NCBI GenBank assembly: GCA_913048215.1 | Contig: CAJWXC010000005.1 | Span: forward strand, 1 to 38,129 | Length of the DNA stretch: 38,129 bases | Reading direction: 5' to 3' | From: an uncultured Flavobacteriaceae bacterium | GTDB lineage: Bacteria > Bacteroidota > Bacteroidia > Flavobacteriales > Flavobacteriaceae | Shown here: positions 1-38,129 of the stretch, piece after piece | How the letters are laid out: every line of letters begins with the position of its first letter | Position numbering within the stretch: position 1 is the stretch's first letter | Notes under the pieces: model-generated | Databases searched by the model: none | Told to the model about the DNA's origin: nothing | The model's input: the letters and a program-made list of their open reading frames with translations, nothing else | Position numbers and translations under genes: made by a program

Positions 1-1
1 T

Positions 2-148
2 CCTTATTATCACATAGAGTCTAACGGGACTTCTATACTCGTGTACTCAAAAGAAAGGGTTGCTGGGGTGAAAGAAATAAAAAGTCTTCATGACTTTGGA
101 AAACGACTTCAAAATGAGTTACTTCTTTGTACACAAAACAAAGTATAG
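2..148 (+). CDS. C-terminal end of an unidentified protein (cut by window edge)
   Basis: An open frame enters from the left edge and runs 48 codons to a TAG at 146-148. The composition is protein-like, with charged and hydrophobic residues alternating (for example VKEIKSLHDFGKRL near the end). The other two forward frames close early (frame 1 and frame 3 within the first 25 bases). It lies on the same strand as, and 60 bases before, the metallo-hydrolase gene. No motif is left to identify the family, so no function is assigned. Confidence 0.55.
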   Translation, partial: PYYHIESNGTSILVYSKERVAGVKEIKSLHDFGKRLQNELLLCTQNKV

Positions 149-208
149 TCTATTAATAAGACCGCAAGCATTTTAGCAAACCCCGGTGTTTTTGTATTTT
201 GCATCTCT

Positions 209-1096
209 ATGAAATTACATCCTATAGAAGCTGGAAATTTTAAACTTGATGGAGGCGCTATGTTTGGTGTTGTTCCAAAAACCTTGTGGAACAAAACAAA
301 TCCATCTGATGCCAACAACATGATAGATATTGCGGCGCGCTGCTTATTACTTGAAGAAGGCAACAAGCTCACCTTGATAGATACCGGGATGGGAGATAAA
401 CAATCAGAAAAATTTTTTGGATACTACCACAGGTGGGGCGATCACTCTTTGGAAAAGTCCTTAAAGAAGGCTGGATTCCATAAAGATGATGTTACAGATG
501 TATTTATGACACATCTACATTTTGATCATTGCGGGGGCAGCGTTGATTGGAACAAGAACAAAACAGGGTATACCCCCGCGTTTAAAAACGCACATTATTG
601 GAGCAATAAAGACCACTTTAAGTGGGCTACAAAACCAAACAGAAGAGAAAGGGCTTCTTTTTTAGAAGAAAACATTTTACCCCTGCAGCAAAGTGGGCAA
701 TTAAGGTTTATTGAAGGCCCAAATTGTAGCTTTTCTAAAGAAAATGACCGTATAGATTTCTTAGAAAAATCTGAACTGGGTTTTGGTGTGTTTTTTGCAG
801 ATGGCCACACAGACAAACAAATGTTACCCACCCTTGTACACCAGGGAAAAACAATTGTTTTTATGGGAGATCTACTCCCAACAGCAGGACATCTTCCTTT
901 GCCCTTTGTTATGGGCTATGATACAAGGCCCCTGCTTACTTTACCAGAAAAAGAAAAGTTTTTAAATGCTGCCGCAGACCATAATTATTATTTATTTTTG
1001 GAACACGACCCTCACAACCAAATTATAACTGTAAAACACACAGAAAAAGGTGTGAGACTTGATACCGCTTTTACATTTAACGAACTATTTAATTAA
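209..1096 (+). CDS. Metallo-beta-lactamase-fold hydrolase
   Basis: A 295-residue MBL-fold protein with no signal peptide, so probably cytoplasmic. The metal-binding signature HLHFDH is at residues 102-107 (His102, His104, Asp106, His107). A third histidine follows at His200 in the DGHT motif, a bridging aspartate at Asp221 in MGD, and a likely last ligand in LEHDP near residue 265. This is the dinuclear-zinc arrangement of the family that includes lactonases, glyoxalase II-like and arylsulfatase-like enzymes. The substrate cannot be read from the sequence; N-acyl-homoserine lactonase-type or other ester/lactone hydrolysis is possible. The S8 peptidase gene starts 6 bases after its stop, so the two are probably co-transcribed. 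The start is the first ATG, with no Shine-Dalgarno sequence. Confidence 0.9.
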   Translation: MKLHPIEAGNFKLDGGAMFGVVPKTLWNKTNPSDANNMIDIAARCLLLEEGNKLTLIDTGMGDKQSEKFFGYYHRWGDHSLEKSLKKAGFHKDDVTDVFMTHLHFDHCGGSVDWNKNKTGYTPAFKNAHYWSNKDHFKWATKPNRRERASFLEENILPLQQSGQLRFIEGPNCSFSKENDRIDFLEKSELGFGVFFADGHTDKQMLPTLVHQGKTIVFMGDLLPTAGHLPLPFVMGYDTRPLLTLPEKEKFLNAAADHNYYLFLEHDPHNQIITVKHTEKGVRLDTAFTFNELFN

Positions 1097-1102
1097 CACT
1101 CT

Positions 1103-2767
1103 ATGAAAATTACAAAAAACATTTTTATTGTTTCTGCTGTAGCTGCTTTGATGGCTGGATGTGGATCAACTATTATCCCAAGTCTCTCTATTGATATGGA
1201 AAGCCCAGAGGCCCCTGCTGCAAAAACAGCTGAACTAACAGAGGCCGAATTAAAAGCTTGGAGTTCAAAAGATTTACAAAACGACACCATACCGGGTATG
1301 GGGGTTGAAAGAACTTATCAAGAAATTATAAAAGATAAGGTAGGTAAGACCGTAATTGTGGCGGTTGTTGATAGCGGCATAGATATTGAACATGAAGACC
1401 TTAAAAACGTAATGTGGGTCAATCCAAAAGAAATTCCAGGAAACGGAATTGACGACGACAAAAACGGATATGTAGATGATATCCATGGTTGGAATTTCCT
1501 TGGTGACATCGTGAAAGAAAACATGGAGTATGTGCGTATAGTAAGAAAGCTAAAACCAAAGTATGATGGAAAAACAAAGGCCTCTGTAAGCGCTGTTGAT
1601 AGTGCAGAATTTGCTTTGTTTGAAAAGGCAAACGCTGAATACACAAAAGAAGTTGAGCAAAATAAAGCCAATGTGGCAAGATACAGTGGGATGCTAGGTG
1701 CTCTTAAACCTGCACACGCCGCTATTAGTGAAAAACTTGGTAAGAAGGATTACTCCAAAGAAGATTTATCTGGTATTGAAAACCCTGAGGGAGAGGAAAA
1801 AGAACAAGTTGCACTGCTTACTCAAATGTTAAACTACAGTGATAATATTCCAAGTTTTATTGAAAGAATTCAAGGCGGTGTAGCTTACTTCCAAGGAAGA
1901 TTAGATTCTCATTTTGACACGAGCACAGATTTTAGAGCGGTTATTGGAGATAATCCTGATGACAACTCAAACCCATACTATGGAAACAATGACGTTGATG
2001 GTCCAGACCCTAAAAAAGCAGACGCCAAACACGGCACACACGTTGCGGGAATAATTGCCGCCCAAAGAAATAATGGAGTTGGAATGAATGGTGTTGCTCA
2101 AAATGTTCAAATTATGGCAGTTCGTGCGGTGCCTGATGGAGATGAGTACGATAAGGATATTGCAAACGCTATCCGTTATGCGGTAGACAATGGCGCTAAG
2201 GTAATTAACACCAGTTTTGGTAAATATTACTCAACACACCCTCAATGGGTTTGGGATGCTCTTATTTATGCAAGTGAAAACGATGTGTTGATTGTAAACG
2301 CTGCTGGTAATGAAGGAACAGACCTAGACACAATTCAAGTATACCCAAACGATCAAGTGGGTGTGGGTGCAGAGATTAGCGACACTTTTTTAACTGTTGG
2401 CGCTTTAAGCCCTTCATACGGTAGTGATTTGTTGGCAAACTTCTCCAACTACGGAAAAGTTAATGTCGATGTGTTTGGCCCCGGGGTAGAAATCTGGGCA
2501 ACAACACCACTTGACACCTATGAATACTTGCAAGGAACCTCTATGGCCTCTCCAAATGTTGCTGGTGTTGCGGCGATGCTCCGGTCTTACTACCCAAAAT
2601 TATCTGCAAAGCAGGTAAAAAGGGTGCTAATGGATAGCGGCTTGTCTGTACAGATGGATGTTGTGTTAGGGGGAGACCCAGAGAATAAAAATAAATTTGA
2701 AAACATTTCCACTTCTGGGAAAATGGTTAATATGTACAACGCCTTTATTATGGCTTCCAGAATGTAA
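1103..2767 (+). CDS. Subtilisin-like S8 serine peptidase, predicted lipoprotein
   Basis: 554 residues. The N-terminus is a lipoprotein signal with lipobox LMAGC and Cys20 as the lipidation site, so the enzyme is exported and membrane anchored. The S8 triad is complete: Asp90 in VVDSGID, His310 in HGTHVAG and Ser480 in GTSMASP; the oxyanion Asn403 sits in AAGNEG. About 220 residues separate Asp and His, far more than in subtilisin, because of a charged, probably helical insertion at about 130-280. An acidic DDDKNGYVDD stretch (about 117-126) after the Asp resembles the calcium-binding-like segment common in Bacteroidota S8 enzymes. No type IX C-terminal sorting domain is seen. It follows the MBL hydrolase by 6 bases and is followed by a strong hairpin terminator. 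Confidence 0.93.
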   Translation: MKITKNIFIVSAVAALMAGCGSTIIPSLSIDMESPEAPAAKTAELTEAELKAWSSKDLQNDTIPGMGVERTYQEIIKDKVGKTVIVAVVDSGIDIEHEDLKNVMWVNPKEIPGNGIDDDKNGYVDDIHGWNFLGDIVKENMEYVRIVRKLKPKYDGKTKASVSAVDSAEFALFEKANAEYTKEVEQNKANVARYSGMLGALKPAHAAISEKLGKKDYSKEDLSGIENPEGEEKEQVALLTQMLNYSDNIPSFIERIQGGVAYFQGRLDSHFDTSTDFRAVIGDNPDDNSNPYYGNNDVDGPDPKKADAKHGTHVAGIIAAQRNNGVGMNGVAQNVQIMAVRAVPDGDEYDKDIANAIRYAVDNGAKVINTSFGKYYSTHPQWVWDALIYASENDVLIVNAAGNEGTDLDTIQVYPNDQVGVGAEISDTFLTVGALSPSYGSDLLANFSNYGKVNVDVFGPGVEIWATTPLDTYEYLQGTSMASPNVAGVAAMLRSYYPKLSAKQVKRVLMDSGLSVQMDVVLGGDPENKNKFENISTSGKMVNMYNAFIMASRM

Positions 2768-2783
2768 ATACTAACATAAAACA

Positions 2784-2828
2784 AAAAATTCGGCTGCCTT
2801 TTCTCAGGAAATGAGTAGCCGAATTTTT
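2784..2828 (+). terminator. Intrinsic terminator after the S8 peptidase gene
   Basis: A 14-bp stem (arms 2784-2797 and 2815-2828, one G-U pair) with A5 on the left and T5 on the right encloses a 17-base loop. It starts 16 bases after the S8 stop codon and ends 14 bases before the M1 start codon, so it separates the two transcription units. The A/T flanks would let it work in both directions. Confidence 0.8.
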
Positions 2829-2842
2829 ATCACACAATCGTT

Positions 2843-4666
2843 ATGAAAACACTTTTAAATATTGCTGTGGCTCTGTGTTTGTTCTCAAGCACAATTGCAC
2901 AAAATAATACCGCCTATTGGCAACAACATGTTGACTACACCATGAGTATTGATGTAGACGAAAAAAACAACCAATACAGCGGTAAACAGACCTTAGTGTA
3001 CACAAACAACTCTCCAGATGTGCTTCAAAAAGTGTTTTATCATTTGTATTTTAATGCCTTTCAGCCAGGAAGTGAAATGGATGTTAGATCCTTGACAATT
3101 GAAGATCCAGACAGAAGGGTTGGAGATAGAATTTCTAAACTCTCCCCAAGTGAAATTGGGTATATAAAGCCAAAAAAGCTCACACAGGACGGTAAAAAAG
3201 TTGACTATCAAGTGGTTGGTACTGTCCTTGAGGTAACACTTAGAGAGCCTATACAACCTGGGGCTAAGAGTACTTTTAAAATGTCTTGGGACGCACAAAT
3301 ACCCCTACAAATCAGAAGAAGCGGAAGAGACAACGCAGAGGGGGTTCGTTTCTCTATGACACAATGGTACCCAAAAATGGCAGAATATGATTTTCAAGGG
3401 TGGCACGCAGACCCATACATTGGACGAGAGTTTCATAGCCCTTGGGGTGATTTTAATGTGACCATAAACATAGACAAAAAATATACTGTGGCGGGAACAG
3501 GATATAACAAAACAAATATAATGGGTGACAACCCTTACAGGCCTGTTATGTTCGCAAGAAAAGGAAAAAAATCATGGAATTTTATTGCTCCAAATGTGCA
3601 TGATTTTACGTGGGCCGCAGATACAGATTACCTTCACCAACAGCTATTAACTGATGATGGAACTACCTTAAACTTTTACTTTAAAAACAATCCGGAGATT
3701 TTAGAAAACTGGACAAACCTGCAGCCAAAAACAGCAGAAATATTACGCTATTTTAATGAAAATATTGGCGCATATCCTTATAAACAATATTCTGTTATAC
3801 AAGGAGGTGATGGGGGTATGGAGTATGCTATGTGTACTTTAATTACAGGAAACAGGACCTTTGGTTCTTTGGTGGGGGTTACGGCCCATGAACTAGCCCA
3901 CACATGGTTTCAGTTTTTAATGGCTACCAATGAGGGAAAACACGAGTGGATGGATGAGGGATTCACTTCTTATATATCAGACAAAGCAACAAACCAAGTA
4001 AATCAAGAGTTTGTAGAAAACCCTCACACGGGGTCTTACAGAGGGTACACTTTTTTAGCAAACAGCGGCAAGGAAGAGCCGCAAACAACACACGCAGATA
4101 GGTACGCTTCTAATCGCGCTTACGGTATTACAGCCTACAGCAAAGGGGCGGTGTTTTTGGCGCAATTAGGATACGTGATTGGAAAGCAGAACCTTGAAAA
4201 GACACTAAAAAAATATTTTACAGATTGGTCTTTTAAGCACCCAACGCCAAATGATTTTATTAGAGTAGCAGAAAAAGTATCTGGCATAGAGCTGGATTGG
4301 TATTTAATGGACTGGACACAAACTACCAAAAAAATAGATTACGCAATTAAATCTACACAGGTAGGAGAAAAGACAACCACTGTAACCCTTGAGAGAGTTG
4401 GCGCCATGGGAATGCCTATTGATCTTGATGTCACTTATAAAGATGGGAGTAAAGAACAGTTTTACATTCCCTTGCAAATGATGCGTGGAGAAAAACCGAT
4501 AAATTTTAAAGGGCTTAAAAGAACCTTATTAAAAGACTGGGCCTGGGCTTACCCAACCTATAGTTTAGAAATTACAAACGGTAAACAAATTGAGTCTATT
4601 GAGATTGACAAATCACAAACCTTGGCAGACGTAAACAGGGAAAATAACATTTTTAATCCTGAGTAG
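2843..4666 (+). CDS. M1 family zinc metallopeptidase, secreted
   Basis: 607 residues with a Sec signal peptide (hydrophobic core at about 4-18, cleavage near TIAQ). The zinc site is HELAH at 349-353, followed 18 residues later by Glu372 in WMDEGF. This is the gluzincin pattern (HExxH-18-E) of M1 aminopeptidases. The substrate-recognition GxMEN motif of classical M1 enzymes appears here as GGMEY (about 324-328). N-terminal beta-sandwich (about 30-260), thermolysin-like catalytic (about 280-480) and a smaller C-terminal beta region are inferred from the family layout. It probably trims peptides in the periplasm or at the cell surface; activity on a given substrate is not deducible. It stands alone between two hairpin terminators. 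Confidence 0.92.
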   Translation: MKTLLNIAVALCLFSSTIAQNNTAYWQQHVDYTMSIDVDEKNNQYSGKQTLVYTNNSPDVLQKVFYHLYFNAFQPGSEMDVRSLTIEDPDRRVGDRISKLSPSEIGYIKPKKLTQDGKKVDYQVVGTVLEVTLREPIQPGAKSTFKMSWDAQIPLQIRRSGRDNAEGVRFSMTQWYPKMAEYDFQGWHADPYIGREFHSPWGDFNVTINIDKKYTVAGTGYNKTNIMGDNPYRPVMFARKGKKSWNFIAPNVHDFTWAADTDYLHQQLLTDDGTTLNFYFKNNPEILENWTNLQPKTAEILRYFNENIGAYPYKQYSVIQGGDGGMEYAMCTLITGNRTFGSLVGVTAHELAHTWFQFLMATNEGKHEWMDEGFTSYISDKATNQVNQEFVENPHTGSYRGYTFLANSGKEEPQTTHADRYASNRAYGITAYSKGAVFLAQLGYVIGKQNLEKTLKKYFTDWSFKHPTPNDFIRVAEKVSGIELDWYLMDWTQTTKKIDYAIKSTQVGEKTTTVTLERVGAMGMPIDLDVTYKDGSKEQFYIPLQMMRGEKPINFKGLKRTLLKDWAWAYPTYSLEITNGKQIESIEIDKSQTLADVNRENNIFNPE

Positions 4667-4692
4667 TTTTATTTAAAAGAGTTTAAACCAGA

Positions 4693-4733
4693 AAAAAGAT
4701 CTATTTGGTGTATCTGCCAGATAGGTCTTTTTT
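4693..4733 (+). terminator. Intrinsic terminator between the M1 peptidase gene and rnpA
   Basis: A 16-bp stem with two G-U pairs (arms 4693-4708 and 4717-4732) and an 8-base loop, starting with an A run and ending in TTTTT. It lies 26 bases after the M1 stop codon. Confidence 0.8.
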
Positions 4734-4779
4734 GTTTGTATATCTTTACATATTTACTATTGTTTATTAACCACAATTT

Positions 4780-5145
4780 TTGAGCGCAACCTTTCCAAGA
4801 AAATATAAGCTTAAATCTTCAAAAGATATCAAATCACTTTTTGAGGACGGTAGGTCTATAACCAAATATCCTATAAAACTTCTTTGGCTTCCTGCGTCGC
4901 ATCCAAAAACCAAAGCGGGTTTTGCTGTGGCTAAACGAAATTTTAAAAGCGCAGTTACGCGCAACAAAATAAAACGCCTGATGCGAGAGGCGTATAGGCT
5001 AGAAAAGCAAGAGATAATGGATAAAAGTAACGTGGTTTTTAACCTTCTTTTTATCTACATAGGGAAGGATGTTACTGATTTTAAAACAATAGATAAAGCA
5101 ATGCTAGCAGGCTTACTAAAACTACCTGTTACCCAGAAAAAATGA
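4780..5145 (+). CDS. rnpA: Ribonuclease P protein component
   Basis: 121 residues, basic, of normal length for RnpA. The RNR signature RNKIKRLMREAYR lies at 61-73, with the preceding FAVAKRNFK (48-56) also typical. It binds the RNase P RNA and helps remove 5' leaders from pre-tRNAs. The start is a TTG at 4780; no ATG is available upstream of the conserved region. rpmH and dnaA, common neighbours in other phyla, are not adjacent; instead the S41 peptidase begins 4 bases after the stop, so the two genes are likely one transcript. Confidence 0.93.
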   Translation: MSATFPRKYKLKSSKDIKSLFEDGRSITKYPIKLLWLPASHPKTKAGFAVAKRNFKSAVTRNKIKRLMREAYRLEKQEIMDKSNVVFNLLFIYIGKDVTDFKTIDKAMLAGLLKLPVTQKK

Positions 5146-5149
5146 TTTT

Positions 5150-6784
5150 ATGTTGAGAAAAAAAATATTTTTACCTTTTGTTGCATTTGCATTATTTACA
5201 CTCGTTGGGTTTACAGCAGTCGTAAAAACTGATTTTTTTGAAATTGCAAAACAACTCGAGATCTTCACCTCCCTTTATAAGGAGCTCAACATGAATTATG
5301 TGGATAAAGTAACACCCGCAACTTTAATGGATAACGCTATAAAGGGTGTGCTTCAAGACCTAGACCCCTATACTGTATATTGGAACGAGCAGGCGGTAGA
5401 AGATGCGCGTATAAAAAACAGTGGCGTTTACACTGGTGTTGGGGCAAGTATACGTTTTAAGAACGAAAAGCTAACTGTTTTAGAGGTGTTTGAAAATTAC
5501 CCTGCAGACAAAGCGGGGCTCAGGGCTGGGGATATCATTATTAAAATAGATCAAACACCGTTAGATAGTTATGAGGATGACCCTAGAGAACTACTTAAAG
5601 GAACCGCAGGATCAAAGGTAGATGTTGAGTATACAAGGCAAGGGAAAAACTACACAACAGTTATAACTAGAAGCGCTGTTGAGGTAAAAGCGGTTCCTTA
5701 TTACACATTAATAAATGAAGATATTGGATACATTGTACTAAGTAAATTCAATAAAAAAACTACATCGCAAACCAAAAGCGCCCTTGAGGATTTAAAGCTA
5801 CAGGGCGCAAAGAAGATTATTTTAGACCTTAGAGGAAATCCAGGAGGCTTATTAAACCAGGCTATTGGGGTGGTAAATTTATTTGTAGAGAAAGGAGAGG
5901 TTATTACAACCACTCAATCTGTAATAGAAAAATACAATAAGGTTTACAAAACCACCGTAGAGCCTTTTGATGTGTCTATACCACTTGCTGTTTTGATTAA
6001 TGGAAGAAGCGCATCGGCAAGTGAAATTGTCTCTGGGGGGTTACAAGATTTGGATAGAGGGGTGATTATAGGAGCACGTAGTTTTGGTAAAGGACTGGTG
6101 CAGCGCCCTAAAAACTTAATTTATGGTTCACAGCTTAAGGTAACTATCTCTAGATATTTCACTCCAAGTGGTCGTTGTATACAGGCGCTAGACTACTGGA
6201 ATAGGGATGAAAACGGAGATCCCGTAAGGTTGGACCCAGATAAATACAATGCATTTAAAACTAAAGGCGGAAGAACAGTATACGATGGAGGAGGAATTTT
6301 ACCAGATATTGAGATAGAAACGGCAAAATTTAGCCCCATAACCACAGCACTACTTAGAGAAAACGCAATTTTTGACTACGCAACACAATACCGTTATAAA
6401 AATAAAATTGAGCGATGGGAGGATTTTATTTTTACTGATAAAGATTTTCAAAACTTTTTGAAGTATTTAAAAAACAAGGGGTTTGATTTTGAAACACAAA
6501 CAGAAGTCTCATTTAAAAAGGCACTTCAAAAGGCAGAAGCTGACGGTTTGAAAAAACAGATACAAGGTAATTTTAAAGAGTTAATGTCTGCCATAACAGA
6601 AGCTAAAAAAAAGAAAGTAACAGACAGAAAGCTTGAAATAACTGCTTTATTAAAAGCCCAAATATTAAAACAATACTTTTATAGTGTAGGATTATATGAG
6701 TACCAGGTATTAAATAATCCTGAAATTAGAGCGGCTGTAGATGTTTTAAATAATGAGAGTAGGTATAAAAAAATATTAAAGTAA
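5150..6784 (+). CDS. S41 family C-terminal-processing peptidase (CtpA/Prc type)
   Basis: 544 residues. The N-terminal hydrophobic segment (about 6-24) is a signal peptide or membrane anchor, placing the enzyme in the periplasm. A PDZ domain covers about 95-175 (AGLRAGDIIIKID). The peptidase core carries the Ser/Lys dyad: Ser289 in the SASASE motif and Lys314 in SFGKG, 25 residues apart as in E. coli Prc. GNPGG at 229-233 is another family landmark. A roughly 150-residue C-terminal extension rich in Lys/Glu follows the core. Such enzymes degrade or process periplasmic proteins from their C-termini. It is probably co-transcribed with rnpA (4-base gap) and converges with the acetyltransferase gene (7-base gap). 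Confidence 0.93.
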   Translation: MLRKKIFLPFVAFALFTLVGFTAVVKTDFFEIAKQLEIFTSLYKELNMNYVDKVTPATLMDNAIKGVLQDLDPYTVYWNEQAVEDARIKNSGVYTGVGASIRFKNEKLTVLEVFENYPADKAGLRAGDIIIKIDQTPLDSYEDDPRELLKGTAGSKVDVEYTRQGKNYTTVITRSAVEVKAVPYYTLINEDIGYIVLSKFNKKTTSQTKSALEDLKLQGAKKIILDLRGNPGGLLNQAIGVVNLFVEKGEVITTTQSVIEKYNKVYKTTVEPFDVSIPLAVLINGRSASASEIVSGGLQDLDRGVIIGARSFGKGLVQRPKNLIYGSQLKVTISRYFTPSGRCIQALDYWNRDENGDPVRLDPDKYNAFKTKGGRTVYDGGGILPDIEIETAKFSPITTALLRENAIFDYATQYRYKNKIERWEDFIFTDKDFQNFLKYLKNKGFDFETQTEVSFKKALQKAEADGLKKQIQGNFKELMSAITEAKKKKVTDRKLEITALLKAQILKQYFYSVGLYEYQVLNNPEIRAAVDVLNNESRYKKILK

Positions 6785-6791
6785 ACCTATA

Positions 6792-7238
6792 TTAGATTGC
6801 TGTGTTACGCATTAGTATATGAGGTATACCGTCTTCTAGGTACTCTTTTCCTGTTTTATAAAACCCGTGAGATTCGTAAAATTCTTTAAGGTATGTTTGA
6901 GCAGAAAGTGTGACCTCTTTTGTGTTGTAGTTTGATAAAATTGCTTGCAGTGAAACTTTCATTATTTGATGCCCATAATTGTTATTTCTTTGGTTCTTTA
7001 GCACCACTACCCTGCCTATAGAAGCTTCTTTAAAATATAATCCAGGTGCGAAACAACGCGTATAAGCCACAACCCTGCCTTTTTTCTTAAAAATTACATG
7101 AAGGGCTTCTCTATCTTTGTTATCTATGTCTTGGTACACACAATTTTGCTCTACGATAAATACGCTGTTTCTTAATTCAAGAATATTATATAAAGTAATA
7201 CTATCTAATTCTTTAAATGTTTTAATTTCTATATTCAT
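6792..7238 (-). CDS. GNAT acetyltransferase, ElaA-like
   Basis: 148 residues from the ATG at 7238; an 18-base longer TTG-started version is possible but adds nothing family-like. The N-terminal segment ELRNSVFIVEQNCVYQDID is characteristic of the ElaA-type GNAT group. The acetyl-CoA-binding beta4-alpha3 region is at about 75-95 (GRVVVLKNQRNNNYGHQIM) and the C-terminal FYESHGF motif is typical of GNATs. It transfers an acetyl group from acetyl-CoA to an amine; the acceptor is unknown. It lies 21 bases downstream of rpiB on the same strand, so it is probably the second gene of that unit. Confidence 0.87.
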   Translation of the reverse strand: MNIEIKTFKELDSITLYNILELRNSVFIVEQNCVYQDIDNKDREALHVIFKKKGRVVAYTRCFAPGLYFKEASIGRVVVLKNQRNNNYGHQIMKVSLQAILSNYNTKEVTLSAQTYLKEFYESHGFYKTGKEYLEDGIPHILMRNTAI

Positions 7239-7259
7239 GCCATAGAGTGTTTGCAAAAA

Positions 7260-7691
7260 CTACATACATTTAATTTTATCTACTCTTTTTTGGTGTCTAC
7301 CTCCTTCAAAATCAGTATTTAAAAAAGTTTCTACCATTTTTAAACACTGAGCAATGGAAGTAAATCTAGCGGGTATACATAAAATATTTGCATTGTTATG
7401 TTGGCGTATAAGCGATACTATTTCACTGCTCCAACACAAGCCTGCTCTAACGTTAGGATATTTATTTGCTGTCATAGCAACACCGTTTGCACTTCCGCAA
7501 ATTAGTATTCCAAAATCAACAAGGTTTCCATTAACAGCTTTAGCAACAGGGTTTGCAAAGTCTGGGTAATCAACACTATCTAAGGTGTCTGTTCCGTGAT
7601 TTTCTACTGTTATTCCTTTTGATTCTAAAAGTTTAACAATAGCAAATTTATAATCTGGTCCTGCATGATCGTTACCAATAGCTATTTTCAT
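7260..7691 (-). CDS. rpiB: Ribose 5-phosphate isomerase B (RpiB/LacAB family)
   Basis: 143 residues beginning MKIAIGNDHAGPDYK, the normal RpiB N-terminus with the phosphate/substrate-binding DHAG. GILICGSANGVAMTANK (from about 62) contains the conserved loop; the catalytic cysteine of the family is Cys in ICGSANG. His in RQHNNANIL is also conserved. It interconverts ribose 5-phosphate and ribulose 5-phosphate in the non-oxidative pentose phosphate pathway, in the cytoplasm. The ATG at 7691 is chosen because the upstream in-frame TTG at 7713-7715 lies inside a perfect -7 promoter element. The AT-rich block begins immediately upstream. Confidence 0.93.
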   Translation of the reverse strand: MKIAIGNDHAGPDYKFAIVKLLESKGITVENHGTDTLDSVDYPDFANPVAKAVNGNLVDFGILICGSANGVAMTANKYPNVRAGLCWSSEIVSLIRQHNNANILCIPARFTSIAQCLKMVETFLNTDFEGGRHQKRVDKIKCM

Positions 7692-7712
7692 AGAGTATAA
7701 TTTATATTTACA

Positions 7713-7720
7713 CAAATATA
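7713..7720 (-). promoter_or_regulatory. -7 promoter element of rpiB
   Basis: On the minus strand this reads TATATTTG, an exact match to the Bacteroidota -7 consensus TAnnTTTG. Transcription would begin near 7706, giving a leader of about 15 bases to the ATG at 7691. No TTG at the right distance upstream is visible. Confidence 0.55.
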
Positions 7721-7780
7721 GTAGTTCAAAAAATTACTGATAATATAATCTTACACAGGTTATCAACTATATATAACTTA

Positions 7781-8203
7781 GTTAATAACTCACAATTAAT
7801 TGTTAATAGGTGTTCATAGAAAAATTAAAGAAAAAGTTGTGTATTTAAATAGAATATTCAATATGTATTTATTTAAATAAAAAACAAATTATAACATACT
7901 TAGTTTTGTATGAGTTATCTAATTACAAATAGGGTTTTTAAACAGTTTTTATAAAAATAGTTATCAATAAAATACTGTTAATATTGATTTATTAAGTTTG
8001 TTAATTACTAATTTAAATTACTGTCTATCAGATAGTAAATAAATTTTAAACTGTTTATGGTATGATAATAATATTTAATAAGTTAGAGTTTATACTACTT
8101 CTATAAAAAATTATACCGCTATTAACATACTATAATAACACTCATTTTATTTTTAAAATTTATAAAAAAGAAATAAGATGTATATATACTTGTTAATAAC
8201 TCA
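7781..8203 (+). repeat. Direct repeat GTTAATAACTCA, two copies 411 bases apart
   Basis: The identical 12-mer GTTAATAACTCA occurs at 7781-7792 and 8192-8203 in the same orientation inside the AT-rich block. Its core GTTAATAA is a relaxed form of the reverse DnaA box. It could be a binding site, but low-complexity AT-rich DNA makes chance repeats likelier than usual. Confidence 0.45.
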
Positions 8204-8386
8204 GATATTTATAAAATAAAATTATTTAAAGAGGCAATTATTTCTTCTGATTGTTTGATATGATCTGGGTTACTTTTAATTTTCCAGTTATTTTTTTAAT
8301 ATAATATATACTTATATATTTCAATCATTTTACCTTTTTATTTTCTTTGATTTAATTACTAAACTATTCATTTAATATTAAAAGCG

Positions 8387-8394
8387 TAGCTTTG
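8387..8394 (+). promoter_or_regulatory. -7 promoter element of rnr
   Basis: TAGCTTTG, an exact TAnnTTTG match followed by GC, as often seen in flavobacterial promoters. No TTG is present 17-23 bases upstream, so only the -7 half is supported. Transcription would start near 8400, giving rnr a leader of roughly 150 bases. Confidence 0.5.
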
Positions 8395-8412
8395 CAGTAA
8401 TCTTAATAAATT

Positions 8413-8441
8413 GGTTTAAAACAAAGGTTTTATTTTAAACC
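8413..8441 (+). promoter_or_regulatory. Hairpin in the rnr leader
   Basis: A perfect 9-bp inverted repeat, GGTTTAAAA (8413-8421) and TTTTAAACC (8433-8441), with an 11-base loop. It would form shortly after the predicted rnr transcription start and about 105 bases before the start codon. It is not followed by a T run, so it is not a standard terminator; a role in rnr mRNA stability or control is inference. Confidence 0.4.
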
Positions 8442-8547
8442 CTCTTCACATAAATTATAGTTCATCCTGAACTCTATTTAAATCAATACCTTTAAGAAAT
8501 ATAAATTAATACGTGTCTTATAAATTATATAAGAACAAGAAAATATA

Positions 8548-10764
8548 ATGAAAAGAAAGAAAAGAAGAAATTCTTCTAATAAAATTGAAAACCTTACCCA
8601 GAGTATCCTTACTATATTAAGAAAAGACCATAGTAAACCACACAACTACAAACAATTAGCATCAAAACTAGGGGTTGATGATCCCAGTAGTAGAAATCAA
8701 ATTATAAAAAAATTAAAACTCTTACAAGTTGCAAAAACAATACAAGAGGTTGATAGAGGAAAATATATAATAACACCTTCTCAAAATTACTATACAGGCA
8801 GAGTAGATATAGCTGGGAGAGGTCAAGGATACATAATTGTTGAAGATTTAGATGAAGATATTTATGTTAAGAGTAAAAATCTTAATAAATCACTTAATGG
8901 TGATATTGTTGAAGTTTATGTATTTAAAAGAAGAAGAGGTGGAAAGACAGAAGGTGAAGTAACAAAAATTATAGAAAGAAAAAAGACAGAGTTTGTTGGT
9001 ACTATAGATATAACAGATCGTTTTGCTTTTGTTAATGTTGCAGATCATAAAATGGTTACAGATATTTTTATATCTAAAAACAATCTTAATGGAGCCAAAC
9101 AAGGAGAAATGGTTTTAGTTTCTTTAGATGACTGGCCACAAAATGCAGACTCACCCTTTGGCAGTGTATTAAAAAGATTAGGAATGCCTGGAGAGCATCA
9201 TACAGAAATACATGCAATACTTGCTCAATATGGTTTACCTTATCAATTTGATACTACTATAGAAGAATTTGCTAATAAGATAGATACCTCTATACAAGAA
9301 AGTGAAATAAAAAAACGCCGAGACATGCGTAAAGATCTCACCTTTACCATAGATCCAAAAGATGCAAAAGACTTTGATGATGCCCTTTCTTTTACAACAT
9401 TAGAAAACGGAAACCATGAAATAGGAATTCATATTGCAGATGTATCTCATTACCTTAAACCAGGAACAATTTTAGATGATGAGGCTTATTCACGCGCTAC
9501 CTCTGTATATTTAGTAGACAGAGTTGTACCAATGTTACCAGAAATTTTAAGCAACGGTGCGTGTTCATTGCGTCCTTTTGAAGAAAAATATACTTTTTCT
9601 GCAGTGTTTGAAATAAACTCAAAAGCAGAAGTTATACATCAGTGGTTTGGGAGAACAGTAACTTATAGTGATGCACGTTTTGCTTATGAGGAGGCGCAAC
9701 ATATTATAGAAACCAATCAAGATAATTCTCAACAGTTACAAACAACAATCCCTAGTGATATTTCTATCACTGATACCGCTTATGATGTAAAAAAACCAAT
9801 TGCAAAAGCTATTTTAGAGCTAGATAGGTTAGCTAAAATTATTCGTAAAAAAAGAATGAATAACGGGGCAATATCTTTTGATAAAGTAGAAGTTCGTTTC
9901 AAACTTGATGCTACCAACAATCCAGAAGGTGTTTATTTTAAAGAGAGTAAAGATGCAAATAAATTAATAGAAGAGTTTATGCTTCTTGCCAATAGAAGTG
10001 TGGCGGAGTTTATCGGAAAGCAAAACCCTAAAAAAACATTTGTATATAGAGTACACGATGAGCCAGACGACGAGAAAATAGCTGCTTTAGAAAAAGTAAT
10101 AAAACAATTTGGTTACAAACTAGATACAAGAGACAAGAAATCTACTGCTCAGTCCATGAATAGGTTACTAAAAAACGTTCATGGCACCAAAGAGAAAAAT
10201 ATGGTAGACACCTTAGCGATTCGCACTATGAGTAAAGCAGTGTATACAACTAATAATATTGGGCATTACGGCCTAGCTTTTGATTACTATACACATTTTA
10301 CTTCTCCCATTAGAAGGTACCCAGATGTAATGGTTCACAGATTATTACAACATTACTTGGATAAAAACACTACCCAAAAACAAGAAGCCTTTGAACAAAA
10401 GTGTAGTCACAGTAGTGAAAGAGAAGGTTTGGCCGCAAGAGCAGAAAGAGATAGTATAAAATACATGCAAATTAAATACATGCAGGATCATCAAGATCAA
10501 GACTTTTTAGGGGTAATTAGTGGGGTTACACAGTGGGGAATCTATGTAGAAATTGTGTCAAACAAATGTGAAGGAATGGTTCGTATACAAGATATGCGTG
10601 ATGATCATTATGAGTTTATACAAGAGCAATACGCTGTGGTTGGAAGAAAAACCCAAAACACGTACACCTTAGGTGACCAAGTCTATGTTAGGGTAAAAAA
10701 TGCAGATTTAGTGAGAAAACACCTTGATTTTACAATGTTAACTCAAAGTCCAGAACCCATATAA
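8548..10764 (+). CDS. rnr: Ribonuclease R (RNB-family 3'-5' exoribonuclease)
   Basis: 738 residues. Layout: basic N-terminus and winged-helix-like region (about 1-75), two cold-shock domains (about 80-235), the RNB catalytic domain (about 260-590) and a C-terminal S1 domain (about 645-730, DFLGVISGVTQWGIYVE). The RNB acidic site DPKDAKDFDDA (269-279) retains Asp269, Asp275, Asp277 and Asp278, which bind the catalytic magnesium ions. RNase R degrades structured RNA 3' to 5' and takes part in rRNA and mRNA quality control. The first third is more AT-rich in codon choice than the rest of the window, like the adjoining spacer. It has its own promoter; the LysE-family gene follows 50 bases later. 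Confidence 0.96.
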   Translation: MKRKKRRNSSNKIENLTQSILTILRKDHSKPHNYKQLASKLGVDDPSSRNQIIKKLKLLQVAKTIQEVDRGKYIITPSQNYYTGRVDIAGRGQGYIIVEDLDEDIYVKSKNLNKSLNGDIVEVYVFKRRRGGKTEGEVTKIIERKKTEFVGTIDITDRFAFVNVADHKMVTDIFISKNNLNGAKQGEMVLVSLDDWPQNADSPFGSVLKRLGMPGEHHTEIHAILAQYGLPYQFDTTIEEFANKIDTSIQESEIKKRRDMRKDLTFTIDPKDAKDFDDALSFTTLENGNHEIGIHIADVSHYLKPGTILDDEAYSRATSVYLVDRVVPMLPEILSNGACSLRPFEEKYTFSAVFEINSKAEVIHQWFGRTVTYSDARFAYEEAQHIIETNQDNSQQLQTTIPSDISITDTAYDVKKPIAKAILELDRLAKIIRKKRMNNGAISFDKVEVRFKLDATNNPEGVYFKESKDANKLIEEFMLLANRSVAEFIGKQNPKKTFVYRVHDEPDDEKIAALEKVIKQFGYKLDTRDKKSTAQSMNRLLKNVHGTKEKNMVDTLAIRTMSKAVYTTNNIGHYGLAFDYYTHFTSPIRRYPDVMVHRLLQHYLDKNTTQKQEAFEQKCSHSSEREGLAARAERDSIKYMQIKYMQDHQDQDFLGVISGVTQWGIYVEIVSNKCEGMVRIQDMRDDHYEFIQEQYAVVGRKTQNTYTLGDQVYVRVKNADLVRKHLDFTMLTQSPEPI

Positions 10765-10814
10765 AGAGCACTTTTTTTATAAATCTCAATAAAACCTTTG
10801 TAAATTACACCCTT

Positions 10815-11498
10815 ATGTTTGATGGATTAACATACGCCGCTTTATATGGTTTTATTCTCGCTTTTGCTATTGGTCCTATTTTTTTTACTTTAATTGAAAC
10901 CAGTATTACTAAAGGCTTTAAGGCTGGTCTTTTTTTTGATTTAGGAGCGCTTTCTGCTGATGTCGTTTTTATTATAATAGCTTATTTCAGTACCTCAAAA
11001 ATTCTAAAACACATAAAAGACGACCCAGGTTTATTAATTTTTGGTGGAGTTATATTAATAGTATACGGTGTTATTTCTTATATAAGAACTTCAAAAAATT
11101 TTTTCAAGATAGTGAGAGAGCATTACAGCGTTAGTGTTAAAAAGAATCTTGGGGGACTCTTTTTAAAAGGCTTCTTATTAAATTTTGTAAATTTTGGTGT
11201 GCTTTCTGGTTGGGTATTAACAATCATAGCCGCAAACGCGTTAACAAGTTCAGAAAACGGCGTTTTATTATTCATAGCAACTGTCTTGACTGTTTTTTTC
11301 TGTGTTGATTTATTGAAAATTGCTGCCGCCAAAAAACTAAAAAACAAACTAACACCTCGCGTTATTATTAACACAAAAAAATGGGTGAGCATATTAATTG
11401 TTGTTTTTGGCGTTTTTATGTTATTTCAGGGAGTTCTCCCATCTCAGATAACCAAAAATATTGAAAGAATAGATGTTAACTTTAATGCAACAAAATAG
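10815..11498 (+). CDS. LysE-family amino-acid/metabolite exporter
   Basis: 227 residues with about six hydrophobic segments. The N-terminus GFILAFAIGPIFFTLIETSI corresponds to the LysE signature region, where the GP turn is conserved. Family members export amino acids (lysine, threonine, homoserine) or related small molecules across the inner membrane; the substrate here is unknown. The protein is slightly longer than the typical 200-210 residues. AACCTTTG at 10793-10800, close to the -7 consensus, could give it a promoter of its own, although read-through from rnr is also possible. Confidence 0.85.
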   Translation: MFDGLTYAALYGFILAFAIGPIFFTLIETSITKGFKAGLFFDLGALSADVVFIIIAYFSTSKILKHIKDDPGLLIFGGVILIVYGVISYIRTSKNFFKIVREHYSVSVKKNLGGLFLKGFLLNFVNFGVLSGWVLTIIAANALTSSENGVLLFIATVLTVFFCVDLLKIAAAKKLKNKLTPRVIINTKKWVSILIVVFGVFMLFQGVLPSQITKNIERIDVNFNATK

Positions 11499-11520
11499 AT
11501 TCAACTTGTTGATATTAAAC

Positions 11521-11551
11521 AAAAAAACCTCCAGTTTTCACTGAAGGTTTT
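11521..11551 (-). terminator. Terminator of tRNA-Cys, usable also by the LysE gene
   Basis: An 11-bp stem with a single C-A mismatch (arms 11524-11534 and 11541-11551) and a 6-base loop. Read on the minus strand it ends in seven T residues and starts 2 bases beyond the tRNA 3' end, so it best fits tRNA termination. On the plus strand it lies 25 bases after the LysE stop. Confidence 0.7.
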
Positions 11552-11553
11552 AG

Positions 11554-11624
11554 AGGCATCAAGCGGATTCGAACCGCTGTAGAAGGTTTTGCAGACCTCT
11601 GCCTAGCCGCTCGGCCATGATGCC
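11554..11624 (-). tRNA. tRNA-Cys (anticodon GCA)
   Basis: A 71-base cloverleaf on the minus strand. The acceptor pairs GGCATCA with TGATGCC, and the discriminator is T73, the identity base for cysteine tRNAs. The D arm has a 3-bp stem (GCC/GGC). The anticodon stem is GAGGT/ACCTT with loop CTGCAAA, giving anticodon GCA. The T arm AGCGG/CCGCT holds the TTCGAAT loop. CCA is not encoded. It is a single tRNA gene with its own promoter and terminator. Confidence 0.96.
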
Positions 11625-11673
11625 CTTTGTACTGAACCGCTATAAACTTCATTATTTGCTAAAATTCAGAACG

Positions 11674-11705
11674 CAAATATATAAGATTAGTGCTTAGTAC
11701 AACAA
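11674..11705 (-). promoter_or_regulatory. Promoter of tRNA-Cys
   Basis: The minus strand carries TATATTTG (complement of 11674-11681), an exact TAnnTTTG -7 element. TTG -33 candidates lie 18 or 21 bases upstream (complements of 11700-11702 and 11703-11705). The spacing matches the flavobacterial pattern TTG-N17-23-TAnnTTTG. The predicted start is about 43 bases before the mature tRNA. Confidence 0.65.
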
Positions 11706-11726
11706 CTAAAAATAGAAATTATCTCT

Positions 11727-12077
11727 TTAAGATGTCATTGTAACACTAACTTGTTTTACATCACCCCCAATGGGTGGATTTAATTTTGACACCGTTACAC
11801 TCACCTTGGTTACTTGAGAAAAACTGCTCAAAATGGCCTCAATAATTCTATTGCCAACCGTTTCAAGAAGTTTTGCCCGTATTCCCATCTGTTTTTTAAC
11901 AACAGCATTAAGTCCTACGTAGTCTAAGGTGTCTTCTAAGTTGTCTGTTTTTGCGGCCTGTGTTAGATCACAGTCAACACTTAGGTTTACCAGGTAGTGG
12001 CTACCAATTTTTTCTTCTTCGCTTAAACAGCCATGGTTGGCGTAAATACGGATATCTTTTAACTCTATACGGCTCAT
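11727..12077 (-). CDS. folB: Dihydroneopterin aldolase
   Basis: 116 residues from the ATG at 12077, the usual FolB length, beginning MSRIELKDIRIYANHG. The IYANHGCLSEEEKIG segment matches the conserved N-terminal active-site region of FolB. The catalytic lysine is probably in the VSVSKLNPP-like C-terminal motif (TVSKLNPPIGG). The enzyme cleaves 7,8-dihydroneopterin to 6-hydroxymethyl-dihydropterin and glycolaldehyde in folate synthesis. A 23-residue upstream extension is open but lacks family resemblance. A -7-like TATCTTTA (complement of 12093-12100) lies just upstream of the chosen start. The gene diverges from glnS. Confidence 0.9.
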   Translation of the reverse strand: MSRIELKDIRIYANHGCLSEEEKIGSHYLVNLSVDCDLTQAAKTDNLEDTLDYVGLNAVVKKQMGIRAKLLETVGNRIIEAILSSFSQVTKVSVTVSKLNPPIGGDVKQVSVTMTS

Positions 12078-12153
12078 TGTGTGTGGTTTTTGTAAAGATA
12101 AAATTATGTCTTTAGATAGCGCCACACAATCACTGCTTTTTAACAAGAATACG

Positions 12154-12161
12154 TACCTTTG
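12154..12161 (+). promoter_or_regulatory. -7 promoter element of glnS
   Basis: TACCTTTG, an exact TAnnTTTG match. The predicted transcription start is near 12168, 20 bases before the ATG at 12188. A GTG at 12161 in the glnS frame lies inside this element, which argues against starting the protein there. Confidence 0.6.
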
Positions 12162-12187
12162 TGCTTTGTTTTAAAACACAATATACA

Positions 12188-13864
12188 ATGGCTGAAGAAA
12201 AACAGACGCTTAATTTTATTGAGCAAATTATAGAAGAGGATTTAAAGACAACCCACACCAAAGAGTCCTTGTATTTTAGGTTTCCACCAGAGCCAAACGG
12301 ATATTTACATATTGGTCACGCCTCTTCTATATGTCTTAATTTTGGTTTAGGGTTAAAGTATAACGCCCCTGTGAATCTGCGCTTTGATGATACAAATCCA
12401 GCCAAAGAAGAGCAGCGCTTTGTAGAGGCTATCAAAAAAGACGTTCAATGGTTGGGATACTCTTGGGCTAAAGAGTGTTACGCCAGTGATTATTTTGAAC
12501 AACTTTACCTGTGGGCCTTAACATTAATAAAAGACGGTAAGGCTTATGTTGATTCTCAGTCTAGTGAAGAAATAGCCCAACAAAAAGGAACACCAACTCA
12601 AGCTGGGGTTGCGGGTCCTTATCGAGACAGATCTGTAGAAGAAAACCTAACACTTTTCGAGCAAATGAAAACAGGAGAAGCTCCCCAGGGCGCTCATGTG
12701 CTTCGAGCAAAGATTGATCTTAAATCCACCAACATGCTCATGAGGGATCCTGTAATTTATAGAACACTTCACACATCTCATCACAGAACAGGCACAAAGT
12801 GGAAAATATTTCCGATGTATGATTGGACCCACGGAGAGAGTGATTATATAGAGCAAATATCGCACTCCTTTTGTACCCTTGAATTTTTACCCCACAGAGA
12901 ATTGTATGATTGGTTTTTAGACCAATTGGTTGAGGGTTCAAAGTTGCGTCCAAAACAGCGTGAATTTGCCCGTAGAAATCTAAGCCATACACTTGTGAGC
13001 AAAAGAAAATTAGCAAGACTTGTTCAAGAAGGGGTTGTAGCTTCTTGGGACGATCCAAGAATGCCAACCATTTCTGGCTTAAGAAGAAGAGGGTACACCC
13101 CAGATGCTATTAAAAATTTTGCCCAAGGAATTGGGGTGGGTAAACGCGACAATTTAATTGATGTTTCTAGGCTTGAGTTTAGCGTTAGAGAAGATTTAAA
13201 TAAAAAAGCAAACCGAGTTATGGCGGTATTAGACCCGGTCAAAGTAACCATCACCAATTATCCCCAGGACCAAACAGAATGGCTAGAGGCAGAAAACAAC
13301 CAAGAAGACCCTAGTGCTGGATCAAGACAGGTTCCCTTCTCTAAGGAGCTTTATATAGAGCGAGAAGACTTTAGGGAAGAGGCAAATAAAAAGTTTTTTA
13401 GGTTAAAACTTGGTAAAGAAGTACGCCTTAAAAATGCATATATTATAAAAGCAGAAAGTTGTGAAAAAGACCCTGAGGGTAACATAACAGAAATTTTTTG
13501 CACCTATGATCCAAAAAGTAAAAGTGGAAGCGGTACACAAGAGAGTTTACGTAAGGTAAAAGGAACCCTGCACTGGGTTGCTATAAACAAGGCTGTAGAG
13601 GTTGAGGTACGATTATATGATAGACTATTTACCGACCCTTCTCCAGATACTCATAAAGACAAGGATTTTATGGATTTTTTAAATCCAAATTCTTTACAAG
13701 TTGTTACTGCTTATGGTGAACCTAGCTTAGGTGATTTAAAAATTGAAGATACAGTACAGTTTCAGCGTTTAGGGTATTTTACAGTAGATCTGCAATCAAC
13801 CAAGGAAAAAAAGGTGTTTAATCGCACGGTTGGTTTAAGAGATTCTTGGGCAAAGCTTACATAA
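12188..13864 (+). CDS. glnS: Glutaminyl-tRNA synthetase
   Basis: 558 residues, near the E. coli GlnRS length. The class I HIGH motif is at 41-44 (GYLHIGHAS) and the KMSKS equivalent is VSKRK at 270-274. PPEPNGYLHIGHASSI and RFDDTNPAKE are GlnRS-type rather than GluRS-type signatures. The C-terminal half (about 340-550) is the two-barrel anticodon-binding domain. It charges tRNA-Gln with glutamine directly. A cognate GluRS (gltX) is encoded nearby on the other strand. The start at 12188 is preferred over a GTG 27 bases upstream, which overlaps the promoter. Confidence 0.96.
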   Translation: MAEEKQTLNFIEQIIEEDLKTTHTKESLYFRFPPEPNGYLHIGHASSICLNFGLGLKYNAPVNLRFDDTNPAKEEQRFVEAIKKDVQWLGYSWAKECYASDYFEQLYLWALTLIKDGKAYVDSQSSEEIAQQKGTPTQAGVAGPYRDRSVEENLTLFEQMKTGEAPQGAHVLRAKIDLKSTNMLMRDPVIYRTLHTSHHRTGTKWKIFPMYDWTHGESDYIEQISHSFCTLEFLPHRELYDWFLDQLVEGSKLRPKQREFARRNLSHTLVSKRKLARLVQEGVVASWDDPRMPTISGLRRRGYTPDAIKNFAQGIGVGKRDNLIDVSRLEFSVREDLNKKANRVMAVLDPVKVTITNYPQDQTEWLEAENNQEDPSAGSRQVPFSKELYIEREDFREEANKKFFRLKLGKEVRLKNAYIIKAESCEKDPEGNITEIFCTYDPKSKSGSGTQESLRKVKGTLHWVAINKAVEVEVRLYDRLFTDPSPDTHKDKDFMDFLNPNSLQVVTAYGEPSLGDLKIEDTVQFQRLGYFTVDLQSTKEKKVFNRTVGLRDSWAKLT

Positions 13865-13866
13865 AA

Positions 13867-13904
13867 AAAGCCAACACGTAAGGTGTTGGCTTTCTGGCTT
13901 TTTT
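13867..13904. terminator. Bidirectional terminator between glnS and the SPFH gene
   Basis: An 11-bp perfect stem AAAGCCAACAC/GTGTTGGCTTT (arms 13867-13877 and 13883-13893) with a 5-base loop lies 2 bases after the glnS stop. A second TGGCTTTTTT at 13895-13904 can pair with the same A-rich left arm, giving an alternative fold. The T-rich right side and A-rich left side suit the convergent genes. Confidence 0.8.
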
Positions 13905-13910
13905 AGGTGT

Positions 13911-14912
13911 TTAGTAACTTATGTCTGTATCACCATCTAGGGGCTGTGTTGGAGGAAGTTTTCTTGGCTTCTTTTTCTTGTTTCCTATTCCCTTTGCGGC
14001 ATTTGCTTTTTTCATTTCTTCTCCTATTTGGTTGCTCGCTACAAAACTAGCAATCATGTCATTTAACATGTTGCTTCCCGCCTGGGGTGAGTTGGGTAAT
14101 AAAATTAGATTTGTGTTTGTTTCTTCACCTATAGATTGAAGGGTATCGTAATGTTGTGTTACTACAATAAGTGCAGACGCCTCTTGAGAGTTGATTCCAA
14201 CGTTGTTTAGCACATCTACAGACTCCTCAAGACCACGTGCAATTTCTCTTCTTTGGTCTGCAATACCTTGTCCTTGTAGTCTTTTACTTTCTGCCTCTGC
14301 GCGAGCTTTTGCAACAATTTTAATTCTCTCTGCTTCTCCCTCATACTCCGCAGCCACTTTTTCTCGCTCGGCGGCATTAATTCTGTTCATTGCTGCTTTT
14401 ACTTGCACATCTGGGTCAATATCAGTAACCAAGGTTTTTATAATATCATACCCATAGTTAATCATAGCATCATTAAGTTCTTTTTTTACAGCAATGGCAA
14501 CATCATCTTTTCTCTCAAAAACATCATCAAGTTTCATTTTTGGGACCTCTGCTCTAACCACATCAAAAACATAAGATGTTATTTGATCGTTTGGATTTTC
14601 TAGTTTGTAAAAGGCGTCATAAACCTTGTCTTTTATTACCTGAAATTGCACCGAAATTTTGAGCTTTACAAACACATCGTCTTTTGTTTTAGTTTCAACC
14701 ATAACATCAAGTTGCTGCACTTTTAGGTTGATTCTTCCTGCAATTCTGTCTACAAATGGAATTTTAAAATGCAGTCCAGAGTTTCTGCTACTTAAAAATT
14801 TTCCAAATCGTTCTACCACCGCAGCAGTTTGTTGCTTTACAGTAAAAATTCCTGAGAGAAAGAAAAAGAAAATAAATGTAAAAAAGGGTACTAGAAAAAG
14901 GATACTTCCCAT
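13911..14912 (-). CDS. SPFH/band-7 (stomatin/prohibitin-like) membrane protein
   Basis: 333 residues. A single N-terminal hydrophobic segment (about 4-24) anchors it in the inner membrane. The SPFH/band-7 domain spans about 25-205 (VVERFGKFLSSRNSGLHFKIPF; NLKVQQLDV), followed by an Ala/Glu-rich coiled-coil stretch (about 185-230, AAEREKVAAEYEGEAERI). The order fits the QmcA/stomatin group. Such proteins form large ring- or cage-like assemblies that organise membrane microdomains and can modulate proteases. A lysine-rich tail (GNKKKKPRKLP, about 312-322) ends the protein. No NfeD partner is adjacent. gltX is 51 bases upstream on the same strand. Confidence 0.92.
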   Translation of the reverse strand: MGSILFLVPFFTFIFFFFLSGIFTVKQQTAAVVERFGKFLSSRNSGLHFKIPFVDRIAGRINLKVQQLDVMVETKTKDDVFVKLKISVQFQVIKDKVYDAFYKLENPNDQITSYVFDVVRAEVPKMKLDDVFERKDDVAIAVKKELNDAMINYGYDIIKTLVTDIDPDVQVKAAMNRINAAEREKVAAEYEGEAERIKIVAKARAEAESKRLQGQGIADQRREIARGLEESVDVLNNVGINSQEASALIVVTQHYDTLQSIGEETNTNLILLPNSPQAGSNMLNDMIASFVASNQIGEEMKKANAAKGIGNKKKKPRKLPPTQPLDGDTDISY

Positions 14913-14963
14913 GATAAAATATTTAAAAAATTAATACAATGAATATACAAAAAAACAACTGCT

Positions 14964-16484
14964 TTAAGATGGATTATTGATAAAACTAATGGCGCTTTGT
15001 ATTCTTGAAACAGTTTCCTTTTTGCCTAATACCGCAGCAATTTCAAAGACATCTGGTCCCTGCATCGCTCCAACCAAAGCGAGCCTGAGGGGCATCATTG
15101 CCTTTCCAAAGCCCATTTGCGTTGTGTTTAACCATGCTTTAACTTCTTTAGAAATCGTTTCACTATCAAAAGCGGGTTGCTTGTTTAAAATATCACAAAC
15201 AGTTAAAAGAATACCCGGGGTATCCTCTTTAAAAGCCTTTTTTGCTGCTTTTGAATCGTAGGTTGTTGGCTTTTGAAAAAAGAAATATCCTTGCTCCCAT
15301 AAATCTGCAACAAATACAGCGCGGTGTTTAATCAAAGAAACGATCTTTTCAAGGTTTAATGTTGTTTCAATTCCTTTTTGGTCTAATAGTTCAGTAAACG
15401 CATCTGTTACAGTCTTAAGTTCAAGTTGCTGAAAGTATTGTTGTTGATACCATTTCGTTTTATCTGGGTCAAACTTAGCACCTGCTTTATTTACACGCTC
15501 TAAGCTAAAATCTGCAATAAGCTGCTCTAGTGAGAACAATTCTTGCTCTGTTCCTGGATTCCAACCTAAAAAAGCAAGCATATTTAGCACTCCTTTGGGC
15601 AGATATCCATCTTCTCTATATCCAGAAAAGACTTCTCCATCGGCTGTCTTCCACTCAAGAGGAAAAACAGGAAAACCCATTTTATCTCCATCTCTTTTGC
15701 TTAACTTTCCTTTACCTGTTGGTTTCATAATAAGGGGTAGGTGAGCAAAAACAGGTGCTTCCCAACCAAAACTTTTATATAACAAAATATGTAAAGCAAG
15801 AGAGGGTAGCCATTCTTCCCCACGAATTACATGGGAGATATTCATAAGGTGGTCATCTACAATATTTGCTAGATGGTAGGTGGGCATACCATCACTTTTA
15901 AATAACACCTTATCATCAAGTACGTTTGTGTCAATTTTGATAGTACCTCTTATCATATCTTGAAGATGTAGCGTCTGGTTTTGCGGTGTTTTGAAACGAA
16001 TTACATATGGGATGTTTGATGATAACCGCTCCTTTATTTGCTCTAAATTAAGAGATAAAGAGTTGTCTAGCGCTTCTCTGTTATGGCAATTGTAACTAAA
16101 TGTTTCTCCTTTTTGCTCACAAGCTTTTCTTTGCCCTTCAAGCGCCTTAGTGGTATCAAAGGCATAATATGCATGGTCACTCTCAACAAGCCTCAGGGCG
16201 TACTGTTTGTATATCTTTTTTCGTTCACTTTGTCTGTAAGGTCCTGCTTTTGAGGGTTTTAACGGGCTCTCATCAAAGGTTATTCCTAGCCACTGCATTG
16301 CATCTACTATGTACTGTTCTGCACCTGGGACATAGCGACCTTGGTCTGTGTCTTCTACCCGAAGAATAAAATCACCGCCATGTTTTTTTGCAAATAAATA
16401 ATTAAACAATGCGGTTCTAACACCACCAATATGTAAAGGCCCTGTAGGACTAGGGGCAAATCTAACGCGAACTTTTTGTGACAT
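14964..16484 (-). CDS. gltX: Glutamyl-tRNA synthetase
   Basis: 506 residues beginning MSQKVRVRFAPSPTGPLHIG. The HIGG version of the class I HIGH motif is at 18-21 and the KMSKS equivalent KLSKR at 260-264. LRVEDTD near residue 40 binds the substrate. It loads glutamate on tRNA-Glu in the cytoplasm. The start at 16484 is preferred over an ATG 9 bases upstream because the conserved strand begins directly after it. A -7-like TATCTTTA (complement of 16507-16514) lies upstream. The SPFH gene follows after 51 bases and may be co-transcribed. Confidence 0.96.
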   Translation of the reverse strand: MSQKVRVRFAPSPTGPLHIGGVRTALFNYLFAKKHGGDFILRVEDTDQGRYVPGAEQYIVDAMQWLGITFDESPLKPSKAGPYRQSERKKIYKQYALRLVESDHAYYAFDTTKALEGQRKACEQKGETFSYNCHNREALDNSLSLNLEQIKERLSSNIPYVIRFKTPQNQTLHLQDMIRGTIKIDTNVLDDKVLFKSDGMPTYHLANIVDDHLMNISHVIRGEEWLPSLALHILLYKSFGWEAPVFAHLPLIMKPTGKGKLSKRDGDKMGFPVFPLEWKTADGEVFSGYREDGYLPKGVLNMLAFLGWNPGTEQELFSLEQLIADFSLERVNKAGAKFDPDKTKWYQQQYFQQLELKTVTDAFTELLDQKGIETTLNLEKIVSLIKHRAVFVADLWEQGYFFFQKPTTYDSKAAKKAFKEDTPGILLTVCDILNKQPAFDSETISKEVKAWLNTTQMGFGKAMMPLRLALVGAMQGPDVFEIAAVLGKKETVSRIQSAISFINNPS

Positions 16485-16736
16485 AAAAAACAAATTTTTC
16501 TAGCTGTAAAGATACAATTCTACGGCTGCATCACCACAGCAATTATAGGATTCATGCCTAAAGTTTAAAGAGGCCGCATTAAAAGTATAAACGCAACTAT
16601 TGTACCTAAAAAACGCCTAAATACAGTTTCTAGAACTCTTTTTTGGAAACGTACTATGTTTTGTTAGGTTTTATACCACCACCCGCAACATAAAATCTTT
16701 TATAAATTTTACAAATTACTGTGTTTGCTGTTTTTT

Positions 16737-16767
16737 TTGCACTAATTTTAAATCCGTTGTAATTTAC
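16737..16767 (+). promoter_or_regulatory. Probable promoter of the DUF4175 gene
   Basis: TTG at 16737-16739, a 20-base spacer, then TAATTTAC at 16760-16767, which departs from TAnnTTTG in the last two bases. The rest of the 16494-16779 spacer shows nothing else recognisable. Confidence 0.4.
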
Positions 16768-16779
16768 TCCAATAATCAA

Positions 16780-19700
16780 ATGAGTTCATTTAGTTTAATC
16801 CAGCAAAAGCTGGAAGAATTTATAAAAAAATACTATACCAGTGAGTTGATCAAGGGGGTTATTTTCTTTTTTGCAATAGGGTTTTTGTACTTTTTACTAA
16901 CCCTTTTAGTAGAGTATTTTTTGTGGTTAAACCCTATTGGAAGAACCGTGTTGTTTTGGTCTTTTGTTGCCGTTGAGCTGGCTCTTTTTTTGCGCTTTAT
17001 TGCTTTTACACTGCTCAAGCTTTTTAGTCTACAAAAAGGCATAACCAACGAGCAAGCCGCTCAAATAATTGGGGATCACTTCCCAGAGGTTAATGACAAA
17101 TTATTAAATGTCTTGCAGTTAAACCAAAACCAAGGAGCCTCAGATCTGCTCTCGGCAAGCATAGATCAAAAGGCCCAACAGATGCAGTCTGTAGTTTTTA
17201 AAAAAGCAATTAACTTTCAAAAAAACCTCAAATATCTTTTCTTAGCGGCGGTTCCTATACTTGTTTTTATTGTCGTTTCAGCTTTAGGTGAAAAAGATTT
17301 GTTTGCCAGCAGTTATAAACGTGTTGTAAATTATAACACAGCTTATACACCTGCCCCTCCTTTTAGTTTCTATATTGTTAACCAGAATCTCTCTGCTATC
17401 CAAAACAAGCCTTTTACACTTAAAATAAAAACCAAGGGAAGCACTATTCCTCAAGATGTAAGTATTGTGTATAACAATCAAAAATATTTTATTCAACAAA
17501 CTGCGGTAGGTTCTTTTGAATACAGCTTTTCACAGCCTACCGCCACTTTTGATTTCAGGCTCTTGGCTAATAATGTTACTTCAAAAAACTACACACTAGA
17601 GGTTGTTAAAACACCATCCTTGGTAAACTTTGAACTCTTTTTAAACTATCCTAATTACACTGGGAAAAAAGATCAAACCCTCAAAAGCACAGGAAATACA
17701 ACCCTCCCAGAAGGAACAAAAGTGCAGTGGCTTGTTACAACACAAAACACCACCCATGTCGGTTTAAAAACAAAAGACTCTGTGTACTCTTTTGCCTCCA
17801 ATGAGCAGCAACACGCTTTTTCAAAAACAATAAATACCACCTTAGATTATGCTATTACTACCTCTAATAGCAGTTTAAAAAACTATGAGAATTTGTCTTT
17901 TACCATTAAGGCAATTAAAGATGAATTTCCAGAGATTTCTGTACAATCTAAACCAGACACCCTTGCAGGGCAACAGACCTATTTTTTAGGACAAGTTAGT
18001 GATGATTATGGGTTTTCTAAATTACAGCTTGTCTATTATCCAGACTCTCAGCCGAATCAAAAAAAAATAATTCCAATACCTTTAAATAACAGTAATTTAG
18101 ATCAATTTACCTTTGCTTTCCCCGGGCAATTACCATTGCCGCCAGGGGTTGGTTATGAGTATTATTTTGAGGTTTTTGACAACGACGCAATCCATAACTA
18201 CAAATCTACTCGATCGAGCTATTATAGCTTTAAAAAAGCCACTCAAGATCAGTTACAATCCCAACAACTACAAACGCAACAAAATGCAATTAAAGCGATG
18301 GACGCCGCATTGCAAGAACTGAAAAATCAAGATAAACGCCTTGAGGAGTTAGAGCTTATACAAAAAGAGAAACAGACACTTAACTGGAACGATAAAAAGA
18401 AGCTAGAAGATGTTTTAAAGCGTCAAAAAAACCAAGAACAAATGATGCAGCAGTTTTCAAAACAGCTGCAAGAGAGTTTAGAGAAATTCCAACCACAGAA
18501 CAAAGAAAAAGATCCTTTTACTCAACAATTAGAAAAAAGACTACAAGAGGGTCAAGAAAAACTTAAAGAGAACGAAAAACTTCTAAAAGAGTTAGAAGAA
18601 TTACAAGATAAAATCTCTAAAGAAGAGCTCATAGATAAGCTTGAACAGGTTTCTAAGAAAAACAAAAATCAAGAAAAAAACCTTGAGCAGCTCGTAGAGT
18701 TAACAAAGCGCTATTATGTTACCAAAAAAAGCGAAAAACTTTCTCAAGATCTTTACAAGTTAGGAGAACAGCAACGTCAACTAGCAGAGAAACCCTCTGA
18801 GCAGAATACCAAACAGGCGCAAGAAAAAATTAATGAAAAATTTGAAAAATACAAGAAAGATCTTGAAGAGTTAAAAAAAGAAAACGAAAAATTAAAAACA
18901 CCCATGGAGCTTCCACAAGACAAAGTAGGTGAAAAAGTGGTGGATCAACAGCAACAACAAGCAACGCAAAAACTAGAAAAACAGAACAAGACTGGCGCAA
19001 AACAAAATCAACAAAAGGCAGGGAAAAAGATGCAAGAGATGGGCCAGCAAATGATGATGGCTTTATCTGGATCTCAGTCAGATCAAATAGATGAAGATGT
19101 AGCTATGTTGCGTCAAATATTAGATAACTTAGTGGTGTTTTCCTTTAGGGAAGAAGCCTTAATGGAGGCTTTTAAATTAAGCCAATACGGAAATCCTCTT
19201 TTTGGGAAACGATTAAACACACAAAATGATCTAAAGCAAAACTTTCAACATATAGATGATAGCTTGTTTTCTTTGTCTTTACGCCAACCCTTAATTGGCC
19301 AACAAATTAACGAGTCTGTAACCCAGGTTCATTACAATTTAAAAAAAGCAATGGAGCGCTTGGCAGAAAACCAGATATCTCAGGGTGTTGCGTCTCAGCA
19401 ATACGCGGTTACTAGCACCAATGATTTAGCAAATTTACTTACCAACATGCTCACTAGTATGCAGCAACAGCAAATGGGTCAGGGATCTGGGAGCGGTAAA
19501 CAAGGGATGCCAAAACCAGGTCAAGGACAAGGCGAGGGCTTTCAACTTCCTGATATTATTGAAAAGCAAAAGAGTCTAGGGGAAAAAATGCAAGAGGGTA
19601 TGGGAGAAAAAGGCGACACAGGAGAAAAAGGTCAAGAAGGGAAAAAGGGCGAGAAAGGTCAAGGAGAAGGTGAGGGAGAAGGCGAAGGTACTGGAGAAGG

Positions 19701-20193
19701 CGATGGTACTGGAGAAGGACAAGGCGGCAATACAAACTCCACAAAACAAGGAAATTCCTCAAAAACAAACCAAGGCAAAAACAATGACGCGGAACTTTTT
19801 GAGATTTATAAACAACAACAACAACTGCGTCAAGAGCTGGAAGACAGATTAAGCAAATTAGGGCTTGAAGGCTTGGGTGGATCGCTAGTTAAAAAGATGC
19901 AATCTATTGAGCAACAACTTCTTGATAATGGATTTAACCAAAACACATTAGAGAAAATGCTTAGCCTGCAATATGAGTTATTAAAACTAAAAGAGGCAGA
20001 CTTAAAACAAGGCCAAGAATCTAGGCGTGAATCAATATCCAATCGCAAAACATATACCAACCCATTGCGCTTGTCTTCAGATCAAATAAGAAAATATTTT
20101 AATACCACTGAAATTTTAAACAAAGAATCCCTTCCTTTGCGTCAAAACTATAAAGAAAAGGTGCAATCCTATTTTAAGAAATCTAATGATTGA
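16780..20193 (+). CDS. DUF4175-type large membrane protein with long coiled coil
   Basis: 1137 residues. Two N-terminal hydrophobic segments (about 20-70) and a third (about 148-166) anchor it in the membrane. A beta-rich, probably periplasmic segment follows (about 190-480). From about 485 to 760 it is a Lys/Glu/Gln-rich coiled coil. A Gly/Gln/Glu/Lys-rich low-complexity stretch covers about 900-1000, and a final helical region is rich in Gln and Leu. The general layout matches the DUF4175 proteins of Bacteroidota, which have no established function. The start codon of ybeY overlaps its last 8 bases, so they are translationally coupled. Assignment rests on architecture and length, not on a database search. 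Confidence 0.8.
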   Translation: MSSFSLIQQKLEEFIKKYYTSELIKGVIFFFAIGFLYFLLTLLVEYFLWLNPIGRTVLFWSFVAVELALFLRFIAFTLLKLFSLQKGITNEQAAQIIGDHFPEVNDKLLNVLQLNQNQGASDLLSASIDQKAQQMQSVVFKKAINFQKNLKYLFLAAVPILVFIVVSALGEKDLFASSYKRVVNYNTAYTPAPPFSFYIVNQNLSAIQNKPFTLKIKTKGSTIPQDVSIVYNNQKYFIQQTAVGSFEYSFSQPTATFDFRLLANNVTSKNYTLEVVKTPSLVNFELFLNYPNYTGKKDQTLKSTGNTTLPEGTKVQWLVTTQNTTHVGLKTKDSVYSFASNEQQHAFSKTINTTLDYAITTSNSSLKNYENLSFTIKAIKDEFPEISVQSKPDTLAGQQTYFLGQVSDDYGFSKLQLVYYPDSQPNQKKIIPIPLNNSNLDQFTFAFPGQLPLPPGVGYEYYFEVFDNDAIHNYKSTRSSYYSFKKATQDQLQSQQLQTQQNAIKAMDAALQELKNQDKRLEELELIQKEKQTLNWNDKKKLEDVLKRQKNQEQMMQQFSKQLQESLEKFQPQNKEKDPFTQQLEKRLQEGQEKLKENEKLLKELEELQDKISKEELIDKLEQVSKKNKNQEKNLEQLVELTKRYYVTKKSEKLSQDLYKLGEQQRQLAEKPSEQNTKQAQEKINEKFEKYKKDLEELKKENEKLKTPMELPQDKVGEKVVDQQQQQATQKLEKQNKTGAKQNQQKAGKKMQEMGQQMMMALSGSQSDQIDEDVAMLRQILDNLVVFSFREEALMEAFKLSQYGNPLFGKRLNTQNDLKQNFQHIDDSLFSLSLRQPLIGQQINESVTQVHYNLKKAMERLAENQISQGVASQQYAVTSTNDLANLLTNMLTSMQQQQMGQGSGSGKQGMPKPGQGQGEGFQLPDIIEKQKSLGEKMQEGMGEKGDTGEKGQEGKKGEKGQGEGEGEGEGTGEGDGTGEGQGGNTNSTKQGNSSKTNQGKNNDAELFEIYKQQQQLRQELEDRLSKLGLEGLGGSLVKKMQSIEQQLLDNGFNQNTLEKMLSLQYELLKLKEADLKQGQESRRESISNRKTYTNPLRLSSDQIRKYFNTTEILNKESLPLRQNYKEKVQSYFKKSND
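19684..19719 (+). repeat. In-frame 18-base tandem duplication in the DUF4175 gene
   Basis: Two adjacent 18-base units (19684-19701 and 19702-19719) differ at two positions and encode EGTGEG and DGTGEG. They sit in a longer GGAGAAGG-rich tract. The unit length is a multiple of three, so copy-number change would keep the frame. Confidence 0.75.
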
Positions 20194-20605
20194 ATTTTAT
20201 TCACAAAACGATGATTTTAAGGTTGAAAACCCACAAGCACTAAGTCTTTGGATAAGTGAAACAATCTTGCAAGAAAACTACGAGCTAGGAGAACTTACGT
20301 ATGTTTTTTGCGATGATGAGTATCTGCACAAGTTAAATATGCAATTTTTAAACCACGACACTCTTACAGATATTATAAGCTTTGACAATTCTCTGGGCAA
20401 ACAAATTCATGGAGAGATTTATATTTCTACCGAGCGTGTTCAAGAAAACGCTATAGCTTATGGAGTTTCTTTTCAAGAAGAATTACATAGGGTGGTCATA
20501 CACGGAGTGCTTCACTTTTGCGGATACAAAGACAAAAGTGAACAAGAGCAAGAAACGATGACGCGCATGGAAAACAAGGCTTTAGCCCTGCGGACATTTG
20601 TCTAG
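20186..20605 (+). CDS. ybeY: Endoribonuclease YbeY (rRNA maturation factor)
   Basis: 139 residues, normal for YbeY. The metal site motif is HGVLHFCGYKD (106-116): His106 and His110 are present, while the third position, His in E. coli (HGxLHLxGYDH), is Asp116 here. The upstream TDIISF segment (61-66) is also conserved. YbeY is a zinc-dependent RNase acting in 16S rRNA 3'-end maturation and ribosome quality control. Its ATG overlaps the end of the DUF4175 gene by 8 bases. Confidence 0.93.
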   Translation: MIEFYSQNDDFKVENPQALSLWISETILQENYELGELTYVFCDDEYLHKLNMQFLNHDTLTDIISFDNSLGKQIHGEIYISTERVQENAIAYGVSFQEELHRVVIHGVLHFCGYKDKSEQEQETMTRMENKALALRTFV

Positions 20606-20640
20606 GTCCCTGAAAATCAATAAATTATATATTTAACTAT

Positions 20641-20668
20641 TTGATTGTAAGATAATTAACTATCTTTG
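20641..20668 (+). promoter_or_regulatory. Promoter of mnmG
   Basis: TTG at 20641-20643, a 17-base spacer and TATCTTTG at 20661-20668, an exact TAnnTTTG. Transcription would start near 20675, which puts the parS palindrome in the 5' leader and the ATG at 20727 about 50 bases downstream. A GC-rich palindrome GCGGCCGC (20668-20675) sits at the predicted start. Confidence 0.65.
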
Positions 20669-20691
20669 CGGCCGCTTTAATGCCCTTGCGT

Positions 20692-20707
20692 TGTTCCACG
20701 TGGAACA
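20692..20707. promoter_or_regulatory. parS centromere-like site 1 (ParB binding)
   Basis: TGTTCCACGTGGAACA, a perfect 16-bp palindrome and a known form of the conserved bacterial parS sequence (B. subtilis: TGTTTCACGTGAAACA). ParB binds such sites to segregate the chromosome origin region. It lies between the mnmG promoter and start codon. A TTG one base to the left opens an apparent mnmG extension starting FHVEQ, which is simply parS translated. Confidence 0.92.
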
Positions 20708-20726
20708 ATCAAATAAAATAAGTAAA

Positions 20727-22598
20727 ATGTTTGAAAAAGAATACGATGTTATTGTAGTGGGTGGTGGTCATGCTGGCTCTGAAGCAGCTGCAGCCGCAGC
20801 CAATCTAGGGTCAAGAACCCTTCTTATTACAATGAACTTACAAAACATTGGACAGATGTCTTGCAATCCTGCTATGGGTGGAATTGCAAAAGGGCAAATC
20901 ATTAGAGAGATAGACGCCCTTGGCGGCTACAGTGGTATTGTTAGTGACAATACAGCAATACAGTTTAAAATGCTCAATAAATCTAAGGGTCCCGCTATGT
21001 GGAGTCCTAGAGTGCAGAGTGATAGAATGAGATTTGCAGAGTCTTGGAGAATGATGTTGGAGGGTACTAAAAATTTAGATTTCTATCAAGAAATGGTGTC
21101 TGGAATCCTGGTGGAAGGAGAAAAAATTGTGGGTGTTAAAACCTCCCTAGGGATTCAGGTGCGAGCAAAAACAGTTGTTCTTACCAACGGAACATTTTTA
21201 AATGGATTGATACACATAGGAGAGAAACAATTTGGTGGAGGTAGAGCTGGTGAAAGAGCAGCCCACGGCATAACCAAAGAATTGGTTGACCTTGGTTTTA
21301 AATCTGGTAGGATGAAGACAGGAACCCCTCCTAGAGTTGATGGAAGATCCCTTGATTTTTCAAAAATGATTGTACAGCCAGGAGATCTTTCTCCAGAGAA
21401 GTTTTCTTATTTAAAAAGCACAAAACCCCTTACAAAGCAGCGTGATTGCCACATGAGTCATACTAGTTTAGAGGTTCATGAGTTGTTAAGGGAAGGGTTT
21501 GATCGCTCTCCAATGTTTAATGGTGCAATTAATAGTGTTGGTCCAAGGTATTGTCCATCAATAGAAGATAAAATCAATCGTTTTGCAGACAAGGATTCAC
21601 ATCAATTATTTGTAGAACCCGAGGGTTGGGACACCGTGGAGTATTATATCAATGGTTTTTCTACCTCTTTACCAGAAGATGTTCAGTTTAAGGCACTAAG
21701 AAGCGTGAAGGGGTTTGAAAATGTAAAGTTTTTTAGGCCTGGATATGCCATCGAATATGATTTTTTCCCACCCACCCAGCTCAAACACACACTAGAAACA
21801 AAAAACATTAAAGGGTTGTTTTTTGCTGGCCAAATTAACGGTACCACCGGTTATGAGGAAGCCGCATCTCAGGGTCTTATGGCAGGCATAAACGCACACC
21901 TGCAAGTGCGTGAGCAGGATCCTTTTATTATCAAAAGAAATGAAGCCTATATAGGAGTGCTGATTGATGATTTAATCACAAAAGGCACCGAAGAACCTTA
22001 TAGAATGTTTACTTCTCGTGCAGAATATAGAACCTTGCTTAGGCAAGATAATGCAGATTTTAGGCTTACCCCGATGTCACACAAAATTGGTTTAGCTAGT
22101 GAGGAGCGTCTTAAATTAATGGAAGAAAAAAAGCAGAAAAGTGAGGCTTTTATTGATTTTTTCAAAAAAAGCAGTGTTGCCCCAGAGGTAATAAATCCTA
22201 TTTTGCAGGAAAAGGATTCTACAACGGTAAAACAAAGTGATAAACTTTTTAAACCTTTTTCTAGACCAAATATAACCATGCTGGATATGCAAAAGATTGA
22301 TTTTGTGTCTTCCTACATTAGCCAACATGATTTGGATCATGAGGTACTTCAACAAACAGAGATACAGGTAAAATACGCAGGCTATATAGCCAAAGAGAAA
22401 AACAATGCAGATAAACTCAACAGGCTAGAGGGCATAAAAATTCCTGAGGCTTTTGATTATTCAAAACTAAAATCCTTGTCATACGAGGCAAAAGAAAAAT
22501 TAAGCGCCATCAAACCAGTAACGGTTTCACAAGCTTCCCGTATTAGCGGCGTATCCCCAAATGACATCTCTGTGCTACTTGTGTACATGGGTAGATAA
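20727..22598 (+). CDS. mnmG: tRNA uridine-5-carboxymethylaminomethyl modification enzyme, FAD subunit
   Basis: 623 residues starting MFEKEYDVIVVGGGHAGSEA, with the FAD-binding GGGHAG at 13-18. SCNPAMGGIAKG (about 46-57) and the downstream GTPPRVDG and EGWDTVEYYINGFSTSLP segments are MnmG hallmarks. With MnmE it makes the 5-carboxymethylaminomethyl modification at wobble U34 of certain tRNAs. The start is set at 20727, because the 12 extra codons upstream come from the parS site and its flank. The gene (gidA) is a classic origin neighbour in other bacteria, and here it is bracketed by two parS sites. Confidence 0.96.
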   Translation: MFEKEYDVIVVGGGHAGSEAAAAAANLGSRTLLITMNLQNIGQMSCNPAMGGIAKGQIIREIDALGGYSGIVSDNTAIQFKMLNKSKGPAMWSPRVQSDRMRFAESWRMMLEGTKNLDFYQEMVSGILVEGEKIVGVKTSLGIQVRAKTVVLTNGTFLNGLIHIGEKQFGGGRAGERAAHGITKELVDLGFKSGRMKTGTPPRVDGRSLDFSKMIVQPGDLSPEKFSYLKSTKPLTKQRDCHMSHTSLEVHELLREGFDRSPMFNGAINSVGPRYCPSIEDKINRFADKDSHQLFVEPEGWDTVEYYINGFSTSLPEDVQFKALRSVKGFENVKFFRPGYAIEYDFFPPTQLKHTLETKNIKGLFFAGQINGTTGYEEAASQGLMAGINAHLQVREQDPFIIKRNEAYIGVLIDDLITKGTEEPYRMFTSRAEYRTLLRQDNADFRLTPMSHKIGLASEERLKLMEEKKQKSEAFIDFFKKSSVAPEVINPILQEKDSTTVKQSDKLFKPFSRPNITMLDMQKIDFVSSYISQHDLDHEVLQQTEIQVKYAGYIAKEKNNADKLNRLEGIKIPEAFDYSKLKSLSYEAKEKLSAIKPVTVSQASRISGVSPNDISVLLVYMGR

Positions 22599-22604
22599 TA
22601 CCTT

Positions 22605-22620
22605 TGTTCCACGTGGAACA
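22605..22620. promoter_or_regulatory. parS centromere-like site 2 (ParB binding)
   Basis: A second perfect TGTTCCACGTGGAACA, 6 bases after the mnmG stop codon and 28 bases before the TTG start of the methyltransferase gene. It is 1913 bases from site 1 and identical to it. No further copy was noticed in the window. Confidence 0.92.
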
Positions 22621-22648
22621 AATAATTTTAAAGCGTTAAAAATTTCAT

Positions 22649-23494
22649 TTGAAGACTCCAAAAGACACCATATATTTATCAACCAAAGATTATTTCAAAA
22701 CTCAAGAAGCGTTTGATTTGGTGCTAGACTCCTCTAGAGATCTTTTAATAACCAGTCCACAACCAGCTCAAGAGAACCTGGCAAGTTATTACCAAAGTCA
22801 AGAGTATATTTCTCACTCCAATACTCAAAAAGGAGGTGTCCCCTTTTTATACACCTTGGTGCAAAAGTGGTCTTTAAAAAGCAAAAGAAACCTTGTCAAT
22901 AAACTTTCCAAGGGCAGAGGAACTCTCTTAGACATTGGCGCAGGGAGTGGTGCTTTTTGTGAGGTTGCAAAACAAAATTCTTGGGAAGTGTATGGGGTTG
23001 AGCCCAATGAAAAAGCAAGAAAAATTGCAGCCCAAAAAAACATCTCTTTACAGAAAAGCATTGCAGACTTTAAAGGCCAACAATTTGATGTTGTAACACT
23101 TTGGCATGTGTTAGAACACCTGCCAGATTTAGAAAACATAATCATAGCGATTCAAGAATTGGTTCGCCCAAATGGTATTTTGATTGTTGCTGTTCCTAAT
23201 TATAATTCTTTTGACGCAAACCATTATAAAGGATTTTGGGCAGCCTATGATACCCCGAGACATTTATGGCACTTCTCCCAAAAAGCAATGAGAAAGCTGT
23301 TTTCAAAAAACACCAAACTGCTTAAGACACAGCCCATGCTTTTTGACTCTTTTTACGTTAGCCTTTTGTCAGAAAAATATAAATCAGGAAATAGCTTTTC
23401 TTTTAAAGCATTATGGATTGGTTTGTGGTCTAACATTAGCGCATTAAAAACCAAAGAGTATTCTTCACTCATATATTGTTACAAAAAAGCCTAA
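22649..23494 (+). CDS. Class I SAM-dependent methyltransferase
   Basis: 281 residues from a TTG; there is an in-frame stop 12 bases upstream and no ATG before the conserved core, so TTG is the likely start. Motif I is LLDIGAGSGAF (about 90-100), followed by VEPNEKA (motif II) and the post-motif DVVTLWHVLEHLPD typical of the Methyltransf_23/UbiG-like group. The protein has the AdoMet-binding fold; the methyl acceptor is unknown. It follows mnmG, separated by parS site 2, and may be on the same transcript. Confidence 0.88.
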   Translation: MKTPKDTIYLSTKDYFKTQEAFDLVLDSSRDLLITSPQPAQENLASYYQSQEYISHSNTQKGGVPFLYTLVQKWSLKSKRNLVNKLSKGRGTLLDIGAGSGAFCEVAKQNSWEVYGVEPNEKARKIAAQKNISLQKSIADFKGQQFDVVTLWHVLEHLPDLENIIIAIQELVRPNGILIVAVPNYNSFDANHYKGFWAAYDTPRHLWHFSQKAMRKLFSKNTKLLKTQPMLFDSFYVSLLSEKYKSGNSFSFKALWIGLWSNISALKTKEYSSLIYCYKKA

Positions 23495-23536
23495 AACAGC
23501 CTCTAATCTGTTTAAGAGAACTTAAAGCGGATAAGA

Positions 23537-23560
23537 CGACACTTTACTTGTCGATTTTTT
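23537..23560 (+). terminator. Weak candidate terminator after the methyltransferase gene
   Basis: A 5-bp stem CGACA/TGTCG (arms 23537-23541 and 23549-23553) followed by T6 at 23555-23560. The stem is short. An A/T-only 8-bp inverted repeat (23590-23597 with 23604-23611) in the same spacer could end transcription from the convergent holB side. Confidence 0.35.
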
Positions 23561-23657
23561 AAAACCCCTTTAAAACGTTTTGTTTGCCCTTGTTTTTAAT
23601 AAGAAAAACAAATACCTATTAATAAAGGCAATAGAAAACACCTATTGTTTGTTTGTG

Positions 23658-24806
23658 TTATGATTTGGCATGTAATAGCCGTGTGAGTTTAATGGAAAGA
23701 TCCGTAAAAATAATTTTAGCGTTACCATTTCGTTCAATATGGTAAGAGGCAGTTTCTAATGCTTCAGAAATTTCAAAAATATTATTTTGATGTACAAACG
23801 GTGCAAATTTTTCAATAGAAAATTTTGTGTTTGGCGCATCAAAGAAAAGCAAACTATCTGCCTTATAGTTTTTAAGCATTGCTTGCCTGAATGTTTCTAG
23901 ACAATATCCTAAGAATTTTTTTTGTGTTTCCCTACCCTGCTTTGCAATTTCTTCACTCCAAGAAATTAGCGCATTGATAGAACCTTTATTTCCTTTTGCT
24001 TTAAATGCAGTGCGCACCCAATCAACAAACCAATGTTCAAAAACACCATCATCACCCAGGTTGTCTACTAAGTTTAAAGCCTGTTGATAATCTCCACCGC
24101 ACAGACTGCTAATTTTTTTTGCTTTTTTTGACTCAACACCTTTGTTTTCAATGAGTTGATTTGAAATAACCTCCTCAGAAAGAAGCGGGAAATGTAGTTT
24201 TTGACACCTAGATTGTATCGTTCCTAGAATTTTTTCTTCATAAGGTGTTAACAATAAGAGAATTGTTTTTTGTGGCGGTTCCTCTACTAATTTTAAAATC
24301 TTGTTTGCACAGGCAGTATTCATTCTGTCTGCCATCCAGATAATCATAACTTTATGTCCTCCCTCATAGGGTTTTAAAGACAATGATTTAAGCATTTGCT
24401 TTGCTTCATCAACATTGATGTTACCCTGTTTTTTTTCAATACCCAAAAAAGCCAACCAATCATACAAAGAACCGAAAGGGCTTTTTGAAACAAAGGTCCT
24501 CCAATCTTCCAAAAATAAATTTGAAAAAGGGTTTTTTTTAATTCTCTGGTTGGTGTTTACAGGGAAAACAAAATGTAGATCTGGATGTGCAAGATTTGCA
24601 ACTTTGCTCACGCAGTTTTCATGTGCCTTTGATCCCTTTGGATGATTACTAGCCAAAATAGCTTGCGCATAGGCTAAAGCCACTGGTAGTATACCGCTGC
24701 CTGTTTTGCCAACAAAGAGTTGAGCGTGAGGAATCCTACCATTTTCTATGCCTTTAAGCAAATGGTTTTTAATATGTGTTTGTCCTAATGTATTAGAAAA
24801 AAGCAT
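23658..24806 (-). CDS. holB: DNA polymerase III subunit delta prime
   Basis: 382 residues. The N-terminal AAA+-type clamp-loader fold starts MLFSNTLGQTHIKNHL, with GRIPHAQLFVGKTGSG (about 23-38) in the P-loop position; the loop is degenerate, as expected for the non-ATPase delta prime. VDEAKQMLK, MIIWMADRMNTACANKILKLVEEPP and TILLLLTPYEEKILGTIQSRC follow the DnaX/HolB order. The zinc-binding cysteine cluster of DnaX-type subunits is not evident. Delta prime is part of the clamp loader that places beta clamps on DNA. The gene diverges from pgk; a short gene-free interval of 163 bases separates its end from the methyltransferase gene. Confidence 0.9.
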   Translation of the reverse strand: MLFSNTLGQTHIKNHLLKGIENGRIPHAQLFVGKTGSGILPVALAYAQAILASNHPKGSKAHENCVSKVANLAHPDLHFVFPVNTNQRIKKNPFSNLFLEDWRTFVSKSPFGSLYDWLAFLGIEKKQGNINVDEAKQMLKSLSLKPYEGGHKVMIIWMADRMNTACANKILKLVEEPPQKTILLLLTPYEEKILGTIQSRCQKLHFPLLSEEVISNQLIENKGVESKKAKKISSLCGGDYQQALNLVDNLGDDGVFEHWFVDWVRTAFKAKGNKGSINALISWSEEIAKQGRETQKKFLGYCLETFRQAMLKNYKADSLLFFDAPNTKFSIEKFAPFVHQNNIFEISEALETASYHIERNGNAKIIFTDLSIKLTRLLHAKS

Positions 24807-24809
24807 CTA

Positions 24810-24817
24810 CAAATGTA
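24810..24817 (-). promoter_or_regulatory. -7-like element abutting holB
   Basis: The minus strand reads TACATTTG, an exact TAnnTTTG, ending 4 bases before the holB ATG. If used, the transcript would start at or next to the start codon. Confidence 0.4.
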
Positions 24818-24876
24818 GGGAAATATTACAAACACTACCGCTATAAAAATCTAGTTTTACTTGCCCTCAAAAACTG

Positions 24877-24884
24877 TATATTTG
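24877..24884 (+). promoter_or_regulatory. -7 promoter element of pgk
   Basis: TATATTTG followed by C, an exact TAnnTTTG. TTT at 24855-24857 lies 19 bases upstream as a weak -33. Predicted start near 24891, about 12 bases before the ATG. Confidence 0.6.
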
Positions 24885-24902
24885 CTCCATTAAAGACCAA
24901 CT

Positions 24903-26090
24903 ATGAAAACAATACAAGACATTAATTTTAAAGATAAAAAAGCACTAATACGGGTAGATTTTAATGTGCCCTTAAATAAAGAGCTTGTTGTAACAGATTT
25001 AACCAGAATAGAGGCTGCAAAACCAACGATTGAAAAAATTTTAAATGACGGCGGCAGTTGTGTGTTACTATCTCATCTTGGGAGACCTAAAAACAAAGAA
25101 CTAGAGTTTTCATTGCAACACATCGTTGAGGCGGTAAGTAAGGTCTTGGGCGTACAGGTTTTATTTGCTTCAGATTGTGTAGGAGAGATTGCAGAAACCG
25201 CTGTAGCAAACCTTAAACCAAAACAAGTATTATTGTTAGAAAATGTAAGATATCATATGCAGGAAACAGCTGGAGATCGAGATTTTGCAAAAAAACTCTC
25301 CAAACTTGGAGATATTTATGTAAACGACGCTTTTGGTAGCGCACATAGGGCTCATGCATCAACAGCTATTATCACAGAAAACTTTCCAAAAGACAAATGT
25401 TTTGGCGCTTTACTTGCCTCAGAAATACACAGTCTTGAAAAAGTGTTAGGAGACAGTCAAAAACCAGTGACCGCAGTTATAGGAGGAGCAAAGGTATCCT
25501 CAAAAATAACGGTCATAGAAAACATATTAGATAAAATTGAACACCTTATCATTGGCGGCGGTATGGCTTTTACCTTTATCAAAGCCCAGGGTGGAAACAT
25601 AGGCAATTCTTTAGTGGAGGACGACAAACAAACCCTTGCGCTCCAAATTTTAAAACGAGCCAAAGAGAAGGGAGTAGAAGTTCACCTGCCAGTAGATGTG
25701 ATTGCTGCAGATCAATTTTCAGAAAAAGCCAACACACAAATCAGCCCAATTACAGAAATACCAGAGGGTTGGATGGGCTTAGATTCTGGACCTCAATCAA
25801 ACAGCAATTTTGAAAATGTGATTTTACAATCAAAGACAATTTTATGGAACGGCCCTGTAGGTGTTTTTGAAATGGAACTTTTTTCTAAAGGAACCATATC
25901 TTTAGCAAACGCTATAGCAAATGCAACTAGGCAGGGGGCATTTTCACTTGTTGGAGGAGGAGACTCTGTTGCTGCGGTAAAGCAATTTAATTTGAGTAAA
26001 AAAGTAAGCTATGTTTCTACAGGCGGAGGGGCAATGCTAGAAATGTTAGAAGGTAAAACACTTCCTGGCATACAAGCAATTCTTGACTAA
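24903..26090 (+). CDS. pgk: Phosphoglycerate kinase
   Basis: 395 residues, normal PGK length. RVDFNVPLN (about 17-25) is the substrate-binding N-terminal signature, with HLGRPKN (about 59-65) and the GSAHRAHAS segment binding 3-phosphoglycerate. The C-terminal nucleotide domain shows GGAKVSSKI, WNGPVGVFE and GGGDSVAA. It makes ATP from 1,3-bisphosphoglycerate and ADP in glycolysis, in the cytoplasm. It is a single-gene unit with its own promoter and a hairpin downstream. Confidence 0.97.
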   Translation: MKTIQDINFKDKKALIRVDFNVPLNKELVVTDLTRIEAAKPTIEKILNDGGSCVLLSHLGRPKNKELEFSLQHIVEAVSKVLGVQVLFASDCVGEIAETAVANLKPKQVLLLENVRYHMQETAGDRDFAKKLSKLGDIYVNDAFGSAHRAHASTAIITENFPKDKCFGALLASEIHSLEKVLGDSQKPVTAVIGGAKVSSKITVIENILDKIEHLIIGGGMAFTFIKAQGGNIGNSLVEDDKQTLALQILKRAKEKGVEVHLPVDVIAADQFSEKANTQISPITEIPEGWMGLDSGPQSNSNFENVILQSKTILWNGPVGVFEMELFSKGTISLANAIANATRQGAFSLVGGGDSVAAVKQFNLSKKVSYVSTGGGAMLEMLEGKTLPGIQAILD

Positions 26091-26095
26091 ATACC

Positions 26096-26127
26096 AAGCA
26101 GCTCCTTGTAAGGCTGTTGCTTTTTTT
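26096..26127 (+). terminator. Intrinsic terminator after pgk
   Basis: An imperfect hairpin beginning AAGCA and closing TGCTT (26096-26100 with 26118-26122), with an inner CCT/AGG helix and a T7 run at 26121-26127. It starts 5 bases after the pgk stop codon. Confidence 0.6.
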
Positions 26128-26157
26128 ATAAAACAACACACAGATGTTTGAATTGCG

Positions 26158-26165
26158 TATTTTTG
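26158..26165 (+). promoter_or_regulatory. -7 promoter element of the lytic transglycosylase gene
   Basis: TATTTTTG, an exact TAnnTTTG, 39 bases before the ATG at 26205. No -33 TTG at standard spacing is seen. Confidence 0.45.
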
Positions 26166-26204
26166 AGTAAAATTTTAGCGTCATAATTGCGTTGGTATTA
26201 ATAT

Positions 26205-27797
26205 ATGAAACATCTTTTTTGTTGTATTTTTTTTCTAGTCTATGCTTTTGGCCATAGCCAAGACACTTTGGTTGAGATCCAAAATAAGCGGGTAAAACCT
26301 CTTAGTTACAAAACCCAGATTCAAGATTCTTTATACCCCAACAAAACAGAAGTAAGAGATACAATTAAGGACAACGATCTGCCTGTAATCTCTGAGGATA
26401 TAAAGCTAATGAAGGCTTTGCCAGACAGCACAAAGGGTAGGCTCCAAGATATGGCCTTGGCAAGGCGCTACGATAGTCTTTGGCTTGAAGAATTATACGC
26501 CAATGACTTGTTTGAGCAGGTATATGGTAGTGTTACTAACATGACCTATGAACCTGTAGAGTATGAAGCGCTTCCAACAGACACCCTAAAAGCTCGCTTG
26601 GCAGAGATAAACAGTAGAACACCTTTTAATGTAGTGTACAATCCTGCCCTGGAGAGTGTTATTAAAAACTACCTCAAAAATCGCCGCACCACCATGGGCA
26701 AGCTCATGGCGCTGAGTGACTATTATTTTCCAATGTTTGAACAGGCTTTAGACAGCTATAATATACCTCTGGAGCTTAAGTACCTTGCCATTGTAGAATC
26801 TGCTTTGCGTCCAAGTGCAACTTCTAGGGTTGGCGCTACTGGACTTTGGCAATTTATGTTTGGCACAGGTAAAATGTTTGGCTTAAAGGTAAATAGTTAT
26901 GTGGATGACAGAAGCGACCCTTTAAAAGCAACCCAGGCAGCTTGTAAATACCTGCAAGCACTCCACAAACGTCTTGGTGATTGGGATTTGGCTCTTGCGG
27001 CATATAACTCTGGTCCAGGAAATGTTTCTAAGGCCATTAGAAGATCTGGAGGGCGCATAAATTATTGGAACATACGCCAACATCTTCCGCGAGAAACAGC
27101 GGGTTATGTTCCGGCATTTTTAGCCACCATGTATATATTTGAATACTCAAAAGAGCACGGCTTTAAAAGTGAGGGCCCAAGAATTCCTTACATAGCCACA
27201 GATACCATTGAGGTAAAAAAACAAATTGCCCTTGAGCATGTTGCCCATCTCACCGATATTGCCCTTGCAGAGCTAAGGTTTTTAAACCCACAATATAAAC
27301 TGGGTATTATACCCGTAGTTAAAAACCAGAACTACTCCTTAAGATTGCCTGTAGATAAATTAGGTGTTTTTCTTTCAAACCAAGACACGATATATGCTTA
27401 TGCCACTCACGCATTTAACAAAAGAGAAAAGCCCCTGCCAGAACTTAATGACTTTGACAAAAAAATATATTATAAGGTACAACGCGGGGATTATTTGGGT
27501 AAAATTGCTGCAAAATTTGGCGTGAGGATAAGTCAGATAAAAAGATGGAACAGCCTTAGAAATACTAATTTAAAAATAGGAAAGCGTCTTGTGATATTTC
27601 CTAGAAAAATACCAAGTGTTGCAATAAAAAACCAATCCAGCAAGGGGCAAAACACTAAAATATACACCGTAAAACAAGGAGACTCTCTTTGGAGTATTGC
27701 CCAGCAATATCCGGGAGTAAGTGTGGCCGATATTAAAAAGAAAAACGATTTAAAAAGCGTCAAATTAAGTCCCGGCATGGAACTTAAAATTTTATAA
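26205..27797 (+). CDS. MltD-like lytic transglycosylase with two LysM domains
   Basis: 530 residues. Signal peptide at about 1-18, so periplasmic. The SLT (GH23-type) domain covers about 170-320: the catalytic glutamate is Glu198 in IVESAL, followed by GATGLWQFM and LALAAYNSGPGNV. Two LysM domains end the protein (about 421-465, YKVQRGDYLGKIA; about 485-528, YTVKQGDSLWSIA), which bind peptidoglycan. It cleaves the glycan strands of peptidoglycan to form 1,6-anhydro-muropeptides. The layout equals MltD. The DUF4837 lipoprotein gene starts 20 bases after it, so they are likely co-transcribed. Confidence 0.94.
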   Translation: MKHLFCCIFFLVYAFGHSQDTLVEIQNKRVKPLSYKTQIQDSLYPNKTEVRDTIKDNDLPVISEDIKLMKALPDSTKGRLQDMALARRYDSLWLEELYANDLFEQVYGSVTNMTYEPVEYEALPTDTLKARLAEINSRTPFNVVYNPALESVIKNYLKNRRTTMGKLMALSDYYFPMFEQALDSYNIPLELKYLAIVESALRPSATSRVGATGLWQFMFGTGKMFGLKVNSYVDDRSDPLKATQAACKYLQALHKRLGDWDLALAAYNSGPGNVSKAIRRSGGRINYWNIRQHLPRETAGYVPAFLATMYIFEYSKEHGFKSEGPRIPYIATDTIEVKKQIALEHVAHLTDIALAELRFLNPQYKLGIIPVVKNQNYSLRLPVDKLGVFLSNQDTIYAYATHAFNKREKPLPELNDFDKKIYYKVQRGDYLGKIAAKFGVRISQIKRWNSLRNTNLKIGKRLVIFPRKIPSVAIKNQSSKGQNTKIYTVKQGDSLWSIAQQYPGVSVADIKKKNDLKSVKLSPGMELKIL

Positions 27798-27817
27798 TAA
27801 TTCTTAAATTATTTTGC

Positions 27818-28792
27818 ATGAAACCTAGTTATATTTTGTTTCTTTCGTTTATTGCTCTTGTTGCTTGTGGGGACACAAAAACATCAACTGCAAAGTACAA
27901 ACAACCTTCTGTAGGCACAATTAACTCACTACAGGTTGTAACACCCAACCCACTTTGGAACGGCGTCGTTGGCGATCAAATACGCGCCAGCTTTGCAGCT
28001 GCTACTCCAGGGCTACCCCAAGATGAACCGCTGTTTTCTATAAGACAAATGCCCTTAGATGTCTTTAGCGGTTTTGCAAAAACATCACGCCTTTTTCTGC
28101 ACCTTACAATTGCAGAGAAAGACACCATAAAGATCAGAAAAAACCCATTTGCAAAACCTCAAACAGGTGTTTTTATAACCGCAACATCCCAAGAGAAATT
28201 AATTGCCTTAATTCAAGAAAATACCGCTAAAATTATACGGGAGTTTAAGCTTTCAGAAATAAAAGAAAGGCAAAGACGCACTAAAATATCCAAATTAAGA
28301 TTAGATTCATTGCCCTCTGCCTTTGGGCTCACCCTAGAGATTCCTTCTGCGTATCGTATTGCCAAATCTGAGCCAGATTTTTATTGGATACGCAAAGCTC
28401 TTAAATCTGGGCACACCAATATAATTATCTACCAAGTTCCTATAAATACGATACCTCAAGACAGCACAGCGCTTCAGGCGATCATTAAAATGAGAGACGA
28501 TATAGCCGGTGCTCAATTGCCTGTTGAGGACGGGGATACATTAATCACAGAACAAGCCTACCCTCCTTACATCACACAAACAAGTATTGACACAAAATTT
28601 GCCTTTGAAACTAAAGGAACTTGGGAGATAAAAAACCAATGGATGGCGGGGCCTTTTATTAATTACGCCGTTAGGGATACCGCCAACAATAGGTATCTTA
28701 TCTTAGAAGGATTTACCTATGCGCCCTCAAGCTCAAAAAGAGATTTGCAATTGGAACTAGAATCTATTTTAAAATCTGTAAAAGTAAAATAG
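27818..28792 (+). CDS. DUF4837-type lipoprotein
   Basis: 324 residues. Lipoprotein signal with lipobox LVAC and Cys17. The length, start and position next to a MltD gene match the DUF4837 family of Bacteroidota, whose function is not established. The mature part is a mixed alpha/beta protein without an obvious catalytic motif. The position behind the lytic transglycosylase suggests an envelope role. Family assignment is from recognition of the overall pattern, not from a search. Confidence 0.72.
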   Translation: MKPSYILFLSFIALVACGDTKTSTAKYKQPSVGTINSLQVVTPNPLWNGVVGDQIRASFAAATPGLPQDEPLFSIRQMPLDVFSGFAKTSRLFLHLTIAEKDTIKIRKNPFAKPQTGVFITATSQEKLIALIQENTAKIIREFKLSEIKERQRRTKISKLRLDSLPSAFGLTLEIPSAYRIAKSEPDFYWIRKALKSGHTNIIIYQVPINTIPQDSTALQAIIKMRDDIAGAQLPVEDGDTLITEQAYPPYITQTSIDTKFAFETKGTWEIKNQWMAGPFINYAVRDTANNRYLILEGFTYAPSSSKRDLQLELESILKSVKVK

Positions 28793-28834
28793 TAATGCTG
28801 ATCCAATTATCAAACACAAAAAAACCTGTTAGTT

Positions 28835-29191
28835 ATGCAAAAAATATACCATCTCTCTACTTGTGACACTTGCAAAAGAATTATCAAGGATCTCGCGCCT
28901 TCCAATGGTTTTCTTCTTCAAGACATCAAACATCATCACATAGACTCAAAACAATTGGAGGCCCTAAGAGCCTTATCAGGAAGCTATCAAGCGTTGTTTA
29001 GTAAACGCGCTAGACTTTACAAAGAAAGAGCTTTGAAAGAGCAAACACTTAGCGAGCAAGACTATAAAGAACTGTTGTTAGAGCATTATACATTTTTAAA
29101 GCGACCGGTTATCGTAAACCAGGATGAAATATTTATAGGCAATAGCAAAAAAGCAGTTGCACAGGCAAAGATTTCACTTCAAAACAAATGA
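28835..29191 (+). CDS. ArsC/Spx-family thioredoxin-fold protein
   Basis: 118 residues, the standard length of the ArsC/Spx/YffB group. It starts with a thioredoxin-like strand and CDTC (Cys10-Cys13), an arrangement closer to Spx's CxxC than to classic single-cysteine ArsC. RPVIVNQDEIFIGNS near 90-104 matches the family's C-terminal cis-Pro (RP) segment. It could be an arsenate reductase, a glutathione-linked reductase or a regulator; the sequence alone does not decide. The EamA transporter gene overlaps its last 4 bases. Confidence 0.85.
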   Translation: MQKIYHLSTCDTCKRIIKDLAPSNGFLLQDIKHHHIDSKQLEALRALSGSYQALFSKRARLYKERALKEQTLSEQDYKELLLEHYTFLKRPVIVNQDEIFIGNSKKAVAQAKISLQNK

Positions 29192-30096
29192 TAAGTCCAA
29201 GGATACTAGCCATTATTGCGGCTTTTGCCGCGAGCTTTATTTATGGGATAAACCACACTATTGCAAAAGGCCTGATGCCCTCTGTTATTTCTCCTTATGG
29301 GTTTATACTTTTAAGGGTAGGCGGCGCAGCGGTTATTTTTTGGGCTATAGGTCTTTTTTATAAAAAAGAAACTATCCAAACCTCCGATTGGATGCGTATT
29401 ATCGCCTGTGCCTTTTTTGGCATGGTGTTAAACATGACAATGTTTTTTAAAGGCTTAAGCCTCTCCACGCCTATTAACAGCAGCGTTGTTATTACCATTG
29501 CCCCCGTCTTGTTGCTTGTGTTGTCTGGGGTGTTTTTAAAAGAGCGCATTACAATTATTAAAGCACTAGGTATTGCCCTTGGATTGGCAGGAGCCCTTGC
29601 TCTTATTTTATTTGGCGAAAAAACACAGCCTAATGCCCCAAACATACCCTTAGGAAATATGTTGTTTTTGGTCAATGCGGCCTCTTATTCTATCTATCTA
29701 ATAATTGTAAAACCACTAACGGCAAAATATAGCGCCATCACGCTTATGAAGTTCTTTTTCTTGTTTGCTGTTATGATAAACATTCCTATTGGTTACCATG
29801 AGTTTTTAAGGGTAGATTGGTTTGATCTTGAGTTAGAAACAATAGGACAACTAGCCTTTGTGGTGGTTGGCACAACAGTTCTCACCTATTTATTTAACAT
29901 CTATGCCTTAAAGCAGTTAAGCCCTTCTGTGTTAGGTGTATTTATGTACCTGCAGCCTCTAATTGCAACAATATTTGCTATTTTAACAGGTGCAGACACC
30001 CTTACCACAATTAGAGTACTTGCCGCCACACTAATTTTTTTAGGGGTGTACTTGACAACTCTTAAAAAATCAAAAGTGCAAACCAGTAATACTTAG
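29188..30096 (+). CDS. EamA/DMT-family transporter
   Basis: 302 residues with about ten hydrophobic segments in two repeated halves, each an EamA domain (about 8-140 and about 155-292). GINHTIAKGLMP near residue 20, LRVGGAAVIFW, and FKGLSLSTPINSSVVITIAPVL are typical of DMT permeases. It probably exports a small metabolite across the inner membrane; the substrate is unknown. The start overlaps the ArsC-like stop (ATGA), so the two are translationally coupled. It converges with the thioesterase gene (17-base gap). Confidence 0.9.
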   Translation: MISPRILAIIAAFAASFIYGINHTIAKGLMPSVISPYGFILLRVGGAAVIFWAIGLFYKKETIQTSDWMRIIACAFFGMVLNMTMFFKGLSLSTPINSSVVITIAPVLLLVLSGVFLKERITIIKALGIALGLAGALALILFGEKTQPNAPNIPLGNMLFLVNAASYSIYLIIVKPLTAKYSAITLMKFFFLFAVMINIPIGYHEFLRVDWFDLELETIGQLAFVVVGTTVLTYLFNIYALKQLSPSVLGVFMYLQPLIATIFAILTGADTLTTIRVLAATLIFLGVYLTTLKKSKVQTSNT

Positions 30097-30113
30097 CAAT
30101 AGCGCTTTGCTTA

Positions 30114-30590
30114 CTACTTTAAATCTTTAGGAACTTGCCCATGTTTGCGGGTGTGCTCTTTTGTAATGGTGTAAAAGTCTTCTGTTTTTTCTAGCTCGCT
30201 TAGACTATTAAAGAGAGTGTCAGGGAGGCTTCTTAATTTGCGTTTGGCTAGATCTATCCATCCTCCCATCATCTCACACCGTGCAATGTTCTTACCTGTG
30301 TGGTCAAAGAAGTTATGCTCAAATGAAAAATACATGCCATCTTGACTTAATCCTTTAAGGGCCAAACTTACAGTAATTGGTTTTCCAGGAAAGACCTCTT
30401 TAAAATAAAACATGTGCTCATAAAACACAACAGGGCCAATGTTGTTTGCAACCATATCTGCTTGACCAAAACCATTTTCAAGCATATAACTCAGGCGGGT
30501 GTGGCTCATAAAATTTATATAGGCACTGTTGGCTAAATGACGATTGGCATCAATATCATTCCATCTAATTTCAAACTCTTTTAAATACAT
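30114..30590 (-). CDS. Hotdog-fold acyl-CoA thioesterase (4HBT type)
   Basis: 158 residues. The N-terminal FEIRWNDIDANRHLANSAYI (about 6-25) is the 4HBT/YbgC-like signature, where the aspartate of the xDxDxxxH segment is the usual catalytic or orienting residue. The long helix that follows (FMSHTRLSYMLENGF) and the beta strands complete a single hotdog domain. It likely hydrolyses acyl-CoA; the acyl chain is unknown. It lies 27 bases downstream of the alpha/beta hydrolase on the same strand, so probably one transcript. Confidence 0.87.
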   Translation of the reverse strand: MYLKEFEIRWNDIDANRHLANSAYINFMSHTRLSYMLENGFGQADMVANNIGPVVFYEHMFYFKEVFPGKPITVSLALKGLSQDGMYFSFEHNFFDHTGKNIARCEMMGGWIDLAKRKLRSLPDTLFNSLSELEKTEDFYTITKEHTRKHGQVPKDLK

Positions 30591-30617
30591 GTTCTTGTTT
30601 TTATCTAGTTCTTTTTT

Positions 30618-31454
30618 CTAGCTATCTATAAAGGCAATTACCTTAGTGTAGACCTCTTGTGCTTTTAAATCGTGCTTAAGCCCACAGGTAATAAAGCTGT
30701 TTATTGTGGGCAATTTTTTTAAGACCTTTTCAATAGGCTTATATGGAGTTATCGCATCGTTTTTATCGTGAATAAGGAGTACGGGCTGCGTTACTTTTTC
30801 CAAAAAAGAGGATAATTTAATGTCTTGATGAGGTATTTTAAAAATGGTATTTACCATTTTACTTAGATTGCTTACAGAGCGCCTTGACAGCCCCAGGATT
30901 TCTTTAAAATAAGTAAAAACGGCATCCATTCCAGAGGCCGCACCCATGACAATAAATTTTTTGACATTAATAGTGGGATTCATCACATAGCAATACCCAA
31001 TGGCTGTATTGCTGAGAGAATGGCCAATTATTGTGTCTACAGGCCCTATGTGGCTTAAAGTGGCCTCAATAGCCTGTCTAAACACCTCTACATTTAGCTT
31101 GCCTCCTTTTGACATACCGTGCCCCGGTGCATCAAGAGCATAGATGGTATATTTTTGTTTTTCAAGCATGGTATAGTATGGCAACCATCGCTGTGAATTA
31201 CTTTCCCAGCCGTGTAAGAAAAGAATATTTTTTGACCCACATCCCCATTTATGAAGTACAGCGCTGTTGTTTTCAAGCATTAGAGTGTGTTGTGTTGCTT
31301 TTTTAAAAAAAGCTTTCCCTTTTTCTGAAATACCAGCCCTGCGCACCTTGCACAATAAATTAAAGGCAAAATTTGCCCCCCACTCAGGCGCTATAATGGC
31401 CGCAGCATTTAAAAAAAAGCCGATAGCTTTTGGGATAATTTGTTTCATATACAT
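30618..31454 (-). CDS. Alpha/beta hydrolase
   Basis: 278 residues. LFLHGWESNSQRW (about 78-90) holds the oxyanion HG; the nucleophile is Ser146 in GHSLS (GxSxx rather than GxSxG). The acid is in HDKNDAITP (about 230) and the histidine in GLKHDLKA (about 258). A second ATG two codons in (31448) would be an equally good start. The substrate is not deducible. A minus-strand -7 element lies about 57 bases upstream, and the thioesterase gene follows. Confidence 0.88.
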   Translation of the reverse strand: MYMKQIIPKAIGFFLNAAAIIAPEWGANFAFNLLCKVRRAGISEKGKAFFKKATQHTLMLENNSAVLHKWGCGSKNILFLHGWESNSQRWLPYYTMLEKQKYTIYALDAPGHGMSKGGKLNVEVFRQAIEATLSHIGPVDTIIGHSLSNTAIGYCYVMNPTINVKKFIVMGAASGMDAVFTYFKEILGLSRRSVSNLSKMVNTIFKIPHQDIKLSSFLEKVTQPVLLIHDKNDAITPYKPIEKVLKKLPTINSFITCGLKHDLKAQEVYTKVIAFIDS

Positions 31455-31510
31455 AAGTGCTCAAAAGTATCATTAGGCCGTTAATTTAACCTCCTACTCT
31501 TTAAAAGGCG

Positions 31511-31518
31511 CAAAGATA
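31511..31518 (-). promoter_or_regulatory. -7 promoter element of the alpha/beta hydrolase unit
   Basis: The minus strand reads TATCTTTG, an exact TAnnTTTG identical to the mnmG element. Predicted leader of about 50 bases. Confidence 0.5.
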
Positions 31519-31593
31519 CCAATAGCCTTTCTTATAATTGGGAATTACGATCAATGTATTTTTTAGCCTCCTTAAGATGTCTTAAAAGTTTAG

Positions 31594-31601
31594 TAATTTT
31601 G
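31594..31601 (+). promoter_or_regulatory. -7 promoter element of the YheT-type hydrolase gene
   Basis: TAATTTTG, an exact TAnnTTTG, 35 bases before the ATG at 31637. No -33 TTG at standard spacing. Confidence 0.45.
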
Positions 31602-31636
31602 AGTCTTATGTAATCCTTTTACCAAACACTGAATTC

Positions 31637-32608
31637 ATGCCAATTATTAGATCTGGGTATAAAGCCAAAGGCCTTTTTAAAAGTGGTCATTTTTCTACTA
31701 TTTATTCTGCTAAATTACGGCCAATTCCTAAGGTGGCTCAGGTAAGGGAGCGCCTAGAGCTAACAGATGGTGATTTTGTGGATATAGATTGGAGTTATTG
31801 CACTACAAAAGGAGTTAAAAGCCAAAAGGTAGCCATTCTTTTACACGGCCTTGAGGGAGACGCACAAAGAGTGTATATGCAGGGGCAGGCAAAGGTTTTA
31901 ATTCAAGGCGGCTGGGACGTTGCTGGCATGAACCACCGGGGGTGTAGCGGAGAAGAGAACCGCCTCTACTTGTCCTACAATAGTGGCCGCACACAAGATT
32001 TATCAGAACTGATTGACCACATACTTACGCTAAAGCAGTATACAAAAATTGCTCTTGTAGGGTTTAGTTTGGGAGGTAACCTTTTGTTAAAATACCTTGG
32101 AGAGCCTAGAGAGATTTCACATAAAATTGTTGCAGGAATAGCTATTTCCGCCCCTATTGATTTGCAGTCTTCTTTAGATAGTTTGATGAGAAAAAGAAAC
32201 AAACCTTATACCCTTGTTTTTTTGAAAGATTTGCGCAATAAATACAAGCGAAAAATGAAATTATTTCCTGGCGTGATGTCTAAAGAAAAACTCAGAAAAG
32301 TAAAAACGCTTCTCGATTTTGATAACACCTACACGGCGCCTGCTCATGGGTTTGAAAGCGCGGCACAATACTATCAAAAAAGTAGCGCCAAAGCTTTTCT
32401 GCCAAACATTAAAAAACCTGTACTGATTTTAAATGCCGCCAACGATAGTTTTTTGGCTCCAGAGTGTTATCCTTTTGAGCTTGCAAAACAGCATGAAAAC
32501 ATCTATCTTGAAGTTCCATCCACTGGTGGACATGTTGGATTTCATGTAACAAATACAGAGTATTACTCTGAGCAACGCGTGTTAGACTTTTTAAAATCTT
32601 TAGTATGA
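31637..32608 (+). CDS. YheT-type alpha/beta hydrolase
   Basis: 323 residues. The N-terminal GHFSTIYSAKLRP and DFVDIDWSY segments, then LLHGLEGDAQRVYMQG and MNHRGCSGEENR, match the YheT/ABHD1-3 group. The nucleophile is the Ser in GFSLGG (about 146). NAANDSFLAPECYP holds the acid and GGHVGF (about 300) the histidine. Related proteins act on lipids or esters, but no specific substrate is established here. Its stop overlaps the start of the SdpI-like gene, so the two are translationally coupled. Confidence 0.9.
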   Translation: MPIIRSGYKAKGLFKSGHFSTIYSAKLRPIPKVAQVRERLELTDGDFVDIDWSYCTTKGVKSQKVAILLHGLEGDAQRVYMQGQAKVLIQGGWDVAGMNHRGCSGEENRLYLSYNSGRTQDLSELIDHILTLKQYTKIALVGFSLGGNLLLKYLGEPREISHKIVAGIAISAPIDLQSSLDSLMRKRNKPYTLVFLKDLRNKYKRKMKLFPGVMSKEKLRKVKTLLDFDNTYTAPAHGFESAAQYYQKSSAKAFLPNIKKPVLILNAANDSFLAPECYPFELAKQHENIYLEVPSTGGHVGFHVTNTEYYSEQRVLDFLKSLV

Positions 32609-32976
32609 TGCCAAACCAGTTCACAGATCAAAATCAACTATATATAGCCCTTGGCTACTGCGCTTTTATGCTTTTTCTTGCTTGGCTGCTTAAAAAATTT
32701 CCGCCCAAAAAAATAAATCATTTGTACGGGTACAGGACAAAGAGATCTATGAAAAGTCAATTAGCTTGGGAGAGCGCCAACAAGTATTCCTCTTTGGTTT
32801 TTTTCAATGTTTGTTTATATAGCTTTTTAATTCCTGTGGTGTTTTACTTTCTATATCCACAATTAAACGTATTAATTACCATTGTCATAAACACCTTATT
32901 ACTACTCTACGTGCTATACGCCACAGAAAAACATTTAAAGACTCGTTTTGACACACAAGGAAACCCCTTACACTAG
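32605..32976 (+). CDS. SdpI-family small membrane protein
   Basis: 123 residues with three hydrophobic segments (about 12-28, 58-75 and 80-100). Between the first two is the motif NHLYGYRTKRSMKSQLAWESAN (about 36-57), which matches the SdpI/YfhL-type signature of a GYRT followed by Ser and Trp-x-x-Ala-Asn. B. subtilis SdpI gives immunity to the SdpC toxin and relays a signal to SdpR; nothing shows this protein does the same, because no toxin or regulator gene is nearby. It overlaps the YheT-type gene by 4 bases; ATG 32608 is an alternative start. Confidence 0.8.
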   Translation: MMPNQFTDQNQLYIALGYCAFMLFLAWLLKKFPPKKINHLYGYRTKRSMKSQLAWESANKYSSLVFFNVCLYSFLIPVVFYFLYPQLNVLITIVINTLLLLYVLYATEKHLKTRFDTQGNPLH

Positions 32977-32978
32977 AT

Positions 32979-33012
32979 AAGGTACACAAAGCACTGATGA
33001 TTTGTGTACCTT
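32979..33012. repeat. Perfect 12-bp inverted repeat over the yicC-gmk-nadD promoter
   Basis: AAGGTACACAAA (32979-32990) and TTTGTGTACCTT (33001-33012) with a 10-base loop. It begins 2 bases after the SdpI-like stop codon and overlaps the -7 element TACCTTTG at 33007. There is no T run, so it is a poor intrinsic terminator; it may be a regulator-binding operator. Confidence 0.7.
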
Positions 33013-33014
33013 TG
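33007..33014 (+). promoter_or_regulatory. -7 promoter element of yicC-gmk-nadD
   Basis: TACCTTTG, an exact TAnnTTTG and identical to the glnS element. The ATG of the first gene is 32 bases further on. Its left part is the right arm of the 12-bp inverted repeat. Confidence 0.55.
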
Positions 33015-33046
33015 ACAACCTATTAATACAATATTAAATACAGCCC

Positions 33047-33904
33047 ATGATTCAATCCATGACAGGGTACGGCAAGCACGTGATACAATTGCCAACCAAA
33101 AAAATAACCGTAGAAATTAAATCTCTTAACAGCAAAAGTTTAGATTTAAACACTCGGGTGCCTTCTGCCTACAGGCAAAAAGAACTAACAATTCGTAAAT
33201 TATTGGCATCAGGGCTCACGCGAGGAAAAGTAGACTTGAATTTGTTTGTAGAATCAACCGGAGAGCAAACAGCAACAAAGATTAACGAGACAACTGTAAG
33301 GCAATACATGGAGCAGCTATCTCGGGTAGCTCCTGCAGACCAAGTAGAGCTTTTAAAGATGGCCGTTAAAATGCCAGATGCTTTAAAGACAGAGCGAGAA
33401 GAGATTGATGAAGATGAGTTTTCTGAAATTTTAAAGGCTGTAACCCAGGCTTTAGTTGAGATAAATACCTACAGGACCGATGAGGGCGAGGTGTTAAAAA
33501 ATGATTTTTTGCAACGTATTGCTATGATTGGCAAACACTTGCAAGAGGTTTTGGCAATAGACAGCCAACGTATTGAGCTCGTGAAACAACGTCTGAGAAG
33601 CGCCGTAAGTGAACTTAAAGAAAAAGTGGATGAAAACAGGTTCGAGCAAGAGTTGATATACTATCTAGAGAAATATGATATCACAGAAGAAAAAGTACGC
33701 CTAGAAAATCACTTAAGTTATTTTAAAGAGGCTATTCATAGTGATGAAAGTAATGGTAAAAAACTTGGTTTTATAAGCCAAGAAATAGGACGTGAAATCA
33801 ATACAATTGGTAGTAAAAGTAATTTTGCGCCAATGCAACAATTGGTGGTTCAGATGAAAGACGAGTTGGAGAAAATAAAAGAACAAGCTTTAAACGTATT
33901 ATAA
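33047..33904 (+). CDS. yicC: YicC/YloC-family endoribonuclease
   Basis: 285 residues, the standard family length. It starts MIQSMTGYGKH with the conserved MTGYG, followed by EIKSLNSKSLDL and the C-terminal half ending in REINTIGSKS (DUF1732-type). YicC proteins are RNA-cleaving enzymes linked to RNA turnover and stress in E. coli. It shares its stop base with the first base of the gmk ATG, so they are coupled. Confidence 0.93.
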   Translation: MIQSMTGYGKHVIQLPTKKITVEIKSLNSKSLDLNTRVPSAYRQKELTIRKLLASGLTRGKVDLNLFVESTGEQTATKINETTVRQYMEQLSRVAPADQVELLKMAVKMPDALKTEREEIDEDEFSEILKAVTQALVEINTYRTDEGEVLKNDFLQRIAMIGKHLQEVLAIDSQRIELVKQRLRSAVSELKEKVDENRFEQELIYYLEKYDITEEKVRLENHLSYFKEAIHSDESNGKKLGFISQEIGREINTIGSKSNFAPMQQLVVQMKDELEKIKEQALNVL

Positions 33905-34533
33905 TGGCTACAGGAGGAAAATTAATTGTGTTTTCTGCCCCCTCTGGAAGCGGGAAAACAACCATTGTACAGCATTTACTCAAACATCAGGATTTAAACC
34001 TAGAGTTCTCAGTTTCTGCAACATCTCGCGCCCCTCGCGGGGAAGAAACGCACGGTAAAGAATATTATTTTTTAAGCCTTTCTGACTTTAAATCTCACAT
34101 GAAGAAGGATGACTTTTTAGAATGGGAAGAGGTGTATCGAGATAATTTTTATGGCACGCTAAATAGTGAAATAGAACGAATTTGGGCCATGGGTAAGAAT
34201 GTTATTTTTGATATAGATGTTGTTGGAGGGTTAAGAATAAAAAGAAAGTTTCCAGAAAGAACCCTTGCTGTTTTTGTGAAACCTCCCAGTGTAGAGGAGT
34301 TAAAAATCAGGCTCAAAAACCGCAAGACAGAAAGTGATGAAAAAATAAACATGCGCATTGCCAAAGCCTCTGTAGAAATGGCAACGGCCCCCAGGTTTGA
34401 TCATACTATTTTAAATGACACGCTAGAATTTGCATTGCAAGAAGCAACCAAATTGGTGGCCAGCCATATTGCTAAACCATTTAAAAATCCAGCGGCATTA
34501 GATAACCCTCACCCTATTTTAGAAGAAGAGTAA
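33904..34533 (+). CDS. gmk: Guanylate kinase
   Basis: 209 residues. The P-loop SGSGKTT is at 14-20, with the GMP-binding SATSRAPRGEE following (about 38-48), and FLEWEEVYRDNFYGT (about 75-89) completing the core. It phosphorylates GMP to GDP with ATP and is essential for GTP/dGTP supply. Its start overlaps the yicC stop by one base and the nadD ATG immediately follows its stop codon, so the three genes are one operon. Confidence 0.96.
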   Translation: MATGGKLIVFSAPSGSGKTTIVQHLLKHQDLNLEFSVSATSRAPRGEETHGKEYYFLSLSDFKSHMKKDDFLEWEEVYRDNFYGTLNSEIERIWAMGKNVIFDIDVVGGLRIKRKFPERTLAVFVKPPSVEELKIRLKNRKTESDEKINMRIAKASVEMATAPRFDHTILNDTLEFALQEATKLVASHIAKPFKNPAALDNPHPILEEE

Positions 34534-35124
34534 ATGACAAGTTCAAAAAAAATAGGGCTTTATTTTGGCACTTTTAATCCAATACATGTGGGGCATCTAG
34601 CCATTGCTAACCACATGGTAGAGTTTAGTGATTTAGATCAGGTATGGATGGTGGTAACACCTCACAATCCTCATAAAAAGAAAAGCACTTTACTGGATAA
34701 TAATCATCGCAAAATGATGGTTGATATTGCCTTAGAGGAGTATCCCAAAATAAAATCAAGCGCCATTGAGTTTGATTTGCCACAACCTAATTTCACGGTG
34801 AATACCTTGGCTGTTTTAGAAGAAAAGTACCCAAAGCAAAAATTTTGTTTACTAATGGGAGAGGATAATCTAAAGAGTTTCCATAAGTGGAAAAATTTTG
34901 AAGTAATACTCTCTAGATACGAGTTGTTTGTTTATCCTAGATTAACTCCCAACAAAGCAACCGCTTTGTTAGAGAACCACCCTAATGTAACTAGGATTGC
35001 TGCCCCGATCATGGAAATTTCTTCTACTGCTATTAGAAAAGCAATAAAAAGCAAAAAAAATATACGTCCTTTGTTGCCCCAAAACGTTTGGCAGTATTTG
35101 GATGAAATGAACTTTTATAAATAA
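34534..35124 (+). CDS. nadD: Nicotinate-nucleotide adenylyltransferase
   Basis: 196 residues. GTFNPIHVGHL (about 13-23) is the nucleotidylyltransferase T/HxGH motif, with MEISSTAIR (about 161-169) as the C-terminal SSTxIR motif. It joins nicotinate mononucleotide and ATP to nicotinate adenine dinucleotide in NAD synthesis. The ATG abuts the gmk stop codon with no gap. Confidence 0.95.
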   Translation: MTSSKKIGLYFGTFNPIHVGHLAIANHMVEFSDLDQVWMVVTPHNPHKKKSTLLDNNHRKMMVDIALEEYPKIKSSAIEFDLPQPNFTVNTLAVLEEKYPKQKFCLLMGEDNLKSFHKWKNFEVILSRYELFVYPRLTPNKATALLENHPNVTRIAAPIMEISSTAIRKAIKSKKNIRPLLPQNVWQYLDEMNFYK

Positions 35125-35143
35125 TTATAGCCAATTTTTTGAA

Positions 35144-35896
35144 ATGAAGTACAGATATTGGTGTTTGTTTTTTTTGACCTTTGCTTTTTGCGGTTGCACC
35201 TCAGAGTTGTTTTTGCCACAGCCTCAGTCTTTCTCTCAAGAAGACCTGCCATTGTGCGTTTCTAGAGATTGCCCAAAAATTGCTATTGAGTATCTTTTGT
35301 ATACTCCCCAGAACAATCGCGAGAAACAATTAAACAAGGCTATAAATTCATTTATTGCCGCATCATTGTACCTAGAGGACCCAACAAAAGAGCCAACTGC
35401 ATTAACCACTCAGGAGGCTGCCAAAGGCTTTGTAAGTTCTTATTGGCGTGATCACGCAGAGTTTCCAGACCTGGCAGCCGAGTATTTTGTTGAGGCCCAG
35501 GTAACAGAAGTCTACAGGGATGAGGCTGTTTTATCGTTAGAGTTTAAGCAATACAAATACACAGGTGGAGCACATGGTTTCCAAGATATTAGCTATATTA
35601 ATTTTAACATAAAAACAGGTGAGCGGCTCACAAATCAAACTCTTTTTAAAGACTATGATGCCTTTAAAGATTTTGTAGAAATTACCTTTAGAAAGAAGTT
35701 TGCTATTTTACCCCAACGTAGCATTAACTCAAATTATTTTTGGTTTGACGACAATGTCTTTACCATGCCCAATAGCCTAGGTTTTAATCAAGACAGTTTG
35801 GTGCTTCATTATAACCAGCATGAAATTGCGAGTTACAGGGACGCCCCGGTTATTGTATCCATACCCTTGGCTCAAGTAAAAGAGTTTATGAATTAA
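35144..35896 (+). CDS. DUF3298/DUF4163-type lipoprotein
   Basis: 250 residues. Lipoprotein signal with FCGC and Cys18. The body has a DUF4163-like first half and a DUF3298/RsiV-like second half marked by YTGGAHGFQDISYIN (about 139-153) and TGERLTNQTLFKDY. In B. subtilis the RsiV protein with this fold binds lysozyme, but this lipoprotein lacks any sign of an anti-sigma part, and its ligand is unknown. It follows nadD by 19 bases and is closed by a perfect terminator. Confidence 0.83.
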   Translation: MKYRYWCLFFLTFAFCGCTSELFLPQPQSFSQEDLPLCVSRDCPKIAIEYLLYTPQNNREKQLNKAINSFIAASLYLEDPTKEPTALTTQEAAKGFVSSYWRDHAEFPDLAAEYFVEAQVTEVYRDEAVLSLEFKQYKYTGGAHGFQDISYINFNIKTGERLTNQTLFKDYDAFKDFVEITFRKKFAILPQRSINSNYFWFDDNVFTMPNSLGFNQDSLVLHYNQHEIASYRDAPVIVSIPLAQVKEFMN

Positions 35897-35928
35897 AAAA
35901 ATCACCTCATGGCGATGAGGTGATTTTT
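35897..35928 (+). terminator. Strong intrinsic terminator of the yicC-to-lipoprotein unit
   Basis: A perfect 14-bp stem (arms 35897-35910 and 35915-35928) with a 4-base GGCG loop and T5 at the end, immediately after the stop codon at 35894-35896. Confidence 0.92.
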
Positions 35929-35971
35929 AGAGAAGTAGTTTTACCAAAGGTAAAACAGAACAATTAAAACA

Positions 35972-36003
35972 CTTCAAAACAGCAGTTGTTTTCTGCTTTG
36001 AAG
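35972..36003 (-). terminator. Probable terminator of the sigma/anti-sigma unit
   Basis: On the minus strand, CTTCAAAGCAG pairs with CTGCTGTTTTGAAG across a short loop, with a 3-base bulge, followed by TGTTTT. It begins 4 bases past the stop codon of the barrel protein gene. A neighbouring 8-bp inverted repeat GTTTTACC/GGTAAAAC (35938-35956) may add to it. Confidence 0.55.
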
Positions 36004-36007
36004 CTTC

Positions 36008-37426
36008 CTAAAATTTAAAACTTAAACCGGTGTATACACCAAGATAGTAGGGCTTATAACTCACAGAAGTGTCTGTGTATGGATTTAATTGGTATTTAAA
36101 CATAGGCTCAACATTAAACCTAAACCTACTAGACATTTTATAATGTAATCCTAGCCCTATGTTGGAGGCAAAGCTAATGCTAGATAAGTTATTTGCAGAT
36201 CCAAGAACTTCACTGTAATCACCTGCGGTAACAGATACTTGATTATCTCCCAAAACAAGTGTGCTAACACCACCAATAATATCCAGACCAAAAGCGCTGT
36301 CAAAAACCGTGTAACTTAATTCTAACGGGACCTCATAATAGCTAATGTTTTGATTTATAAAGGCTTCGCCGTTTGTTGATTTTGGTGTTATTTCTCCAAA
36401 GGGCCCGTCTTGGTTTTGGTTAGAAAATGTCCCTAAATCTTGGGCAATCACCACAATGCCTTCTTTGTTGTAATTAATGCTTGTTAATGCCGCCGAGATT
36501 GGGCCATCACCTAGCTCTATGTCTGAGGTACTGTAGCTAAGGGCCACGTTGTTTATTCCAGAACGAATCTTGAGCCGGTCACTTAGGGCATAACGCACAC
36601 CAATACCATAACTAATATTTATATCACCTTTTTGTGTGTTGTCTGCAAAGCTAGCATCTATCGATGAACCTTGACTTAAAGTATTGAAATATACAGGAGC
36701 GACGTTGGGTGCAATTTCCCAGGGATTTTTTTGGGTGCTTTTATCTGCTACGGCCCCTTTAGATTCCAGTTGCTGTTGCTCTTTTATGGCTTCAAAGATA
36801 GATTGTTTTTCTGCAGAGATAGGATTGGTTTTTTCTGTTTTTGTTATTGCCGTGTCGCTATTAGGAGCCACTACTACGGTTTCAATTATTTGCTCTTTGT
36901 TTTCATTTAAAACAGGTGTGTTTTTTGGTTTTACCACTGCAAGAGCCAAATTTTTGGGAGCGGTAACAGGATTTTTACTGTCAGCTCTTCTGGCAATTGT
37001 ATTTTCTTGCTTTGATACAGCAATAATTTGTTTGTTTGCTTTGGTATTGTCTTTTGATTTTATCTGTGGCTTAATTTTCTGGTTCTGTGTCTCTTTATTT
37101 GTGGAGGTAATACCAGAGTTGTATTTAGGCAATTTTATTTCAAGTGTTTCATTAATTTTTGGAGTTGTGTTGTTGTCGATTTTTACATCTATTTGTTGCT
37201 CAACAATGCTGTTGCTTTGGGTATCACCAAAAGAACCTACTAAATATAAAATCAAGGCTAAACTTGCCGCAACACCACCGACTCTATACCATAAGGCAAT
37301 AACACGATCTTTTTTGCCTTTTTCTAGACGCGCCTGAATGTTATCCCAAACACGAGAGTCCGGAGCCTCTTGGTGATTTGCTAGGCGCTCATTAAAGAGT
37401 TGATCTATGTTCTTTTTTTGTTTCAT
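36008..37426 (-). CDS. Anti-sigma-like N-terminus fused to an outer-membrane-type beta-barrel domain
   Basis: 472 residues. The first 45 are charged and cytoplasm-like (FNERLANHQEAPDSRVWDNI, a pattern seen at the start of Bacteroidota anti-sigma-type proteins). One hydrophobic segment follows (about 44-66). Residues about 70-265 are a Lys/Asn/Thr/Gln/Glu-rich, probably disordered linker. From about 266 the sequence shows alternating strands (GIGVRYALSDRLKIRSGI; YEVPLELSYTV; NIGLGLHYKMSSRFRFNVEPMF) and ends LGVYTGLSFKF, with the terminal aromatic Phe of outer membrane proteins. The gene follows the ECF sigma gene by 34 bases. A role in restraining that sigma factor is inferred from context only. 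Confidence 0.75.
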   Translation of the reverse strand: MKQKKNIDQLFNERLANHQEAPDSRVWDNIQARLEKGKKDRVIALWYRVGGVAASLALILYLVGSFGDTQSNSIVEQQIDVKIDNNTTPKINETLEIKLPKYNSGITSTNKETQNQKIKPQIKSKDNTKANKQIIAVSKQENTIARRADSKNPVTAPKNLALAVVKPKNTPVLNENKEQIIETVVVAPNSDTAITKTEKTNPISAEKQSIFEAIKEQQQLESKGAVADKSTQKNPWEIAPNVAPVYFNTLSQGSSIDASFADNTQKGDINISYGIGVRYALSDRLKIRSGINNVALSYSTSDIELGDGPISAALTSINYNKEGIVVIAQDLGTFSNQNQDGPFGEITPKSTNGEAFINQNISYYEVPLELSYTVFDSAFGLDIIGGVSTLVLGDNQVSVTAGDYSEVLGSANNLSSISFASNIGLGLHYKMSSRFRFNVEPMFKYQLNPYTDTSVSYKPYYLGVYTGLSFKF

Positions 37427-37460
37427 AGGGATGCTGTTTTTATCAGCAATGTGTTATAGT

Positions 37461-38033
37461 TTAAAGACCCTCTTTGTTATAGTGGTCAATTTTTGTTTTT
37501 AAAATTTTTCTTGCCCTGGCTAGATTAGATTTTGAGGTTCCGTCACTAATTTCTAACAAGGCTCCAATTTCTTTATGAGAATACCCATCCATTACATACA
37601 TGGTAAACACCAATCTGTATCTGTGTGGCAGCTCCTGGATAATACTTAGTAAATAATCAAGAGGCAAGCCATTATCAACAACTTGTTGATCTGCGGTATC
37701 TTCAATTTGCGCCTCATCAGTTAAAGAAAACACTTTTTGCTTTCTATACTTTTGAAGTACGGTATTTACAGTAATTCTTTTTATCCAACCCTCAAAAGAG
37801 CCTTTGTCTTTAAACTGCTTTGCCTTATCAAAAATAGTAATAAAAGCATCTTGCAAATTGTCTTCTGCCTCTACCTTATTGGGAGAGTATCGCAAACAAA
37901 TTGCGTATAATACCCCGCTGTAGCGCTTGTAGAGCTCTGCCTGTGCTCTAGCATCCTTCTTTTTACAGCCTTGTATGATTTGGTCTAAAGTCAAACGTAG
38001 TTTCCTTGATTTGTTAGCAATTGTTTTACACAA
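37461..38033 (-). CDS. ECF-family RNA polymerase sigma factor
   Basis: 190 residues from a TTG. Region 2 spans about 30-100 (YKRYSGVLYAICLRY; AEDNLQDAFITIF for core and -10 recognition) and region 4 about 125-180 (ELPHRYRLVFTMYVMDGYSHKEIG, helix-turn-helix for -35 recognition). It would direct RNA polymerase to a stress or envelope regulon. A second TTG at 37994 (before TLDQII) would give a 177-residue protein and has an AAGGA 5-10 bases upstream, so the true start is uncertain. The barrel-fused anti-sigma candidate is directly downstream. The 96 bases before it to the window edge hold no clear promoter. Confidence 0.92.
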   Translation of the reverse strand: MCKTIANKSRKLRLTLDQIIQGCKKKDARAQAELYKRYSGVLYAICLRYSPNKVEAEDNLQDAFITIFDKAKQFKDKGSFEGWIKRITVNTVLQKYRKQKVFSLTDEAQIEDTADQQVVDNGLPLDYLLSIIQELPHRYRLVFTMYVMDGYSHKEIGALLEISDGTSKSNLARARKILKTKIDHYNKEGL

Positions 38034-38129
38034 TACCCCTCAAATTATTGGTTACTACAACAATTAGATGCCTGATTGTGAAGAGGGTTGCGTTGGAGAT
38101 TTTTTATTTGTAAAAAATTAGCGCCAGTA

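What the first reader, a model, noticed from the sequence alone, without database searches (positions are those of the whole stretch)
7721..8547. Candidate chromosomal replication origin between rpiB and rnr
An 830-base gene-free, extremely AT-rich block with several relaxed DnaA-box-like motifs (one with a single mismatch to TTATNCACA), a duplicated 12-mer and long A/T runs. rnpA and mnmG, often near origins, and two parS sites lie within 15 kb. dnaA is absent and the flanking genes do not diverge, so it stays a candidate.
Basis: partly seen in the sequence, partly recalled or inferred. Interest (0 to 1): 0.6.

Follow-up and report, generated by a model that had tools for sequence, protein, structure and literature searches.

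The report
Chromosome replication origin of marine flavobacterium
The AT-rich stretch between the rpiB and rnr genes is very probably the place where this marine bacterium starts copying its chromosome; the same short sequence arrangement recurs at the same place in many relatives, while the dnaA gene lies elsewhere.

Summary
The block is real and the oriC reading holds up, with corrections. GC is 0.18 against 0.37 in the rest of the window. TTATNCACA is not enriched; the boxes enriched at this locus in the family are TTATTAACA, CTATTAACA, TTATCAACA and canonical TTATCCACA. A core, TATTAACA-NN-CTATNATAACCANCATTTT, AT-rich spacer, inverted box (window 8120-8199), was found in 111 of 199 family genomes (reversed-pattern control 5 of 199). 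Of 33 hits in genomes where I knew rpiB's place, 32 lie 363-556 bp upstream of rpiB on the opposite strand. The inverted box, not part of the pattern, is present in 93 of 104 distinct cores, 91 at one spacing give or take 1 bp (shuffled control 2 of 104). GC-skew minima in relatives lie 16-39 kb from the locus, 26 of 26 parS-like sites in 14 genomes within 61 kb of rnr, dnaA 0.9-1.9 Mb away. Two published flavobacterial predictions point to mnmG; where mnmG is 60 kb or 285 kb off, skew and boxes favour rpiB/rnr. No DnaA-trio run was seen. Origin activity is untested. Side finding: a covarying structured leader upstream of rnr.

The parts
7260..7715 (-). rpiB (ribose 5-phosphate isomerase B); likely ATG at 7689-7691
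   Evidence: Pfam PF02502 2.6e-53, NCBIfam rpiB, start codon read
7713..7720 (-). TATATTTG, a TAnnTTTG-like -7 element, perhaps the rpiB promoter (promoter motif recalled, from no call)
   Evidence: sequence; ACAAATATA is present in all six rows of the alignment
7692..8547 (.). rpiB-rnr intergenic region, proposed oriC region
   Evidence: GC 0.18; divergent flanks; conserved locus
7760..7819 (.). left box cluster: TTATCAACT 7760-7768 (+), TTATTAACT 7780-7788 (-), CTATTAACA 7801-7809 (-), CTATGAACA 7811-7819 (-); only 7801-7809 is an exact family box, the others have one mismatch
   Evidence: AATTGTTAATAG 7798-7809 invariant in the five nearest relatives
8112..8127 (+). core left element TATACCGCTATTAACA, with box CTATTAACA at 8119-8127
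   Evidence: once in this genome; exact TATACCGYTATTAACA in 25 of 199 family genomes, 22 of those 25 matches within 1.5 kb of rpiB and/or rnr; the other 3 have neither gene in 8.5-13 kb, one of them lying inside a long ORF
8129..8148 (+). conserved ACTATAATAACACTCATTTT (family consensus NCTATNATAACCANCATTTT)
8149..8190 (.). AT-rich spacer, proposed unwinding element (GC of 8128-8190 is 0.127)
   Evidence: 8155-8174 and 8176-8194 invariant in the five nearest relatives
8191..8199 (-). inverted box TTATTAACA; TTATCCACA is the commonest form here in relatives (46 of 93)
   Evidence: fixed spacing in 91 of 104 distinct cores
8217..8280 (-). remnant of a small DUF2007-like gene; a 71-aa ORF stands at this place in relative L035
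8387..8547 (+). TAGCTTTG (8387-8394), a likely rnr promoter -7 element (motif recalled), and structured 5' leader of rnr
8548..10764 (+). rnr (ribonuclease R)
   Evidence: TIGR02063 3e-216
20692..20707 (.). parS-like palindrome TGTTCCACGTGGAACA (parS identity from recalled consensus)
22605..22620 (.). parS-like palindrome TGTTCCACGTGGAACA

Best explanation
The rpiB-rnr gap (7692-8547) holds the DnaA-dependent chromosomal replication origin (oriC) of this Flavobacteriaceae species, and the functional core is 8112-8199. Proposed mechanism: DnaA, encoded elsewhere, loads on the left cluster (7760-7819) and on two boxes that face each other, CTATTAACA at 8119-8127 and the inverted TTATTAACA at 8191-8199. 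The oligomer opens the 63-bp segment between them (13% GC), helicase is loaded there, and two forks leave in the directions in which rpiB and rnr are transcribed. Shown by computation: conservation, fixed geometry, nearness of the skew minimum and of parS-like sites in relatives, distance from dnaA. Inferred: DnaA binding, unwinding, origin activity.
For: (1) Divergent rpiB/rnr recurs: 64 of 80 named loci have rnr within 10 kb upstream of rpiB, 64 of 64 on the opposite strand. (2) The a priori canonical box TTATCCACA occurs 29 times in 63 such gaps against 0.4 expected; TTATTAACA 73 against 6.2; CTATTAACA 69 against 1.6. (3) Core pattern in 111 of 199 family genomes against 5 of 199 for the reversed control; 32 of 33 hits in genomes with known rpiB lie 363-556 bp from rpiB, opposite strand. 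(4) Inverted box at fixed spacing in 91 of 104 distinct cores, control 2 of 104; 46 of the 93 inverted boxes found are TTATCCACA. (5) Skew: genome-wide samples put the minimum between 800 and 975 kb in G014 (rnr 912 kb) and between 2720 and 2880 kb in G056 (rnr 2738-2741 kb); contiguous 200-kb reads give minima at 22, 30 and 39 kb from rnr and 16 kb in same-genus G200. (6) 26 of 26 parS-like sites in 14 genomes lie within 61 kb of rnr, on its side. (7) dnaA is 0.9-1.9 Mb from rnr in 8 of 8 single-contig genomes, and 8 kb around the window genome's own dnaA hold a single family box. (8) In G023, where rpiB and rnr are 37 kb apart, four boxes lie within 690 bp directly upstream of rnr and the parS-like sites 6-7 kb beyond.
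Against: The contiguous skew minima do not fall on the gap: in G014, G056, G034 and G200 they lie 16-39 kb off, each time on the rpiB side, and in noisy G023 22 kb off on the rnr side. The window itself shows no skew change of sign at the gap on its 38-kb scale. G204 was read on one side only and shows only a weak trend. The core pattern misses 88 of 199 family genomes and all 127 genomes of other families in the order. G023 has boxes but no core match. G014 has only 2 exact boxes in its gap, no denser than at least five other sampled places. In same-genus G206 the 1200 bp upstream of rnr hold no exact box. 16 of 80 named loci lack rnr within reach, 4 of them because the contig ends within 700 bp.
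Confidence: 0.88

Rival explanations
1. The origin lies beside mnmG (between the two parS-like sites, 12-14 kb away in the window), as two published Ori-Finder 2022 predictions for Mariniflexile and Algorimicrobium say in their text; the rpiB-rnr gap is then only a neighbour.
For: Published predictions (PMC11278836, PMC12843772; passages read; the figure legend of the first labels mnmG as ter, against its own text). parS-like sites flank mnmG here. The skew offsets of 16-39 kb do not separate the two where mnmG is 5-20 kb away.
Against: No family box within 1 kb of mnmG in the window. In G034 mnmG is 60 kb from rnr and sits well up the rising skew arm, with the minimum on the rpiB side. In G023 mnmG is 285 kb from rnr, while the parS-like sites and the box cluster are at rnr. 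In G014, G056, G034 and G200 the contiguous minimum is on the rpiB side; in G014, G056 and G034 mnmG is on the rnr side. The conserved core is beside rpiB.
Confidence: 0.05
2. The conserved core is a DnaA-bound regulatory or titration site (datA- or DARS-like, names recalled) near the true origin, which lies 16-39 kb off on the rpiB side.
For: A box cluster at fixed geometry can also be a titration site; four contiguous skew minima are offset to the same side; no trio run seen.
Against: In the 200-kb stretch of G034 the densest box cluster is the gap itself, and in G023 the one upstream of rnr; for G056 it is the gap too, for G014 it is a tie. The AT-rich segment between facing boxes suits an unwinding site.
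Confidence: 0.05
3. The gap is only the divergent promoter region of rpiB and rnr, AT-rich because it is regulatory.
For: TAnnTTTG-like elements on both sides and a conserved rnr leader.
Against: Promoter-like elements and leader take up the edges (7692-7720 and 8367-8547). The core stays beside rpiB where rnr starts 1.9-2.1 kb away (G024, G059), and canonical DnaA boxes at fixed spacing are not promoter parts.
Confidence: 0.02

Closest known systems
Bacterial oriC with DnaA boxes and AT-rich unwinding element (E. coli / B. subtilis / Helicobacter type)
   Same: DnaA boxes flank an AT-rich segment in an intergenic gap near the skew minimum and parS-like sites of relatives; a DnaA with a usual-looking box-reading motif (GQRDHATVLHAC) is encoded in the genome (comparison with other DnaA recalled).
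   Different: Not beside dnaA; the prevailing box is TTATTAACA/CTATTAACA; two boxes face each other at a fixed distance of about 70 bp with the spacer between them; no run of DnaA-trios.
Ori-Finder predictions in Mariniflexile, Algorimicrobium and Elizabethkingia
   Same: oriC away from dnaA (Mariniflexile, Elizabethkingia) and at the skew extreme (PMC11278836, PMC12843772, PMC8994065; passages read). Elizabethkingia: a 649-bp region, three boxes with at most one mismatch to TTATCCACA, dnaA 1.9 Mb further on in coordinates.
   Different: Those papers name mnmG as neighbour or give coordinates only; the passages read do not name rpiB-rnr or a conserved core.
Basal unwinding system (BUS) of B. 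subtilis
   Same: A box next to a conserved track and an AT-rich stretch; one perfect CTA (3'-GAT-5' on the other strand) follows the left box in the family consensus.
   Different: The BUS model has co-oriented boxes and several DnaA-trios (PMC10721633, PMC8235120, passages read); here the core boxes are inverted and only one perfect trio is seen.

Membership tests
bacterial chromosomal oriC | AT-rich intergenic region | tested here: met
   GC 0.182, lowest in the window
bacterial chromosomal oriC | cluster of DnaA boxes (boxes are often species-specific: PMC10225481, passage read) | tested here: met
   3 exact family boxes against 0.21 expected (set chosen with this gap included); canonical box at the homologous place in relatives. 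Canonical TTATNCACA itself is not enriched in the window
bacterial chromosomal oriC | position at the cumulative GC-skew minimum | tested here: inconclusive
   In relatives the minimum is near, 16-39 kb off; it was not resolved to the gap, and is not testable in the window's own 151-contig draft
bacterial chromosomal oriC | parS sites nearby (usual, not universal) | tested here: met
   26 of 26 parS-like sites in 14 genomes within 61 kb of rnr
bacterial chromosomal oriC | next to dnaA (common, not defining) | tested here: not met
   0.9-1.9 Mb away in 8 of 8 single-contig relatives; on another contig in the window's draft
bacterial chromosomal oriC | DNA unwinding element | tested here: inconclusive
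   13% GC segment between the core boxes; unwinding itself not testable
bacterial chromosomal oriC | initiation of replication in vivo | not testable with these tools
   needs marker frequency or a plasmid assay
basal unwinding system (BUS) | several DnaA-trios next to co-oriented boxes | tested here: not met
   read by eye on the consensus, no script: one perfect CTA after the left box, then the middle positions break; core boxes are inverted
DnaA titration site (datA/DARS-like) | binds DnaA without initiating | not testable with these tools
   none

The most novel reading that the evidence does not exclude
Flavobacteriaceae use a family-specific origin architecture: two facing DnaA boxes held at one fixed distance around a 60-bp AT-rich segment with a conserved CTATNATAACCANCAT track, opened by a mechanism other than the BUS/DnaA-trio route, and kept beside rpiB through much of the family although dnaA lies far away.
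Probability: 0.35. Interest if true: 0.6.

Novelty: new member of a known kind. Interest (0 to 1): 0.48.

Why it matters
If right, it proposes the origin of a large, ecologically important family at the level of an ~90-bp core and gives a searchable signature. Replication rates from read depth (ori/ter ratios), strand-bias work and genome numbering in Flavobacteriaceae could use it instead of dnaA, which is 0.9-1.9 Mb off in the eight single-contig genomes looked at, or mnmG. The facing-box geometry without a trio run gives a direct test of how general the BUS model of origin opening is.

Tried and rejected
Origin beside dnaA: rejected; the first 8 kb of the window genome's dnaA contig hold one family box, and dnaA is 0.9-1.9 Mb from the locus in eight single-contig relatives. 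Origin beside mnmG: disfavoured. Strict 16-mer core TATACCGYTATTAACA as a general marker: too strict, 25 of 199 genomes, 3 of the 25 matches away from both genes; replaced by a degenerate 28-mer. In one search four genomes (G047, G107, G110, G162) have two matches; the others have one. In one search the reversed control rang in 2 of 148 genomes, one of them outside the family, where the core itself rang in 0 of 127. Rfam: only a tRNA in the window at gathering scores; three hits in 8200-8620, all far below their gathering scores. DnaA-trio run: looked for by eye, not found. Literature: ten searches of the held library; combinations of rpiB and rnr with oriC, origin of replication or Flavobacter gave 0 papers, so in that library I found no description of this locus as an origin. 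Most listed papers were seen as listing only; passages were read of six and of PMC8235120. DoriC itself was not searched and may list such origins. Blattabacterium, a reduced relative, was reported without dnaA and without DnaA boxes (PMC2768785, passages).

Rows dropped before counts: the 63 intergenic regions are those with rpiB and rnr found and a gap of 50-1300 bp after correction to the start codons; loci without rnr in reach or with longer gaps were left out, and some genomes appear twice through two collections. Of 29 family loci with only 1.5 kb of flank, 21 show rnr, 21 of 21 divergent. In one search only genomes with an rpiB position were used; I copied the 33 hits by hand. In one search, 142 loci gave 104 distinct cores; these include loci fetched by the core pattern, but the inverted box was not part of that pattern. 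In one search I used 11 of the 13 leaders (L099, nearly identical to L076, and L126, unlike the rest, were left out); the four-helix structure counted was drawn by hand from the RNAalifold result and by eye. On second check I lowered the main confidence from 0.90 to 0.88 because four contiguous skew minima are offset to the same (rpiB) side.

Full report
WHAT WAS CHECKED. The window is G000:C5:1-38129 of a 1.82-Mb draft in 151 contigs, 83% complete. Two contigs of same-genus genomes have the same lengths as named records, G200:C1 (1,143,345) as Patiriisocius marinus KCTC 32322 and G204:C4 (317,870) as a MAG titled Aequorivita sp. HC6-5, so the species is probably a relative of P. marinus in Flavobacteriaceae. 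The gap between rpiB (start codon 7689-7691, minus strand) and rnr (8548, plus) is 856 bp, GC 0.182 against 0.372 elsewhere, and is the most AT-rich place in the window. Contrary to the finding, the flanking genes diverge.

WHAT IS CONSERVED. Of 80 named loci with a close rpiB, 64 have rnr within 10 kb upstream, 64 of 64 on the opposite strand, at 175-8776 bp; four of the other 16 end within 700 bp of rpiB. In 63 gaps of 50-1300 bp (window included; some genomes twice) the strongest 9-mers include CTATTAACA (69 against 1.6 expected), TTATTAACA (73 against 6.2), TTATCCACA (29 against 0.4) and TTATCAACA (30 against 1.4). The canonical box was not chosen after the fact; the others were. With the set fixed, the 63 gaps hold 201 boxes against 9.9 in shuffles; 60 of 63 are above expectation, 54 of 63 at 0.05 or less.

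THE CORE. Aligning the gaps shows one unit: TATTAACA, two bases, CTATNATAACCANCATTTT, an AT-rich spacer, and a box on the other strand. As a 28-base pattern with up to 3 mismatches it is found in 111 of 199 family genomes, the same pattern reversed in 5 of 199. In 33 hits from 32 genomes where I had the place of rpiB, 32 lie 363-556 bp upstream of rpiB on the opposite strand; the 33rd is a second hit in G047 on another contig. The inverted box was not part of the pattern, yet 93 of 104 distinct cores carry TGTNNATAA downstream, 91 of them at one spacing give or take one base, 46 of the 93 as TGTGGATAA, that is TTATCCACA; shuffled flanks gave 2 of 104. In the window the unit is CTATTAACA 8119-8127, spacer, TGTTAATAA 8191-8199, at the commonest spacing. 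Outside the family the pattern was not found: 0 of 127 genomes of the order, against 14 of 21 family members in the same draw.

WHERE IT LIES ON THE CHROMOSOME. Genome-wide samples of 20 kb put the cumulative skew minimum between 800 and 975 kb in G014, where rnr is at 912 kb, and between 2720 and 2880 kb in G056, where rnr is at 2738-2741 kb. Contiguous 200-kb reads give minima 22 kb (G014) and 30 kb (G056) from rnr, on flat floors, 39 kb in G034 and 16 kb in same-genus G200. All four lie on the rpiB side, a consistent offset that I cannot explain. G023 is noisy: sampled minimum at 920 kb, local minimum at 1014 kb, rnr at 992 kb. G204 was read on one side only. So the resolution is tens of kilobases, and the window itself shows no sign change at the gap. 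In 14 genomes 26 of 26 parS-like sites lie within 61 kb of rnr and on its side; the window's draft has two sites, both in this contig. dnaA is 0.9-1.9 Mb from rnr in eight of eight single-contig genomes (some lengths known only rounded). In G025 the only contig begins 557 bp before the rnr match and rpiB stands near its other end, as if cut at this locus.

THE mnmG RIVAL. Two papers on Mariniflexile and Algorimicrobium report Ori-Finder 2022 predictions at or next to mnmG (PMC11278836, PMC12843772; passages read). The first notes that dnaA did not agree with the skew; its figure legend labels mnmG as ter, against its text. mnmG lies 12 kb from rnr in the window, so such genomes cannot separate the two. 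G034 can: mnmG is at +60 kb, and skew rises from rnr through that point. G023 can too: mnmG is 285 kb off, while the parS-like sites are 6-7 kb from rnr and four boxes lie within 690 bp directly upstream of it. No family box is within 1 kb of mnmG in the window.

MECHANISM. The facing boxes around a 63-bp, 13% GC segment suggest that DnaA bound at both ends opens what lies between; this is inference. The best-studied opening route, the BUS, uses co-oriented boxes and a run of DnaA-trios (PMC10721633, PMC8235120; passages read). In the family consensus the left box is followed by a single perfect CTA; the next triplets lack the conserved middle base. I therefore do not file it under BUS. The window genome encodes a 493-aa DnaA ORF with a usual-looking box-reading motif (motif recalled).

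AROUND THE CORE. In L035 a 71-aa ORF (weak DUF2007 match, 17.4 bits against a cut-off of 25.7) lies between the core and rnr, and the other four near relatives carry the homologous DNA; the window keeps only a fragment. The 160 bases before rnr form a conserved leader; with a four-helix structure drawn by hand, on 11 sequences 7 of 25 pairs change on both sides against 2.6 in shuffles (0 of 500 reach 7), six of them in the last stem. Against it, the number of further pair types (12) is reached by 93 of 500 shuffles, the third stem is only 84% paired, and the tool warns that related sequences can exceed shuffles. No Rfam family matches it at gathering score.

VERDICT. oriC, with probability about 0.88; ordinary in kind, with a conserved architecture that I did not find described in the held library (searches listed under Tried and rejected).

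Noticed in passing
window 8387-8547 (+), and L265, L266, L267, L268, L269, L271, L272, L116, L076, L065: Conserved structured 5' leader of rnr: with a hand-drawn four-helix structure 7 of 25 pairs change on both sides (0 of 500 shuffles reach it), no Rfam match at gathering score; a candidate cis-regulatory RNA of ribonuclease R. Other genera have different-looking leaders at the same place.
   Followed up: partly
window 8204-8366; ORF in L035 9272-9487: A 71-aa DUF2007-like gene between the origin core and rnr in near relative L035 is reduced to a fragment here.
   Followed up: partly
G014:C1 position 415; G025:C1 start of contig: One single-contig genome (G014) is numbered from dnaA, which is 0.9 Mb from the skew minimum; another (G025) appears to be cut at the rpiB-rnr locus.
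   Followed up: no
window 20692 and 22605: The two parS-like palindromes sit one at each end of mnmG; pairs about 1.9-2.4 kb apart occur in several of the 14 genomes.
   Followed up: no
G206 (L271): Same-genus genome with no exact family box in the 1200 bp upstream of rnr; the origin may have moved or lie nearer rpiB, which was not within reach of the locus.
   Followed up: no
G014, G056, G034, G200: The contiguous cumulative-skew minimum lies 16-39 kb on the rpiB side of the gap in each of these four genomes; cause unknown.
   Followed up: no
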